Below are positions 1 through 64,000 of a stretch of DNA of 64,000 bases, piece after piece (the first letter of the stretch is position 1; the number at the start of each line of letters is the position of its first letter). This stretch comes from an uncultured bacterium (GTDB taxonomy: Bacteria; Atribacterota; Atribacteria; Atribacterales; Caldatribacteriaceae). Made by a program: the position numbers and the translations under genes. The stretch is from contig CALAIW010000023.1 of the NCBI GenBank assembly GCA_937922705.1, positions 90,225 through 154,224 on the forward strand. The letters are read 5' to 3'. Under the pieces are notes generated by a model that saw nothing but the letters and a program-made list of their open reading frames with translations, was not told the DNA's origin and did no database searches.

Positions 1-197
1 TTGGATATCCCGAAAGCACAGGATACACTGGCATGGTGCAGACGGTGGCAAATCCCATGTTTTCTACTGCTTGTGGACTTTTGCAACTTGCTGTTCTTGA
101 GGCGACTTCAAAGAAGCGTCTTAGCCTTTTTGATAGTTTTCAGCGGACAAGGTTGTGGTTTGTAGAGCGCCTTAAGGATTACTTTATGATAGAGTGA
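1..197 (+). CDS. ftsA: Cell division protein FtsA, C-terminal fragment (truncated at window start)
   Basis: Open frame from nt 3 ending TGA 195-197: [33 protein letters not shown]...LKDYFMIE; FtsA-like C-terminus directly upstream of ftsZ. Confidence 0.7.
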
Positions 198-210
198 AGG
201 GGAACGGGGG

Positions 211-1278
211 TTGGGAAGAATGGCTTCAAGACACAAACAGCCGGTAAACGGGGAGGTTAAAATAGAGGTTATTGGTGTGGGAGGAGGCGGCGGAAACGCA
301 ATTAATCGAATGATTGAGGCAGGGCTCCAGGGGGTCACCTTTGTGGCTATTAACACCGATCTTCAGGTACTTCGCCGCTCTCAGGCAGACATTAAGCTTC
401 AGATTGGAGCTAAACTCACCCGGGGGCTTGGAGCTGGTGCGAATCCTGAGGTTGGAAGAAAAGCAGCAGAAGAAGACCAGGACAAAATTTTTGAAGTTCT
501 TGAAGGGGCCGATATGGTTTTTATCACCGCCGGTATGGGTGGAGGAACAGGTACAGGAGGAGCACCGGTAGTTGCCCGTATCGCTAAGGAGCTTGGTATT
601 CTCACTGTTGCAGTGGTGACAAAGCCCTTTTCTTTTGAGGGGCCTCGGAGGATGCGTCAGGCAGAGGAGGGTATCGCCCTTTTACGCCAGTATGTTGACG
701 CCCTCATAGTTGTTCCCAATGATCGCCTTCTCAGTATTGCCAATAGTTCTATCTCGCTTCAGGAAGCCTTTCGCATCGTGGATAGTGTCCTGCTTCAGGG
801 AGTTCGGGGGATTACGGATCTTATCACTGTTCCTGGGATCATAAACCTCGATTTTGCCGATGTGCGGGCAATTCTTGAGAATGCTGGTACATCTCTTATG
901 GGGGTTGGACGAGCTTCAGGGGAACACAAGGCAAAAGAGGCTGCTCGAATGGCAGTAGAAAGCCCACTTCTTGAAGTTCCCTTCTGCGAAGCGAAGGGCA
1001 TTCTTTTTAACGTTACTGGCAGTCCAAACCTTACCCTCTGGGAAGTGCGTCAAGTAGCAGAGATCATTGGAAATGCTGCCTCAGAGAGGACGAATATTAT
1101 CTTTGGTGCGGTTATTGATGAATCACTTCGAGATGAAATTGCAATTACCGTCATCGCTACAGGCTTTGATGTTCCTCCTCAGGAGACAAAGGATGGAGAG
1201 TCTTCAGATCTTTCAAGTACCTTCCCTTTTGAGGACCTCGATGTTCCGGCATTCCTTCGAAAGACGAGGGAGAAGTGA
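211..1278 (+). CDS. ftsZ: Cell division GTPase FtsZ (TTG 211 or ATG 220 start)
   Basis: Tubulin signature [16 protein letters not shown]7-loop-like [12 protein letters not shown]-terminal conserved peptide [10 protein letters not shown]. Confidence 0.98.
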
Positions 1279-1284
1279 ACGCTG

Positions 1285-2886
1285 GTGGTTTGTGAGCAAG
1301 GTCTTGCCCTTCCCCGAAGTGGCCAATATGGTCTTGCACTGTGTTTTCCTGGGCCTTACAGTCTCGGCATGGCGCATCTTGGATTTCAGTCGCTCATACG
1401 TTTGCTTTTCGAGACTCCCGGATGGTGGGGAGACAGGTTCTTTGCTGATACCGGTTCCCGATCTGTAGTGTTTCGCTTGCCTCTTGGCAACTTTCACGTT
1501 GTTGCTTTCTCTCTTTCTTTTGAACTTGATATCTTTCCCTTCCTAATAATGCTTAAAGAGGGGGGCATTCCACTCTACACCAAAGATCGGAAAAGAGAGC
1601 ACCCTTTTGTTCTCCTTGGTGGTCCAGTTGTTACGCTGAATCCCGAGATTGTAGCCCCTTTTGCTGATGCTTTAGTTATTGGAGAAGCGGAGGCTGTCCT
1701 TCCACGGATTCTTCAAACGTGGAGTACTCTTCGGTCTCGGGGAGCTTCTCGAGAGGAAATGTGGCAGGCACTTGCGCATATTCCTGGTGTTTACGTTCCT
1801 GAGCTTGTTGTACCCCTTTACAAGGGTGGAGTTATCAAAGAATTTGCCGCAGAAATGCCGCTTCCTGTATACCGCCAGTGGACAGATGTCAGTGCTTTTG
1901 AAACCCGAACCTTCGTCTATACCCCTTTATCTCATTTTCAGCGCACGGCGCTTGTTGAGTTAAACCGAGGATGTCGGTATCGTTGCCGGTTCTGTGCCGG
2001 GCGCTGCATCTATGCACCACTTCGTCATAGACCACTTGATTTTGTCCTCGGTATGATTGAAAACGTTCTCCCTTGGCAGCCGGAGAAAATTGGTCTTGTG
2101 GGTTCAGATGTTCTGAGCCATCCTGAAATTAAGGATATTCTTCGCTGGATTATACGCCTTGGAAAAAAGGTAACGCTTGCTTCCCTTGTGGGAAGGGACT
2201 TGTATCAGGAAGGAGACTTTCTTGTGCTTTTTCGTCAGGGAGGTCTTGAGACGGTCACCCTTGCTCCGGAGACAGGGGACGAAGTGTTGCGTCGCTTCCT
2301 TGGAAAAGGACTCTCTAACGATGAGTGGATAGACCTTGTGGAGGAGTGCCTTAAACGAGGCTTTTCGAGAGTTAAGCTCTACTTTATGCTTGGGAAGCCT
2401 AATCGTGCATCTTGTGAAGCAGACATTGCATTTCTCCGCCGCCTTGTGGAACGCACCCAGTCTCCAAATCGCCTCTTTGTTTCCTATAGTTTCCTCGTGC
2501 CCAAACCGCATACCCCCCTTGAAAATCTTGAAGTTACGCCTTTTAGGGAATGGAAAAGGGAAAAGGAAATCTTTGAAAGGGAGCTCCGAAAGCTTAAAGT
2601 TCCTTTCTCTGGGGAAAGCCCTCGCAGAGCATGGGTCGAGCTTATCCTTGCCCGGGGAGATCGGCTCCTTGCTTCTTGTCTTCCCGAGCTCCTTGAAGGA
2701 GAGAAGTTTCTCTCTCTCCCTGCTTGGCGAAAGATTTTTGCACGCCTTTTTCGGGACGCGGATGAATGGCCAAGGCTTCCTTGGAGAGAGGGACAAAAAC
2801 CATGGCAGGTGGTCCATCTTGCGAATTCTCGGCAGCGTGGCGAAAAATATCGAACGGGTTCGGGAGACCATTGTTACCTTCTGTGA
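1285..2886 (+). CDS. Radical SAM protein with N-terminal B12-binding-like domain (resembles the TIGR03960 group)
   Basis: LCFPGPYSLGMAHLGFQSL N-terminal motif; CRYRCRFC = Cx3Cx2C radical SAM motif. Confidence 0.8.
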   Translation: MVCEQGLALPRSGQYGLALCFPGPYSLGMAHLGFQSLIRLLFETPGWWGDRFFADTGSRSVVFRLPLGNFHVVAFSLSFELDIFPFLIMLKEGGIPLYTKDRKREHPFVLLGGPVVTLNPEIVAPFADALVIGEAEAVLPRILQTWSTLRSRGASREEMWQALAHIPGVYVPELVVPLYKGGVIKEFAAEMPLPVYRQWTDVSAFETRTFVYTPLSHFQRTALVELNRGCRYRCRFCAGRCIYAPLRHRPLDFVLGMIENVLPWQPEKIGLVGSDVLSHPEIKDILRWIIRLGKKVTLASLVGRDLYQEGDFLVLFRQGGLETVTLAPETGDEVLRRFLGKGLSNDEWIDLVEECLKRGFSRVKLYFMLGKPNRASCEADIAFLRRLVERTQSPNRLFVSYSFLVPKPHTPLENLEVTPFREWKREKEIFERELRKLKVPFSGESPRRAWVELILARGDRLLASCLPELLEGEKFLSLPAWRKIFARLFRDADEWPRLPWREGQKPWQVVHLANSRQRGEKYRTGSGDHCYLL

Positions 2887-3529
2887 GAGAGCAAGAAGGA
2901 ATCCAGAAGAAGTACACATTGTGGCCGTTACTAAGGGGGTCTCTCCGGAGCTTATGGAAGAAGCACTAGAGTGTGGAATACGTGCTTTTGGAGAAAACCG
3001 GGTTCAGGAAGCTTTAGCAAAGATGTCACTTTTTTCAAAGAGAGATGTTACCTGGCATTTCATCGGTCGAATGCAGAGGAATAAACTGAAAAAAATCGTT
3101 ACCCACTTTCACTTTGTACATTCCCTTGACCGGGAAGACTTTGGGAGCGTGATGGCAACGTACCTGGGAAACTTAGGGAAGAAAGCATATCCGGTCCTTG
3201 TGCAGGTAAATCTGACAGGAAAGGCAACCCAGGGAGGGGTACAGGAGGAAGAACTTCCAGAGCTTCTCCGAAAGCTTGCTGGTCTTCCAGAGATTCGTGT
3301 TGTGGGGCTTATGACCATTGGTCCTCTGGGTGGAAGCGAAGGAGAAATTCGGCGAGTGTTTCGCCGGCTTCGGGAACTTCGAGACATGGTGAATGATATG
3401 GCCGTGCCTGGAATTGTGCTTACCGAGCTTTCCATGGGTATGAGTGACGATTACCATTTGGCAGTTCTTGAGGGAGCGACAATACTTCGCCTTGGACGAG
3501 CAATCTTTGGGGAGAGGAGAACACCATGA
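2819..3529 (+). CDS. yggS: YggS/PROSC-type pyridoxal-phosphate homeostasis protein
   Basis: VAVTKG..., FGENRVQEA, WHFIGRMQRNK, LSMGMSDDYHLAV; start inferred (TTG 2819) inside the upstream gene. Confidence 0.93.
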   Translation: MRILGSVAKNIERVRETIVTFCERARRNPEEVHIVAVTKGVSPELMEEALECGIRAFGENRVQEALAKMSLFSKRDVTWHFIGRMQRNKLKKIVTHFHFVHSLDREDFGSVMATYLGNLGKKAYPVLVQVNLTGKATQGGVQEEELPELLRKLAGLPEIRVVGLMTIGPLGGSEGEIRRVFRRLRELRDMVNDMAVPGIVLTELSMGMSDDYHLAVLEGATILRLGRAIFGERRTP

Positions 3530-4323
3530 AGAAGAACATTCTCTTTTTTGGATGTGGCAATATGGGTAGTGCCTTAGTTCGGGGTCTTGTCCGGGATGGA
3601 TGGCATGGAAAATACCATTTTCTCCTTTTTGATAAGGTTAGGGAACGGGCACAAGATCTTGCCACTTCGTGTAACGTAACCTGGGTTGAAGATCCTCTTC
3701 TCTATCCTCCTCATTTTGTCTTCTTTGCCGTTAAGCCTAAAGATGTACCGGAAGCGGCTTCGTATCTTTCGTCTTGGAGAGAAGGGATTCTCGTTTCAGT
3801 TGTGGCTGGTCTATCCGTGAAGGAGCTCAAGGAGTACTTTTCTGCACCAATTGTGCGGGTCATGCCCAATCTCTGTGTAGAGGTTGGCGAGGGTGTTGTT
3901 CCAGTACATTTTTCTCAGGAAGTGCCGGAAGAGCATCGTGAGGAACTTCTTTTTCTTTTTGCTTCTTTGGGGTGGGTGTTTGAAGCAGCGGAAGAAGAAC
4001 TCAGCCTTCTCACTGCTCTGAGTGGGAGTGGCCCAGGGATTGTTGCTCGTTTCATCGAGGGGCTTATGGATGGAGGGGTAAAGATTGGGCTTCCCTGGGA
4101 GAAGAGTTTACGCCTTGCGGTACAGACGGTTCTTGGAACAGCGCTCCTTTTAAAGGAAAGGAGAATGCATCCTGGAGTTTTGAAGAATCTCGTTGCCTCT
4201 CCAGGAGGGACGACCATTGCTGGGCTTCACGTTCTTGAAAGGGCAGGTTTTGGAGGCATCCTTATAGAGAGTGTAGAAGCGGCGTATCGGAGAATTACAG
4301 AGCTTTCTGAGAAAGTGAGGTGA
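3526..4323 (+). CDS. proC: Pyrroline-5-carboxylate reductase
   Basis: FGCGNMGSALVRG Rossmann motif; ALSGSGPG; C-terminal VASPGGTTIAGLHVLE. Confidence 0.95.
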   Translation: MKKNILFFGCGNMGSALVRGLVRDGWHGKYHFLLFDKVRERAQDLATSCNVTWVEDPLLYPPHFVFFAVKPKDVPEAASYLSSWREGILVSVVAGLSVKELKEYFSAPIVRVMPNLCVEVGEGVVPVHFSQEVPEEHREELLFLFASLGWVFEAAEEELSLLTALSGSGPGIVARFIEGLMDGGVKIGLPWEKSLRLAVQTVLGTALLLKERRMHPGVLKNLVASPGGTTIAGLHVLERAGFGGILIESVEAAYRRITELSEKVR

Positions 4324-4820
4324 GTAGTTTGCCGCTGAAGCCAGAAGATATTGCTGAGGCAGAGTTTAGCCGATCGTTCCGGGGGTATAACGAAGAAGAA
4401 GTTCGGGAGTTTCTTGAGGAAGTGGCAGAACAGGTTGCTTCAATCCTTGAAGAAAATAGAGAACTTCGCCGAAAGCTTGCAGAAATACAGACTCAGCTTG
4501 AGGAGTGGAAAAGGCAGGCAGAAGTCGAAAAGGAGCTTGCTCGACGAGAGTCGCAAATGATTATCAAGGAAGCTCAGCTCAAGGCTCAAAAGATTGTGGA
4601 TGAAGCACTGGAGAGAAAGCGAGAAATTGAGGCTTCGTACCGGGGTCTTTTTGAAAAGTATCGATTATTCCAAATTCGCTTTAAGTCTCTTTTGCAGACT
4701 TTCATGGAGAGCCTGGAAAAGGAGGGCCTTAAAGAAGAGATGCCTGAAGAGGGTGGTAGTACCGAGGTTGTTCGTTTCTCCTTCCAGGACCTTCGCAACG
4801 AGGGCAAGATTGGGAAGTGA
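4320..4820 (+). CDS. divIVA: DivIVA domain protein
   Basis: LKPEDIAEAEFSRSFRGYNEEEVREFLEEVAEQV followed by coiled coil; ftsZ-cluster context. Confidence 0.93.
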   Translation: MSSLPLKPEDIAEAEFSRSFRGYNEEEVREFLEEVAEQVASILEENRELRRKLAEIQTQLEEWKRQAEVEKELARRESQMIIKEAQLKAQKIVDEALERKREIEASYRGLFEKYRLFQIRFKSLLQTFMESLEKEGLKEEMPEEGGSTEVVRFSFQDLRNEGKIGK

Positions 4821-4824
4821 CGCA

Positions 4825-5283
4825 GTGGGGAAAGTTGTCTTTCTCCTTTTCTGGTTTCTTGGTGTCGTCCTCGACCAGGCCACAAAGTGGTGGGCTGAAA
4901 ACTCCCTGAAAAATGGGGCCATTGTTCTTGTTCCGGGCATTCTGAGACTTCACCTGCGGCAGAACTTTGCCAGTGCTTTTGGATTGCAGTTTCTTAACCG
5001 CTCGCAACATATGGTTGTAACCTTTGGGGTGACGGTGTTGTTTCTTTTCCTTTTTCTGAAAAGAGCTCGCAGACCATTTGTGCTCTACCTGGGGGGTTCC
5101 CTTTACCTTGCTGGAGCCTGGGGAAACCTTGTGGATCGCCTTTGGCGAGGGTATGTTGTTGACTTTATCGAGCCTTCCTTTTGGGCGACTTTCAACGTAG
5201 CCGATGTCCTCATTGTCGCCGGCGTTGTGAGTATGATATGGGGCCTTTTGTGCCATGAGGAGAGAGAAAATTCTTGTTTATGA
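4825..5283 (+). CDS. lspA: Lipoprotein signal peptidase II
   Basis: FLGVVLDQATKWW, RQNFASAFG, AGAWGNLVDRLWRGYVVDFI, FNVADVLI; GTG start inferred. Confidence 0.93.
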   Translation: MGKVVFLLFWFLGVVLDQATKWWAENSLKNGAIVLVPGILRLHLRQNFASAFGLQFLNRSQHMVVTFGVTVLFLFLFLKRARRPFVLYLGGSLYLAGAWGNLVDRLWRGYVVDFIEPSFWATFNVADVLIVAGVVSMIWGLLCHEERENSCL

Positions 5284-6163
5284 AGGGTTTCAACGAGTCG
5301 ACGCGTGGTTGCACCAACACTTTCCTCAGCTCTCTCGATCCTTTCTTGCCCGGATGGTGCGGGAAGGGCGTGTCCGTCTGAACAAAGCTGTTCTTCGAAA
5401 ACCAAGTACTGTTGTTCGTCCAGGAGATCTTCTTGAAATCTTCTGGCCACAGGAAAGCGATCTTTTTGTTCCTCCGGAACCGCTTCCTGTTGATTGCATT
5501 TACGAGGACGATCACGTATTCCTTCTTAACAAAAGACCCCATATGGCAGTGCATCCTGTTTCCCCTTTTCAAACTGGGACTCTGGTCAACGCTCTTTTGT
5601 ACCTTCGTGTTCCTCTTGCTCAGTATGGTGCTCCTTTACGCCCAGGAATTGTACACCGCCTCGACAAAGAAACCTCAGGTATTATGGTAGTGGCAAAATC
5701 TGATCTTGCTTATGTAGAGCTTGTTCGAGCCTTTAAGAATCGGGAAGTTTACAAAGAGTACCTGGCAATTGTGGAAGGGGAGGTGCAGGAAGCATCGACT
5801 ATTTCTCTTTCTCTGGGGCGTGATAGGAAAAATCCCTTGCGAATGACGGCCCGAAAAGAGGGAAAGGCAGCGATAACCGAAATCGTTCCCCTTGCTGTTC
5901 GGGATGGGTTTTCTCTTCTTCTTGTGCGACCTAGAACTGGTCGAACGCATCAGATACGAGCCCATTTGAGTCTTCTGGGTACTCCTATTCTTGGAGATGT
6001 GCTCTACGGAAGTCAAAGAGGACGTAGTCTCTTCCCTCGTTGTGCTTTACATGCTTTTACCCTTGCCTTTCGGCATCCAGCTTCAGGAAGGTGGATGACC
6101 TTTGCTGCTTCTCTTCCTTTGGATATGCGGGAATTTGTTGCTCATGTTTTCCAAAGGTCCTGA
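5255..6163 (+). CDS. rluD: RluD-family 23S rRNA pseudouridine synthase with S4 domain
   Basis: S4-type N-terminus; GIVHRLDKETSGIMVVAKS; GRTHQIRAHLSLLG. Confidence 0.96.
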   Translation: MRREKILVYEGFQRVDAWLHQHFPQLSRSFLARMVREGRVRLNKAVLRKPSTVVRPGDLLEIFWPQESDLFVPPEPLPVDCIYEDDHVFLLNKRPHMAVHPVSPFQTGTLVNALLYLRVPLAQYGAPLRPGIVHRLDKETSGIMVVAKSDLAYVELVRAFKNREVYKEYLAIVEGEVQEASTISLSLGRDRKNPLRMTARKEGKAAITEIVPLAVRDGFSLLLVRPRTGRTHQIRAHLSLLGTPILGDVLYGSQRGRSLFPRCALHAFTLAFRHPASGRWMTFAASLPLDMREFVAHVFQRS

Positions 6164-7788
6164 GGATACAGAGGGGTGACCCGAATCGTCTCCTCGTTGC
6201 GGTAGATAGTCTTTCCCCCTTCTTTTGCCGGAAGGAGTCGAAGATTTTTCACTTGGGTACACACAACGTCAACTTTCCCTTCTAAGCGACCTGAGGAAAA
6301 ATATGCGGCAAGTTGGGCTGCCTTTACGATGTCTTCATCGAAAGCTTGAGGTGCAAACACCTTTACGATGACATGAGCTCCCGGAAAGTCCCGGGTATGG
6401 AGCCAATAATCATTTCGAGAGGCAATTCGTACAAGAACACGATTTGCTCGAGCGTTTTTTCCCACCCATATCTCATTTCCCGAGAGTGTCTTGAAGCGGA
6501 GAATGCCTCCTGGAGCTTTTTGAGGTGTTGCGTCTTCAGGAAGGATGGGGGATTGTTCAGGATTCTCAAGAAGGGCTTGTATTTTCTCGAGTCGTGCCTT
6601 AAGTTCTTCGCGTGCCTCCAAAAGCCTTGTTCTCCTCTCCCGCATTTTCCGGTACTGTTTGAAATACTCTTGCATGACCTCGCTAAGGGAGCAAGAAGAT
6701 GGAAGTGCAATAAAGACCTCCTCGGGGAAAGGAGTTAGAAAGTTCCGAACACGTATTCCCTCTTCTGTTTTCTCAAGGATTTCAAGGTAAGGAAACATCT
6801 TAAGGAGTTCTCCTTTAAGGCGCAAAAGCTCTACATTCTCTTCTTGGGGGATAAGCTCTTCAATTCTTTGAATTTCCCTGGTAATAAAGTCGAGATCCTC
6901 TTTGAGTTTCTTTTCCCAAAGTTTTTGCTGAGCTCTCTCTAAAACGTATTCCCGAAAAGTAAGGAGGAGAAACGCCATGGCTTCATTGAGGGAGGCAAAA
7001 GAATAAGGAGAAGAAGGGGAAAAGGATGATAGGTATTCCCAGAAAACCCCAAGGGGTTTATCGTCACTAGCAAGAAAGACCAAAAAGGAGCATTCTCCCA
7101 GGAGTGGCTTTACAATCCTTTGGAATGCATCCTCCTTGCCAAAGCGTTCAGCAAGTTCTGCGAAGGCTCCAGCAAGAAAGGGCCCAAAGCCATCGAGGTT
7201 ACGGAGACACCATTGGGCAAGGTCATAGGTCTCGGGGAAGGTAAGCTTTTTAGAGAACTCAAGGGGGTCAAGCCTTTCGCGCTGTGGTGGAGGGGTATAG
7301 GGAAGACCAGGAAGGACGCTTCGGAAGCGATTTTCTTCCGGAGGAACAGAGCGAAAGGCACCGAGGATTGTCCTCTGGGCATCGTTCCTTGTAAGGATGC
7401 AGTTCACGTTTCGACCGGTGAGTTCAAGCAGGCATATAAATTCTGTTTCTTTCCCCCAGAGGCCTGGATTATAGATTACCATCTCAATAACCCGGTCCCA
7501 GCCCATTTGCCTAAAGGATATGATTTTCCCTCCCATGAGGTATTTGTAAAGGAGCTTTTGCCAGGAAGTTCTTGGGGGATTGCCCTTTTCTGCAGATGGG
7601 AGGAGGGCAATAGCGCTACACTCCGGATGCATGCTTACAAGGAGACTCTGGCCTTTTGAAGGGCCAAAAAGGTCGATACTCACTTCCCAGTCGGTGGGAA
7701 ATGTTACCTTCTGGATTTTCATGCCTATAATGTCTTTCTCAATTTCTTGAACTAGCCGGTGTAGGGCAAGGCCTTCCAGTGTTTTCAT
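6142..7788 (-). CDS. rqcH: RqcH/NFACT (FbpA-like) ribosome-associated quality control protein
   Basis: NFACT-N start MKTLEGLALHRLVQEIEKDIIGMKIQKV; NFACT-R: VGKNARANRVLVRIASRNDYWLHTRDFPGAHVIVK. Confidence 0.93.
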   Translation of the reverse strand: MKTLEGLALHRLVQEIEKDIIGMKIQKVTFPTDWEVSIDLFGPSKGQSLLVSMHPECSAIALLPSAEKGNPPRTSWQKLLYKYLMGGKIISFRQMGWDRVIEMVIYNPGLWGKETEFICLLELTGRNVNCILTRNDAQRTILGAFRSVPPEENRFRSVLPGLPYTPPPQRERLDPLEFSKKLTFPETYDLAQWCLRNLDGFGPFLAGAFAELAERFGKEDAFQRIVKPLLGECSFLVFLASDDKPLGVFWEYLSSFSPSSPYSFASLNEAMAFLLLTFREYVLERAQQKLWEKKLKEDLDFITREIQRIEELIPQEENVELLRLKGELLKMFPYLEILEKTEEGIRVRNFLTPFPEEVFIALPSSCSLSEVMQEYFKQYRKMRERRTRLLEAREELKARLEKIQALLENPEQSPILPEDATPQKAPGGILRFKTLSGNEIWVGKNARANRVLVRIASRNDYWLHTRDFPGAHVIVKVFAPQAFDEDIVKAAQLAAYFSSGRLEGKVDVVCTQVKNLRLLPAKEGGKTIYRNEETIRVTPLYPQDLWKT

Positions 7789-7797
7789 CGTTCCTCG

Positions 7798-7827
7798 TTG
7801 ACACCTTTATGTGATTTCCAATAATAT
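7798..7827 (+). promoter_or_regulatory. Predicted sigma70-type promoter for yicC-gmk-rpoZ-coaBC
   Basis: TTGACA 7798-7803, 18-nt spacer, TAATAT 7822-7827, in the divergent gap between rqcH and yicC. Confidence 0.5.
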
Positions 7828-7865
7828 AGTGGCAAGTTTTTTCTTCGTAAAGGAGTACGCCCTCT

Positions 7866-8738
7866 ATGCGGAGCATGACTGGATTCGGGTATGCGGAGGG
7901 GAAAGGCGCTTTGGGGGCATATCGCGTATATGTAAAAGGTGTGAACCACCGTTTTCTGGATATTGCTCTTCGTCTTCCTCGGGAACTCTCCCTTTGGGAA
8001 GAGAAAATTAGTGGGATAGTGCGTCAGTATGCATCTCGGGGAAAGATTGAACTTCGAATAGATTTTGAACCCTCCGAAGGAGCATTCACGGTTACAGTTG
8101 ATACCTCTCTTGCTTGGGCATACCTTAAAGCCTTGAAAGAGCTCTCTGAGGCTCTTTCCCTTCCTTTTGAGCCGCGCGTTGAGTGGTTTCTTGAAATCGG
8201 AAATATTGTAGAAATTCGAGAGGATACGGGTGTCTGGCTTGAAGAATGGGAGAAATTTTCTCCCATTCTCCATAGTGCCCTTCAGTCGTTTCTTGCTTAC
8301 CGGATGGAAGAGGGTAAAAAGCTTTGTGCTGACTTGCGTTTGCAGCTTGCCGAGGCAGAAGCAAAGTTGCAGAGTATTGAGGAAAAGTCGGGAAAGGTTC
8401 GAGAATACTACTTCGAGAAGCTCCTCAAAAAGGTTAGAGAAGTCGTGCCTCAAGAAAGGGTAGATGAGGCTCTCCTTCTTCAAGAGGTTCTCTTTTATGT
8501 GGATCGCAGCGATATTCATGAGGAAATAGTTCGGCTTAAAGCTCACCTTGGGAGAGCACGGGGTCTTTTGGAGCAGGATGGAGTTATAGGGCGGGAATTT
8601 GAATTTCTCCTTCAAGAAATGCACCGGGAGATAAACACTATTGGTTCCAAATCGCTAGACAGTGAAATATCATCGCTTGTGGTGGACATGAAAACCATTC
8701 TTGAGCGGATGCGAGAACAGGTTCAAAACGTGGAGTAG
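7866..8738 (+). CDS. yicC: YicC family endoribonuclease
   Basis: MRSMTGFGYAEG start; C-terminal EMHREINTIGSKSLDSEISSLVVDMKTILERMREQVQNVE. Confidence 0.96.
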   Translation: MRSMTGFGYAEGKGALGAYRVYVKGVNHRFLDIALRLPRELSLWEEKISGIVRQYASRGKIELRIDFEPSEGAFTVTVDTSLAWAYLKALKELSEALSLPFEPRVEWFLEIGNIVEIREDTGVWLEEWEKFSPILHSALQSFLAYRMEEGKKLCADLRLQLAEAEAKLQSIEEKSGKVREYYFEKLLKKVREVVPQERVDEALLLQEVLFYVDRSDIHEEIVRLKAHLGRARGLLEQDGVIGREFEFLLQEMHREINTIGSKSLDSEISSLVVDMKTILERMREQVQNVE

Positions 8739-8740
8739 CC

Positions 8741-9313
8741 ATGGCTGGCCTTCTTTTTGTTATTTCGGGACCATCAGGGGTGGGCAAGAGTACGTTGCGG
8801 AAGGAAGTTATGAAGCAGTGCAGTGGACTGAAGTACTCTATCTCTTGTACAACTCGTCCTCCCCGTCCAGGAGAGGAACATGGGGTAGACTACTATTTTG
8901 TGACGCTTGAGGATTTCGAAAAAATGAGGGATGCAGGCGAATTTATAGAATGGGCAAAGGTTCACGGGAACTACTACGGTACGCCGCGCCGTCCCATAGA
9001 GGAGTGGCGAAAGGAAGGTTTTGACGTCATTCTTGAAATTGATGTTCAAGGAGCACTTCAGGTTAAAAGGAACTGTCCAGAAGGAATTTTTATCTTCGTA
9101 GCTCCTCCCTCTCTTCGGGTCCTTGAAGAACGGCTCCGTAAACGCAATACTGATCAGGAGGATGAGATTCTCCTTCGGATGACCAACGCTAACCTTGAGA
9201 TGCAGTGTATTAAAGACTACAATTATCTTGTGGTCAATGACGTCTTTGAGGAAGCGGTGCGGTGTCTTTGTGCTATCATTACTGCCGAGCGTTGTAGGAT
9301 TCGAGAGAGGTGA
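8741..9313 (+). CDS. gmk: Guanylate kinase
   Basis: FVISGPSGVGKSTL; SCTTRPPRPGEEHGVDYYFV. Confidence 0.98.
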   Translation: MAGLLFVISGPSGVGKSTLRKEVMKQCSGLKYSISCTTRPPRPGEEHGVDYYFVTLEDFEKMRDAGEFIEWAKVHGNYYGTPRRPIEEWRKEGFDVILEIDVQGALQVKRNCPEGIFIFVAPPSLRVLEERLRKRNTDQEDEILLRMTNANLEMQCIKDYNYLVVNDVFEEAVRCLCAIITAERCRIRER

Positions 9314-9319
9314 AATCCT

Positions 9320-9514
9320 GTGTTTTCCATCGACGATCTGGTAAAGAAGACAGGTAACGCTTATATACTTTCCCTTGTTGTGGCCCGGCGTGTTCGCCAG
9401 CTTAATGAGGGTGCTCATCCTCTTGTTGAACTCAAAGAACCCCACAAGCCCCTTTTTATTGCGATTCGCGAAATTCTTGAGGATAAAATTCAGTTTGAAT
9501 TTGCTGAAGAGTGA
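9320..9514 (+). CDS. rpoZ: DNA-directed RNA polymerase omega subunit
   Basis: Small acidic protein SIDDLVKKTGNAYILSLVVARRVRQL between gmk and coaBC. Confidence 0.9.
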   Translation: MFSIDDLVKKTGNAYILSLVVARRVRQLNEGAHPLVELKEPHKPLFIAIREILEDKIQFEFAEE

Positions 9515-10728
9515 TGGTTGTCTACCATCCTTCCTCTTTCTTCCAGGGTAAGAAGATCCTCCTTGGGGTTACAGGAGGTATCGCGGCGGTTAAGGTGGTG
9601 AGCCTCGCGCGGTACCTCACCGAAAAGGGAGCCCGAGTTACTACCTGTATGACCCGTCACGCTCTTCGTATCGTAGGGCGTACTTCCTTTGAGGCAGTCA
9701 CTGGAGAACGGGTGTATATTGACTCTTTTGCAGAAGGAGCTTCCCTTGCGCATATTACTCTTGCACGAAGTCACGATCTTATCCTCATTGCTCCGGCAAC
9801 GGCAAATATCATTGGAAAAATGGCGCACGGTATCGCTGATGATCTTTTGAGTACGCTCCTTCTCGTGGAGCCTCAGAAGGTCCTCCTTGCACCAGCTATG
9901 AATGTGAGTATGTGGAGGAATCCAGTGGTACAGGAGAATGTGAAAATCCTCGTAGAGCGGGGAGTACGCATTATTCCTCCGTCTTCCGGAAAGCTAGCCT
10001 GTGGAGAAGAGGGAGAAGGTCGTTTACCAGAGGTTGAAGAACTCGTTGAGGCAGCTTTTCAGGCGCTTCATACGCCTCGTGATCTTGCTGGAAAGAAAAT
10101 CCTTGTCACTGCAGGGGCTACTCGAGAATGGGTTGATCCTTCCCGATTTATTTCTAATCCTTCTAGTGGTCTTATGGGGTGTGCTCTGGCTAGTGTCTGC
10201 CGAGCTTGGGGTGGAGAAGTGAAGCTTATTACGGGTAATCTTTCGGTTCGTGTTCCCTTTGGTGTTGTACAGGAAGTTGCTGAAACAGCGCTTGCCATGC
10301 GTGAAGCAGTTTTCCGATCTTTTGGCTGGTGTGATGTTCTTATTATGTGCGCGGCGGTCTCGGATTTTCGACCCGCCTCCTTTTCTCCTTCGAAAATAAA
10401 GCGGGGAGAGAGCGCTTTTACGCTCTCTCTTGTACCGAATCCTGATATTCTAAAGGAAATAGGAGAGAAAAAGGGTACAAAGATTGTTGTAGGTTTTTGT
10501 GCGGAAACTGAAAATGTACTCGAAGAGGCGTGGAGAAAACTTCGTGCGAAAAATGTGGATATGATGGTGGCAAATCTTGTCGGGCAAGAAGAAACGGGGT
10601 TTACTGCTCCAACAAATAAAGTGTGGATTGTTGATCGGAAAGGTAATGAGGTAGTTTTGCCTCTTCTCCCAAAGGTTGATGTTGCAGAACGCATTGTTTC
10701 CCATTTGGTATCGCACTTTCTCTCATGA
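9511..10728 (+). CDS. coaBC: Bifunctional phosphopantothenoylcysteine decarboxylase / phosphopantothenate-cysteine ligase
   Basis: KKILLGVTGGIAAVK; LAPAMNVSMWRNP; ISNPSSGLMGCALA. Confidence 0.97.
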   Translation: MMVVYHPSSFFQGKKILLGVTGGIAAVKVVSLARYLTEKGARVTTCMTRHALRIVGRTSFEAVTGERVYIDSFAEGASLAHITLARSHDLILIAPATANIIGKMAHGIADDLLSTLLLVEPQKVLLAPAMNVSMWRNPVVQENVKILVERGVRIIPPSSGKLACGEEGEGRLPEVEELVEAAFQALHTPRDLAGKKILVTAGATREWVDPSRFISNPSSGLMGCALASVCRAWGGEVKLITGNLSVRVPFGVVQEVAETALAMREAVFRSFGWCDVLIMCAAVSDFRPASFSPSKIKRGESAFTLSLVPNPDILKEIGEKKGTKIVVGFCAETENVLEEAWRKLRAKNVDMMVANLVGQEETGFTAPTNKVWIVDRKGNEVVLPLLPKVDVAERIVSHLVSHFLS

Positions 10729-12728
10729 AGCTCATTGTTCAGGTTGCTCTTCCTTTGCCTCTTTTTCGGACATTTTCCTACGCAGTGCCTGATGCACTTC
10801 TTGATACAATTCGGGTAGGAAGTACTGTTGAGGTTGATTTCCACAACCGCGTTGTAACCGGTTGGGTGGTAGAAGAGGGGGGGGAAGAGGTTCGGGGGCT
10901 TAAAGAGATCCGCACAGTAGAGCCGCTTCCCCCCTTGCCACCTTCTTTCCTCGCTTTTTTGCGGCGGCTCTCGATGCTGTACCTTACCCCTCTTGGGGAG
11001 GTTATTGCCTCCGTCGTACCACCACTCCGTAAATCGTACAAAAATTACCTCTCTTTTCGAGTTTTCGAGGGAGAGGATAAGGCAACGTTTCGTGAGAGGT
11101 TTGGTTCTCTCTCCTCTCAAGGAATGAATGGTTTTCTCTTCCGAGAAGAATTTCGTGTCTCTAAGCGCGAGTGGCAAAAACTTCTTGAAGATGGTGTCAT
11201 TCATGTGGAGCTGGAAAAGTGGTCTTTTGAGGAGGCATCTCAACCTCCCGGAACACTCTCTTTTTGGGAAATCCCTGGTATGGAGGAACGAAAAGCGTTT
11301 ATCCTTAAAATTCTTAAGAAGGCACAAGATGCAGAACAAAAGATTCTCTTCCTTTTCCCGGATTTTGAGCAAGAAGATGCCTTTCTCGGTTTTCTCAGAG
11401 AAGTTCTCCCATCTTCATCCATCGTGCGTTATGACAGCCGTTTAGGTGTGCGGGAAAGACTTAAAGCATTTCTTCGAATTGTGGAGGGAAACTTTACGGT
11501 TGTTGTAGGAACCCGACTTGCTGCTTTTGTTTTTCCGTATCGAAGCCTCCGCTTTTGCGTGCTTTTCGATCCCGAAGAGAAAGGTTATTTCTCTGACCGG
11601 GCCCCACGATACAATATTGCTGAGGTTTTAGAGGAACGAGTACGTTTTTTTGGGGGACATCTCGATATTGTGGGTACCGTACCTTCTTTGCGAGCATACT
11701 TCCAGTGGACAAAAGGCGTGATAAAGATGGGGAACAAGTTTTCCCTTCCTTCTGAGGTTGACGTTCGGGGTGTCGTTGTTCGGAAAGAATGGGGAAAGTG
11801 TGCGCTTTTGCCTCCCACCAGGCTTTTCGTAGACGAGGTAGTGCGACGAGGGGGGATCGTTCTTATCTGGGTTCAGAAAACGGGTTATGCTACGGCTTTA
11901 GGGTGCCAAGAGTGCGGTTTCTACTACACTTGCCCTTCCTGCGGTGTAGCACTTCGGTACCATCGAGATCCTGTTCTCCTTGTGTGTCCTTTGTGCCATT
12001 TTCAGAGAGCCCCGGAAGGTACTTGTCCACTTTGTGGAGGTATAGGGTGGGAAGAATGGGGGCAGGGGACAGAGAAAGTTTTTGAGGAGGTTGAAAGAGT
12101 TTTTCCACGGGTACGGAAAGAGCGAGTGGACCTAGAGAATGAAGAAGAGGGATGGAAGGGTGCAGTGCAAGCTCCTTCTATCTTTGTGGGGACGAATGCC
12201 CTCCTTCGGGAAAGCGTTCTTCGTAGGGTTTCTCTCTTTGTCATCCACTCTCTTGATGAGTGGCTGAGTCTTCCTGAGGTTGGTGCGCGGGAGGAATTCT
12301 ATCTTCGTTTGCACAAGGTTATGCGACTCCTTCCTAAAGGAGCTCGAATTGTCGTTCAGGGAAGTCGCCAAAGTCTTTCAGAGTTTTCTGGATTTCTCAA
12401 GCCTTGGTCATCTTTTTACGCTTCATCCCTCGAAAAGCGAAAGGCTCTTCTCCACCCTCCCTTTGTGCGTCTTGTTCGAATTGTTGTTCAAGGTAGGAAT
12501 AAAGCGGTAGCCTTGCAGGTTCTCAATCGTTTGAAAGAGCTCTTTGCAACTTGGGAGATTCAGATTCTAGGACCCTTTCCAAGTGTGCGTCCTCGCCGGG
12601 AAAGAGCAAGGAGCATGGAGCTTGTTATCCGTTACTCCGATGCGGATGTGGAGAAAGTTTTTACTCTGTGTTCACAGGTCTTTCCCCTTTCGGGGGTGCA
12701 TTGGTCTTTCGAACCCATTTTGTTTTGA
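10725..12728 (+). CDS. priA: PriA-like primosomal protein N' lacking recognizable helicase ATPase motifs
   Basis: PriA N-terminus VALPLPLFRTFSYAVP; Cys pairs CQECG...CPSCG...CPLC...CPLCGG; GTEKVFEEVERVFP; no Walker A, DEEH or QVAGRAGR box. Confidence 0.88.
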   Translation: MKLIVQVALPLPLFRTFSYAVPDALLDTIRVGSTVEVDFHNRVVTGWVVEEGGEEVRGLKEIRTVEPLPPLPPSFLAFLRRLSMLYLTPLGEVIASVVPPLRKSYKNYLSFRVFEGEDKATFRERFGSLSSQGMNGFLFREEFRVSKREWQKLLEDGVIHVELEKWSFEEASQPPGTLSFWEIPGMEERKAFILKILKKAQDAEQKILFLFPDFEQEDAFLGFLREVLPSSSIVRYDSRLGVRERLKAFLRIVEGNFTVVVGTRLAAFVFPYRSLRFCVLFDPEEKGYFSDRAPRYNIAEVLEERVRFFGGHLDIVGTVPSLRAYFQWTKGVIKMGNKFSLPSEVDVRGVVVRKEWGKCALLPPTRLFVDEVVRRGGIVLIWVQKTGYATALGCQECGFYYTCPSCGVALRYHRDPVLLVCPLCHFQRAPEGTCPLCGGIGWEEWGQGTEKVFEEVERVFPRVRKERVDLENEEEGWKGAVQAPSIFVGTNALLRESVLRRVSLFVIHSLDEWLSLPEVGAREEFYLRLHKVMRLLPKGARIVVQGSRQSLSEFSGFLKPWSSFYASSLEKRKALLHPPFVRLVRIVVQGRNKAVALQVLNRLKELFATWEIQILGPFPSVRPRRERARSMELVIRYSDADVEKVFTLCSQVFPLSGVHWSFEPILF

Positions 12729-12740
12729 GGAGGATGCCAA

Positions 12741-13247
12741 GTGGCGCTTCGAACCCTTGAAAAGTACGGAAGCCCTGTTCTTCGAGAGAAAGCACAACCA
12801 GTAACCAATATTACTGGAGATATTGTTGCCCTTGCTCAGGATATGCTGGAAACGATGCATGCTTTTTCGGGGATAGGCCTTGCAGGAAACCAGATAGGGA
12901 TTCCTCTGCGGATTATTACCGTGCTGCATCCGGAGACGAAAGACAATCTCGTTGTTGTTAATCCGGAAATCGTGGTTATGAGTGCGGAAAAGGAGCTTGG
13001 GGAAGAAGGATGCTTGAGTATTCCTGAGGTCTACGGTAAGGTTGAGCGAGCACGACTCATCGTTGTTCGAGGAGTGAATCTTCAGGGGAGAGAAGTAGAA
13101 ATCGAGGCTCAAGGGCTTCTTGCACGGATTTTCCAGCATGAGGTCGACCATCTTGATGGTATTCTTTTTGTGGACCGTCTGCACCCTGCTAAACGGCTCC
13201 TTTTAAGCAGTAAGCTTAAAAAGATTGCCCGTGAGGGGGCACTGTGA
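12741..13247 (+). CDS. def: Peptide deformylase
   Basis: GIGLAGNQIG, EEGCLSIPE, FQHEVDHLDG metal-site motifs. Confidence 0.97.
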   Translation: MALRTLEKYGSPVLREKAQPVTNITGDIVALAQDMLETMHAFSGIGLAGNQIGIPLRIITVLHPETKDNLVVVNPEIVVMSAEKELGEEGCLSIPEVYGKVERARLIVVRGVNLQGREVEIEAQGLLARIFQHEVDHLDGILFVDRLHPAKRLLLSSKLKKIAREGAL

Positions 13248-14185
13248 AGATGCGCATTATTTTCATGGGAACATCTCTTTTTGGAGCAAGGGTTCTTAGT
13301 GAACTTGCTGAGGAGAATCGCTTTACTGTTCTTGGAGTCGTAACTCGTCCAAATCGCCCTGCGGGGAGAGGATTGCGTCCCTCCCCACCTCCGGTGCGAG
13401 AAGAAGCCGAGCGTTTGGGGCTGCCTGTGTGGCAACCTGAACGAGTGAATAACCCGGATTTCGTGGGGTTTCTTCGATCTCTTGCCTGTGATATCATTGT
13501 AGTTGCTGCGTATGGGCAGATTCTCAAAAGAGAGCTTTTGTCTCTTCCTCCCTTGGGTTGTCTCAATGTTCATGCTTCGCTTCTGCCTAAATATCGTGGT
13601 CCTGACCCCATTCGCTGGACAATCCTCAACGGGGACGAGGTAACTGGGGTTACCATCATGCTTATGGATGAGGGTGTGGATACGGGTCCAGTGCTTGCAC
13701 AGCAGTCCATCCCTGTTGCACCAGATGATACGTATATTTCCCTTGTAGAGCGACTTGGTACCGCCGGTGGGAAGTTGCTTCGGGGTGTCCTTCCGGCCTG
13801 GAGGGAGGGTCGGATTGTGCCCCGTCCTCAAGAGGGGGATCCTTCGTATGCTCCTCTTCTTGGGAAGGACAAAGCCCGTATTCGTTGGGAGGACCCTTGC
13901 TGGTATATTGCTCGCCAGGTGCGGGCATTCTTTCCTTCTCCGGGGGCTTATACCCTTTTTAGGGGGAAACGCTTAAAGATTCTCGAAGCCTCCTGTAAGG
14001 AAGGAGATGGAACTTCGTGTCCTCCTGGAACTATTTATCGTATAGAGAAGCGTGGAGGAATTGTGGTGTGTGCGGGAGAAGGATTGGTGGTTGTCCAGAA
14101 ATTGCAACCGGAGGGAGGACGAGCTATGTCGGCATGGGAATTTGTCTGTGGGTACCGTATTTGTGAAGGTCACGTGCTTTGTTAG
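13244..14185 (+). CDS. fmt: Methionyl-tRNA formyltransferase
   Basis: FMGTSLFGARVL; NVHASLLPKYRGPDPIRWTILNGDEVTGVTIMLMDEGVDTG. Confidence 0.97.
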   Translation: MKMRIIFMGTSLFGARVLSELAEENRFTVLGVVTRPNRPAGRGLRPSPPPVREEAERLGLPVWQPERVNNPDFVGFLRSLACDIIVVAAYGQILKRELLSLPPLGCLNVHASLLPKYRGPDPIRWTILNGDEVTGVTIMLMDEGVDTGPVLAQQSIPVAPDDTYISLVERLGTAGGKLLRGVLPAWREGRIVPRPQEGDPSYAPLLGKDKARIRWEDPCWYIARQVRAFFPSPGAYTLFRGKRLKILEASCKEGDGTSCPPGTIYRIEKRGGIVVCAGEGLVVVQKLQPEGGRAMSAWEFVCGYRICEGHVLC

Positions 14186-14188
14186 GAG

Positions 14189-14875
14189 GTGAATTGGGTG
14201 TTTTTCTTCGATGCGACCTTTCTCATCCTTATTCCTGCCCTTTTTCTTGCTCTCTACGCTCATACGAAGGTGACGCAAACATATGCAGTGCTTTCTCGGA
14301 AAAGAGCACGAGTGGGCCTTTCTGGCTGGCAAGTTGCGAAGGATTTTGTAGAGCAACTTGGACTTCGGGTGCGCATTGAAGAGATTCCCGGGGCATTGAC
14401 CGATCATTACGATCCTTCTCGGGAAGTTTTGCGGCTTTCCCAGGCGGTTGCTCGTGGAACCTCAATAGCAGATCTTGCTATTGTTGCCCATGAAGTAGGA
14501 CATGTTCTTCAGAAACGCGAAGGATATGCTCCCTTTGCGCTTCGGAGCACTCTTGTTCCCGTGGCTGGTTTTGGATCGCAACTTGCCCTTCCCCTCTTTT
14601 TCCTTGGTTTCCTCTTCGCCTTTCGACCACTTATGGACATCGGTATTCTGCTTTTCAGTTTTGCGGTACTCTTTCAACTTGTAGTACTTCCAGTTGAGTT
14701 TGATGCTAGTCGAAGAGCTCTGCATGTCCTTGAGCGGCTAGGTCTTGTGAGTAACGAGGAAAGACCCCTTGTACAGCAAATGCTTCGTGCAGCTTCCTTA
14801 ACATACGTTGCGGCGACTGCGGTTGCTGCGCTGCAGCTTATACGTCTTTTCCTCTTGCGCGAAAGTAGGGAATAA
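14189..14875 (+). CDS. Zinc metallopeptidase, YugP-like membrane protein
   Basis: HEVGHVLQ (HExxH) motif; multiple hydrophobic segments; VLPVEFDASRRAL. Confidence 0.85.
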   Translation: MNWVFFFDATFLILIPALFLALYAHTKVTQTYAVLSRKRARVGLSGWQVAKDFVEQLGLRVRIEEIPGALTDHYDPSREVLRLSQAVARGTSIADLAIVAHEVGHVLQKREGYAPFALRSTLVPVAGFGSQLALPLFFLGFLFAFRPLMDIGILLFSFAVLFQLVVLPVEFDASRRALHVLERLGLVSNEERPLVQQMLRAASLTYVAATAVAALQLIRLFLLRESRE

Positions 14876-14879
14876 GGCT

Positions 14880-16187
14880 TTGGTTGACCGATACCGGCGC
14901 GATGCAGTTTCTCTTCTTACCCGTCTTGATGAGGGGAAGATTAATTTTCTCGACCGGGCATATACGGCATGTTCTGTAAGGTACACATCTCACGAGCGAG
15001 ACCTTCTCGTGAGCCTGGTGCGAGGGGTAGTGAAGTTTCGATGCAAAATTGATACTCTAGCACGAAAGTACCTCCCCAGATGGGAAAAACTCCCATGTGT
15101 GGTACAAAATGTACTTCGTTTGGGGATATTCCAGCTCCTTTTCCACACCCATGTACCTGCCTTCGCTACTGTTTATGAATGGGTTGAAGTGGTGAAAAGC
15201 TTTGGGTATCCAGCTTTTGCCGCTCTTGTCAACGCGGTTTTACGTGGTGTTACTCGGGACCTTGAAATCTATCGGAAAGAGGCAAATGATTGGGGGGTAG
15301 ACATTCCTTCCTGGCTCGAAAAAGAGTGGAAAGAAACAATTGGTGAAGCAAAGCTTTGTGTCCTTTTGCGTTCTCTTGCTCTTCCTCCCCCTCTCTTCAT
15401 CCGAGTCAATACTCTGCGGGTGAGGGAGGAAGAACTCCAGGATCTTCTTTCCAAGCGAGGTATCCTAACGAGAAAAGCTTTCATCGAGGGGGCTCTTGAA
15501 GTAGTAGCAAGTTATTCAACGCTTGTCCAGACTCCAGAGTATAACCAGGGGTTATTCTATCCCCAGGATCTCGGTTCTCAAATCGTGGGGCATTTGGTGT
15601 GTCCGAAGCCTGGGGAACTTGTCGTCGATGCTTGCTGCGGGGTTGGTGGGAAGACACTCCTTCTTGCTCAACTTATGGGAAATAGAGGTCGTATCTTTGC
15701 GTGGGACATAAACCAAAGGCGCATTGCTACTATGGAAAAATTGCTCAAGCGTGCTGGTGTTACTATCGTGGAACCTATGGTTTGCGATTGTCTTAAGCCT
15801 CCTGAGAGTTTTCTGGGGATTGCAGATCGAGTCCTTCTTGATGCTCCTTGTTCAAATCTTGGGACCATTCGCAGGAATCCAGAAATTCTTCTTAGGATAC
15901 GAGAGGAAGATGTTGCATTGTGTGCAGAGAAGCAGCTTAGCCTTCTTCGTTCCCTTTTCCAGGTGGTCAAGCCTGGAGGACTCATGGTATACTCTGTGTG
16001 CACTTTGACGCGTAAAGAAACTATCGAGGTCGCTAGCGCGTTTGAAAAGGAGAGGGGTACGGAAGTAGAACGGATACGACTTGGCAACGCACATATTACT
16101 GGAGAGGCAAGAGAGTGTGTTTTTCTCTGGCCCCATGAGTATTTCTGTGATGGGTTCTTTGTTGTTGCTTGGAGGAAAACAAGGTGA
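14880..16187 (+). CDS. rsmB: 16S rRNA (cytosine-967 C5)-methyltransferase RsmB
   Basis: NusB-like N-terminus; DACCGVGGKTLLLAQ; LDAPCSNLGTIRRNPE; YSVCTLTRKE. Confidence 0.95.
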   Translation: MVDRYRRDAVSLLTRLDEGKINFLDRAYTACSVRYTSHERDLLVSLVRGVVKFRCKIDTLARKYLPRWEKLPCVVQNVLRLGIFQLLFHTHVPAFATVYEWVEVVKSFGYPAFAALVNAVLRGVTRDLEIYRKEANDWGVDIPSWLEKEWKETIGEAKLCVLLRSLALPPPLFIRVNTLRVREEELQDLLSKRGILTRKAFIEGALEVVASYSTLVQTPEYNQGLFYPQDLGSQIVGHLVCPKPGELVVDACCGVGGKTLLLAQLMGNRGRIFAWDINQRRIATMEKLLKRAGVTIVEPMVCDCLKPPESFLGIADRVLLDAPCSNLGTIRRNPEILLRIREEDVALCAEKQLSLLRSLFQVVKPGGLMVYSVCTLTRKETIEVASAFEKERGTEVERIRLGNAHITGEARECVFLWPHEYFCDGFFVVAWRKTR

Positions 16188-17203
16188 GGTTGCGTCTTTT
16201 AGAGTTTCTGGGGAGAGTCTTTGGAGCTGCGTTCTTCTTTGGATTTGGTCTCTTCGTGAGTTTTTTTGTTGGCTTTGTCTTTTTTGAACAGTATATCACT
16301 GGAAAGAGTGTTTCTGTTCCTGATGTGCGGAACATGACCCTTCTTGAGGCCTTAAATCAGTCAGCCCGCCTTGGCCTTCGCCTCGAGGTAGAGAGTATAG
16401 TTCAGGATGCGTCTTCTCCCTCTCTTGTTGTCCTCCAGCAAAACCCCCCTCCTGGGGTGAGGGTAAAGAAAAACAGTCAATTGCGGGTTGTGGTCAATGG
16501 TGGTGCTCTCTCGGGTACGCTTTCTGAACTTTCCTCAGTACAGGGTCAGGTTATTCTTCCCGACATTCGGAACAAGAGTCTTGAGGAAGCCCAAAGCATC
16601 CTTGAAGCTCAGGGTTTGCGTGTTGGAAGAGTGGTTGAGGTGCGTCACGAGACCCTTCCTCGGGGTTATGTTATCTCTCAGAATCCCCCGCCACAAGCAA
16701 GACTCTCTCCGGGTGGTTTGGTACACCTTCTGGTTTCTGCAGGAAAGGTAAACGCAACCGAGGAGGTTCAAGTCCCTGACGTTGTGGGTCTTCGCCTTGA
16801 AGAAGCTCAGGAAGTACTTGCCCAAAGTGGCCTTAGTGTTGAGGCTCTTGAAGAAGTTCTCTCCAAAGAACGGCCTGGGGGGATTGTTGTTGGGCAGAAT
16901 CCTGAGGCGGGGGAACGTGTCTCTAAGGGGAGTGGTGTTCGTCTTCAGGTTACGAAGGGTGGAGAAGAACGCCAGAGAGAAACAGAGAAACAGAAGGCGC
17001 TTAATCTTCGCTTTGTTCTTCCTTCTTCTCAGAATCCAATCACTGTGCAAGTTGTGGTTCAAGATGCATTAGGAGAACGGGTGGTGTACGAGCGGGAACA
17101 CCGGGGTGAAGAGCTTGTTGAGGTCTCAACTTCTACTCAAGGTCAGGGGAAGGTTATTATCTTCTTGAATGGGTACTATTATTGGGAAAAGAAGCTTGAA
17201 TAG
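16169..17203 (+). CDS. Membrane-anchored protein with three PASTA domains, no kinase domain
   Basis: Single N-terminal TM helix, then repeats VPDVRNMTLLEALNQ..., LPDIRNKSLEEAQSILEAQGL..., VPDVVGLRLEEAQEVLAQSGL..., each followed by xQNPxxGxxV. Confidence 0.92.
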   Translation: MEENKVRLRLLEFLGRVFGAAFFFGFGLFVSFFVGFVFFEQYITGKSVSVPDVRNMTLLEALNQSARLGLRLEVESIVQDASSPSLVVLQQNPPPGVRVKKNSQLRVVVNGGALSGTLSELSSVQGQVILPDIRNKSLEEAQSILEAQGLRVGRVVEVRHETLPRGYVISQNPPPQARLSPGGLVHLLVSAGKVNATEEVQVPDVVGLRLEEAQEVLAQSGLSVEALEEVLSKERPGGIVVGQNPEAGERVSKGSGVRLQVTKGGEERQRETEKQKALNLRFVLPSSQNPITVQVVVQDALGERVVYEREHRGEELVEVSTSTQGQGKVIIFLNGYYYWEKKLE

Positions 17204-17214
17204 GGGGGAGATTC

Positions 17215-17877
17215 GTGGCAAAGCTTGCTCCATCAATTCTTTCCTGTGATTTCTCTCAGTTTCGAGAGCAGCTCCTTGCTGCTTGGGAGGGTGGGGCAGA
17301 GATTATTCATGTGGATGTGATGGATGGGCATTTCGTTCCGAACCTCACCTTTGGGCCCCCTATTGTTGAGGCTGTTCGAAAAGTACTCCCTGAGGCTTTC
17401 ATCGATGTGCATCTTATGATGGATAACCCCTGCCGTTTTATTCGGGATTTTGCCCAGGCTGGAGCTGACCTTATAAGTTTCCATGTGGAAGCTGTAGCGG
17501 ATTTTGACGCAGCGCTTCGGGAAATTGCCAAAATGGGGAAGAAGGGTGGTCTTGCTTTGTGTCCTGGAACCCCTCTTTCGGTTCTCGAACATGTTCTCGA
17601 GAAGGTTTCCCTTGTGCTCCTTCTTACTGTAAACCCAGGATTTGGGGGACAAAGGTTTATCCCAGGGATGGAAGAAAAAATCCGTGCCCTCCGGAGAACG
17701 ATTCAAGAAAGAGGCCTCAAGGTTGATGTTGAGATTGACGGGGGAGTGAAAGAGGAGAACATCGAATTTCTTGCTTCCTGTGGTGCCTCGATTATCGTGG
17801 CAGGATCCTTGGTGTTTACTGCTTCGGACATTCGTGAGACGGTGCGCCGTCTCACAAGGGCAATTCGAGTGTACTGA
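17215..17877 (+). CDS. rpe: Ribulose-phosphate 3-epimerase
   Basis: APSILSCDFSQF; HVDVMDGHFVPNLTFGP; VNPGFGGQRFIP; DGGVKEEN. Confidence 0.97.
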   Translation: MAKLAPSILSCDFSQFREQLLAAWEGGAEIIHVDVMDGHFVPNLTFGPPIVEAVRKVLPEAFIDVHLMMDNPCRFIRDFAQAGADLISFHVEAVADFDAALREIAKMGKKGGLALCPGTPLSVLEHVLEKVSLVLLLTVNPGFGGQRFIPGMEEKIRALRRTIQERGLKVDVEIDGGVKEENIEFLASCGASIIVAGSLVFTASDIRETVRRLTRAIRVY

Positions 17878-17881
17878 TTAG

Positions 17882-17909
17882 TAGCCCGACAGAAGGCTCT
17901 ATCGGGCTA
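17882..17909. terminator. Hairpin at the convergent rpe/rpmB 3' ends (probable bidirectional terminator)
   Basis: TAGCCCGA 17882-17889 / TCGGGCTA 17902-17909, perfect 8-bp stem overlapping the rpmB stop codon. Confidence 0.5.
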
Positions 17910-18092
17910 TGCTTTCTGCACTTTCCCCGCCTTAAGGCATGAGGTACACACGTATAGCCGCTGTACTTTGCCTTCTACAATAGCGCGTACTCTTTGGACG
18001 TTTGGTTTCCAGAGCCTGCGGCTCACCCGGTGAGAGTGACTAATCTGGTTCCCAAAAGAACTTTTCTTTCCACAAATTGCACACTTTGCCAT
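17907..18092 (-). CDS. rpmB: 50S ribosomal protein L28
   Basis: MAKCAICGKKSSFGNQISHSHRVSRRLWKPNVQRVRA. Confidence 0.95.
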   Translation of the reverse strand: MAKCAICGKKSSFGNQISHSHRVSRRLWKPNVQRVRAIVEGKVQRLYVCTSCLKAGKVQKA

Positions 18093-18132
18093 GTCTGGTC
18101 CCCACTTTCTCTGGTGGTTGTAGACTGAGCAC

Positions 18133-18161
18133 AATATACCAGCTTTCTAGTGTGGTGGCAA
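18133..18161 (-). promoter_or_regulatory. Predicted promoter for monocistronic rpmB
   Basis: On the minus strand: TTGCCA, 17-nt spacer, TATATT. Confidence 0.5.
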
Positions 18162-18171
18162 GCCCCTAGGG

Positions 18172-18217
18172 TTTACAGAAAGGAAGGAATCTTTTAAAAT
18201 GTTTTCTCAGAAAACAT
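18172..18217 (+). promoter_or_regulatory. Predicted promoter overlapped by a 19-bp perfect palindrome (putative operator) upstream of the sugar ABC ATPase
   Basis: TTTACA 18172-18177, 17-nt spacer, TAAAAT 18195-18200; palindrome ATGTTTTCT-C-AGAAAACAT 18199-18217. Confidence 0.55.
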
Positions 18218-18253
18218 GGTTTATTTTACTTTTGCGAAAAAGGGGGAACATAA

Positions 18254-19360
18254 ATGGCGAGTGTTACTTTGAAGAATGTTGTGAAGCGGTTTGGAGACGT
18301 TATCGCGGTGAATAACGTGAGTCTTGAGATTAAGGATCAGGAGTTTGTAGTTCTTGTCGGCCCTTCAGGATGTGGAAAAACTACGACACTTCGTATGATT
18401 GCTGGACTTGAAGAGGTGGACGAGGGAGAAATTTATATTGACGATGTCCTGGTGAATGATGTACCACCTAAGGACCGCGATATTGCTATGGTTTTCCAGA
18501 ACTATGCTCTCTACCCCCACATGAACGTATACGATAATATGGCTTTTGGGCTGCGACTCAGAAAATTCCCCAAGGATGAGATTGACCGACGGGTTAAGGA
18601 AGCGGCTGAGATTTTGGGTATCCAGGAACTCCTCTATCGGAAGCCGAAGCAGCTTTCTGGTGGACAGAGACAACGAGTTGCTGTTGGTCGGGCCATCGTT
18701 CGCCATCCAAAGGTATTCCTCTTTGATGAGCCACTTTCTAACCTCGATGCGAAGCTTCGTGTTCAGATGCGAGCTGAACTTGCTAAGCTCCACGATCGCT
18801 TGAAAACGACAATGATTTACGTTACCCACGACCAGGTTGAAGCGATGACCCTTGGAGACCGCATTGTGGTTATGCGGGATGGGGTTGTGCAGCAGGTTGG
18901 AACTCCTCTTGAACTCTACAACAAGCCTATCAACAAATTCGTTGCAGGTTTCATCGGCACTCCTTCTATGAACTTCCTTGATGTTGTTTTGAAGAAAGAA
19001 AACGATACTCTTATTCTTGATGGTGGATCTTTCAAAATTAAGGTCCCGGCTGAGTATAAGGCTCCTCTTGAACCATATGTGAACAAAGAGGTGACCTTTG
19101 GTATCCGTCCACAGGATGTCTATGACCTTGCGGTTTCCAAGGAAATGCTTCGAGATGATGGCAATGTTATCGATGCTGTAGTGGATGTTATTGAACCTCT
19201 TGGTTCTGAGCAAATTATCTATTTGACCTCTGGTCCCCATACCATTGTCGCTGTCCTGGATATGCAGACCCATACCGAAGTTGGGGCCAGCATGAAAATC
19301 GTAGTCGATACAAGCAAGATGCACGTGTTTGACATTAACACAGAGAGAGCCATCATATGA
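18254..19360 (+). CDS. Sugar-type ABC transporter ATP-binding protein (UgpC/MsmX/MalK-like)
   Basis: [55 protein letters not shown]-terminal regulatory domain with GIRPQD. Confidence 0.95.
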
Positions 19361-19365
19361 TGTGA

Positions 19366-19394
19366 TTGCTTTCGCTTTAAAGTTGGTGTATTAT
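19366..19394 (+). promoter_or_regulatory. Predicted promoter for gap-tpiA-secG
   Basis: TTGCTT 19366-19371, 17-nt spacer, TATTAT 19389-19394. Confidence 0.42.
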
Positions 19395-19418
19395 AAGGTG
19401 CTTAATCCACTCAAGTAA

Positions 19419-20426
<1,008 letters not shown>

Positions 20427-20440
20427 AAAGGGATCCTTGC

Positions 20441-21229
20441 ATGAGCCGTCTCCTTATCGCTGCAGGAAACTGGAAGATGCACAAGACTATGGAGGAGGCC
20501 TCGGCATATGCCGAGGCCTTCCTTCCACGGATGCGGATGTATCGTGGCCTTGAAATTGTCGTCTGTCCCCCTTTCACCGCTCTTTCCGTTTTGCAAAGCG
20601 CTTTTCGTGGTACTCAGGTGCAGCTTGGGGCACAGAACGTTCATTGGGAGCCCCAGGGAGCGTTCACAGGCGAGATTTCGGTGCGCATGCTTCAGGAATT
20701 TGGGTGTCGGTACGTTATTGTTGGTCACTCAGAACGGCGACACATTTTCCGCGAGACTTCTGAGGAAGTTGGTCGTAAGGTGAAAACGCTCTGTGTCTTT
20801 GGAATCTCTCCAATCCTTTGTGTTGGAGAGAAGCTTGAAGAGCGAGACAGAGGAAAAACTTATGAAGTGGTCAGGGAACAGCTCCAAAAAGGTATCGCTC
20901 ATCTTTCCCCTGAAGAAGCGCGCAATCTCGTCATCGCTTATGAACCAGTTTGGGCTATTGGAACTGGAAGAGCGGCAACCCCGGAAGATGCAGAGGAAGT
21001 TATTCGTTTTATTCGGGAAGAACTTGCTCGTGCCTTCAATCCCCATGTAGCTGAGTACGTCCGTATCCTTTACGGAGGCAGCGTGACTCCGGATAATGTT
21101 TTCTCCTTTGTAGTACAAAAGAATATTGACGGAACGCTTGTGGGTGGGGCAAGTCTTGATCCTTCGAAGTTCCTCTCGATTGTTGAGGAGACGGAGCGGG
21201 CATTTATCGAAAAGAGTAAAGGAGCCTGA
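20441..21229 (+). CDS. tpiA: Triosephosphate isomerase
   Basis: AAGNWKMHK; VGHSERR; AYEPVWAIGTGRAA; ILYGGSVTPDN. Confidence 0.98.
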   Translation: MSRLLIAAGNWKMHKTMEEASAYAEAFLPRMRMYRGLEIVVCPPFTALSVLQSAFRGTQVQLGAQNVHWEPQGAFTGEISVRMLQEFGCRYVIVGHSERRHIFRETSEEVGRKVKTLCVFGISPILCVGEKLEERDRGKTYEVVREQLQKGIAHLSPEEARNLVIAYEPVWAIGTGRAATPEDAEEVIRFIREELARAFNPHVAEYVRILYGGSVTPDNVFSFVVQKNIDGTLVGGASLDPSKFLSIVEETERAFIEKSKGA

Positions 21230-21232
21230 AAT

Positions 21233-21460
21233 ATGGAAGCGTGGATGGTTATTCAAATCGTGGTTTCAGTTATCCTTATTCTCGTTGTTGTGCTGCAGCC
21301 TCGCAAATCCGGCGTTGGTGGAGGAATCTTTGGGGGCATGACTCGGGCAGATCGAAGCGCTAAATTTAAAGCACTTCCGATATTAAGCAAGCTCACTGTT
21401 GTCTTTGGTATAGCGCTCATGGTCTTGTCTCTTGCTTTTTCCCTTCTCCTCTCCCGGTGA
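21233..21460 (+). CDS. secG: Preprotein translocase subunit SecG
   Basis: Two TM helices, VVVLQPRKSGVGGGIFGG between them; follows tpiA. Confidence 0.9.
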   Translation: MEAWMVIQIVVSVILILVVVLQPRKSGVGGGIFGGMTRADRSAKFKALPILSKLTVVFGIALMVLSLAFSLLLSR

Positions 21461-21472
21461 GGGGGGATCTCT

Positions 21473-22510
21473 GTGCAGCGATTTTGGATCACCTCCCTTG
21501 AGGAAGTGGCGAAGTTCTCGCCTGGGAAGGACCGGAGTTTCTATTCAGCAACGCACGAGGAGATTAAAAGAGGGTACACCACAGATGTCTACTTCGTTAC
21601 TGCTCAGGAGATTCTTCGCCATTTAAAACTTGCTGATACTGTCGTAACTGCAGAGGTGTTTCCTCGTCGATCTGGAGTTCTTTGTGGTGTTTCGGAGGTT
21701 TTGAATCTCCTTGCCGCGAGCAATGTCGAGATTTGGGGTCTTGAGGAGGGAGAGGAATTTGCTGCGAAGGAGGTGATTATGCGCATCCGAGGACCGTATT
21801 CAGAATTTGGTATCTTTGAAACGCCACTTCTTGGGATACTTGCTCACAGTTCTGGTTGGGCTACAGCTGCTCGAGAATGCAAGAAAGCAGCGGGAGATAA
21901 GACCGTTATCTGCTTTGGTGCCCGTCATGTACACCCTGCGGTAGCTCCAGTTCTTGAGCGAGCTGCACTTGTCGGTGGTGTGGATGGCGCAGCATGTATC
22001 CTTGGAGCAAAACTCTTTGACAAGGAGCCAGGGGGAACGATTCCTCACGCGGTTATCCTTATCGTGGGAGATACAGTGATTACTGCTAAAGCCTTCGAAG
22101 AAGTTGTTCCGCCAAGTTTCCCAAGGATTATTCTCGTGGATACCTTTAAGGACGAGGCTGAAGAATCCCTTCGGGTGGCAAGAGTTTTAGGGGAAAAGCT
22201 CTATGGTGTTCGCTTGGACACACCTGATGAGCGGGGAGGGGTAACTCCAGCCCTTGTAGAAGAGGTTCGGGAGCGGTTGCGACAGGCGGGTTTCCCCCAC
22301 GTGAAGATTGTAGTGTCAGGAGGATTGAATCCAGAAAAAATTGCTCTTTTAAGGGATAAAGCGGATATTTTTGGGGTTGGAAGTTACATTAGCGGATTCC
22401 CGCCTATCGATATGACCATGGATATTAAGGAAGTGGCTGGACAGAATGTGGCTAAAAGGGGGAGGATTCCAGGGATTATCCCCAATCCTCGCCTGAAAAG
22501 GCTAAAATGA
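21473..22510 (+). CDS. Nicotinate phosphoribosyltransferase family
   Basis: FGARHVHPAVAPVLERAALVGGVDGAACILGAKLF; VVSGGLNPEKIALLRDKADIFGVGSYI. Confidence 0.88.
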   Translation: MQRFWITSLEEVAKFSPGKDRSFYSATHEEIKRGYTTDVYFVTAQEILRHLKLADTVVTAEVFPRRSGVLCGVSEVLNLLAASNVEIWGLEEGEEFAAKEVIMRIRGPYSEFGIFETPLLGILAHSSGWATAARECKKAAGDKTVICFGARHVHPAVAPVLERAALVGGVDGAACILGAKLFDKEPGGTIPHAVILIVGDTVITAKAFEEVVPPSFPRIILVDTFKDEAEESLRVARVLGEKLYGVRLDTPDERGGVTPALVEEVRERLRQAGFPHVKIVVSGGLNPEKIALLRDKADIFGVGSYISGFPPIDMTMDIKEVAGQNVAKRGRIPGIIPNPRLKRLK

Positions 22511-22521
22511 GGAGGTACGTT

Positions 22522-24363
22522 ATGAAAAGGTTTTTGATTGTTCTGGGTTTGGTAGCTTGTGCTTTTCTTTCGGGGTCGCTTGTTCTTGCAGAAGTTAAAA
22601 ATCCCGATACGTATATCTTTCTTAGCATTGGAGAACCAGATACTCTTGACCCCCACTATGCGTATGATACAGCAAGTGGCGAAGTAATCGGTTTTGTGTA
22701 TGAGAACCTTATTGCTTACAAAGGGGAAAGCGTTACCGAGTTTGTTCCTCGCTTAGCGACAGAAGTACCTACACTAGAGAATGGCCTTATCCGGGATGGT
22801 GGAAAAACGTATGTTTTTCCTATCCGGAAAGGAGTACAGTTTCACAACGGAAACGACCTTACTCCCGAGGACGTAGAGTATAGCTTTGAGCGGGGTATTC
22901 TCTTTGACCCTTACGGAGGACCTATGTGGATGCTCATCGAGGCCCTCTTTGGCTATGAAACTCTTGAGGACTTTGTGCAAGACAAGGTAGGAATTGCCTG
23001 GAGTGATATGGTTGACGAAGAAGGGAATCTCAAAAGTGAGGAGTATCGACAGAAACTCATCGACTTCTATACCACCTATATTGATCCAGCAATTGAGGTG
23101 GAGGGGGATAGTGTAGTTTTCCGCCTTTCTAGGCCCTTTGCCCCATTTTTGAGTATCCTTGCTCAGAATGCAAGCTGGAGCGCTATCCTCGACAGAGAGA
23201 CTTGTATTTCCCTAGGTCTCTGGGATGGCCAGGCAGATGGATGGTGGAAATACCATAACTGGAAAAAGGAGAAAAGCCCCCTTTACGATAAGGCTATTGG
23301 TACCGGTCCTTTTAAGCTCCTTGAGTGGGACAGGGCGCAGCAGAAGGTTACCTTAATTCGGAACGATGCGTACTGGGGAGAAAAACCAAAGCTTGCCAAA
23401 GTCATTATCTGGGGTGTTGATGAGTGGAGTACACGGCGCTCTATGCTTGAGGCAGGAGATGCAGACCAAATCTATACACCACTTCAATACCTTGATCAGG
23501 TGAGAGAATTACCAGGGGTTGTGATTAAAGAGGGTTCTCGACTGACCATCACTGCTTTGCACTTTAACTGGAATGTTGCGAAAGAAAGCAAGTACTTAGG
23601 GAGTGGCAAGCTCGATGGCGAAGGTATTCCCCCAGATTTCTTTAGCGATGTGCATGTACGTAAAGCCTTCTCGTACGCCTTTGACTACGACACCTTTATT
23701 GAGCAAGTTCTCAAAGGGTATGGACATCGTATTCCTTCGGTTATCCCCCGAGGGCTCCTTGGTTTCAATGAGAATCTTCCTATGTACCCCTTTGACCTTG
23801 AGAAAGCAAAAGAAGAATTCCAAAAAGCTTGGAATGGGGAAGTCTGGGAAAAAGGTTTTAAGTTGACGCTCCTTTACAATACTGGAAATGAGGCCCGCCA
23901 GACAGCTTGTGAGATGCTCAAAGAAAACATCGAATCTCTGAACCCCAAGTTTAAAATCGAGGTCCAAGGAGTCCAGTGGCCAACCTACCTCGATGCGTAC
24001 CGACAGGGGCAACTTCCGGCGTTCATCATTGGATGGCTTGCCGATTATCCGGATCCACACAATTTTATCTTTACTTACTACCACAGCAACGGCGTATACG
24101 GGACGACCCAGGGAGCGGCATTCCGAAAGTTCGCTGAGGAGAACCTTAATGCCCTCATTGAAGACGCCATCGAAGAAACGGATCCTGTAAAACGACAGGC
24201 CATATATGAAGAGATCCAAAAGATTGCCTACCAAAATGCTTTGGGGATACCTCTCTACCAGCCGGAGGAAGTGTACGTTATGCGGAGCTGGGTTAAGGGC
24301 TGGATGTTTAATCCTATGCGCCCTGGAGAGGCAAATTACGATGGAATTTGGAAGGAAGAGTGA
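22522..24363 (+). CDS. Oligopeptide-type ABC transporter substrate-binding protein (SBP family 5)
   Basis: Signal peptide; EPDTLDPHYAYDTASGEV; YVFPIRKGVQFHNGNDLTPEDVEYSFER; strong SD AGGAGG. Confidence 0.95.
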   Translation: MKRFLIVLGLVACAFLSGSLVLAEVKNPDTYIFLSIGEPDTLDPHYAYDTASGEVIGFVYENLIAYKGESVTEFVPRLATEVPTLENGLIRDGGKTYVFPIRKGVQFHNGNDLTPEDVEYSFERGILFDPYGGPMWMLIEALFGYETLEDFVQDKVGIAWSDMVDEEGNLKSEEYRQKLIDFYTTYIDPAIEVEGDSVVFRLSRPFAPFLSILAQNASWSAILDRETCISLGLWDGQADGWWKYHNWKKEKSPLYDKAIGTGPFKLLEWDRAQQKVTLIRNDAYWGEKPKLAKVIIWGVDEWSTRRSMLEAGDADQIYTPLQYLDQVRELPGVVIKEGSRLTITALHFNWNVAKESKYLGSGKLDGEGIPPDFFSDVHVRKAFSYAFDYDTFIEQVLKGYGHRIPSVIPRGLLGFNENLPMYPFDLEKAKEEFQKAWNGEVWEKGFKLTLLYNTGNEARQTACEMLKENIESLNPKFKIEVQGVQWPTYLDAYRQGQLPAFIIGWLADYPDPHNFIFTYYHSNGVYGTTQGAAFRKFAEENLNALIEDAIEETDPVKRQAIYEEIQKIAYQNALGIPLYQPEEVYVMRSWVKGWMFNPMRPGEANYDGIWKEE

Positions 24364-24379
24364 GGTGATACTATACAGG

Positions 24380-24411
24380 AACCCTGTAGGGGCCATGGCC
24401 CCTACAGGGTT
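24380..24411. repeat. 32-bp perfect palindrome between substrate-binding protein and permease genes
   Basis: AACCCTGTAGGGGCC-AT-GGCCCCTACAGGGTT, self-complementary throughout. Confidence 0.9.
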
Positions 24412-24423
24412 TGGTTTGCGCTT

Positions 24424-25455
24424 ATGATTTTCTATATCCTGAGACGCTTACTCTTTCTCCCTTTGACCCTTTTTGGAATCTCGCTTCTTCTTTTTCTTAT
24501 GATTGGTCTTCTCGGTCCGTATCAGCGCTTGGCTACTTTTATTAACAGTCCAGAGCGTTTGAAGGGAGTCGACGTCGACAAGCTTGTTGAACTCTATGGG
24601 CTTAATGACCCCCTCATTGTTCAGTACGGTCGGTGGTTAAAGAATCTCCTCCGAGGGAACCTTGGATGGTCCTATGTAGGAAAAGAGCCGGTGCTTTCGG
24701 CGATTTTGAAACGTTTCCCATATACTCTGGAGCTTACCCTCTTTGCTGCTATTCCTATTATTTTCCTTGGAACGTCTCTTGGGGTTCTTGCAGCGCTCCA
24801 CCACAACAGACCCCTAGACCATGGGTTGCGCATCTTTGCTGTTGTTGGATGGTCATTCCCTGACTTCGTCTTTGGGCTTTTTGTTCTTATGATTTTCTAC
24901 GGAACTCTTGGGTGGTTCCCACCGGGGAACTTGAGTATCTGGGCAGAGGAGATAGTCAAATCTCCTTACTTTCGGAATTTTACGGGGATGCTAACTTTTG
25001 ACTCTCTTCTTAATGGGCGATTCGATGTTTTTCTTGACGCGCTTCGGCATCTTGCTGGTCCAGTACTTACCCTGACGTACGTAGAATTTGCCTTTCTCCT
25101 TCGGATTACTCGCTCTTCGATGCTTGAGGTGCTCCGAAAGGAATACGTTCGAACAGCCCGGGCAAAGGGGCTGGATGAACGCGTGGTGATCAACAAGCAC
25201 GCGAAGAGAAACGCTCTTATCCCGGTGGCCACCGTATCTGGTCAGACGGTTATTGGGCTTCTTGCCGGAACAGTCATTGTGGAAACGATTTTCAATCGAA
25301 CCGGTCTTGGGAGCTTTATAGCCCTTGCTGCGGAACAGCTTGATTATGCTTCCATCATGGGCGGGACCCTCTTTTTTGGACTCATTCTGATTATTGGGAA
25401 CCTATGTGTAGACCTTTCCTATGCGTTTATTGATCCTCGGGTGAGGCTTGAGTGA
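24424..25455 (+). CDS. Peptide ABC transporter permease (DppB-like)
   Basis: RRLLFLPLTLFGISLLLFLMIGL; EYVRTARAKGLDERVVINKHAKRNALIPV. Confidence 0.94.
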   Translation: MIFYILRRLLFLPLTLFGISLLLFLMIGLLGPYQRLATFINSPERLKGVDVDKLVELYGLNDPLIVQYGRWLKNLLRGNLGWSYVGKEPVLSAILKRFPYTLELTLFAAIPIIFLGTSLGVLAALHHNRPLDHGLRIFAVVGWSFPDFVFGLFVLMIFYGTLGWFPPGNLSIWAEEIVKSPYFRNFTGMLTFDSLLNGRFDVFLDALRHLAGPVLTLTYVEFAFLLRITRSSMLEVLRKEYVRTARAKGLDERVVINKHAKRNALIPVATVSGQTVIGLLAGTVIVETIFNRTGLGSFIALAAEQLDYASIMGGTLFFGLILIIGNLCVDLSYAFIDPRVRLE

Positions 25456-26336
25456 TGCAGGAAGAGACGAGAAAAGCGCTGCGGCGGCTTTTTTCCAATG
25501 TTTCTGGAGTTCTGGGGGTCGTTCTTCTTGGGTTTTTTGTGGTTGTAGCACTTTTTGCTCCCCTTCTTGCCCCTCCCAAATCTGGGCGGGATCCGTATTT
25601 TATGCCTGTGGTGACCTGGAGTGCTGACCCTCTTCCACCTTCACGGGAACATCCTTTTGGTGTTGCTGGAAAACGTGACATTTTCTATGGCGTCGTATGG
25701 GGAACACGCACTGCCTTTCGTATTGGTATCCTCGTAACTCTTGCTTCGACGGCTATTGGACTTTTTGTGGGGTCTCTTGCTGGATACTTTGGAAAAATCC
25801 TTGACGAGATCCTTATGCGGGTAACGGATATTTTTATGGCTATTCCTTTTCTTGTTGCCGCTATGGTGCTCACCACGGTTCTCGGTACGGGACTGGATAA
25901 GGTGATGATTGCTCTTGTTGTCTTCAGCTGGATGTATCCCGCCCGTCTTATCCGGGGGAATATCCTCCAGGTGAAAGAGGAGCAGTTTGTTCTTGCGGCA
26001 AAATCCCTGGGAGTAAGTGATTTTGTAATTATTCTTCGCCACGTTCTCCCTAACGCCATTTTCCCAGTGCTTATCCAGGCTTCTATGCGTATGGGATCTT
26101 TGGTGATTACTGCAGCAGCTTTGAGCTTCCTTGGTCTTGGGGCACCCCAAGGATATGCTGACTGGGGAGCACTTCTGAATTATGCCCGAAATTGGATGCT
26201 CGGAGGATATGGAGCGACTTTCAAATACTGGTATATGATTGCTTTTCCTGGTGGAGCTATGGTGCTTTTTGTTCTTGCTTGGAATCTCCTTGGTGATGCT
26301 TTACGCGACGCCTTCGATCCTCGCCTTCGGTGGTGA
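25452..26336 (+). CDS. Peptide ABC transporter permease (DppC-like)
   Basis: HPFGVAGKRDIFYGVVWGTRTAFRIG; FVLAAKSLGVSDFVIILRHVLPNAI; GDALRDAFDPRLRW. Confidence 0.95.
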   Translation: MMQEETRKALRRLFSNVSGVLGVVLLGFFVVVALFAPLLAPPKSGRDPYFMPVVTWSADPLPPSREHPFGVAGKRDIFYGVVWGTRTAFRIGILVTLASTAIGLFVGSLAGYFGKILDEILMRVTDIFMAIPFLVAAMVLTTVLGTGLDKVMIALVVFSWMYPARLIRGNILQVKEEQFVLAAKSLGVSDFVIILRHVLPNAIFPVLIQASMRMGSLVITAAALSFLGLGAPQGYADWGALLNYARNWMLGGYGATFKYWYMIAFPGGAMVLFVLAWNLLGDALRDAFDPRLRW

Positions 26337-26343
26337 TACCCTT

Positions 26344-27327
26344 ATGCTCCTTGAGGTAAAGAACCTTCGAGTATACTTCCGGAACTCCGAGGGTCAGGAG
26401 CTTCGGGCTGTGGATGGGATAAGTTTTTCTGTTCCTTACGGGAAGACCGTTGCCCTTGTTGGAGAATCTGGGTGTGGTAAGAGTGTAACGGCTCTTGCTA
26501 TCTTGCGTCTTGTTGAGGTTAATGGGTGGATTGCGGGGGGTGAAGTTCTTTTTGAGGGGAAGAACCTTCTTACTCTTTCAGAAAAGGAGATGCAAGGGGT
26601 TCGGGGCAAAGATATAGCCATCATTTTTCAAGAACCTTCTGCGGCTTTAAATCCTGTATACACAATAGGGGATCAGATTATAGAGGCCATTCTTCTTCAT
26701 CAATCTGTGTCCCGGGAAAAGGCCCGCGCCTTAGCGGAGGAGATGCTACATCTTGTAGGAATTCCTGAGCCGAGAAAGCGCCTCAACGCGTATCCTCACG
26801 AGCTCTCAGGAGGTATGAAGCAACGGGCTATGATTGCTATGGCGCTTTCGTGTCGTCCAAAGCTCCTTATTGCTGATGAGCCGACAACAGCCCTTGATGT
26901 TACCATACAGGCACAGATTTTGACTCTCCTCCGAGACCTCCAGAAACAGATCGGCATGGCTATTCTCCTTATCACTCATGACCTTGGAATTGTTGCTGAT
27001 ATGGCAGATGAAGTTGTGGTTATGTATGCTGGGAAGGTAGTTGAGCGAGGGAGGAAGTACGATATCTTTAAGCATTGCTGCCATCCATACACCATTGGGC
27101 TTTTACGTTCTGTACCTCGTCTCGACGTGGACGAGGAAAGCCTTGTGAGCATTCCTGGGTTTGTACCGGATCCTCTTCATTTCCCCGAGGGTTGCCGCTT
27201 CCGGGGTCGCTGTTTTCTTGAAGATGAAACGTGTTGTATAGAACCTCCGGAGGTTTCTCTTGGCAATGGACATTTAGTGTACTGCCACCACGTTGTTTCT
27301 TCTGGGGTGTGTTATGAGAAACGGTGA
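26344..27327 (+). CDS. Peptide ABC transporter ATP-binding protein (DppD-like)
   Basis: GESGCGKSVTALAI; LSGGMKQRAMIAMALSCRPKLLIADEPTTALDVT; C-terminal oligo/dipeptide extension with Cys; ATG 26344 inferred. Confidence 0.95.
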   Translation: MLLEVKNLRVYFRNSEGQELRAVDGISFSVPYGKTVALVGESGCGKSVTALAILRLVEVNGWIAGGEVLFEGKNLLTLSEKEMQGVRGKDIAIIFQEPSAALNPVYTIGDQIIEAILLHQSVSREKARALAEEMLHLVGIPEPRKRLNAYPHELSGGMKQRAMIAMALSCRPKLLIADEPTTALDVTIQAQILTLLRDLQKQIGMAILLITHDLGIVADMADEVVVMYAGKVVERGRKYDIFKHCCHPYTIGLLRSVPRLDVDEESLVSIPGFVPDPLHFPEGCRFRGRCFLEDETCCIEPPEVSLGNGHLVYCHHVVSSGVCYEKR

Positions 27328-28306
27328 GGTTTTGCTTCGTGTTGAAAACCTTAAAAAGTACTTTCCCCTTCGCGCGGGAGTTTTCAAGAAAGTTGTAGGG
27401 TGGGTTAAGGCGGTAGATGGGGTGAGTTTTGAGGTCTTCACAGGGGAGACTCTGGGAGTTGTTGGGGAGTCGGGATGTGGAAAGAGCACCCTTGGGATGA
27501 CTATCCTTCGGCTCGTTGAGCCGACGGATGGGCGCATTGTTTTTGCGGGGCAAGATATTACTAATCTCCCTCCTGCGAGGCTACGTTTGATTCGCAAAGA
27601 TATGCAGATGATTTTTCAGGATCCCTTTAGTTCCCTTAATCCTCGCATGACTGTTCAGGCCATTATTGAGGAAGGGCTTAAGGTGCATCGTGTCGTTCCC
27701 CAAAGCAAGATGCGGGAAGAGGTAGAAATGCTCCTTGAACGAGTTGGTCTTTCCCGGGACTATATTCGTCGCTTTCCTCATGAGTTTTCGGGGGGGCAAA
27801 GGCAGCGTATCAGCATTGCCCGCGCTATCGCCCTTCGACCTCGTCTTGTGATTGCTGATGAAGCCCTTTCCTCTCTTGATGTGTCAGTGCGGTCTCAAAT
27901 TCTTGAACTTCTTCGAGAACTCAAGAAAGAGTACTCCCTTACCTATCTTTTCATTTCTCACGACCTTGCCGTGGTCCGACAGATCTCTCACCGGATTCTC
28001 GTTATGTATCTGGGGAAGGTAGTGGAGCTTGCACCAAAAGAGAGATTCTTTAGTCGACCCTTGCATCCTTATTCTGTAGCCCTTATCTCGGCAGTTCCTA
28101 TTCCTGATCCAGAGGCGCGAAGATCTCGGATTGTTCTGAAAGGTGATGTTCCAAGTCCTCTTCAACCCCCTTCGGGGTGCCGCTTTCATACTCGCTGTCC
28201 TAAAGCGCAGCGTGTCTGCGCAGAGCTTGAGCCCTCGCTTCAGGAAATAGAGTCAGGGCATTTTGTGGCCTGTCATTTCCCTGGATGTGTTACCCTTGAG
28301 GGATGA
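27314..28306 (+). CDS. Peptide ABC transporter ATP-binding protein (DppF-like)
   Basis: GESGCGKSTLGMTILRL; FSGGQRQRISIARAIALRPRLVIADEALSSLDVSVRSQIL; ATG 27314 inferred. Confidence 0.95.
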   Translation: MRNGEVLLRVENLKKYFPLRAGVFKKVVGWVKAVDGVSFEVFTGETLGVVGESGCGKSTLGMTILRLVEPTDGRIVFAGQDITNLPPARLRLIRKDMQMIFQDPFSSLNPRMTVQAIIEEGLKVHRVVPQSKMREEVEMLLERVGLSRDYIRRFPHEFSGGQRQRISIARAIALRPRLVIADEALSSLDVSVRSQILELLRELKKEYSLTYLFISHDLAVVRQISHRILVMYLGKVVELAPKERFFSRPLHPYSVALISAVPIPDPEARRSRIVLKGDVPSPLQPPSGCRFHTRCPKAQRVCAELEPSLQEIESGHFVACHFPGCVTLEG

Positions 28307-28307
28307 G

Positions 28308-28336
28308 TTGACGGAGCCTGGAGAATATGGTATTTT
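28308..28336 (+). promoter_or_regulatory. Predicted promoter of infC-rpmI-rplT-pheST
   Basis: TTGACG 28308-28313, 17-nt spacer, TATTTT 28331-28336. Confidence 0.48.
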
Positions 28337-28375
28337 TTTCTACCGTCTACGAAGACTTACAAGGAGGCGATTCGT

Positions 28376-28885
28376 ATCGAGATACGGTACCGTGTAAATC
28401 ACCAAATTGGGGCGCGAGAGGTTCGTCTCATTTCTCCTGAGGGAACGCAGATTGGCATCGTGCCCCTCAAAAAGGCCTTACAGATGGCAGAGGAAGCAGG
28501 TCTTGACCTAGTTGAGGTGGGTCCCAATGCTAACCCCCCAGTATGCAAGATTATGGACTATGGAAAATTTCGGTATGAGAAAGAAAAGAAAGCAAAGCTT
28601 TCTCGGAAGAAGCAGAAAACTTCAGAGCTTAAGGAGTTGAATATGCGCCCCAAAATTGACGAGCACGATTACCAAGTAAAGCTCCGAAGTGCTCTCCGTT
28701 TCCTCCAAGATGGAGATCGGGTTAAGATTATTGTGCGTTTTCGGGGGAGAGAAATAGCATTCCAGGAACGGGGACAAGAACTTCTCCGAAGGATGATTGA
28801 GGACCTTAAGGAAGTAGGACGGGTAGAGCAAGACATCAAGAGTGAAGGCTCTTCGCTTACTGTTACCTTAGCACCGAAAAAGTGA
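28376..28885 (+). CDS. infC: Translation initiation factor IF-3 (non-AUG/GUG/UUG start; ATC 28376 favoured, ATT 28370 or ATA 28382 alternatives)
   Basis: Frame reads [35 protein letters not shown]...; conserved N-terminus lies upstream of the predicted GTG 28460; SD AAGGAGG 28361-28367. Confidence 0.92.
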
Positions 28886-28901
28886 GGAGGACAGAGAAGT
28901 T

Positions 28902-29099
28902 ATGCCAAAGATGAAAACGCATCGAGGTGCGGCGAAGCGGTTCAAAATCACTGCTCATGGAAAGATTAAGCGTTCCCAGGCAGGAAAGAGTCATCTTCTA
29001 GCCCATAAAGAACGCAAGCGAAAACGCCGTCTCCGTAAAACTGTGGTTTTAACCCCTGTAGAGGCTAAAAGAATCAAAAGTTTGCTTCCCTATATCTGA
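28902..29099 (+). CDS. rpmI: 50S ribosomal protein L35
   Basis: [46 protein letters not shown]. Confidence 0.98.
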
Positions 29100-29112
29100 G
29101 AGGTGAAGAGTT

Positions 29113-29466
29113 ATGGCACGTGTGAAGACAAGCGTAGTATCACGTGAGCGGAAAAAGAAAATTATGAAGATGGCTCGGGGCTATCGCGGTGCCCGTTCCC
29201 GAGCCTATCGAAGGGCGAAGGAGCAGGTCATAAGGTCCTTGGCCTATGCGTACCGTGATCGGCGAAATAGAAAGAGGGATTTCCGTAGGCTCTGGATCCT
29301 CCGTATTAATGCCGCGGTGCGAAGTGAGGGCTTGAGCTATAGCCGATTCATGGGGGCACTGAAAAAAGCAGGAATTCTTGTGAACCGGAAGAATCTTGCG
29401 CAGCTTTCTATTGAGGATCCCAAAGCCTTTCAAGAGCTTGTTGAAGTCGCCAAAGCGTATCTTTGA
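29113..29466 (+). CDS. rplT: 50S ribosomal protein L20
   Basis: [47 protein letters not shown]. Confidence 0.98.
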
Positions 29467-29485
29467 GTTTTGAAGGTAGAGAGCG

Positions 29486-30502
29486 ATGATTGAAGAAATA
29501 GAGCAGTATTTCCGTGACTTTACTCAGGAACTCGCGCAAGTTGCCACACGGGATGAGTTGCATAGAGTCAAGGGGAAGTATGCTGGTCGCAAGAGTAAAT
29601 TTCCTGTCTTTTTGAGCCGTTTAAAGATCCTTCCCCTTGAGGAACGAAGAGTTGTAGGGCAAAAGCTTAACGAAATCAAACTCCTTATTGAGCAACTTCT
29701 GAAGGAGAAAGAAGCTGCGCTCCTAAAAGAGGAGAAGAAAGAGGTTCTGGATATAAGCCTTCCGGGGAAGCGAGAGCCTCTGGGGGCCTTCCATCCTCTT
29801 CGCATTGTGATGGATGAAATTATTGCTATTTTTCGTTCTTTGGGTTTTCGCGTTGAGGAAGGACCGGAAATTGAAACCGACTTTTTCAACTTTGAAGCTT
29901 TGAATATCCCCCGGGATCATCCGGCAAGAGATGCTCAAGATTCGTTCTATCTTGAGGAGAATCTCCTTTTGCGGACGCACACTTCCCCTGCTCAGATACG
30001 AGTTATGAGAAAGCTTGCCCCTCCTTTTCGGGTTATCGTTCCTGGAAAGTGTTACCGCCGAGACGCTTTTGATGCCACTCACAGTCCCATGTTTCATCAG
30101 GTCGAGGGTCTTGTGGTAGCGCCAGGCATTTCAATGGGAGACCTTAAGGGGACCATCGAGATTTTCGTTCGTCGCCTTTTCGGAGAAGAGAGAAAGGTAA
30201 GGTTTCGCCCGAGCTACTTTCCCTTTACTGAGCCAAGTGCGGAAGTGGATATTTCTTGTAGCATTTGTCAGGGTCAGGGGTGCCGAGCCTGCGGAGAAAA
30301 AGGATGGCTTGAAATTATGGGAGCTGGTCTTGTGCACCCCCAAGTGTTTCGTAATGCAGGGTACGATCCCGAAAAAGTTCAGGGATTTGCCTTTGGGATG
30401 GGTGTAGAACGGATTACCATGCTAAAGTTTGGCATTCCTGATATCCGCTGGTTTTTTGAGAATGATGTTGCGTTTTTGAGTTCTTTTAAAGCTCTGAGGT
30501 AG
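29486..30502 (+). CDS. pheS: Phenylalanine-tRNA ligase alpha subunit
   Basis: HPLRIVMDEIIAIFRSLGF; HTSPAQIRVM; GKCYRRDAFDATHSPMFHQVEG; FAFGMGVERITMLKFGIPDIR. Confidence 0.98.
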   Translation: MIEEIEQYFRDFTQELAQVATRDELHRVKGKYAGRKSKFPVFLSRLKILPLEERRVVGQKLNEIKLLIEQLLKEKEAALLKEEKKEVLDISLPGKREPLGAFHPLRIVMDEIIAIFRSLGFRVEEGPEIETDFFNFEALNIPRDHPARDAQDSFYLEENLLLRTHTSPAQIRVMRKLAPPFRVIVPGKCYRRDAFDATHSPMFHQVEGLVVAPGISMGDLKGTIEIFVRRLFGEERKVRFRPSYFPFTEPSAEVDISCSICQGQGCRACGEKGWLEIMGAGLVHPQVFRNAGYDPEKVQGFAFGMGVERITMLKFGIPDIRWFFENDVAFLSSFKALR

Positions 30503-30508
30503 AGACCA

Positions 30509-32860
30509 ATGCGTGTTTCGTATCAACTACTCCGAAGGTTCCTTCCTGACCTTTCGCTTCCCCCTGGAGAGGTTGCGGCAATCTTCCTCAACCAGGGTTT
30601 TGTGGTAGAGTCGATAGTCTCAGCCCGTGACTTTTTCGTAGGAAAGCTCTACGCTGGAACACTTGAAGAGGCTAAAAGAGAAGGTGCTTTTTCGCGTTGT
30701 ACGGTTAAGGTGGGCCCAAAGGTTGATGTGGTTCTTGTCTCTTCTTGGGGTGTTCCAGAAATTGGGAGCAAGGTTCTTGTAGGTGTGGAAAATGGCGTTT
30801 TTCTCTTTCTCCCCGTTTCTGGGGAAAAGCAAAAAGAAACCATAGATTTCCTTGTTCCTCTTCCTACTTTCCTGGAAGAAGGGGATGACGTTTTTGAAGC
30901 GCTCGTGGGGGATGATGTAGTTTTTGACGTAGAAGTAACTGCAAATCGAGGGGATTGCCTTTCGGTCCTTGGTTTAGCTCGAGAAATTGCTGCTTCCTGC
31001 AAGATTCCCCTGGTGCTTCCAGAAGCGCGCTACTTAGAGACACATATCGATCATGGTTTTCGTGTGGAAAATCAAGCTTTGCATCTTTGTCCATACTATA
31101 CTGGAAAGTACATTGCTTCTCTTTCCATCCGGCCTTCGCCTTTTTGGATTATTCGAGATCTGATTCTTGCGGGAATGCGACCTATCAACAATGTTGTGGA
31201 TATTACTAACCTCGTCATGCTCGAAATGGGGCAACCGCTTCATGCTTTCGATGCTGCCAAAATAGGACAAAAAACCTTGTATGTTCGGGAGGCTCGGGAG
31301 AACGAGCGTATTGTGACTCTGGACGGAGAGGAGCGAGTACTTCGGAGGGGAATGCTTGTAATTGCCGATGCTCTGCGTCCTATCGCTCTTGCTGGAATCA
31401 TGGGAGGCAGGGATACTGAGGTTGGACCTGCAACGCAAGCAGTTTTCCTTGAAGCAGCGCTCTTTGATCGAGTTTCTGTCCGGCGAACGGCGCGGGCACT
31501 AGGAATACGTACGGAAGCTTCATCCCGTTTTGAACGTGGTGTCGATCCCCTCGGGGTTCTGCAAGCAGCTTCTCGAGCCGTAGCTCTTCTTGTTGAGGAA
31601 GGTTGTGCTGAGGTAGCAGCTGGGTGGCTTGTAGGTGGTGAGCCTCCTCACACCAATCGGGAGATTAGGGTACCCTTGGATTTTGTAACCGGAAGGTTAT
31701 CCTGTGCTGTTTCTCCTGAAGAGAGCATGCGCATTCTCGAGGGTCTTGGTTTTGGAGTAACCCTTGAAGACGGAGTGCTTCTTGTCCGTGTTCCGAGTTG
31801 GCGTTCTGACGTTCGGGAAGCTATCGACATTGTCGAAGAAATTGGCCGGGTTCACGGATATAGGAATATCGTATCCTCGTTTCCCTCGTTTCCTTTTGAT
31901 CCCGGAAATGTCCCGAGAAGAGAATCTCTGTCTCGGCGAATCCGAGAACATCTTGTGCACCGTGGGCTTTATGAAGCAGTAACTCTTTCTCTTGTTAGCG
32001 AAGGTGATGTGAAAGCCTTGGGAATCGAGGACTATATCAAAGTCCTCAATCCTCTCTCTCAGGATCATGTTGTTCTCCGTCCCTCTCTTTTCCCAGGGCT
32101 TTTTGGGGTTGTTCGAACAAATGCTCGTAGGGGTCGCCGATGCCTTGGCTTTTTCGAGCTTGGGCATGTTTTTCTTCGTAAGGAGAGTGAATACTGGGAA
32201 GAGGAACGTCTTGGAGTATTTCTCTGGAATTATCCCCAATCCTCTCTTTGGCAGAGGATTCCCTGGGATGTCTTCACGCTGAAGGGTATTCTTGAGGAAG
32301 TTGGAGAGATAGTGGGAATATCGTCACGAGAGCTTGAGTGGGGAGAGGAGCCTTTCTCCTTTCTTGAGGATGGTAAAGCCTTTGCGGTATATCTGCGGCA
32401 AACATTACTTGGTTTTGGAGGAAAAGTGCTTCCGTCGCTTCTTCGAGAGCATGATGTTGAAGGGGAATTGTATTACCTTGAAGTTTCTCTTGACCCCTTG
32501 GAGAAAATTTCTTCTGTTTCCCTTCCTTTGGAGTTTTCTTTGTCCTCCTTTCCCAGTGTAGTTCGTGACATTGCTGTGGTAGTTGATGTCACAACTCCCT
32601 GGTCTTTTGTGGCTTCCTGTGTTGAGAAAGAAGTACAAAAATATGCAATGGCCCTTGAGGAGTTTATTCTTTTTGATGTTTTCTCAGGAGAGCCCCTTCC
32701 TCAGGGTAAGAAAGGGTTTGCCTTTCGTTTAGTGTTTAGGGCCCCAAATCGAACTCTTGCCGAAGAAGAGGTTAATGCGTGGGTACAAGCGATTAAAGAG
32801 GGTTTGAAGCAAACTGGGAGGGTGGTGTTACGGGAAGAGATGATACTCTCTCATGAGTGA
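30509..32860 (+). CDS. pheT: Phenylalanine-tRNA ligase beta subunit
   Basis: tRNA-binding-like N-terminus; DVEVTANRGDCLSVLGLAREIAA; NNVVDITNLVMLEMGQPLHAFD; FDX-ACB domain at C-terminus. Confidence 0.97.
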   Translation: MRVSYQLLRRFLPDLSLPPGEVAAIFLNQGFVVESIVSARDFFVGKLYAGTLEEAKREGAFSRCTVKVGPKVDVVLVSSWGVPEIGSKVLVGVENGVFLFLPVSGEKQKETIDFLVPLPTFLEEGDDVFEALVGDDVVFDVEVTANRGDCLSVLGLAREIAASCKIPLVLPEARYLETHIDHGFRVENQALHLCPYYTGKYIASLSIRPSPFWIIRDLILAGMRPINNVVDITNLVMLEMGQPLHAFDAAKIGQKTLYVREARENERIVTLDGEERVLRRGMLVIADALRPIALAGIMGGRDTEVGPATQAVFLEAALFDRVSVRRTARALGIRTEASSRFERGVDPLGVLQAASRAVALLVEEGCAEVAAGWLVGGEPPHTNREIRVPLDFVTGRLSCAVSPEESMRILEGLGFGVTLEDGVLLVRVPSWRSDVREAIDIVEEIGRVHGYRNIVSSFPSFPFDPGNVPRRESLSRRIREHLVHRGLYEAVTLSLVSEGDVKALGIEDYIKVLNPLSQDHVVLRPSLFPGLFGVVRTNARRGRRCLGFFELGHVFLRKESEYWEEERLGVFLWNYPQSSLWQRIPWDVFTLKGILEEVGEIVGISSRELEWGEEPFSFLEDGKAFAVYLRQTLLGFGGKVLPSLLREHDVEGELYYLEVSLDPLEKISSVSLPLEFSLSSFPSVVRDIAVVVDVTTPWSFVASCVEKEVQKYAMALEEFILFDVFSGEPLPQGKKGFAFRLVFRAPNRTLAEEEVNAWVQAIKEGLKQTGRVVLREEMILSHE

Positions 32861-33419
32861 CTGGTATACTCTTTTCTGTTTTGCCATCCTTGTTCTTTGT
32901 GCGGTGCGCAGTGCCCTTCGTGGGTTTAGTAAAGAGTTCTTAGTTTTTGTTGGTCTTGTTCTGGGTCTCCTCCTTGGCCTCAAATACTATCCTGAGATGG
33001 TTGTGCTCTTTCGTTCTTACTTTGGATGGGAAAGCCCCTGGCTTGGACTTGTAGGTTTTTTCTCTTTTTTCCTTCCTACGGTTATTGCTTTCTCCTTTGT
33101 GGGTGTTCGTTTCCGCCGAGTTTTTGAACGTTTGGACATTATCTGGGTGGATGCCCTTTTAGGGTTCTTTGTAGGACTTTTGAAGGGCATGCTTTGGATT
33201 CTAGTTATAACCGTCTTTGTGGCGAATGTGGCATATTTGGAGTTTCTTGGGGAAAGTATTGCCCGTTCTCGTTTTTACAAGGATTGTACGCTTCCGGCTA
33301 TAGTGTATGTTGACCGCTTTGTTAGTCAATTTCCCCAGACTGCTTTCCTTAGACCCTGGCTGGCTAAAGGAGCTACACTTGGAAATGGAGATATCTTGGG
33401 AGATACTCAAAAGTTTTGA
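32853..33419 (+). CDS. cvpA: CvpA family membrane protein
   Basis: ALRGFSKEFLVFVGLVLGLLLGLKYYP; DALLGFFVGLLKGMLWILV. Confidence 0.8.
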   Translation: MSDWYTLFCFAILVLCAVRSALRGFSKEFLVFVGLVLGLLLGLKYYPEMVVLFRSYFGWESPWLGLVGFFSFFLPTVIAFSFVGVRFRRVFERLDIIWVDALLGFFVGLLKGMLWILVITVFVANVAYLEFLGESIARSRFYKDCTLPAIVYVDRFVSQFPQTAFLRPWLAKGATLGNGDILGDTQKF

Positions 33420-35724
33420 ATACGATAAGGTTCTTGAGCTTCTCGTTGCACTCTGTATTTGCCCGGCGACAAAAGAGAAGGCTCAAAACCTCCTTCCCCT
33501 TCCGGCAGACTTTTTACCGGAGTATCTTGAGATGATTCGAGAACTTCAGGAGCTCCTTCGATTTGATGGTGACATCCCCTTTGGAGAGTTTCCAGACATT
33601 CGCCCCATTCTTACTATCCTTGGGGTTTCTGGAAGTCGCCTGTCGTTAGAAGAAGCACGGAGAATACATCGATTCCTTCTTTTATGCCATGACGTACGAC
33701 ACTTTGTCGAGGAGAGAAGGCTTGCTAGCAAGTACCCGCTCCTTTCTTCTTGGTACTTTCAGAAAATTCCGGATTTCTCGGAGGTTTTGAGCTACCTCGC
33801 TGGGGTTCTTTCTAAAGATGGGCAGATTCTTGATACGGCTAGTGAAAGACTCTGGAACATTCGAAAGAAAATGGAGGATGTTAAAGCGAAGATTGAAGAT
33901 GTCCTCCATCGCATGGTGCAAGACGCAAAAATCGCCCGGTACCTTCAGGAGCCCTTTTACACTGTACGGAAAGGACGGTACGTACTCCCTGTAAGGTCCC
34001 AGTTTCGGAGTATGGTGAAAGGACTTGTTGTTGACTATTCTGCAAGTGGGTCTACGCTCTTTGTCGAGCCTTGGTCTGTAGCAGAACTTTCCGGAGAACT
34101 TGAGGTCCTTACAACCCTTGAAGAAGAAGAGATTGCTCGAATTCTCTTCCTGGTGACCGAACGACTTCGACCCTTAAGGCAAAGCCTCAAGGAGGCTTTT
34201 GCGTCTCTTGTGGAGCTTGACCTTGCAAGGGCAAAGGTAAAGCTTGGAGAGAGATGGAAAGGGAGCGTACCTCGGGTGGGAGGGGATACTCTCTCTATCC
34301 ATGAGGGGCGGCATCCTCTTCTTGGGGATCGAGCAATACCCTTTAACCTTGAGGTTCCGAAGGATCAAAACATAGTTCTTGTGAGCGGACCCAATGGGGG
34401 AGGGAAAACAGTTCTGGTAAAAGCTCTTGCTCTCCTTGTGGTACTCACTTTTTGTGGCATTCCAGCTCCTTTGTCAAAGGATTCCTCTGTGCCTCTCTAT
34501 AGGCATCTTTTTGTTGATGTGGGAGACCACCAAAACCTTGAGAACAGTTTGAGTACTTTTACTTCCCGTATGGTGTTCCTACGCGATGCTCTCCAAGATG
34601 CAGGACCGTTGAGCCTCTTTGTAATTGACGAGCTTGGTGCTGGAACGGACCCTAACGAAGGTGCAGCAATCGGTATGGCAATTCTTGAGTATCTGCGAAA
34701 GCGAGGTGCTACCTGCGTTGCTACTACCCATCTTCCCAGACTTCGGGAATACGCTCTTCGGTGTCCTTATGTGCTTCCTGCATCGCTTTCTTTTGACCCT
34801 GAAACGCTTCAACCTACGTATCGCCTTGTTGCAGGATGTGTTGAGGGGAGCTACGGCATAACCATTGCCGAGAGAGTTGGAATTCCGAAAGAGGTGATAG
34901 ACAACGCTCTTTCTTTTCTCCATCGGGAAGAGGCGAAGTTGAATGAGCTCCTTATTGTTCTTTCTCAGGAACGAGCAAGAGTCGAAGAGCTTCGCCGCGA
35001 CCTTGAACGAGAAATTGCGGAGGTTACCAGAGAGAAAGAAGAAGTGGCACTCCTCAAAAAAGCGCTTGAGTCCGAACGTCGTCACCTAAAGAGAACTCTA
35101 AAGGACGAGTTAGAAGCCTACCTTAAAGAGAAGGAGAAAGAAATTGCTCGCCTTGTGGGTGAGCTGCGGAAAGCACAAGGATTCGATACGGAGACGTACC
35201 GCCAACTTCGCGCTGTCCTTGCCGAGGGACACAATCGACTTGTTTCCTTGCAAGACGTGTCAGAGTCTGAGGAGGAATTCCATGAAGGCGATACGGTCTT
35301 TGTGGATCCTCTGGGACATGGCGTGGTTCTTGCTGTAGATGCAAAAAGAAAAGAGGTTCTTGTTGCCGTTGGGAATCGTAAAGTACGAGTCGCCCCGGAT
35401 CGTTTGAAGCGGAGTGACAGTTCGTGTCTCCAAAATATGCCGTCTGCACGGCCTCCTTCCTTTTTTCTGAAGAATCGCGTTTCCCATGAGGTAGTAATCC
35501 GGGCGTTGCGAAAAGAAGAGGCTCTTCTTGTTCTTGAGAAGTATCTTGACCAGGCAATTCTTGCCGGATTCAAAACGGTATACATTATTCACGGGAAAGG
35601 GGAGGGAAAGCTCCGCCAGGCTACTCATGAGTTCCTCAGAAACCATCCTCATGTGCAAGATTTCCGCCTTGGTCGGCCAGAAGAAGGAGGTCTGGGAGTA
35701 ACAGTAGTGACCTTGCGAGAGTAG
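33385..35724 (+). CDS. mutS2: MutS2 endonuclease family protein with Smr-like C-terminus
   Basis: VSGPNGGGKTVLVKAL; FVIDELGAGTDPNEGAAIGMAIL; ATTHLPRL; C-terminal IIHGKGEGKLRQA; ATG 33385 inferred. Confidence 0.95.
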   Translation: MEISWEILKSFEYDKVLELLVALCICPATKEKAQNLLPLPADFLPEYLEMIRELQELLRFDGDIPFGEFPDIRPILTILGVSGSRLSLEEARRIHRFLLLCHDVRHFVEERRLASKYPLLSSWYFQKIPDFSEVLSYLAGVLSKDGQILDTASERLWNIRKKMEDVKAKIEDVLHRMVQDAKIARYLQEPFYTVRKGRYVLPVRSQFRSMVKGLVVDYSASGSTLFVEPWSVAELSGELEVLTTLEEEEIARILFLVTERLRPLRQSLKEAFASLVELDLARAKVKLGERWKGSVPRVGGDTLSIHEGRHPLLGDRAIPFNLEVPKDQNIVLVSGPNGGGKTVLVKALALLVVLTFCGIPAPLSKDSSVPLYRHLFVDVGDHQNLENSLSTFTSRMVFLRDALQDAGPLSLFVIDELGAGTDPNEGAAIGMAILEYLRKRGATCVATTHLPRLREYALRCPYVLPASLSFDPETLQPTYRLVAGCVEGSYGITIAERVGIPKEVIDNALSFLHREEAKLNELLIVLSQERARVEELRRDLEREIAEVTREKEEVALLKKALESERRHLKRTLKDELEAYLKEKEKEIARLVGELRKAQGFDTETYRQLRAVLAEGHNRLVSLQDVSESEEEFHEGDTVFVDPLGHGVVLAVDAKRKEVLVAVGNRKVRVAPDRLKRSDSSCLQNMPSARPPSFFLKNRVSHEVVIRALRKEEALLVLEKYLDQAILAGFKTVYIIHGKGEGKLRQATHEFLRNHPHVQDFRLGRPEEGGLGVTVVTLRE

Positions 35725-37638
35725 CTATGGGCATGAAGTACAGATGGTTCGGGGAGCTGTTCCTTGCTTAAAGGGAAGGGTAATCGCTGTGCAAGAGGGA
35801 GAGGGAAGAAGTCCCGTTTTCGCGCAAACTGCAACCTCTATAACTCCCTCAGGACGAGGAAAGTCCCGGGGAGGGACGTTCTTCAAAGCTTCCTTCATGA
35901 CCTGAGCAAAAATCGGCGCAGCAATGATACCTCCAGTTTTTTGGGGTCCTAATGGTTTTCGATCATCATTACCGAGGAACACTCCACACACAAGATCGGG
36001 GGTAAAACCTACAAACCAGGCATCGATAAAGTCCTCTGTTGTTCCCGTCTTTCCCGCAACAGGCCTTCCAATAGCTGCTCTTCGAGCCGTACCTCGCTCA
36101 ACAACACTTTGTAAAAGGCGTGCCATAATGTACGCTGTTTCCGGAGACAGTGCTCTTCGGAGTACCGGCTTCTGTTCGTAAAGGACGTGTCCCTCTGTGT
36201 CCTCTACTCTGAGGATAGCTATGGGCTCAGGAACCATGCCACCGTTGGCAAAAGCAGCATACGCTGTAGTAAGCTCAAGAAGAGTAACCTCTGAAGTACC
36301 AAGGGCGAGAGAAAGGTCTCTTCTTAAGGTGCTCCGAATTCCCATGCGCTTGGCGTACTGAATAACTTTATCAATGCCAGTCTCCTGAAGAAGCTTAATG
36401 CCGATGATGTTAACCGATTTTTCCAGAGCCTCTCGCAAGGTCATGGGCCCTCTAAAGATTCGCTCATAATTTTGAGGCTTCCAACCGTTTGGAAATTCAA
36501 GGGGTTCATCAACTAAGACGGTACTTGGGGTAAAACCACTATCAAGAGCAGCTGCATAGATAAAGGGCTTAAACGTAGAGCCTGGTTGTCGATATGCCTG
36601 GGTGGCCCGGTTAAATTTGCTCTCTTCGTAGCTTTTTCCTCCGACCATGGCTTTAATGTATCCATTTTGGGGGTCGATGCAGAGGATTGCTCCCTGATAC
36701 CCGCTTCGAGCTAGGGCTTCGTTGGCTATCTTCTGAATATCAGCATCAAGAGTGGTGTACACCTTGAGACCGCCGCTAAAAATTTGCTGGTCCTCAAAGT
36801 GCGCTCGAAGTTCCTTGATAAGGTAGTCGAGAAAGTAGGGACAGATTGAAGCCCGGCGCTCAAGGCCTGAAAGGACGATAGGGGTTGAGACGGCTTTTTC
36901 ATATTCCTCTTGTGTAATGAAGCCACATTCAAGCATGCGTCGGAGAACTCGTCGCTCCTGTCTTTGAGCGGCAGAAAGGTCAACATAAGGGGAAAAGTGA
37001 GAAGGGGAGCGAGCAATCCCTGCAAGCATAGCCATTTCTGCAAGATTCAAGTCCTTGAGGTCTTTCCCAAAGTACAGCCGAGCTGCTGTTTTGACGCCGT
37101 ACACGCCGTGTCCCAGGTAAATTTGATTGAGGTAAGCTTCAAGAAGTTCGTCTTTGGTGTACCTTCGCTCAAGAACAAGAGCAAGAAGTGTTTCTTTTAT
37201 CTTTCGCTCAAGGTTCCTACGATTATCAAGGAAACGACTCCGGGAGAGTTGTTGAGTGATGGTACTTCCTCCCTCAACAACTCGAAGGCTTAAGAGGTTT
37301 TGCCACAAAGCCCTGAGAATCCCAAAGAGGTCTACACCGGGATGCTTGTAGAAATTTTGATCTTCACTGGCGATAAAAGCTTTCTGGAGAAGAGGAGGAA
37401 TTTCTTCGAGCCGAGCATACTCTCGCCTTTCGGTGAAAAACTCCCCAATAAGCCTTCCATGGAAGTCGTAGATTCGAGTAGTAAGAGAGGGGGTAAAACC
37501 CTCAAGTTGTGTTGAGATACTCCGAAAGTCCACGGAGAAGGAAAGAAACATGCCGCTAAAGATAATGCCTCCTGCAACCAAACCGAGAAGAAAAGAGAGT
37601 ACAAAAAGTGGTTTTTTTCGAATCCTTTTTCTCCTCAT
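35725..37638 (-). CDS. Penicillin-binding protein 1A-type transglycosylase/transpeptidase
   Basis: EDQNFYKHPGVD, GGSTITQQLSRSRFL; STFK, KSVN, GKTGTT; start MRRKR inferred (ORF opens at 37668). Confidence 0.95.
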   Translation of the reverse strand: MRRKRIRKKPLFVLSFLLGLVAGGIIFSGMFLSFSVDFRSISTQLEGFTPSLTTRIYDFHGRLIGEFFTERREYARLEEIPPLLQKAFIASEDQNFYKHPGVDLFGILRALWQNLLSLRVVEGGSTITQQLSRSRFLDNRRNLERKIKETLLALVLERRYTKDELLEAYLNQIYLGHGVYGVKTAARLYFGKDLKDLNLAEMAMLAGIARSPSHFSPYVDLSAAQRQERRVLRRMLECGFITQEEYEKAVSTPIVLSGLERRASICPYFLDYLIKELRAHFEDQQIFSGGLKVYTTLDADIQKIANEALARSGYQGAILCIDPQNGYIKAMVGGKSYEESKFNRATQAYRQPGSTFKPFIYAAALDSGFTPSTVLVDEPLEFPNGWKPQNYERIFRGPMTLREALEKSVNIIGIKLLQETGIDKVIQYAKRMGIRSTLRRDLSLALGTSEVTLLELTTAYAAFANGGMVPEPIAILRVEDTEGHVLYEQKPVLRRALSPETAYIMARLLQSVVERGTARRAAIGRPVAGKTGTTEDFIDAWFVGFTPDLVCGVFLGNDDRKPLGPQKTGGIIAAPIFAQVMKEALKNVPPRDFPRPEGVIEVAVCAKTGLLPSPSCTAITLPFKQGTAPRTICTSCP

Positions 37639-37654
37639 CGCCTTTACCTGCTGT

Positions 37655-37683
37655 ATAATATGTGCCATGATATGGTATCACAA
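37655..37683 (-). promoter_or_regulatory. Predicted promoter for the PBP1A gene, overlapping the queT-like start codon
   Basis: Minus strand TTGTGA (37683-37678), 17-nt spacer, TATTAT (37660-37655). Confidence 0.45.
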
Positions 37684-38158
37684 AACCGCAAGGAGTAAAA
37701 CAGGGCGCATTGTAAGAGCAGCACTAGTAGCGGCATTGTACGTTCTCCTTGTTGTACTGCCGCCCTTTTCTTCTTTTGCCTATGGTCCTGTGCAGGTACG
37801 GGTTGCAGAAGCGCTTACTGTGCTCCCTTACCTTTTCCCTGAAACGATTTGGGGGCTCGCTCTTGGATGTTTCCTAGCAAATCTTCTTGGAGGGCTTGGG
37901 TTTTTGGACTTTTTCTTTGGAACCCTTTGCACCTTCTGTGCCGCATGGTGGACTTCTCGTGTATCGCGTTCTTTCCTCGCGCCACTTCCACCAGTGCTTG
38001 TTAATGGATTTGGTGTTGCTCTGTACCTTTCATACCTCTTCAAGATTCCCTATTTTGGTACTGCATTGTATATCCTTCTTGGAGAAGCGGTAGCGTGTTT
38101 TGGACTTGGGTATCCTCTCCTTATGTTTCTTGAGCGATGGGGCTTCCGAAGGGAGTGA
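37667..38158 (+). CDS. QueT-family membrane transporter
   Basis: [61 protein letters not shown]. Confidence 0.88.
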
Positions 38159-38159
38159 G

Positions 38160-39395
38160 ATGGAGATGGGTTTTGACATCCAGGTTGAAAGAGACCTTGC
38201 TCTCCTTATGCGTGGTACCGAAGAGATTATTGATCTTGTGGATCTCCGCAAAAAGCTTCTCCGGTTTTATGCAACTGGACAGGCGCTTATCGTGAAAGAA
38301 GGATTTGATCCCAGCGCACCAGATATTCACCTTGGACATACGGTAACACTCCGAAAGCTTCGGCAGTTTCAGGACCTTGGACACGAGGTGGTTTTTCTTA
38401 TTGGGGATTTTACAGGGCGTATAGGTGACCCCACAGGGAAGAAGGAAACGCGAAAGCAGCTCACCGAGGAAGAGGTCCGAGCCAACGCAGCGACGTATGC
38501 AGAGCAAGTTTTTAAAATCTTGCGCCCTGAAAGGACGCGAGTGGCTTTCAACAGTACTTGGCTTAGTCGGCTTACCCTTGAAGAGATCGTTACCATTGCT
38601 GCAAAATTCACAGTTGCCCGGATGCTTGAGCGGGAAGATTTTGCGAAACGCCTTAGGGAAGGAAAACCCATAGGTCTTCACGAGTTCCTTTACCCCCTTC
38701 TCCAGGGCTATGATTCCGTAGCTTTAAAGGCAGACGTGGAACTTGGGGGAACAGATCAACGCTTCAATCTCCTTGTGGGGCGGGACCTTCAGCGGGAGTT
38801 TGGTCAGGAACCCCAGGTGATTATCACTATGCCGCTCCTTGAGGGAACCGATGGTGTGGAAAAAATGAGCAAAAGCCTTGGAAATTACATTGGTATTAAC
38901 GAACCCCCTTTCTCGATGTTCGGAAAAGTTATGTCCATTCCCGATACCCTGATTGAAAAGTACTTTGTGCTCCTTACCGACGTTCCTCTCGAGGAAATCC
39001 AAGAGAAGAAGAGAGCTTACGAGCAAGGAGAACTCCACCCCAAGCTCTGGAAAGAGGAACTTGCCTTTGAAATTGTGCGAATGTATCACGGAAAGGAAGC
39101 TGCAGAGAAGGCCCTTGGGGATTTTGAGCGAGCTTTCTCTCAAGGGTTGTGTCCGGAAAGTGCGCAGGAACTGTGTATCGCGCGTCAGGAGCTTTCTGAG
39201 GGAAAGCTTTGGATTATGAAACTCCTTGAGCGAACGGGAGTTTTTCAGTCGAAAAGCGAAGCTCGACGCTGTCTCGAGCAAGGAGGAGTGTACCTCAATG
39301 GGGAAAGGGTAAGCGCGAATGAGGACGTTGTACTCCAGGACGGGGATGTTCTGAAAGTGGGCAAGAAGTTCTTTTTCCGGATAAAGCTTGTATGA
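38160..39395 (+). CDS. tyrS: Tyrosine-tRNA ligase
   Basis: [53 protein letters not shown]-terminal S4 domain; start inferred. Confidence 0.97.
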
Positions 39396-39506
39396 AGTGG
39401 TTTTTGTAATGCTTTGAATCCTAACGAATTCTTTGTAGCTTTGGAGTCTACCTTGGTGGTTTTAGCTCGTGAAGCCTTGCGGTGAGGTTGCAGGGTCCTC
39501 TCTCGG

Positions 39507-41867
39507 TTGTACAATAAGGAGGGAGGACATTTTATGGCTCGGTGCACAAAAGATGTTGTGCTTAAGATTATTGAGCAAGAGAAGAAGAGGTTAGACAATA
39601 CTTCTGTTTTTGGCGGATTCAGCCGGTTTCTTAAAAGGTGGTTGAGCGAAGAAGGTAACCACACAAGGGAATGGCTTGAGGGACTTGAGAACTATGAATT
39701 CCTCTCTCCTGGGGAACGAAAGCGCCTCCTCTCGGCTATAGAGGATGCTCTTCGAGCAAGTCCTCAAAGAAAGCACCTGTCTCCTCCCCGAGTGGTTCCC
39801 TCCCTTTTGCTTCAGCCCGTGCGGTATCTCAAAGGTGTTGGCCCAAGCCTTGAGAAAAAGCTTCATCGTCTCGACATCAAGACAGTCGAAGACCTTCTTT
39901 TTTTCTTCCCTAGAACGTATCGTGATAGAGGAGGAATAAAGTCGATTGCAAGACTTGAAGGTAAGGGCATTGAGACTATCGTTGGGAAGATTGTGGAGCA
40001 CCGGATGGAGAAAACACGCCGTGGTCCTCTCCTTAAAATCGTCATAAGCGATGGAACAGGAGAGGCGCGTCTTGTGTGCTTTAACCGAGGATACCTTGCC
40101 CAAGTTCTTCGAAAGGGCATTTGGGTCTGTGTTTCAGGTAGTTTCCAGCGTGCTTTTGGTGTATGGGAAGCAGCAACCTTCGATTACGAAATAGGAAAGC
40201 CGGATCCCCATAACTTTGAGCGCATTGTTCCGGTGTATCCTCTAACAGAAGGTCTAAGCCCAAAGAAACTCCGAAGTCTTATCCTTTACGCTCTTGAAGC
40301 CTGCCTTCATGAGGTCCCGGAAGTCCTTCCTTCTTCATTTCGCGAACGCCTTGGACTTCTCTCAAAGCGAGAAGCAATTCGAGAGCTTCACATACCTACA
40401 ACCTCGTCCTTAGAAGAACTCGAAACTCGAAAAAGTCCTGCACACCGTACCTTGATTCTTGAGGAATTCTTGCTATTTGCACTGAGTCTCAAGATGCGCA
40501 AGCGAAGATTTGAGACGCTTCAGGTACCTCCGTGTCCTCTCGAGTCCCCCCTTGTGGAGAAATTTGTCCAGTCTCTTCCTTTTTCACTTACCGAAGCTCA
40601 GAAGCGGGTATGTGCAGAAATTGCCCGGGACCTTGCAAGTGGGAGAGTAATGAATCGTCTTGTCCAGGGAGATGTTGGTTCTGGAAAAACGCTTGTAGCC
40701 ATTATTAGCGCTTTGCGGGTTGTTGACGCTGGTCGTCAAGTCGCCTTTATGGTCCCGACAGAAATTCTCGCTGAACAGCACTACTCTCGTTTTAAGGAGC
40801 CCCTTTCTAGCTTGGGGGTTCGAGTAGGGCTTCTTAAGGGGGGGAATACGAAAGAAAAACGCCTCCTTCTTGAAGCTATTCGCAAGAAAGAGGTTGACAT
40901 CGTTATTGGCACTCACGCCCTCCTCGAAGAGAAGGTTATTTTTGCCGACCTTGGTCTTGTTATCGTTGACGAGCAACACCGTTTCGGTGTGCTTCAAAGA
41001 GCAAAGCTGAAAGAGAAAGCAACCATTCCCCACACTCTTGTGATGACTGCAACACCTATCCCGAGGACTCTTGCTCTGACCCTTTACGGAGACCTTGATG
41101 TTTCTGTTGTTGATGAAAAGCCCGCAGGAAGAAGGCCGACGAGGACGCTATGTTTTTCGCTTGAGGAGCGCTTTAAAGCGTACAGTAGGGTTCGCAAACT
41201 CCTTAAGGAAGGGCGTCAAGCGTATGTCGTGTGTCCAGCTATTGAAGAGAGCGAAGAGGAAATTGCCAATGTGCGTGAAGTTTTTGAGGAACTTAAGGAA
41301 AAGTGGCTTTCTGAGTTTCGAATAGAGATCATTCATGGAAAGCTTCCTTCGAGAGATAAAGAGGATATCATGCGTCGTTTTTCCCAGGGCGATATTGATG
41401 TCCTTGTAGCCACGTCGGTTATTGAGGTGGGCATTGACGTACCAAGAGCAAGCGTTATGGTAGTGGAAAATGCTGAACGTTTTGGTCTTGCCCAATTGCA
41501 CCAGCTCCGAGGAAGGATAGGCCGAGGAAACGAAGAAGGAGTATGCATTCTTCTTGCCTCACTTCAGGGGGAGGAGGCGCGAAGGCGTATGATGGTGATT
41601 ACCGCAACAGACGACGGTTTCCGGATCGCTGAGGAAGACCTTCGTCTCCGAGGACCTGGAGAGTTTTATGGAGTGCGTCAACACGGTGTACCGGAATTTC
41701 GCCTTGCTGATCCCTTTGCAGACTGGGCGCTCCTTGAGGAAGCCCATCGGGAGGCCGAACGGATTCTTGCTACAGATCCGTTTCTTGAGCATCTGGATTA
41801 CCGTCCTCTGCGAATGGAAATAGAAAGGCGTTTTGGTCGTTACCTTGCTTTTGGGGAGGTTGGTTGA
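39507..41867 (+). CDS. recG: ATP-dependent DNA helicase RecG
   Basis: YLKGVGPSLEKKL; VQGDVGSGKTLVA; DEQHRFGVLQRAKL; MTATPIPRTLAL; QLRGRIGRG. Confidence 0.97.
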   Translation: MYNKEGGHFMARCTKDVVLKIIEQEKKRLDNTSVFGGFSRFLKRWLSEEGNHTREWLEGLENYEFLSPGERKRLLSAIEDALRASPQRKHLSPPRVVPSLLLQPVRYLKGVGPSLEKKLHRLDIKTVEDLLFFFPRTYRDRGGIKSIARLEGKGIETIVGKIVEHRMEKTRRGPLLKIVISDGTGEARLVCFNRGYLAQVLRKGIWVCVSGSFQRAFGVWEAATFDYEIGKPDPHNFERIVPVYPLTEGLSPKKLRSLILYALEACLHEVPEVLPSSFRERLGLLSKREAIRELHIPTTSSLEELETRKSPAHRTLILEEFLLFALSLKMRKRRFETLQVPPCPLESPLVEKFVQSLPFSLTEAQKRVCAEIARDLASGRVMNRLVQGDVGSGKTLVAIISALRVVDAGRQVAFMVPTEILAEQHYSRFKEPLSSLGVRVGLLKGGNTKEKRLLLEAIRKKEVDIVIGTHALLEEKVIFADLGLVIVDEQHRFGVLQRAKLKEKATIPHTLVMTATPIPRTLALTLYGDLDVSVVDEKPAGRRPTRTLCFSLEERFKAYSRVRKLLKEGRQAYVVCPAIEESEEEIANVREVFEELKEKWLSEFRIEIIHGKLPSRDKEDIMRRFSQGDIDVLVATSVIEVGIDVPRASVMVVENAERFGLAQLHQLRGRIGRGNEEGVCILLASLQGEEARRRMMVITATDDGFRIAEEDLRLRGPGEFYGVRQHGVPEFRLADPFADWALLEEAHREAERILATDPFLEHLDYRPLRMEIERRFGRYLAFGEVG

Positions 41868-41868
41868 G

Positions 41869-42447
41869 GTGGGATACATTCATATCGTTGGGGGTGAGAG
41901 GAAAGGAAGGAAAATTGTCGTCCCTCGGGGAAGCGATGTTCGTCCCATTCAGGGAGTAGTGCGAAAAGCACTTTTCGAAATTCTGAAAGATGACCTTCCA
42001 GGAAGCGTGGTGTATGATATCTTTGCGGGAAGCGGATCTCTTGGTCTTGAAGCATTAAGCCGGGGGGCAAGGGAAGCGTATTTCTTCGAAGGAAATCCCA
42101 AGGTGTGCCGGATTCTTCAGCGAAACATCGTGCTTTGCGGGTACGAGGATCGGGCAAAGATTGTGCGTTTTGATTTCTTGCAAGCAAGAAAGTTTCCTGA
42201 AAACCTTAAGGCGCCTGATGTGGTATTTCTTGATCCTCCTTTCGTATACGACATTTCCCAGGTTATTGAAAAGTTGTATAATTTCAGAGTTGTCGTGGGT
42301 AACGCCCTTGTGGTTCTTCGTTCTTCTCGAAAGAATTGGAAGGGGCAAAGCTTTTCCTTTTTTAATCTTTGTGACGTGCGAAGGTATGGGAAAAGTGTGC
42401 TTCTTTTTGGAAGATTGCGATCTGGAAAGATGGAGGGACCTCAATGA
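41869..42447 (+). CDS. rsmD: 16S rRNA (guanine-966 N2)-methyltransferase RsmD
   Basis: IVGGERKGRKI; DIFAGSGSLGLEALSRGA; VVFLDPPF; GTG 41869 inferred. Confidence 0.95.
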   Translation: MGYIHIVGGERKGRKIVVPRGSDVRPIQGVVRKALFEILKDDLPGSVVYDIFAGSGSLGLEALSRGAREAYFFEGNPKVCRILQRNIVLCGYEDRAKIVRFDFLQARKFPENLKAPDVVFLDPPFVYDISQVIEKLYNFRVVVGNALVVLRSSRKNWKGQSFSFFNLCDVRRYGKSVLLFGRLRSGKMEGPQ

Positions 42448-42941
42448 TAGTAGCCATCTACCCTGGGAGCTTTGATCCTATAACGAACGGCCATCTTGAT
42501 GTTATTGACCGGGCGCGAAAGATTTTCGACCGAGTTATTGTTGCTGTGCTTCGTAACCCCCACAAGGTTCCGCTTTTCACTGTGGAGGAGCGGAAGCTCA
42601 TGATTGAGGAAGCGGTGCGTGATCTCCCGAACGTGGAAGTCGAGGTCTTTGACGGGCTTCTTGTACACTTTGCACGCTCAAAGGGCTGTCGGATAATACT
42701 GCGGGGTTTGCGGGCCATTTCTGATTACGAATACGAGACACAGATTGCCCTTATAAATCGAAAAATGGCCCCTGAAATTGAAACCGTTTTCCTTCCCACA
42801 AGCACCGAGTATTCTTATCTTAATTCCACGGTAGTAAAAGAAATCGCTCGCTTCGGGGGGTGCGTGCGAGGCCTTGTTCCCCCTGGAGTGGAGCGTCGAC
42901 TCCGCGAAAAATTTGGCTTACCGATGGTTAAAGGGAGATGA
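42444..42941 (+). CDS. coaD: Phosphopantetheine adenylyltransferase
   Basis: AIYPGSFDPITNGHLDVIDRA; RGLRAISDYEYE; STEYSYLNSTVVKEIA. Confidence 0.98.
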   Translation: MIVAIYPGSFDPITNGHLDVIDRARKIFDRVIVAVLRNPHKVPLFTVEERKLMIEEAVRDLPNVEVEVFDGLLVHFARSKGCRIILRGLRAISDYEYETQIALINRKMAPEIETVFLPTSTEYSYLNSTVVKEIARFGGCVRGLVPPGVERRLREKFGLPMVKGR

Positions 42942-42947
42942 AGAGTT

Positions 42948-43943
42948 ATGGATATTCTTGCACGCCTCCGTGAAAGAGCACGAGGTTTGGGGAAGCGGAT
43001 TGTCCTCCCTGAAGGAAATGACGAGCGGGTGCTTCAAGCAGCACACATAGCAACCCGAGAGAAGGTTGCCTCTATAGTACTCCTTGGGGACGAAGAGGAA
43101 ATTAGAGGAAAGGCTCAGTCTTTGGGGCTTAACCTCGAGGGGATAGAAATTCGAAATCCCCGGAAAGATTCAAAGCGGTCCTTGTATGTTCAATCGCTTT
43201 TTGAGCTTCGTCGGGAAAAGGGAGTAACCCTTGAAAAAGCGGAAGAGCTTCTCCAAAACCATATGTACTATGCTTGTATGATGCTCTTTCACGGGGAAGT
43301 TGATGGAGTTGTGGGAGGAGCGGTTTTCACAAGTCCTGACGTCATTAGGCCGGCGCTGCAAATTATTAAGACCGCACCAGGAATCAAACTCGCTTCAAGT
43401 TGCTTTCTCATGGTTTTCCCAAATACCCAGTACGGTGAGAAGGGTGTGTTCCTCTTTGCTGATTGTGGTTTCAATCCCGACCCGAATGCTGAAGAACTTG
43501 CCTACATTGCTATTACCACTGCCCGTACATTTCGTCTCCTTGTGGGGGGAGAACCAAGAGTTGCTCTACTTTCATTCTCCACAAAAGGAAGTGCAAAGCA
43601 CGCACGAGTGGATAAGGTGATCGAGGCCACCCGTATTGCCAAGACTCTTGCTCCTGATCTTCTCATCGATGGAGAACTTCAAGGAGACGCAGCTCTTGTG
43701 CCAGAAGTAGGAGCACGGAAAGCACCAGGAAGTCCTGTGGCTGGAAGAGCAAACGTCCTTATTTTTCCAGACCTTGATGCGGGGAATATTTGTTATAAGC
43801 TCACTGAGCGTCTTTCGGGAGGAAGAGCTATTGGACCCATTCTTCAGGGGCTTGCAAAGCCTGTGAACGATCTCTCCCGAGGGTGTAAAGCAGAAGACAT
43901 TGTAGACCAGATTGCGGTCACTGTTCTCCAGACACAATTCTGA
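42948..43943 (+). CDS. pta: Phosphate acetyltransferase
   Basis: [66 protein letters not shown]. Confidence 0.96.
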
Positions 43944-43952
43944 GAAGGGGAG

Positions 43953-45167
43953 ATGATGCCCTTGAACATTCTCGTGGTGAATTGTGGAAGTTCTACTGTG
44001 AAGTATCAGCTTTTCCGAATGGAGGACGAGGACCGTTACGAAGTAATGGCTAAAGGAATTGTTGAGCGTATTGGAATTTCGGGTTCTCGCCTAGAACACC
44101 ATTCTGGCTCGAAAGATTTCGTTGACGAACGACCTATTGCCAATCACCGAGTTGCTCTTGAGCTTGTTATCACAGCGCTTACTTCAGGAGAAGCTTGTGT
44201 CCTTTCAAGCGTCCAGGAAATCGACGCAGTTGGACACCGTGTTGTCCACGGAGGGGAAAAATTTACCGGTTCTGCGCTTATCACTGAAGAGGTACTTGCT
44301 GCTATTCGTGCATGCGCTGATCTTGCTCCGCTCCACAATCCACCAAACATTCTTGGCATTGAGGCCTGTCAAGAGCTTATACCTGGGGTTCCTCAGGTAG
44401 CGGTTTTCGATACAGCATTTCATGGAACCCTTCCCGAGTACGCCTATATCTATGCCATTCCCTATGAATACTATGAGAAGTACCGCATCCGAAGGTATGG
44501 TTTCCATGGGACTTCTCATCGTTACGTAGCAGAAAGAGCGGCAAAGATGATGGGAAGAGACCTTGCAGAACTTCGACTCATCACCTGCCACATGGGGAGT
44601 GGGGTGAGCTTTGCTGCTATTCGCTATGGGAAGTCTATAGATACCTCTATGGGGTTCACCCCACTTGAGGGTCTGGTTATGGGAACGCGTTGCGGAGACA
44701 TTGATCCTGCTATTGTGTTCTTCCTTATGGAAAAGGAGGGTCTTTCAGCAAAGCAGGTCGAGGAAATACTCAATAAAAAGAGTGGTGTCCTTGGGATTTC
44801 GGGAATAAGCAGTGACACAAGGGACATCGAAGATGCTGCTCCGCACAATCATCGGGCGCGTCTTACCCTTGAGATTATTGCTTATCGGGCCAAAAAGTAC
44901 ATTGGAGCATACTATGCAATTCTTGGGGGTCTCGATGGGCTTGTATTCACTGCGGGAATTGGAGAAAATTCTCCGTACATTCGGAAGTCCATTTGTCTGG
45001 GGCTTGAACATCTGGGGATTTTCATTGATGATGAGCGTAATACGGTGCGAAGGAAAGAGGCGTTTATTAGCCGGGATGATTCACCGGTAAAGGTGATGGT
45101 TATTCCTACAAATGAGGAGCTCATGATCGCCCGGGATACCTGGCGAATTGTGCATGCCATGAGGTGA
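43953..45167 (+). CDS. ackA: Acetate kinase
   Basis: LVVNCGSSTVKYQLF; HRVVHGGEKF; FHGTSHRYVAERAA; FTAGIGENSPYIR. Confidence 0.98.
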   Translation: MMPLNILVVNCGSSTVKYQLFRMEDEDRYEVMAKGIVERIGISGSRLEHHSGSKDFVDERPIANHRVALELVITALTSGEACVLSSVQEIDAVGHRVVHGGEKFTGSALITEEVLAAIRACADLAPLHNPPNILGIEACQELIPGVPQVAVFDTAFHGTLPEYAYIYAIPYEYYEKYRIRRYGFHGTSHRYVAERAAKMMGRDLAELRLITCHMGSGVSFAAIRYGKSIDTSMGFTPLEGLVMGTRCGDIDPAIVFFLMEKEGLSAKQVEEILNKKSGVLGISGISSDTRDIEDAAPHNHRARLTLEIIAYRAKKYIGAYYAILGGLDGLVFTAGIGENSPYIRKSICLGLEHLGIFIDDERNTVRRKEAFISRDDSPVKVMVIPTNEELMIARDTWRIVHAMR

Positions 45168-45709
45168 GAATTGTGCGACTTTTTATTGGGGAAGTCAAAA
45201 AGAGTACCGGGCAGACGTTTTTCGATCTTCAAGAGGAAGTTTTTTCTCCCTTCCGTTTTGGTAGGGACCGAATTGTTTTTGCGCAACCTGTGCAGATCGC
45301 GGTTCACCTAGTAAACTGTGGTTCGGAAATCCTTGTTGAAGGACGGCTGAAGACAGTGCTTCTTTTGCACTGTGCTCGCTGTCTTGAGTCTTTTCTCTAT
45401 CCTATGGATATTCCTTTTCGTCTTGAACTTCGTAACGCGAGCCGCTTGACACGTCCTTCAGATTTTGAAGCTGAGGCTGAGGAAACTGTTGAGGTTCGAT
45501 ACTTTACGGAAGAAGAAAACTACATAGATATAACCCAGGAAATCCAGGAGATTATTCTTCTCAATGTTCCGATGAAACCTCTATGCCGCCCAGACTGTAA
45601 GGGACTGTGCCCAGTATGTGGAGCGAATAGAAATGAAGTCCAGTGTCTTTGTGGAGAAGAGGAAATAGACCCAAGACTTGCTATTCTTAAAAAATGGGAG
45701 CCTAAGTGA
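45164..45709 (+). CDS. yceD: YceD/DUF177 family protein (upstream of rpmF)
   Basis: CARCLESF; NVPMKPLCRPDCKGLCPVCGANRNEVQC. Confidence 0.9.
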   Translation: MRIVRLFIGEVKKSTGQTFFDLQEEVFSPFRFGRDRIVFAQPVQIAVHLVNCGSEILVEGRLKTVLLLHCARCLESFLYPMDIPFRLELRNASRLTRPSDFEAEAEETVEVRYFTEEENYIDITQEIQEIILLNVPMKPLCRPDCKGLCPVCGANRNEVQCLCGEEEIDPRLAILKKWEPK

Positions 45710-45711
45710 GG

Positions 45712-45741
45712 TTTACAAAAATAGGGGAGTTGTTCTATACT
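45712..45741 (+). promoter_or_regulatory. Predicted promoter upstream of rpmF-plsX-fab cluster
   Basis: TTTACA 45712-45717, 18-nt spacer, TATACT 45736-45741. Confidence 0.48.
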
Positions 45742-45783
45742 ATCCTACACCTTGAGTTCGCAGAATAGAGGGGGTATTTGTCG

Positions 45784-45963
45784 ATGGCGAACTTGACGAA
45801 TAAAACCTCGCGATGTCGGAGAAACAAAAGGAGAACGCATTGGGTTATTCATCCGCCACATCTTGTGAGCTGTCCTCATTGCCACATGCCTAAGCTCCCA
45901 CATCATGTGTGTCCTGAGTGCGGATATTATAAGGGAAGACAGGTTCTTAAGGTCGAAGAGTAG
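45784..45963 (+). CDS. rpmF: 50S ribosomal protein L32
   Basis: MANLTNKTSRCRRNKRRTHW...CPHCHMPKLPHHVCPECGYYKGRQV. Confidence 0.95.
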   Translation: MANLTNKTSRCRRNKRRTHWVIHPPHLVSCPHCHMPKLPHHVCPECGYYKGRQVLKVEE

Positions 45964-45975
45964 CGAGGAAGGGCA

Positions 45976-46962
45976 ATGAGGATTGCAGTAGACGTGTGGG
46001 GTGGTGATTTTGCCCCTCTTGAGATTGCCCGGGGCTTAAAAGAGGCTTACTCCGCAGAATATACCCTTGTGGCTCTTGGTCCCCGGGAAGAGCTTCTTGC
46101 AATCTATCGAGAGCTCGCAATGGATGAAAAAGATTTTCCTATTGAGGATGCGCCGCAAGTCATCCATATGCAAGAACACCCTGCAGAAGCGGTTAAAAGG
46201 AAACCAAATTCAAGTATCTGTCGCGGTATTCAGCTTCTTGCCCAAAAGAAAGTCGATGCTTTTATCTCTGCAGGGAATAGTGGTGCGGTCATGGCAGCAG
46301 CGTGGCTTGGTCTTAAGCATATTGCCGAAGTCGAGCGCCCAGCAATTACCGCTCTTATCCCTAATACCCGCTCATATTGTGTGCTTCTTGATGTGGGGGC
46401 AAATGTGGACTGTAAGCCCAAGCACCTCTTTCACTTTGGTGTTATGGGAGCAGAATATGCTAAGATCGTCCTTGGTATTCCTCGTCCTCGGGTGGGACTT
46501 TTGAGCATTGGTGAAGAGGAGGGCAAGGGGAACGAACTCGTCAAAGCGGCCTACCAGCTTTTCAAAGAGCGAAGAAATGAACTCAATTTTGAATTCGTGG
46601 GGAATGCTGAAGGACAGAACATCGTTGATGGGACAGTGGATGTGGTTGTCTGTGATGGATTCACAGGGAACGCCATTTTGAAGTTTGGTGAAGGACTCAT
46701 TGAGCTCATTGCGTTTTTCTTGGAGCGAGAAATTGAGAACCCTGTCTTTCGGGAGAAACTTCGAGCGCTTTGGAAAAAGCTTGATCGAAGCGAATACGGA
46801 GGAGCACCCCTTTTAGGTGTTGAAGGGGTGTGTCTCATCTGCCATGGAAAATCAAAAGCCCGGGATATTAAAAGTGCCATCCTTCGGGCGAAAGAACTCG
46901 TGGAGCAGGGAATTCTTGAGAAAATCCGAGAGCGACTCTCTCATTTTTCCCTTGAAAGCTGA
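45976..46962 (+). CDS. plsX: Phosphate acyltransferase PlsX
   Basis: RIAVDVWGGDFAPLEIARG; SAGNSGAVMAAAW; DVGANVDCKPKHLFHFGVMG; DGFTGNAILKFGEG. Confidence 0.97.
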   Translation: MRIAVDVWGGDFAPLEIARGLKEAYSAEYTLVALGPREELLAIYRELAMDEKDFPIEDAPQVIHMQEHPAEAVKRKPNSSICRGIQLLAQKKVDAFISAGNSGAVMAAAWLGLKHIAEVERPAITALIPNTRSYCVLLDVGANVDCKPKHLFHFGVMGAEYAKIVLGIPRPRVGLLSIGEEEGKGNELVKAAYQLFKERRNELNFEFVGNAEGQNIVDGTVDVVVCDGFTGNAILKFGEGLIELIAFFLEREIENPVFREKLRALWKKLDRSEYGGAPLLGVEGVCLICHGKSKARDIKSAILRAKELVEQGILEKIRERLSHFSLES

Positions 46963-46975
46963 AAAGGAGAAAGCA

Positions 46976-47920
46976 ATGAGGACGCGAGTAACAGAACTTC
47001 TGGGTATACAGTATCCTATTCTCCAGGGAGGTATGGCATGGGTTGCAACTGCTCCGCTTGTTGCTGCCGTCTCTGAAGCTGGGGGGCTTGGAATTATCGG
47101 TTCTGGAGGAATGACTGGAGAGGAGCTTCGAGAAGAGATCCGTCGAGTTCGTTCTCTTACTGATAAGCCTTTTGGCGTGAATCTCATGCTTCTTTCTCCG
47201 CATATTGAGGATCAAATCCGGGTAGTTAAGGAAGAGCGTGTACCAGTTGTCACTACTGGAGCAGGGAACCCTGGGCCATTGGTGGAAGATTTTACCCGTC
47301 TTGGTATCCTCCTCATTCCTGTGGTAGCATCGGTAGCCCTGGCAAAACGGCTTGAAAGGTATGGTATTCAGGCCATTATTGCCGAGGGGAATGAGTCTGG
47401 TGGCCATGTGGGAGAAATTAGCACCCTCTGTCTTGTTCCTCAGGTTGTGGATGCTGTTCGCATTCCGGTGATTGCTGCAGGAGGCATCGGTGATGGGAGA
47501 GGTATGGCTGCTTGTTTTGCTTTGGGGGCAGAAGGGGTACAGCTTGGAACCCGTTTCATTTGTACCGAGGAGTGCGAGGTGCACCCAGCGTATAAAGAAG
47601 CAATTCTCAAAGCCCATGATCGTGCAACTGTTGTCACTGGTCTCTCTACAGGACATCCGGTGCGATGCCTTCGGAACCGGCTAACCCGGAAGTTTGAAGA
47701 GCTTGAATTTAGCGGTGCGCCAAGGGAAGAGATAGAGTCACTTGGTGTGGGGAAACTTCGAGAAGCTGCAGTGTGTGGTAACGTGGAAGAAGGCTCGGTA
47801 ATGTGTGGTCAGGTTGCCGGTCTTATACGAGAAATTAAGCCGGTGCGGGAAGTCATCGCTGACATTCTGCGAGAATTTTGGGACACTTTAGATCGGTTAC
47901 AGAAAGTGAGGAATTCATGA
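46976..47920 (+). CDS. fabK: FMN-dependent enoyl-ACP reductase II (FabK)
   Basis: TELLGIQYPILQGGMAWVATAPLVAAVSEAGGLGIIGSG; EGNESGGHVGEISTLCLVPQVVD; GAEGVQLGTRFICTEEC. Confidence 0.93.
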   Translation: MRTRVTELLGIQYPILQGGMAWVATAPLVAAVSEAGGLGIIGSGGMTGEELREEIRRVRSLTDKPFGVNLMLLSPHIEDQIRVVKEERVPVVTTGAGNPGPLVEDFTRLGILLIPVVASVALAKRLERYGIQAIIAEGNESGGHVGEISTLCLVPQVVDAVRIPVIAAGGIGDGRGMAACFALGAEGVQLGTRFICTEECEVHPAYKEAILKAHDRATVVTGLSTGHPVRCLRNRLTRKFEELEFSGAPREEIESLGVGKLREAAVCGNVEEGSVMCGQVAGLIREIKPVREVIADILREFWDTLDRLQKVRNS

Positions 47921-48849
47921 GGATTGCTTTCCTTTTTCCTGGACAAGGTTCGCAGAAAGTTGGCATGCTTAAGGAGTGGATGGAAGAAGACCCACAAAGT
48001 GTGCAAGAAATGTTTGAGGAGGCAAGTCGCATCTGTGGGGAAGACCTCCTTCACCTTGTTCTTGAGGGACCGGAGCAAGAGTTGAATCTTACACGAAATA
48101 GCCAACCAGTTATCCTCACCATGAGTGCTCTGGTTGCAAAAAAGATACCCTTTCCACCTGATTTTGTTGCGGGGCACAGCCTTGGCGAGTACTCCGCTCT
48201 TCTTTATGCTGGATGTTTCACTTTTGACGAGGCGGTATACTTGGTGCGGAAACGAGGTGAAATTATGCAGGAGGCCTCTCCTCTTGGAGAGGGAACCATG
48301 GTTGCGGTTATTGGTCTTTCTCTTCCTTTTGTGGAATCCATGGTCTCGTCCTTGCAGAGTGAGGGAAGGGTGGAAATTGCCAATATTAATTCCTCGGATC
48401 AGGTTGTACTCTCTCTTGAGCGTGCCCTTCTGCCCCGAGTTCTAGAGGAAGCGAAGAAGCTGGGGAGCAAAAAGGTTCTAGAGCTTCGGGTAAGTGCACC
48501 GTTCCATTCAAGCTTTATGGAGAAAGCGCGAGAATCTTTTGCTCGGGTTCTTGACGATATCACGATTCGAAAACCCCGTTATCCTTATGTAAGCAATGTG
48601 ACTGCTTCTTTTGTCTCGGATCCCGAGGAAATTCGTTCTCTGCTCCTTGAGCAGCTCACGACGACAGTCCGCTGGAAGGATATTATGGACCTTCTTGTGC
48701 GGGAGGGTGTGAAGAAGGTCCTTGAGGTTGGGCCGGGAACGGTTTTAACCAAACTTTTTGAGCGCGAGTACCCTGAGGTTCGAGCTTTTCCAACTTTTTC
48801 TCCAGAACACCTTAAAACAGCACTTTGTGAGGTGGGTGAGTTTCGGTGA
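47917..48849 (+). CDS. fabD: Malonyl-CoA:ACP transacylase
   Basis: AFLFPGQGSQKVGM; GHSLGEYSALLYAG; APFHSSFM. Confidence 0.96.
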   Translation: MRIAFLFPGQGSQKVGMLKEWMEEDPQSVQEMFEEASRICGEDLLHLVLEGPEQELNLTRNSQPVILTMSALVAKKIPFPPDFVAGHSLGEYSALLYAGCFTFDEAVYLVRKRGEIMQEASPLGEGTMVAVIGLSLPFVESMVSSLQSEGRVEIANINSSDQVVLSLERALLPRVLEEAKKLGSKKVLELRVSAPFHSSFMEKARESFARVLDDITIRKPRYPYVSNVTASFVSDPEEIRSLLLEQLTTTVRWKDIMDLLVREGVKKVLEVGPGTVLTKLFEREYPEVRAFPTFSPEHLKTALCEVGEFR

Positions 48850-49592
48850 GTTTCTCGGGGAAAGTTGCCCTTGTTACGGGGGCAAGGCGTGGTATAGGCT
48901 TTGCCATAGCGCGGACCCTCGGCATGGGTGGAGCGAAAGTGGCAATAAATGACGTGGCTTCTCCGGAGGAAATTGAGGAAGCGGTTTCAGCTTTAAAGAG
49001 AGAAGGTATTGAAGCCTGGGGATACGTTGTAGATGTGACCGTTCGGGAAAAAATACGGGAGATGGTTGAGGATATTGTTGCTCGATGGAGTCGCATCGAT
49101 ATTCTGGTAAACAATGCGGGAATCACAAGAGATGCTCTTTTTGTGCGAATGAAGGACGAGGATTGGAAGGCGGTTCTTGATGTTTGTCTTCAGGGAACAT
49201 ACAATTGTACTAAGGAAGTGCTCCGGTACATGATGAAACAGCGATACGGCCGTATCATTAACATCTCTTCAGTGGTGGGTGTTACGGGAAACGCTGGACA
49301 AACGAATTACGCCACTGCAAAAGCAGCTCTTCTGGGATTTACCAAGTCCCTTGCTCGGGAAGTGGCTCCTCTTGGCATTACGGTGAATGCCATTGCTCCT
49401 GGATTCATTGATACCGAAATGACGCGAAAGCTTCCCCCCGATGTTCGTGAAATGTGGTTACAACAGGTTCCAATGAGGAGGTGGGGTGATCCTGAGGAAG
49501 TAGCGCAGCTTGTGGCTTTTCTTGCTTCACAAGCTGCAGGGTATATTACGGGCCAAACTATTCACATTAACGGTGGACTCTTTATGGCTTAA
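48846..49592 (+). CDS. fabG: 3-oxoacyl-ACP reductase
   Basis: [28 protein letters not shown] (YxxxK); GQTIHINGG. Confidence 0.95.
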
Positions 49593-49618
49593 AACTTTTC
49601 TCTGGGAGGTGTGAGAGA

Positions 49619-49852
49619 ATGGACGTTTTCTCCAAGGTAAAGGAAATCATCGTGGATCAGCTTGGAGTCGACGAAGAGGATGTAACCCCTGATGCTTCTT
49701 TTATCGACGACCTTGGAGCTGACTCCCTTGATATCGTTGAGCTCATCATGGCTTTTGAAGAGGAATTTGACATCGAGATTCCTGATGAGGACGCTGAGAA
49801 AATCACTACAGTAGGAGAAGCGGTCGAGTATATCGAGTCAAAGCTGAGTTAG
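49619..49852 (+). CDS. acpP: Acyl carrier protein
   Basis: [33 protein letters not shown]. Confidence 0.98.
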
Positions 49853-49860
49853 GGTTATCA

Positions 49861-50580
49861 ATGTCCGCGCCAGAGAGGGATCTCTCGGAGTTAGAGCGGA
49901 GAATTCAGTACTTTTTTCGCAACCAAGAAGTTCTTCGAACTGCTCTCCGACACAAATCAGCCCTTGAGGGTAAGGCCGGGGCCTGTAACGATAGGCTCGA
50001 GTGGTTAGGAGACGCCGTTGTGGGTCTTTTCATTGCTGATTACCTTTTCCAGAACTACGATCGGCCCCGGAGCTGGCTCTCACTTATGAAAGCGAAATGG
50101 GCGAGTGAGGAATGTCTTGCGTATCTGGCTCGGAAAATTGGCCTCGAGAGATTTATCGAGCTTGGCCGGGGAGAAGAACGCAACGGTGGTCGGGAAAAGG
50201 ACTCTATCCTTTCGAGCGCTTTTGAAGCGCTGGTAGGTGCGATTTTTGTCGATTCTTTATCCTACGAGAGAACTCGAGAAGTCCTTTCACGCATTTTCTG
50301 TAGTGACGGAGGTATTGAGTTTGCCCTTCTTTCGGTAAACTATAAAGGCCTCTTGCAGCGTTGGTGTCTTCAGTACTGTGCCTGTCTTCCTGAGTACGAG
50401 CTTGTTGAGGCGGGTAATGATTGGTACCAGGTGGTTGTGAAAATTCAGGGACGGGTGGTGGCAAGGGGCGAGGGTAAGAATAAAAAGCGAGCGGAACAAG
50501 AAGCGGCGCGCCGGGCTTGGGAACGAATTATGGGAGAGGGGAAACACTGCGGGAATAGTCAGGGTAATCAATGTACTTAA
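49861..50580 (+). CDS. rnc: Ribonuclease III (with substitutions at conserved acidic positions)
   Basis: NDRLEWLGDAVV; SILSSAFEALVGAIFVD; C-terminal dsRBD. Confidence 0.92.
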   Translation: MSAPERDLSELERRIQYFFRNQEVLRTALRHKSALEGKAGACNDRLEWLGDAVVGLFIADYLFQNYDRPRSWLSLMKAKWASEECLAYLARKIGLERFIELGRGEERNGGREKDSILSSAFEALVGAIFVDSLSYERTREVLSRIFCSDGGIEFALLSVNYKGLLQRWCLQYCACLPEYELVEAGNDWYQVVVKIQGRVVARGEGKNKKRAEQEAARRAWERIMGEGKHCGNSQGNQCT

Positions 50581-53500
50581 GGACACTTGTGCTTCATGGT
50601 TTCAAGTCTTTTGCACACCCAGTGCAGGTTGAACTGAGCCCAGGACTCAACGTCGTTGTGGGTCCCAATGGTGCCGGAAAAAGCAACCTTCTTGATGCCC
50701 TCCGCTGGGTTTTAGGGGAACGGCGAGGAGGACATCACGTACTTTTTCATGGTTCCACTAAGTACCGTCCAATTGGGATGGCCTCAGTTGAACTCTTTTT
50801 CGAGCCGCCCCTCAGAGTGGAAAAGCGAGCTTTTGCCTCTGGGGAGGTGGAGTACCTTTTTCAGGGTAGGAAAGTACGTTTTGGAGATCTCCGCCAGGAG
50901 CTTGCAAAGATTGGTCTTTCTCTCCATCGTTTAGAGGTAGGTTTCGTTACCAATCGTGATCTCCATGCCCTTGCTGATTGGAGCCCCCTTGAACGCCTTC
51001 GCTGGCTTGAAGAAGCAAGCGGTACTCTTGAGATGCGTGCGCGCCTTGCTGAGCTTTCTCGCTTACTTCAAAGGGTGGTAGAGAAGCGGGGACGTTTTCA
51101 GGAGCGTTTGCGAGAGATCGCCTTTCAGCGAACTCGAGTGGCGGAATGGGCTAAAAAAGAGGAGGAGTACTTGCACCGGGAGAGAAGATGGAAGGACGCG
51201 CGAAAAACCTATTATGCAAGACTTCTTGAAAAACTTAGGGAGGATTTTGTACGTCTTTCGGAAGAAGAACTCCTTTGTGATCAAAAGCTGCGTGGTCTCT
51301 CATACGAGCAGTCACTTCTTGCGCTTGACGTTGATAAACAAAACCTCTTTGCTCTTCGTGAGGACATTTTTTCTCTTCGTCGCAAGGTGGAAGAAGCACG
51401 GCAGCGCGCTATAGAGAAGGAGAGAGAACTGCACCATCTCCTCACTGAGATGCGTGTTGGAAAAAGGGTTCTCTTTGCTCTTGAGAGCAAAGCAAAAAGC
51501 CTTTTTGAGAAACTGGATTACCTTGAAAAAGAGGGAAAGTCTTTTCAGGCGCTACCGGGAGATTCTTCGAGGCTTGAGAAAGCAGAGCGCGTTGTGTTGC
51601 ATTTTCGTGAAAGAAAAGGAGAGGAGCTTAGAGCTCTCAAAGACAGGGAACGGCGGCTTTGGGAAGAAGCCGTGAAGCTTGAAGTAGCACTCAGGAACGT
51701 AGAGCAAGACCTTGAACACCTTCTTGCACAGCGTGAAGAACTTGCAAAGGAAATTAAAGACCTTGAGAGACTTTGTGCTGATTTGTCAAGGCAAAAGGAA
51801 GAGTGTGAAAGCGAGGAAAAGGTATTAGAAAAGGAAAGGGAAAAGGTTCACTATCGCCTTGTAAAGACAAAGGAGGTACTTCTTCGAATTCGAAACGCCC
51901 TTGAGAGGGTGGAGTCTCAAGGCGTGTCAAGAGCAATGTTTGAGGAGATACACTCGAGTCTTTTGGAGAAAGGGTGGCCTAATAGAGCGATTTACGCTTT
52001 CTTTGGTTTCCTCAAAGGTATACAGGTTCTTGGGGAAGAGAGCGTTCCTGAAGACACTGGAAAGTGGATGGTTTTTCGGGTCTCTCTTCCACCCTATTCT
52101 TCAGAGTGGGCTTTAGAGAGGCGAGAGATGCTTCTTTTAAGACTCCAAAAGGGAATAGAGCTCCAGAAGAATTATATTGCTCTTGACGGGAGTGTTGTTG
52201 TCCTTAAGAGCGGCTTTTTTCTCTTTCCTCGGAAGGTTGCCCCTGGAGCTCGCTTTGTGAAAAGTTGGAAAAAGCGGGAGTCCCGCTTTGCGCGCAAAGT
52301 GCAGGAGCTTGAAGAAGCTCTGTGGAGAATTTCTCATCGAATTGAGGAGATAGGGAGGCAAAAAAGAGAGATTGAGCTTCGTACTGTTACGTGGCAGGAA
52401 CGCTTGCGTCAAAAGAGTGAAACGCAGTGTGCGATGGAGCAAAAGATTGCTTTCCTTTCCGCAGAACGTTTTCGTCTTCGTGAATGCCTTACAGAGAGTA
52501 CCAGAAAAGCTCAGAATGTTGCTGAAGAAGTGAATACCCTTCAAAAGGTAATCTCTCGTGTAGAGAGGGCTCTGAAAAAGATTGAGGAGAAAAAACGGCA
52601 GAGAGAAGCTGAGAAGAGGCGTTGCGAGAGGTTCCTTTGGGAAATACAGAAGACTCGCGAAGAGGTTCTCTCTGTAATTGCAGGTGTGAAGGAGAGTGTG
52701 AGGAACTTCCACTCTCTTGGAAAGCAAATTGCTCAGTGTGGTCGGGAACTTGGTGAGTTCCTCTGTGAAGGTGCAGCAAAGGAGGCATTACTTCAGGACA
52801 GGGAGGAAAAAGCGCGGCTCCTTGAAAAGTCCATAGAGGCGAAGTTCCGGAAGGAGAAGGCTCTCGAGCTTCAGAAAGAGAAGTGGAGTAAAGAAAGGGA
52901 ACGTTTGCGTCTTGCGAAAGAGAGACTTCGCGTAGATATTGAGCGTACGGAGAGTATGCTTGCTACTCTTGAGGGTGTTGTGTGCTTAGAGTTTCAAACC
53001 ATGGATCTTGGTGATCTTAGAAAGTATATTGAGGAAGAAGAGCGAGTTCTTTTGAATACCCCAGTTCGGCGAGGAGCTATCGAGGAGTATGAAGAGCTGA
53101 AGTCCCGAGAGGAAGATCTTATGCAACAAGATGCCTTCTTTGGGGAACTTATTACCCTTGCTTCTTTAGAGTGCAGGAGCCTTGAACGAAGTGTCCACCG
53201 CCAATTTCTTTCCTTTTTGGGTGCAGCAAAGGATGCTTTTTCGCGGTATTTTCAGCAAATATTCCGTGGTGGTCAGGCGACACTCGTCGTACGAGATGAT
53301 GGGGCGCACCTTGAAGTAGAAATTCCGGGCAAGAAAAAACAAAGTATAGCACTGCTTTCAAGTGGGGAGCGGACTCTTGTGGCTTTATGTTTCCTTTGTG
53401 CCTGTTTTGAAGCAGGGGGCGCACAAATGTGCTTTTTTGATGAAATCGATGCAAACCTTGATCATACAAACAGTATGCTTCTTGCTCAGGTTCTTAGAGA

Positions 53501-53630
53501 GTTTGCTTCCAAGAGGCAAGTTGTTATCGTAACACATAAGGGGGAAGTTATGGAAGTGGCGGACCGCATTCTTGGGGTAACCATGAGCGAGCCAGGCGTA
53601 TCACAGATTCTTCTGTGTGAGGGCTTTTGA
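50571..53630 (+). CDS. smc: Divergent chromosome segregation SMC protein, 1019 aa
   Basis: HGFKSFAHPVQVELSPGLNVVVGPNGAGKSNLLDALRWVLGE; long coiled coils; LLSSGERTLVAL; CFFDEIDANLDHTN. Confidence 0.93.
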   Translation: MYLRTLVLHGFKSFAHPVQVELSPGLNVVVGPNGAGKSNLLDALRWVLGERRGGHHVLFHGSTKYRPIGMASVELFFEPPLRVEKRAFASGEVEYLFQGRKVRFGDLRQELAKIGLSLHRLEVGFVTNRDLHALADWSPLERLRWLEEASGTLEMRARLAELSRLLQRVVEKRGRFQERLREIAFQRTRVAEWAKKEEEYLHRERRWKDARKTYYARLLEKLREDFVRLSEEELLCDQKLRGLSYEQSLLALDVDKQNLFALREDIFSLRRKVEEARQRAIEKERELHHLLTEMRVGKRVLFALESKAKSLFEKLDYLEKEGKSFQALPGDSSRLEKAERVVLHFRERKGEELRALKDRERRLWEEAVKLEVALRNVEQDLEHLLAQREELAKEIKDLERLCADLSRQKEECESEEKVLEKEREKVHYRLVKTKEVLLRIRNALERVESQGVSRAMFEEIHSSLLEKGWPNRAIYAFFGFLKGIQVLGEESVPEDTGKWMVFRVSLPPYSSEWALERREMLLLRLQKGIELQKNYIALDGSVVVLKSGFFLFPRKVAPGARFVKSWKKRESRFARKVQELEEALWRISHRIEEIGRQKREIELRTVTWQERLRQKSETQCAMEQKIAFLSAERFRLRECLTESTRKAQNVAEEVNTLQKVISRVERALKKIEEKKRQREAEKRRCERFLWEIQKTREEVLSVIAGVKESVRNFHSLGKQIAQCGRELGEFLCEGAAKEALLQDREEKARLLEKSIEAKFRKEKALELQKEKWSKERERLRLAKERLRVDIERTESMLATLEGVVCLEFQTMDLGDLRKYIEEEERVLLNTPVRRGAIEEYEELKSREEDLMQQDAFFGELITLASLECRSLERSVHRQFLSFLGAAKDAFSRYFQQIFRGGQATLVVRDDGAHLEVEIPGKKKQSIALLSSGERTLVALCFLCACFEAGGAQMCFFDEIDANLDHTNSMLLAQVLREFASKRQVVIVTHKGEVMEVADRILGVTMSEPGVSQILLCEGF

Positions 53631-53643
53631 GGAGAGGAGAGAG

Positions 53644-54558
53644 ATGGAAAAAGGGTTGTGGAAGCGATGGCTTCAAGGAGTGGAACGTATCAAAGAAGGG
53701 GTAAAAGAACGCCTTGCGCAGCTTTGGTCACAGAAAAGTACAGGACCGGAAGAATGGGAAGAGCTTGAGGAGATGCTCATTGCCACTGATATTGGCCCAG
53801 CTCTTGCTATGGAGCTCGTTACAGAGTTTCGAAGCCTTAAGGAAAGGTCTCGGGGAAGTGCTGACTGGAGAGAATGGCTCTATGGGAAACTCATTTCTTT
53901 CTTTAAGGAAGGAGAACATAATCTTTTCCCCCAAGCTCAACCCGATTTCCTTAAGGCCATTTTCCTTGTAGGGATCAACGGTGTTGGGAAAACCACAACT
54001 GCCGGAAAACTTGCATACCTTGCCCAGGAGAGAGGTGAAAAGGTCGTTCTTATCAGTGCGGATACGTTCAGGGCTGCGGCGAATGAACAGCTTGCCATCT
54101 GGGCTGAGCGGGTTGGGTGTCGCTTTTTTGGTGGTTCCCCAGGTGCTGATCCTGCAGCAGTTGTCTACGACGGGTTGCAATCGGCTCTCAAGAGCAAGGA
54201 AACCCTGGCTATCGTGGACACGGCGGGACGGTCTCATGTGAACAAGAACCTTCTTGCTGAGCTTGAGAAAGTGTCCCGAGTAGTTCGTCGCTTTCTTCCT
54301 GAAGGGAATGTGGAGAATATCCTTGTAATTGATGCTCTTGCTGGACAAAACGCTTTCGTCCAGGTTTCTGCCATTGTTCAAGTTGTGCCACTTACGGGCA
54401 TTATTCTCACCAAGTGGGATAGTCAGGCAAAGGGGGGGATTCTCTTCCGCATACGACGGGAGTTCGGTCTTCCAGTAAAGTACATCGGGGTTGGGGAGGG
54501 TGTTGACGATCTTATTCCTTTCGATGCTCACGAGTTTGTCCGTGCTATTGTTTTTTGA
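53644..54558 (+). CDS. ftsY: Signal recognition particle receptor FtsY
   Basis: VGINGVGKTTTAGKLA; SADTFRAAANEQL; VDTAGRSHVNKNLLAEL; TKWDSQAKGGILF. Confidence 0.96.
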   Translation: MEKGLWKRWLQGVERIKEGVKERLAQLWSQKSTGPEEWEELEEMLIATDIGPALAMELVTEFRSLKERSRGSADWREWLYGKLISFFKEGEHNLFPQAQPDFLKAIFLVGINGVGKTTTAGKLAYLAQERGEKVVLISADTFRAAANEQLAIWAERVGCRFFGGSPGADPAAVVYDGLQSALKSKETLAIVDTAGRSHVNKNLLAELEKVSRVVRRFLPEGNVENILVIDALAGQNAFVQVSAIVQVVPLTGIILTKWDSQAKGGILFRIRREFGLPVKYIGVGEGVDDLIPFDAHEFVRAIVF

Positions 54559-54614
54559 AGTGTTTTTCTTTATTATCTCTATGTGTCTCTTCTGAAGGGG
54601 CGAGGTGGAATTGT

Positions 54615-55952
54615 TTGTTTGAGGAACTCGCTGAAAAGTTCGCCAGTATTTTCAAAAAGCTTAGAGGAAAAGGACGTCTTACCGCAGAGGATGTTGACGC
54701 AGCACTGCGGGAGCTTCGTCTTGTACTTCTTGAATCCGACGTCCATTACCGGGTAGTGAAAGACCTTATTAGCCGGGTGCGTGAGAGAGCTGTTGGGCAG
54801 GAGGTTCTTGAAAGCGTCACTCCTGGAGAGATGGTTATGAAAATCCTCTGGGATGAGATTCGGCAGATTCTGGGGGGAGAAGTTCGGGCTCTTCACCTCC
54901 CTTCGGTAACTCCTGTGCTTTTCCTCTTTGTGGGCCTTCAAGGATCGGGCAAAACCACGACCTGTGGAAAGCTTGGACTTTTCTTGAAAGAACGACACTA
55001 CTTCCCCCTTCTCACTTCAACAGATACTCGCCGGCCAGCGGCACGAGAGCAACTTCGAACCCTTGCGGTTTCCACAGGGCTTGACTTTTTCGACCTTCCT
55101 GGAGCTTCGCACCCCTGTGAGGTCGTCCGGACGGCAAAGCAATACGCTCGGGAACGAGGGAGAGACGTGATTCTCGTGGATACTGCAGGGAGGCTCCACG
55201 TGGAGGAGGAGCTTCTTGCCGAACTTAGGGAACTTGCGCAGAACGAGGAGTTCCATGAGATATTCCTTGTTCTTGATGCCACAACTGGCCAGGAAGCGGT
55301 GAAAGTTGCCGAGCGTTTCCGGGAATGGATAGAGCCCACAGGTATTATCCTTACGAAGGTTGATACCGATGCTCGTGGAGGTGCGGTCCTTTCCATTGTT
55401 GCTCAGACAGGGTGGCCAGTCAAGTTTGTTGGCGTTGGGGAAAAGCTTGGGCAACTTGAAGTTTTCCATCCTGAACGTATGGCAAGCCGTATCCTTGGGA
55501 TGGGAGATACGCTGAGCCTTATTGAGAAAATTGAGCGGGCTATAACTGAAGAGGAGAGGAAGAAGATTGAACAGCGTATCGAAAGAGAAGAATTCACCTT
55601 TGAGGATTTCCTTGAGGAACTTCGCCGTCTCAAGCAACTTGGCTCTTTCGACGAGCTCGTGAATATGCTCCCCTTGCAGCTGCGAGGAATGCTTACCCAG
55701 GTTGATGGGGAGAAAAGCCTCAAGCGAACTGAGGCGATTATTCTCTCCATGACAAAGGAGGAACGACGAAATCCTTCGATAATTAATGCTTCGAGAAAGC
55801 GGCGTATTGCTCAGGGGAGTGGAACAACCGTCCAGGAAGTAAATCGGCTTCTTCGAGAATTTGAGGAGGTTCGGAAACTCTGGAAAAAGATGCGAAAGGG
55901 ACACGTTTTTCCCTTTGCTCGAAAAAGAGGATTTTTAGGATTTGGATTCTAA
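54615..55952 (+). CDS. ffh: Signal recognition particle GTPase Ffh
   Basis: VGLQGSGKTTTCGKLG; DTRRPAAREQL; DTAGRLHVEEELLAEL; C-terminal M domain RIAQGSGTTVQEVNRLL; TTG 54615 inferred. Confidence 0.97.
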   Translation: MFEELAEKFASIFKKLRGKGRLTAEDVDAALRELRLVLLESDVHYRVVKDLISRVRERAVGQEVLESVTPGEMVMKILWDEIRQILGGEVRALHLPSVTPVLFLFVGLQGSGKTTTCGKLGLFLKERHYFPLLTSTDTRRPAAREQLRTLAVSTGLDFFDLPGASHPCEVVRTAKQYARERGRDVILVDTAGRLHVEEELLAELRELAQNEEFHEIFLVLDATTGQEAVKVAERFREWIEPTGIILTKVDTDARGGAVLSIVAQTGWPVKFVGVGEKLGQLEVFHPERMASRILGMGDTLSLIEKIERAITEEERKKIEQRIEREEFTFEDFLEELRRLKQLGSFDELVNMLPLQLRGMLTQVDGEKSLKRTEAIILSMTKEERRNPSIINASRKRRIAQGSGTTVQEVNRLLREFEEVRKLWKKMRKGHVFPFARKRGFLGFGF

Positions 55953-55974
55953 GTATAAGAAAGGAGCGTTGTTT

Positions 55975-56235
55975 ATGGCGGTACGTATTCGCCTTATGCG
56001 CGTTGGACGGAAACATCTTCCTCAGTATCGGATTGTGGCGACTGACTCGCGGGAAGCCCGGAGTGGTAAGCCTCTTGAGGTTCTTGGGAACTATTCACCC
56101 CTTCAGGAACCAGAGCTCACATCCGTAAAGTGGGATCGTATCGAGTACTGGATCTCTCAGGGTGCTGAGGTTTCGGAAAAGGTTAAAGCCCTCCTTAAGA
56201 AGGCGGGAAAACTTGAGGGGGCAGAGGTTCGGTGA
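55975..56235 (+). CDS. rpsP: 30S ribosomal protein S16
   Basis: MAVRIRLMRVGRKHLPQYRIVATDSREARSGKPLEVLGNY. Confidence 0.98.
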   Translation: MAVRIRLMRVGRKHLPQYRIVATDSREARSGKPLEVLGNYSPLQEPELTSVKWDRIEYWISQGAEVSEKVKALLKKAGKLEGAEVR

Positions 56236-56462
56236 AAGAACTTCTTGAGTTTCTTGTCCGTTCCCTGGTTGACGAACCGGATAAGGTCAGTATTACCGAA
56301 GTTAAAGGGGAACGTTCAGTGGTGTATGAGATCAGGGTTTCCCTTGCCGATAAGGGAAAGATTATCGGAAAGCAAGGAAGAGTAGCGAAAGCCTTGCGTA
56401 CCATCGTTAAGGCTGCTTCTGCGAAAAGTGGGACAAAGGCAGTGGTGGAGATTCTCGAGTAG
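56232..56462 (+). CDS. khpA: KH-domain RNA-binding protein KhpA
   Basis: KGKIIGKQGRVAKALRTIVKAA; between rpsP and rimM. Confidence 0.93.
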   Translation: MKELLEFLVRSLVDEPDKVSITEVKGERSVVYEIRVSLADKGKIIGKQGRVAKALRTIVKAASAKSGTKAVVEILE

Positions 56463-56473
56463 GGGGGGACCCT

Positions 56474-56992
56474 GTGTCTCGTCGGGTTGAGCAAGTTTTC
56501 GTGGGAAAAATCACCGCCCCTCATGGTTTGAAAGGATGGGTCCGGGTTCTGCCCCTTACCGACTTTGGAGACCGCTTTGTAAAGGGCGTGAGTTTTCTCG
56601 TAGGGTCCCCTGGGAAATCCTTCGTGGAGCGAGTAGTGGAGGATGTCGCCTGGCGAGGTAACTTTCTTCTGCTTCGCTTTAGGGGTGTCCTCTCTCGGAC
56701 AGAAGCAGAGATGCTTCGGGGCCTTTTTCTTGCTGTTCCCAGAGAGGATGTTCCTCCTTTGCCACCAGGTCATTTCTATCATTTCGAACTCGTGGGTCTT
56801 ACGGTTTTTGAGCGAGGAGTTCTACGAGGAACCGTCGATTCGGTGGTTCCTATGTCAGTGTATGATTACCTTGTGGTAAAAGATGCCGCGGGAAGGGAAT
56901 TCTACCTTCCCTTTGTTTCTGCTTTTGTTGTGAAGGTTGACCTTGACAAAGAACTTCTTGAGGTGGAATGTCCTGAGGGTTTCTGGGAATGA
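56474..56992 (+). CDS. rimM: Ribosome maturation factor RimM
   Basis: VGKITAPHGLKGWVRVLPLTD; PRC-barrel-like C-terminus; upstream of trmD. Confidence 0.95.
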   Translation: MSRRVEQVFVGKITAPHGLKGWVRVLPLTDFGDRFVKGVSFLVGSPGKSFVERVVEDVAWRGNFLLLRFRGVLSRTEAEMLRGLFLAVPREDVPPLPPGHFYHFELVGLTVFERGVLRGTVDSVVPMSVYDYLVVKDAAGREFYLPFVSAFVVKVDLDKELLEVECPEGFWE

Positions 56993-57705
56993 GGTTACGT
57001 ATTGACATTGTAACACTCTTTCCGGAAGCCATTCGACCCTATGTAGATGCGGCTCTTCTTGGAAGGGCGCAAAAGAAGGGTCTTGTCTTCATAAAAATCC
57101 ACAACCTTCGAAGTTTCTCCCAAGATCGGTACCGTACGGTGGATGACTATCCTTTTGGAGGTGGCCCGGGAATGGTTTTGAAGCCCGAGCCCCTTGTCCG
57201 AGCAGTGCGTTTTATTAGTGAATACACTCAAAGCATACCCCTGGTCATTGTTACAAGTCCCCAGGGAGAGCTCTTCACTCAGCATATGGCTTGGGAACTA
57301 GCGCAAGAAAAGCATCTTGTTATCCTCTGTGGTCGCTACCAAGGGATTGACGAGCGAGTCATTACCCTTACCAATGCTCGAGAAATCTCCATCGGAGATT
57401 ACGTGCTCTCAGGTGGGGAGCTTCCAGCACTGGTTATCACTGAAGCAGTGGTGCGACTTATCCCTGGAGCCCTGGGGGATGAGGAGTCGCTTCGTTACGA
57501 TTCTTTTTCCGAGTACCCCTTTGGTCCTCCTCAGTACACGCGACCCCGGGTATTCTGTGGCCTTGCAGTACCAGAAATCTTACTCTCTGGAGACCATGCA
57601 CGTATAGAAAAGTGGCGAAGGGAAAAAGCCCTTGAAAAAGCGCGGCGGATGCGCCCAGACCTTTTTCTCAACAGCCGTTGCGAAAAGAAAGAGGGCGTGG
57701 TATAG
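56989..57705 (+). CDS. trmD: tRNA (guanine-37 N1)-methyltransferase TrmD
   Basis: IDIVTLFPEAI; DYPFGGGPGMVLKPEP; LCGRYQGIDERV; ISIGDYVLSGGELPALV. Confidence 0.98.
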   Translation: MRLRIDIVTLFPEAIRPYVDAALLGRAQKKGLVFIKIHNLRSFSQDRYRTVDDYPFGGGPGMVLKPEPLVRAVRFISEYTQSIPLVIVTSPQGELFTQHMAWELAQEKHLVILCGRYQGIDERVITLTNAREISIGDYVLSGGELPALVITEAVVRLIPGALGDEESLRYDSFSEYPFGPPQYTRPRVFCGLAVPEILLSGDHARIEKWRREKALEKARRMRPDLFLNSRCEKKEGVV

Positions 57706-57706
57706 T
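57678..57706 (+). promoter_or_regulatory. Predicted promoter for rplS within the 3' end of trmD
   Basis: TTGCGA 57678-57683, 17-nt spacer, TATAGT 57701-57706. Confidence 0.42.
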
Positions 57707-57744
57707 ATTTCGAGATTTTTCTCTGACTCGAGGAGGAGGTTTCC

Positions 57745-58107
57745 ATGGATAGAGCAAGAATCCTGCGAGCGGTTGAGGGAAGTTTCATAAAAGACGACTC
57801 CGAAATTCCACAGATTGCGCCTGGAGATATGGTTCGCGTTCATTTTAAAGTTATTGAAGGTGATAAAGAACGTATTCAGCCCTTTGAAGGACTGGTTATT
57901 GCAGTACGAGGGTCTGGAGTGAATCGAACCTTTACGGTGCGCAAGGTCTCCTTTGGTGTAGGTGTTGAGAGGATTTTTCCTCTTTACTCTCCTCGCATTG
58001 AGCGCATTGAAATTCTGCGACGTGGAAGAGTTCGTCGGGCAAAGCTTTACTACCTGAGGAAAAAGAGTGCCAAAGAATCGCGTCTTGAAGAAAGGCGAGA
58101 AGCCTAA
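57745..58107 (+). CDS. rplS: 50S ribosomal protein L19
   Basis: [53 protein letters not shown]. Confidence 0.97.
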
Positions 58108-58633
58108 GAAATCTAAAAAGAGCGCCTTGCGAGAACTTGTTGAAACTGTTCTGTGGGCTCTGGTTATTGCCCTCCTGGTGCGGTATTTCGTTGTTGAAGG
58201 GTACTATATTCCGAGTACTTCCATGGAACCGACCCTTGTCCCAGGAGAGCGGGTACTTGTTGCGAAGTTCTTGTATCGCTTCACCGAGCCTCAGCGGGGA
58301 GACATTGTTGTTTTCCGGTACCCTATTGACAACCGAAAAAACCTTATAAAGCGTATTGTTGGTCTTCCTGGTGAGCGTGTAGAAATTGCCAACGGTAGGG
58401 TTTTCATTAACGGTGAACCGCTTATCGGAGAACTTTTTAACCGGACGTACTACAGTGCTGGTTACTACGGTCAGGGAGAACGTGTGATTCCTGAAGGACA
58501 TTACTTTGTCCTTGGAGATAATAGTAGTAACAGTGATGACAGCCGCTTTTGGGGATATGTCCCTCGAAAAAATATCCTGGGACGAGCGTTCCTCGTATAC
58601 TGGCCACCGCACCGTGTCCGTATCCTCCACTGA
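58067..58633 (+). CDS. lepB: Signal peptidase I
   Basis: [59 protein letters not shown]. Confidence 0.96.
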
Positions 58634-59222
58634 GTATCTAGAGCATGAACTCTGGGAGAAAGGGTACCGTTTCATTGGGGGTGCTGATGAGGCAGGCCGG
58701 GGACCCCTTGCTGGTCCTCTGGTAGCGTCTTGTGTGGTCCTTTCTCCCTCTTTTTCCCTAACCCGTGTGCCAGACTCAAAGCGTCTTACTCCAGCGAAAA
58801 GGCGAAAGCTTTTCGAAATCATATGTCGCGAAGCTGTTTGTGTTACTTTGAGCGTTGTGGGGGAACAGTTCATCGATTGCCTTGGTATTCAAGAAGCGAA
58901 CGCATTTGCTCTTTACGAAGCGGTGTGGTGGGCAAGTTCTCTTGGAAAGTGCGAATATGTTATTGTTGACTGGTTTCCTATTAACTGGCTCTTTACTCCT
59001 TGCCTTTCTCTTCCCCGGGCTGAGGAAAAGAGCCTTGCGGTAGCCTGTGCTTCGGTTGTGGCCAAAGTTTTTCGAGATTACCTCATGGAAGAGTGGTATG
59101 ATGCCCTTTTTCCAGGATATGGATTCGCGCAACACAAAGGGTACGGGACGGCAACGCACCTTGCGCGCCTCGAAGTCCTTGGGCTCTCCTCGTGCCATCG
59201 AAAGAGTTTCTCCAGAAAGTAG
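58614..59222 (+). CDS. rnhB: Ribonuclease HII
   Basis: GADEAGRGPLAGPLVA; DSKRLTPAKR; ASVVAKVFRD; GTG 58614 inferred. Confidence 0.95.
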   Translation: MSVSSTEYLEHELWEKGYRFIGGADEAGRGPLAGPLVASCVVLSPSFSLTRVPDSKRLTPAKRRKLFEIICREAVCVTLSVVGEQFIDCLGIQEANAFALYEAVWWASSLGKCEYVIVDWFPINWLFTPCLSLPRAEEKSLAVACASVVAKVFRDYLMEEWYDALFPGYGFAQHKGYGTATHLARLEVLGLSSCHRKSFSRK

Positions 59223-59565
59223 AGGCATCCAGGGAGAAGACCTTGCAGAGCAATGGCTTCGGAGAGTACTCCGAGCGGAGATTCTTGAGCGGAACTTTCG
59301 TTCCCCTCTGGGAGAAATTGACCTTATTGCTCGAAAGGGAAAAATCCTTTTCTTTGTCGAAGTCAAAACCCGGAAAAGCCTCAGAACCGGTTTTCCTGAA
59401 GAGGCTGTTACCGAGGAGAAAAAAGAACGCTTGCGGAAGTGTGCTCTTTTGTATCTTACCCAGCGGGGGTACGATCCTGAAAAAACTCTTTTTCGCTTTG
59501 ATGTTATTGCTGTTTACCTGAATTCTGGAAAACCTTGCATCCGTCACTATCCCTTTGCCTTTTGA
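59179..59565 (+). CDS. yraN: YraN family (UPF0102) endonuclease-like protein
   Basis: GEDLAEQWL...EILERNFRSPLGEIDLIARKGKILFFVEVKTR; start uncertain (TTG 59161 or 59179). Confidence 0.9.
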   Translation: MGSPRAIERVSPESRGIQGEDLAEQWLRRVLRAEILERNFRSPLGEIDLIARKGKILFFVEVKTRKSLRTGFPEEAVTEEKKERLRKCALLYLTQRGYDPEKTLFRFDVIAVYLNSGKPCIRHYPFAF

Positions 59566-59575
59566 GGGAGAGGCT

Positions 59576-61102
59576 ATGCTTGCAAGAATACTCAGTGCGA
59601 CGAGCTTTGGAATTGACGCCCGTTTTGTGGAGGTTGAAGTCGATGTTGGGGCAGGTCTTCCTTCATTCCACATTGTGGGGCTTCCTGATAATGCTATTCA
59701 GGAAGCACGGGAACGGGTACGTAGTGCTCTGAAGAATAGTGGTTTTGCCTTTCCTGCTCAACGAATTACGGTGAATCTTGCTCCAGCCTTCCTGAAAAAG
59801 ACCGGAAGCGATTTTGATCTTCCTATAGCCCTTGGGATTCTTCTTGCCACGAAACAGCTTCGCTCCCTTCCGGAGGGGATTGTGGCTATAGGGGAGCTCT
59901 CTCTTTCAGGAGAGCTACGGCCAGTTAACGGGGTTTTCCCGGTGGCACATTTCCTTTCTCTCCAAGAAAAGCAATACCATGTGTTCCTTCCCTTGCAAAA
60001 CGCCCGAGAAAGCGCTGTCGTTGAAGGGATAAAAGTCTTTGGGTTTAGAAACCTCAACGAAGTGTGTGATTTTCTTGAGGGAAAACGTGCAATGCAACCT
60101 CTTTCTCGCTCTTGGCAGGAGTGCTTTTTTCTTTCTCAACATGAGGAGGATCTTGCTGAAGTAAAGGGTCAGCGTCATGGCAAAAGGGCTCTTGAGATTG
60201 CTGCTGCGGGAGGACATCACCTGCTCTTTATGGGTCCACCTGGTTCTGGCAAGACCATGCTTGCCAGGAAGCTTCCCTCAATTCTTCCTCCTCTCACCGT
60301 CGAGCAGGCCATAGAGGTAACAAAAATTCATAGCGTTGCGGGAATCCTTTCTGAAGATAAGCCTCTTGTAACTGTTCCTCCTTTTCGAGCTCCACATCAT
60401 ACAATTTCTGACGTTGCTCTCATCGGTGGGGGGCAGTGGCCAAAGCCAGGAGAAATAAGCCTTGCCCACCATGGAGTTCTTTTTCTCGACGAGGTGCTTG
60501 AGTTTCGGCGAAACGTTCTTGAAGCCCTCCGAGAACCACTGGAAACAGGAAAAATCACCGTATCTCGGGTAAATGCTACCATTACCTATCCCGCTCGCTT
60601 TACCCTTGTTCTTGCCTGTAACCCTTGTCCCTGTGGGTACTTTGGTGATCCGAAGCGTCCCTGCACTTGTTCACCTCAGCAGATTCTAAGGTACCGGAGT
60701 AAGCTCTCCGGTCCTCTCCTTGACCGAATTGACCTTCAAGTGGAGATTCCTCGTCTTGAGGTCCAGGAAATTCTCTCAGAGCGTCCAGAAGAGTCTTCAG
60801 CAGATGTCCGAAAGAGGGTCGAGGAAGCTCGAAAGATTCAAGAGGAACGTTTCCGGAAAGAAGGGATTCTTACTAATGGGGAGATGAAAACTCGCCACAT
60901 AAAAAAGTTTTGTCTCCTCTCGAGAGATACCAAGCATTTCCTTGAAGAAACACTTCACAGGCTTTCTTTAAGCGCTCGGGCATACCACCGAGTTTTGAAA
61001 GTGGCTCGAACCATTGCTGACCTTGAGGGGAAGGAGCATATTGAAGTCCGTCATCTTGCTGAAGCCATTCAGTATCGCTTCCTTGACCGACAGCGCTTAT
61101 GA
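59576..61102 (+). CDS. comM: YifB/ComM-family Mg-chelatase-like AAA ATPase
   Basis: SFGIDARFVEVEVDVGAGLPSFHIVGLPD; GPPGSGKTMLARKLPSILPPL; FRAPHHTISDVALIGGG; CNPCPCGY. Confidence 0.96.
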   Translation: MLARILSATSFGIDARFVEVEVDVGAGLPSFHIVGLPDNAIQEARERVRSALKNSGFAFPAQRITVNLAPAFLKKTGSDFDLPIALGILLATKQLRSLPEGIVAIGELSLSGELRPVNGVFPVAHFLSLQEKQYHVFLPLQNARESAVVEGIKVFGFRNLNEVCDFLEGKRAMQPLSRSWQECFFLSQHEEDLAEVKGQRHGKRALEIAAAGGHHLLFMGPPGSGKTMLARKLPSILPPLTVEQAIEVTKIHSVAGILSEDKPLVTVPPFRAPHHTISDVALIGGGQWPKPGEISLAHHGVLFLDEVLEFRRNVLEALREPLETGKITVSRVNATITYPARFTLVLACNPCPCGYFGDPKRPCTCSPQQILRYRSKLSGPLLDRIDLQVEIPRLEVQEILSERPEESSADVRKRVEEARKIQEERFRKEGILTNGEMKTRHIKKFCLLSRDTKHFLEETLHRLSLSARAYHRVLKVARTIADLEGKEHIEVRHLAEAIQYRFLDRQRL

Positions 61103-62187
61103 CCGAGGACCTTCCTTTCTGGGTTGCCCTAAGTCACATACGGGGTATCGGACCAGTACGCTTTACGAAACTCCTCAGGACCTTTGGGACTGCAGCCTCG
61201 GCATGGTGTGCTCCCCTTGATGACCTTCGAGAAACCCTTGGGGAACGCCTTGCTGAGGAAATTGCGGTTGCTCGCAAGAAAATCGTTCCTGAAAAACTCT
61301 ACGAATCTGTTCTCAAGGAAAATATCCGAGTTGTTCCTTTTTCTGATCCTTTGTATCCTTCTTTGCTTCAGAACGTTGAGTATTCTCCTTTTCTCCTCTA
61401 CGTCGAAGGGGACTTCGATTTTCAGGCTTATGATCGGTATCTTGCCATTGTTGGTACTCGCCATCCTACTCCTTATGGAGTAAAAGCGGCACGCTTTTTT
61501 GCTCAGGGGCTTGCTCGGGAAGGATGGGTCATCGTGAGCGGCCTTGCCGTGGGTATTGATGGAGAGGCACAAAAGATTGTTGCGGAGGAAGGGTATCCTA
61601 CTGTTGCTGTCCTTGGAAGCGGCTTGCGGTGCATCTATCCTAAGGTTCATATCTCCCTTGCTCGAGAAATTGTGGAGAGAGGGGGAGCTCTGGTGAGTGA
61701 GTATCCCCCCTTTACTGAACCTCGCCCAGAACACTTTCCCCTCCGGAATCGTATTATCGCGGGACTCAGTTTAGGGGTTCTCATTGTTGAGGCTCCGAGA
61801 AAAAGTGGTGCTCTTATCACCGCCGATTTTGCCCTTGAGGCTGGGCGGGAGGTTATGGCTGTCCCTGGGCCCATTTTTTCTCCCCAAAGCGAAGGAACAA
61901 ATGCTCTTATTGCCCAAGGGGCAAAGCCGGTACAAAGCATTGCTGATGTCCTTGAGGTCTTCGGTTATTTTTCTTCTCAGAACCAGAAAATTTTGCAAGA
62001 GAGACGCGTTGCTTTGAGTTCGAAAGAGGAAAAACTTTTCTCCCTTATCGACCACGCTGGGGTTTTTAAGGAAGAACTTCTTGCACAGACTGGATGGAAT
62101 GAAGGAGAGTTGTTTGAGGTTCTTCTCGCCCTTGAGCTTAAAGGGCTCGTTGAGGAACTTCCGGGAGGGAGAGTGGGAAGGAAGTAG
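61099..62187 (+). CDS. dprA: DNA-processing protein DprA
   Basis: LAIVGTRHPTPYG; VSGLAVGIDGEAQK; AVLGSGLRCIYP; PLRNRIIAGLSLGVLIVEAPRKSGALITA. Confidence 0.97.
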   Translation: MTEDLPFWVALSHIRGIGPVRFTKLLRTFGTAASAWCAPLDDLRETLGERLAEEIAVARKKIVPEKLYESVLKENIRVVPFSDPLYPSLLQNVEYSPFLLYVEGDFDFQAYDRYLAIVGTRHPTPYGVKAARFFAQGLAREGWVIVSGLAVGIDGEAQKIVAEEGYPTVAVLGSGLRCIYPKVHISLAREIVERGGALVSEYPPFTEPRPEHFPLRNRIIAGLSLGVLIVEAPRKSGALITADFALEAGREVMAVPGPIFSPQSEGTNALIAQGAKPVQSIADVLEVFGYFSSQNQKILQERRVALSSKEEKLFSLIDHAGVFKEELLAQTGWNEGELFEVLLALELKGLVEELPGGRVGRK

Positions 62188-62300
62188 GTTCGGCAAAAAC
62201 CAGAGTGGATTCCAGGTCCTCTCTCTTTCTGGGGTTCTTAACCAAAAGGGAATGGGCAGGAAGTGAGGAAGCGGAGTATTTCTCGTTGGTGTATACCCTC

Positions 62301-62328
62301 TTGACTCTTCTAGGATTGCTGCTAAAAT
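62301..62328 (+). promoter_or_regulatory. Predicted promoter for tRNA-Leu
   Basis: TTGACT 62301-62306, 16-nt spacer, TAAAAT 62323-62328. Confidence 0.45.
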
Positions 62329-62352
62329 ATTAGGGTGCGCACGGCCGGTTGT

Positions 62353-62441
62353 GCCGGAGTGGCGGAATAGGAAGACGCAACGGACTTAAAATCCGTTGAG
62401 GCGCAAGCCTCGTGCCGGTTCGATTCCGGCCTTCGGCACCA
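62353..62441 (+). tRNA. tRNA-Leu (anticodon TAA), 3' CCA encoded
   Basis: Acceptor GCCGGAG/CTTCGGC; anticodon loop CTTAAAA; variable arm; T arm CCGGTTCGATTCCGG; terminal ACCA. Confidence 0.95.
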
Positions 62442-62474
62442 GGAAGATAGGATCAAAGTGAAAGGTGAATACGA

Positions 62475-62548
62475 CGCGGGGTGGAGCAGTCAGGAAGCTC
62501 GTCGGGCTCATAACCCGGAGGTCGCAGGTTCGAATCCTGCCCCCGCTA
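62475..62548 (+). tRNA. tRNA-fMet (initiator, anticodon CAT), 3' CCA not encoded
   Basis: CGCGGGG...CCCCGCT, unpaired 1-72, GGG/CCC anticodon stem with CTCATAA loop, T arm GCAGGTTCGAATCCTGC; followed by CAAAA. Confidence 0.93.
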
Positions 62549-62556
62549 CAAAAAGT

Positions 62557-62584
62557 AAAGCCGAATTTGATTCGGCTTTTTTAT
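62557..62584 (+). terminator. Rho-independent terminator after tRNA-fMet
   Basis: AAAGCCGAAT-TTG-ATTCGGCTTT followed by T run. Confidence 0.75.
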
Positions 62585-62700
62585 TTTAATATGGATTAGA
62601 ATAAAACTATAAAATAAAATTAATCAAATGATAAACTTAATAAACGTTTGTGTAGTCAAAACTTTTGTTTAAGCCTGACAGAAAAATCTTATCTTAATTA

Positions 62701-63459
62701 TCAAACTAAAACTTCAAAAGATTTTAATAGAAAGGAAGTATAATCAGAATAATAGTTCTGAATTTTTATTTTGTTGTTTATCTTTTCAATAATCAAAGTG
62801 TCTACCAATTCACCATTTTTCATCACCCCAATTCGATTACAGAATTTTATCAAATATGGTATATCATGAGAAATACAAATTATAGTTGTCTTAAATTTTT
62901 GATTGATCTGAGTAAGAATCTTAATTAAATTAACCACTGAAACAACATCCTGCGAAGCGAAAGGCTCATCCAAAATCAAAATTTCAGGATTAAGCAAAAG
63001 TAATTTTACAAGGGCAAGTCTTTGAAGTTGTCCTCCACTTAATTGTGAAGGATAATAACCCAAAATTTCATCACTGAGTCCAACTAAATTCAAAATTTCT
63101 TTTTTCCGTTTGAATAATTCATGTGGATTTACTTTTTTAATTTTTAATAATTCATTAAATGCTGAATCAATTTTTTGTAAAGGATCGTGTGAAGCCGAGT
63201 AATCTTGAAATAAAAGCTGGATTCTGTGCTTTTCATCTATCCCAGAATAACTTTCATTGTGAATGAATTTTTCACCTGTTGTTTGTCTCTCAAGTCCAGC
63301 TATGACTTTAGCCAGAGTTGATTTACCTGAACCTGATTCACCTGTTATGCCGAAAATTTCTGCGTTATAAATTTCAAGATTTATATTTTTCAGAATCTCT
63401 TGATTTTTACCAACCTTAAGTGAGATATTTTTTAGTTTAAGAATTACATGTTTATTCAT
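62701..63459 (-). CDS. ABC transporter ATP-binding protein, peptide/nickel type, AT-rich segment
   Basis: GESGSGKSTLAKVIAGLE; LSGGQLQRLALVKLLLLNPEILILDEPFASQD; CISHDIPYL. Confidence 0.92.
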   Translation of the reverse strand: MNKHVILKLKNISLKVGKNQEILKNINLEIYNAEIFGITGESGSGKSTLAKVIAGLERQTTGEKFIHNESYSGIDEKHRIQLLFQDYSASHDPLQKIDSAFNELLKIKKVNPHELFKRKKEILNLVGLSDEILGYYPSQLSGGQLQRLALVKLLLLNPEILILDEPFASQDVVSVVNLIKILTQINQKFKTTIICISHDIPYLIKFCNRIGVMKNGELVDTLIIEKINNKIKIQNYYSDYTSFLLKSFEVLV

Positions 63460-64000
63460 ACTTTTAATTGTTCGTATGATTTGAGAATGTTATGTAGCTC
63501 AAGGTTTTCATTATAACAAAAGAAACTTTTTTTATTTTCAAATATTTTCAATTCCCCATTATCTAAAAATGCAATCCTATCTGCGAATCTTTCTGCAATT
63601 GAAATATCCTGTGTAATTAATATTAAAGTCCCTTTATCATTTCTAACATATTCATTAAAAATATTCAATAATTGATTAGCAATTGGTTTATCTAAAGCCG
63701 AAGTTGGTTCATCAGCGATTATAAGAGATGGTTTAGATGCAAGACACCTGACAGCAGATAGTCTCTGTAAAATTCCACCACTTAGTTCAAAAGGATATTT
63801 TTCAAGGATGACTTCATGATCCTCAAGATTGAGTTTTTTCATCAAGACAATAAAAGAATCAAAAGGGATGCTTTTTAATTCAGTTAATTCCTCGAATTGA
63901 GTCTTGATTTTCTTTACAGGATTAAAACTTGAAAAAGGATTTTGAAAAATATATCCAATTTCTTTTTGTCTAAGTAAATTTAATTCATTCTCACTTAATG
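63456..64000 (-). CDS. ABC transporter ATP-binding protein, peptide type; N-terminus beyond window end
   Basis: Open frame to the edge reads LSENELNLLRQKEIGYIFQNPFSSFNPVKK...; LSGGILQRLSAVRCLASKPSLIIADEPTSALD; overlaps next gene by 4 nt. Confidence 0.9.
   Translation of the reverse strand, partial: LSENELNLLRQKEIGYIFQNPFSSFNPVKKIKTQFEELTELKSIPFDSFIVLMKKLNLEDHEVILEKYPFELSGGILQRLSAVRCLASKPSLIIADEPTSALDKPIANQLLNIFNEYVRNDKGTLILITQDISIAERFADRIAFLDNGELKIFENKKSFFCYNENLELHNILKSYEQLKV

Follow-up and report, generated by a model that had tools for sequence, protein, structure and literature searches.

The window analyzed in this study is a 64,000-nucleotide stretch of contig CALAIW010000023.1 from an uncultured bacterium of the family Caldatribacteriaceae (Atribacterota), whose genome has a size of 1.85 Mb and is 99% complete. 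A priA gene (10725..12728, + strand) starts with ATG and encodes a protein of 667 aa in an open frame. Its surroundings are arranged as yicC, gmk, a 64-aa rpoZ-like ORF (RNA polymerase omega; 9320..9514, +; assigned by position and sequence likeness), coaBC (9511..10728, +; PF04127/PF02441), priA, def (12741..13247, +; PF01327), fmt (13244..14185, +; PF00551/PF02911), a zinc peptidase gene, and rsmB; coaBC overlaps the start of priA. We take this order to be close to that of Bacillus. The order of the priA neighbors is preserved in the Atribacteria-class loci, and coaBC-priA-def(-fmt) is also found in a second Atribacterota class. Given the preserved coaBC-priA-def-fmt context, ORF 10725-12728 is the orthologous priA rather than a stray paralogue, and it encodes the only PriA of its Caldatribacterium genome. 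Among named organisms, the genome is closest to Candidatus Caldatribacterium californiense and C. saccharofermentans, with a PriA identity of 62%, which places it in the class Atribacteria of Atribacterota. The NCBIfam PriA models matched residues 194-640, with an E value of 7e-51 for TIGR00595; the score of 174 bits missed the curated cut-off of 230, which is an annotation threshold and not a biological property. PriA chains in the PDB were matched as well (E 3e-28).

The domains of PriA are retained. The 3'-DNA-end binding domain (3'BD) occupies residues 6-99 (10740..11021, +; PF17764, E=1.7e-17), and its pocket is kept as F17/Y19/K60, the equivalents of F16/Y18/K61 by alignment column counts. 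The zinc/cysteine-rich region (CRR) covers residues 394-437 (11904..12035, +). The four cysteine pairs described in the initial annotation are all there: C394, C397, C403, C406, C421, C424, C434, and C437 are present and invariant, with zero entropy in all groups compared. Pfam matched the zinc ribbon (PF18319) weakly, under the gathering score. The C-terminal domain (CTD) spans residues 579-653 (12459..12683, +; PF18074, E=1.7e-7). An AlphaFold model was obtained with a pLDDT of 86.7 and a pTM of 0.88, and its best nine Foldseek matches were all PriA structures (TM 0.65-0.74), at an identity of approximately 17-20% to the canonical structures over the Foldseek alignment. Pfam, the model, and Foldseek together place the 3'BD, two RecA-like lobes, the CRR, and the CTD in PriA order. 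The residues of the SSB-tail pocket, taken from Klebsiella PriA in a numbering that may not fit the E. coli frame, were variable even among the canonical PriAs aligned and are therefore uninformative. Domain order, fold, 3'BD pocket, CRR cysteines, and CTD are shared with canonical PriA of E. coli and K. pneumoniae, whereas the ATPase motifs are found only in the canonical proteins.

The motifs were compared by alignment with E. coli PriA, the offset being checked so that K230 falls on the Walker lysine. The former Walker A site (residues 183-190; 11271..11294, +) reads IPGMEERK against GVTGSGKT at E. coli 224-231. The former Walker B site (residues 281-284; 11565..11576, +) reads F-D-P-E against DEEH, motif III has changed from GSATP to VGTVP, and the former motif VI (residues 531-537; 12315..12335, +) reads KVMRLLP against QVAGRAGR, with the arginine fingers lost. 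These are the replacements that the initial annotation had proposed. Residues 286-296 (KGYFSDRAPRY; 11580..11612, +; placed by alignment) are partly kept and presumably correspond to the aromatic-rich loop of PriA. This loop couples DNA binding to ATP hydrolysis, a role reportedly described by Windgassen and Keck in 2016. An intact P-loop elsewhere in the protein would have spoken against the loss; no P-loop pattern was found in the remainder of the 667 aa. In the AlphaFold model, strand 177-182 (beta-1) passes almost straight into helix 186-202 (alpha-1), so that the predicted fold would leave no space for a phosphate loop. Hence, Walker A, Walker B, and the motif VI arginines, the marks of an active helicase, are all missing from this PriA, as is motif III.

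The survey of the phylum covered 50 Atribacterota genomes, from which 39 PriA sequences were examined, 37 of them covering the Walker A site. They form two deeply separated groups of 23 Atribacteria-class and 16 second-class rows, the latter presumably JS1/Phoenicimicrobiia. A PriA family match was obtained in 50/50 genomes. The strongest match was PriA except in a few incomplete genomes, and the remaining matches were short stretches of RecG, Mfd, or other helicases. Neither a second canonical priA in the 50 genomes nor a relative with intact motifs, both of which had been suggested as checks, was found: the Walker A GK is present in 0/37 sequences, the D-E of motif II in 0/39, and both motif VI arginines in 0/39. 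DEEH is replaced by D-P-E-x-x-G-H/Y in the Atribacteria-class group, in which D282-P283 is invariant, and by E/D-Q/R/E-E-x-S in the second group. One fragment from a further family (G026) keeps MDEEGS and has lost motif VI. In another genome (G040), the PriA pieces lie on two contigs, and piece L031 lacks the Walker motif. No relatives were found on viral contigs. Judged from these sequences, the loss of the ATPase motifs is phylum-wide in Atribacterota. The second-class proteins give full-length matches of approximately 370-480 bits, above the TIGR00595 cut-off, yet lack Walker A. Such loci (e.g., L057) would be named 'replication restart helicase PriA', and automatic naming is misleading here.

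Selection was estimated as pairwise Nei-Gojobori dN/dS, using only pairs with unsaturated dS. The ratio was 0.11-0.22 for the whole gene and 0.03-0.09 for the CRR, which indicates that PriA is maintained and not decaying. Together with the open frame, this purifying selection agrees with the earlier view of a maintained gene; in Atribacterota, PriA has been retained although its motor is gone. The Walker A, II, III, and VI columns of canonical PriAs lie at conservation percentiles 4-10, among the most conserved. Those of Walker A and motif VI have drifted to the protein average in both groups of Atribacterota (percentiles 47-63). Within the Atribacteria group, new residues have become fixed at the former motif II (percentile 11). 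In the second group, the loop that follows this motif shows strong conservation (percentile 17, YKEERxPRYxAR). In the Atribacteria class, residues 281-296 (11565-11612 of the window), where Walker B and the aromatic-rich loop would lie, carry DPExxGH/YxSDRxPxY with almost no variation. This segment is possibly a new docking site.

The wider search included 243 genomes, approximately 217 of them outside Atribacterota, and PriA was read in 30 of the lowest-scoring outside genomes and in a set of higher scorers. Walker A was missing in 18 of the 30 low scorers, representing 14 families outside the phylum, and the zinc module was mostly kept. The loci concerned are L144, L146-L148, L150, L152-L158, L160-L164, and L167; the count leaves out L166 and L168 (very divergent, CRR-only match) and L159 (broken frame). 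Some of these 18 genomes will be known Deinococcus-Thermus and actinobacterial cases. The SGKT core was present in all of the top 30 scorers and in 39/40 mid scorers, the last one being degenerate. Pattern misses were rechecked by alignment; L183 keeps GKT, and L179, truncated by the contig end, keeps SGKT. The score is no guide to the Walker state, since the second Atribacterota class lacks the motif despite its high scores. L192 (G135) keeps SGK among degenerate motifs (GPRESGKERIYL, DGEEE, QVVGKAGR) and possibly represents an intermediate stage of motif loss. In L163 (G231), a Walker-less PriA from a 0.6-Mb genome, the CRR region contains just 4 cysteines, and the zinc module may also be reduced. 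The survey hints at Walker-less PriA in 14 or more further bacterial families, a wider distribution than the literature consulted describes. Published statements hold that the PriA motifs are conserved except in Deinococcus-Thermus; this claim looks too strong.

The full-set tree required five changes of Walker state. After removal of the long rows, all Walker-less rows fell on one side with a support of 96, a placement that we do not take as evidence of one origin, given the length of many of these branches. A tree uniting both groups of Atribacterota in one clade was not rejected (p-AU 0.745). The parallel loss proposed in the initial annotation is no more than plausible: a single loss within Atribacterota was not rejected, and relative to other Walker-less PriAs the tree does not distinguish parallel loss from long-branch effects.

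ATPase loss has been noted for actinobacterial PriA, the precedent named at the outset. The key precedent, missed there, is in Deinococcus-Thermus: D. radiodurans PriA shows neither ATPase activity nor unwinding and binds ssDNA, forks, and DnaB (Lopper et al., 2015; PMC4504706), in a genome without clear priB or dnaT (PMC4504706). Both Walker A and B are broken in that protein, as in the Atribacterota PriA, which matches the Deinococcus-type pseudohelicase as a PriA whose ATPase motifs are broken and which selection maintains. The D. radiodurans protein has an arginine for the Walker A lysine in a poor motif match, whereas Atribacterota, another phylum, have lost the entire P-loop together with the D-E pair and both arginines of motif VI. 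By analogy, the simplest reading is that Atribacterota PriA likely acts as D. radiodurans PriA does. M. tuberculosis PriA (Rv1402) is smaller and very divergent (PMC1193525); it is counted as essential, and the organism lacks DnaC, DnaT, PriB, and PriC homologues (PMC5694481) but has DciA (PMC5720831). From these published descriptions, Rv1402 may resemble the Atribacterota protein. When E. coli PriA binds a fork, its CRR swings, and together with HD2 and the CTD it forms a pore that surrounds the lagging-strand ssDNA; restart by PriA-PriB in vivo requires neither ATPase nor helicase activity, and the published DnaB-loading assay was carried out with K230A variants of PriA (PMC10175261). In the literature searched, no paper joining PriA and Atribacter was found, and pseudohelicase as a term for PriA as the subject appeared only in the Deinococcus paper (PMC4504706).

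The genome carries one full copy of DnaB, a DciA (found in 42/50 Atribacterota genomes), and one UvrD-type helicase; RecG/Mfd-like helicases, named by length and position, are probably also present. DnaD/DnaB2-type loaders, another check suggested at the outset, were found in 0/50 genomes, and no PriC was found in the own genome. The only IstB/DnaC-type match over the cut-off, a 490-aa frame at a distance of approximately 3 kb from DciA, is most probably DnaA.

We consider it quite probable that the sole, orthologous PriA of Atribacterota has become a pseudohelicase that recognizes abandoned forks without ATP hydrolysis or unwinding and hands ssDNA to DnaB/DciA. The 3'BD would hold the leading-strand 3' end of the abandoned fork, and the helicase-shaped lobes, the CRR, and the CTD would hold the parental duplex and the lagging-strand ssDNA. 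This ssDNA would then be presented, ATP-free, to DnaB with DciA. On a duplex lagging arm, ssDNA would need to be exposed by a further enzyme (of UvrD/PcrA type, RecG-like, or a nuclease). Purifying selection, phylum-wide loss, the lack of a second priA, and the preserved fold and synteny support the ATPase-less restart scaffold envisaged by the initial annotation. The invariant DPExxGH/Y segment suggests that lobe 1 has gained a new feature, unexplained by a plain scaffold model.

That segment bears on a different and improbable explanation, in which the PriA shell has been kept but has left restart for another nucleic-acid role, such as a transcription- or recombination-linked adaptor. The long branch of the Atribacteria-class group would fit such a change, as would DPExxGH, WVQK.GY..ALGC, E496, and W513, which are newly fixed and missing in canonical PriA; against it, the protein is the only PriA, and the 3'BD pocket, the CRR cysteines, the CTD, and the operon position are all kept. 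Considerably less credible is a noncanonical but active site binding ATP via other residues. Although two RecA-like lobes are still predicted, Walker A is missing together with the acidic pair of Walker B and the two arginines of motif VI, no other residues have become conserved in the columns of Walker A and motif VI, and helix alpha-1 of the model begins almost directly after beta-1; K230R alone abolishes the ATPase of E. coli PriA (PMC4504706). A decaying pseudogene or an assembly or sequencing error, for which only the missing motifs speak, was rejected as having next to no probability: the same loss recurs in 23 sequences of the Atribacteria class and 16 of the second class, which come from independent assemblies with single-cell and MAG records among them, and dN/dS is well below 1.

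A PriA pseudohelicase was already known in D. radiodurans; new are the phylum concerned, how complete the loss is, and the hint of wider spread. It is conceivable, though we put it forward only tentatively, that ATPase-less PriA is no peculiarity of Deinococcus but a major, recurrent restart initiator in many bacterial lineages, paired with helicase loading of the DciA type, so that fork remodelling by PriA with ATP would be optional, and that DPExxGH/Y of the Atribacteria class is a new partner-docking site replacing the ATP switch. A whole second phylum that lacks the ATPase motifs while its DNA-binding and zinc regions are under strong selection offers natural evidence that what is essential in PriA is the recognition of forks and the hand-off, the motor being an add-on. 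With PriA, DciA, and DnaB, and with no DnaD-type loader or PriC found, Atribacterota would provide clean systems for motor-free helicase reloading.
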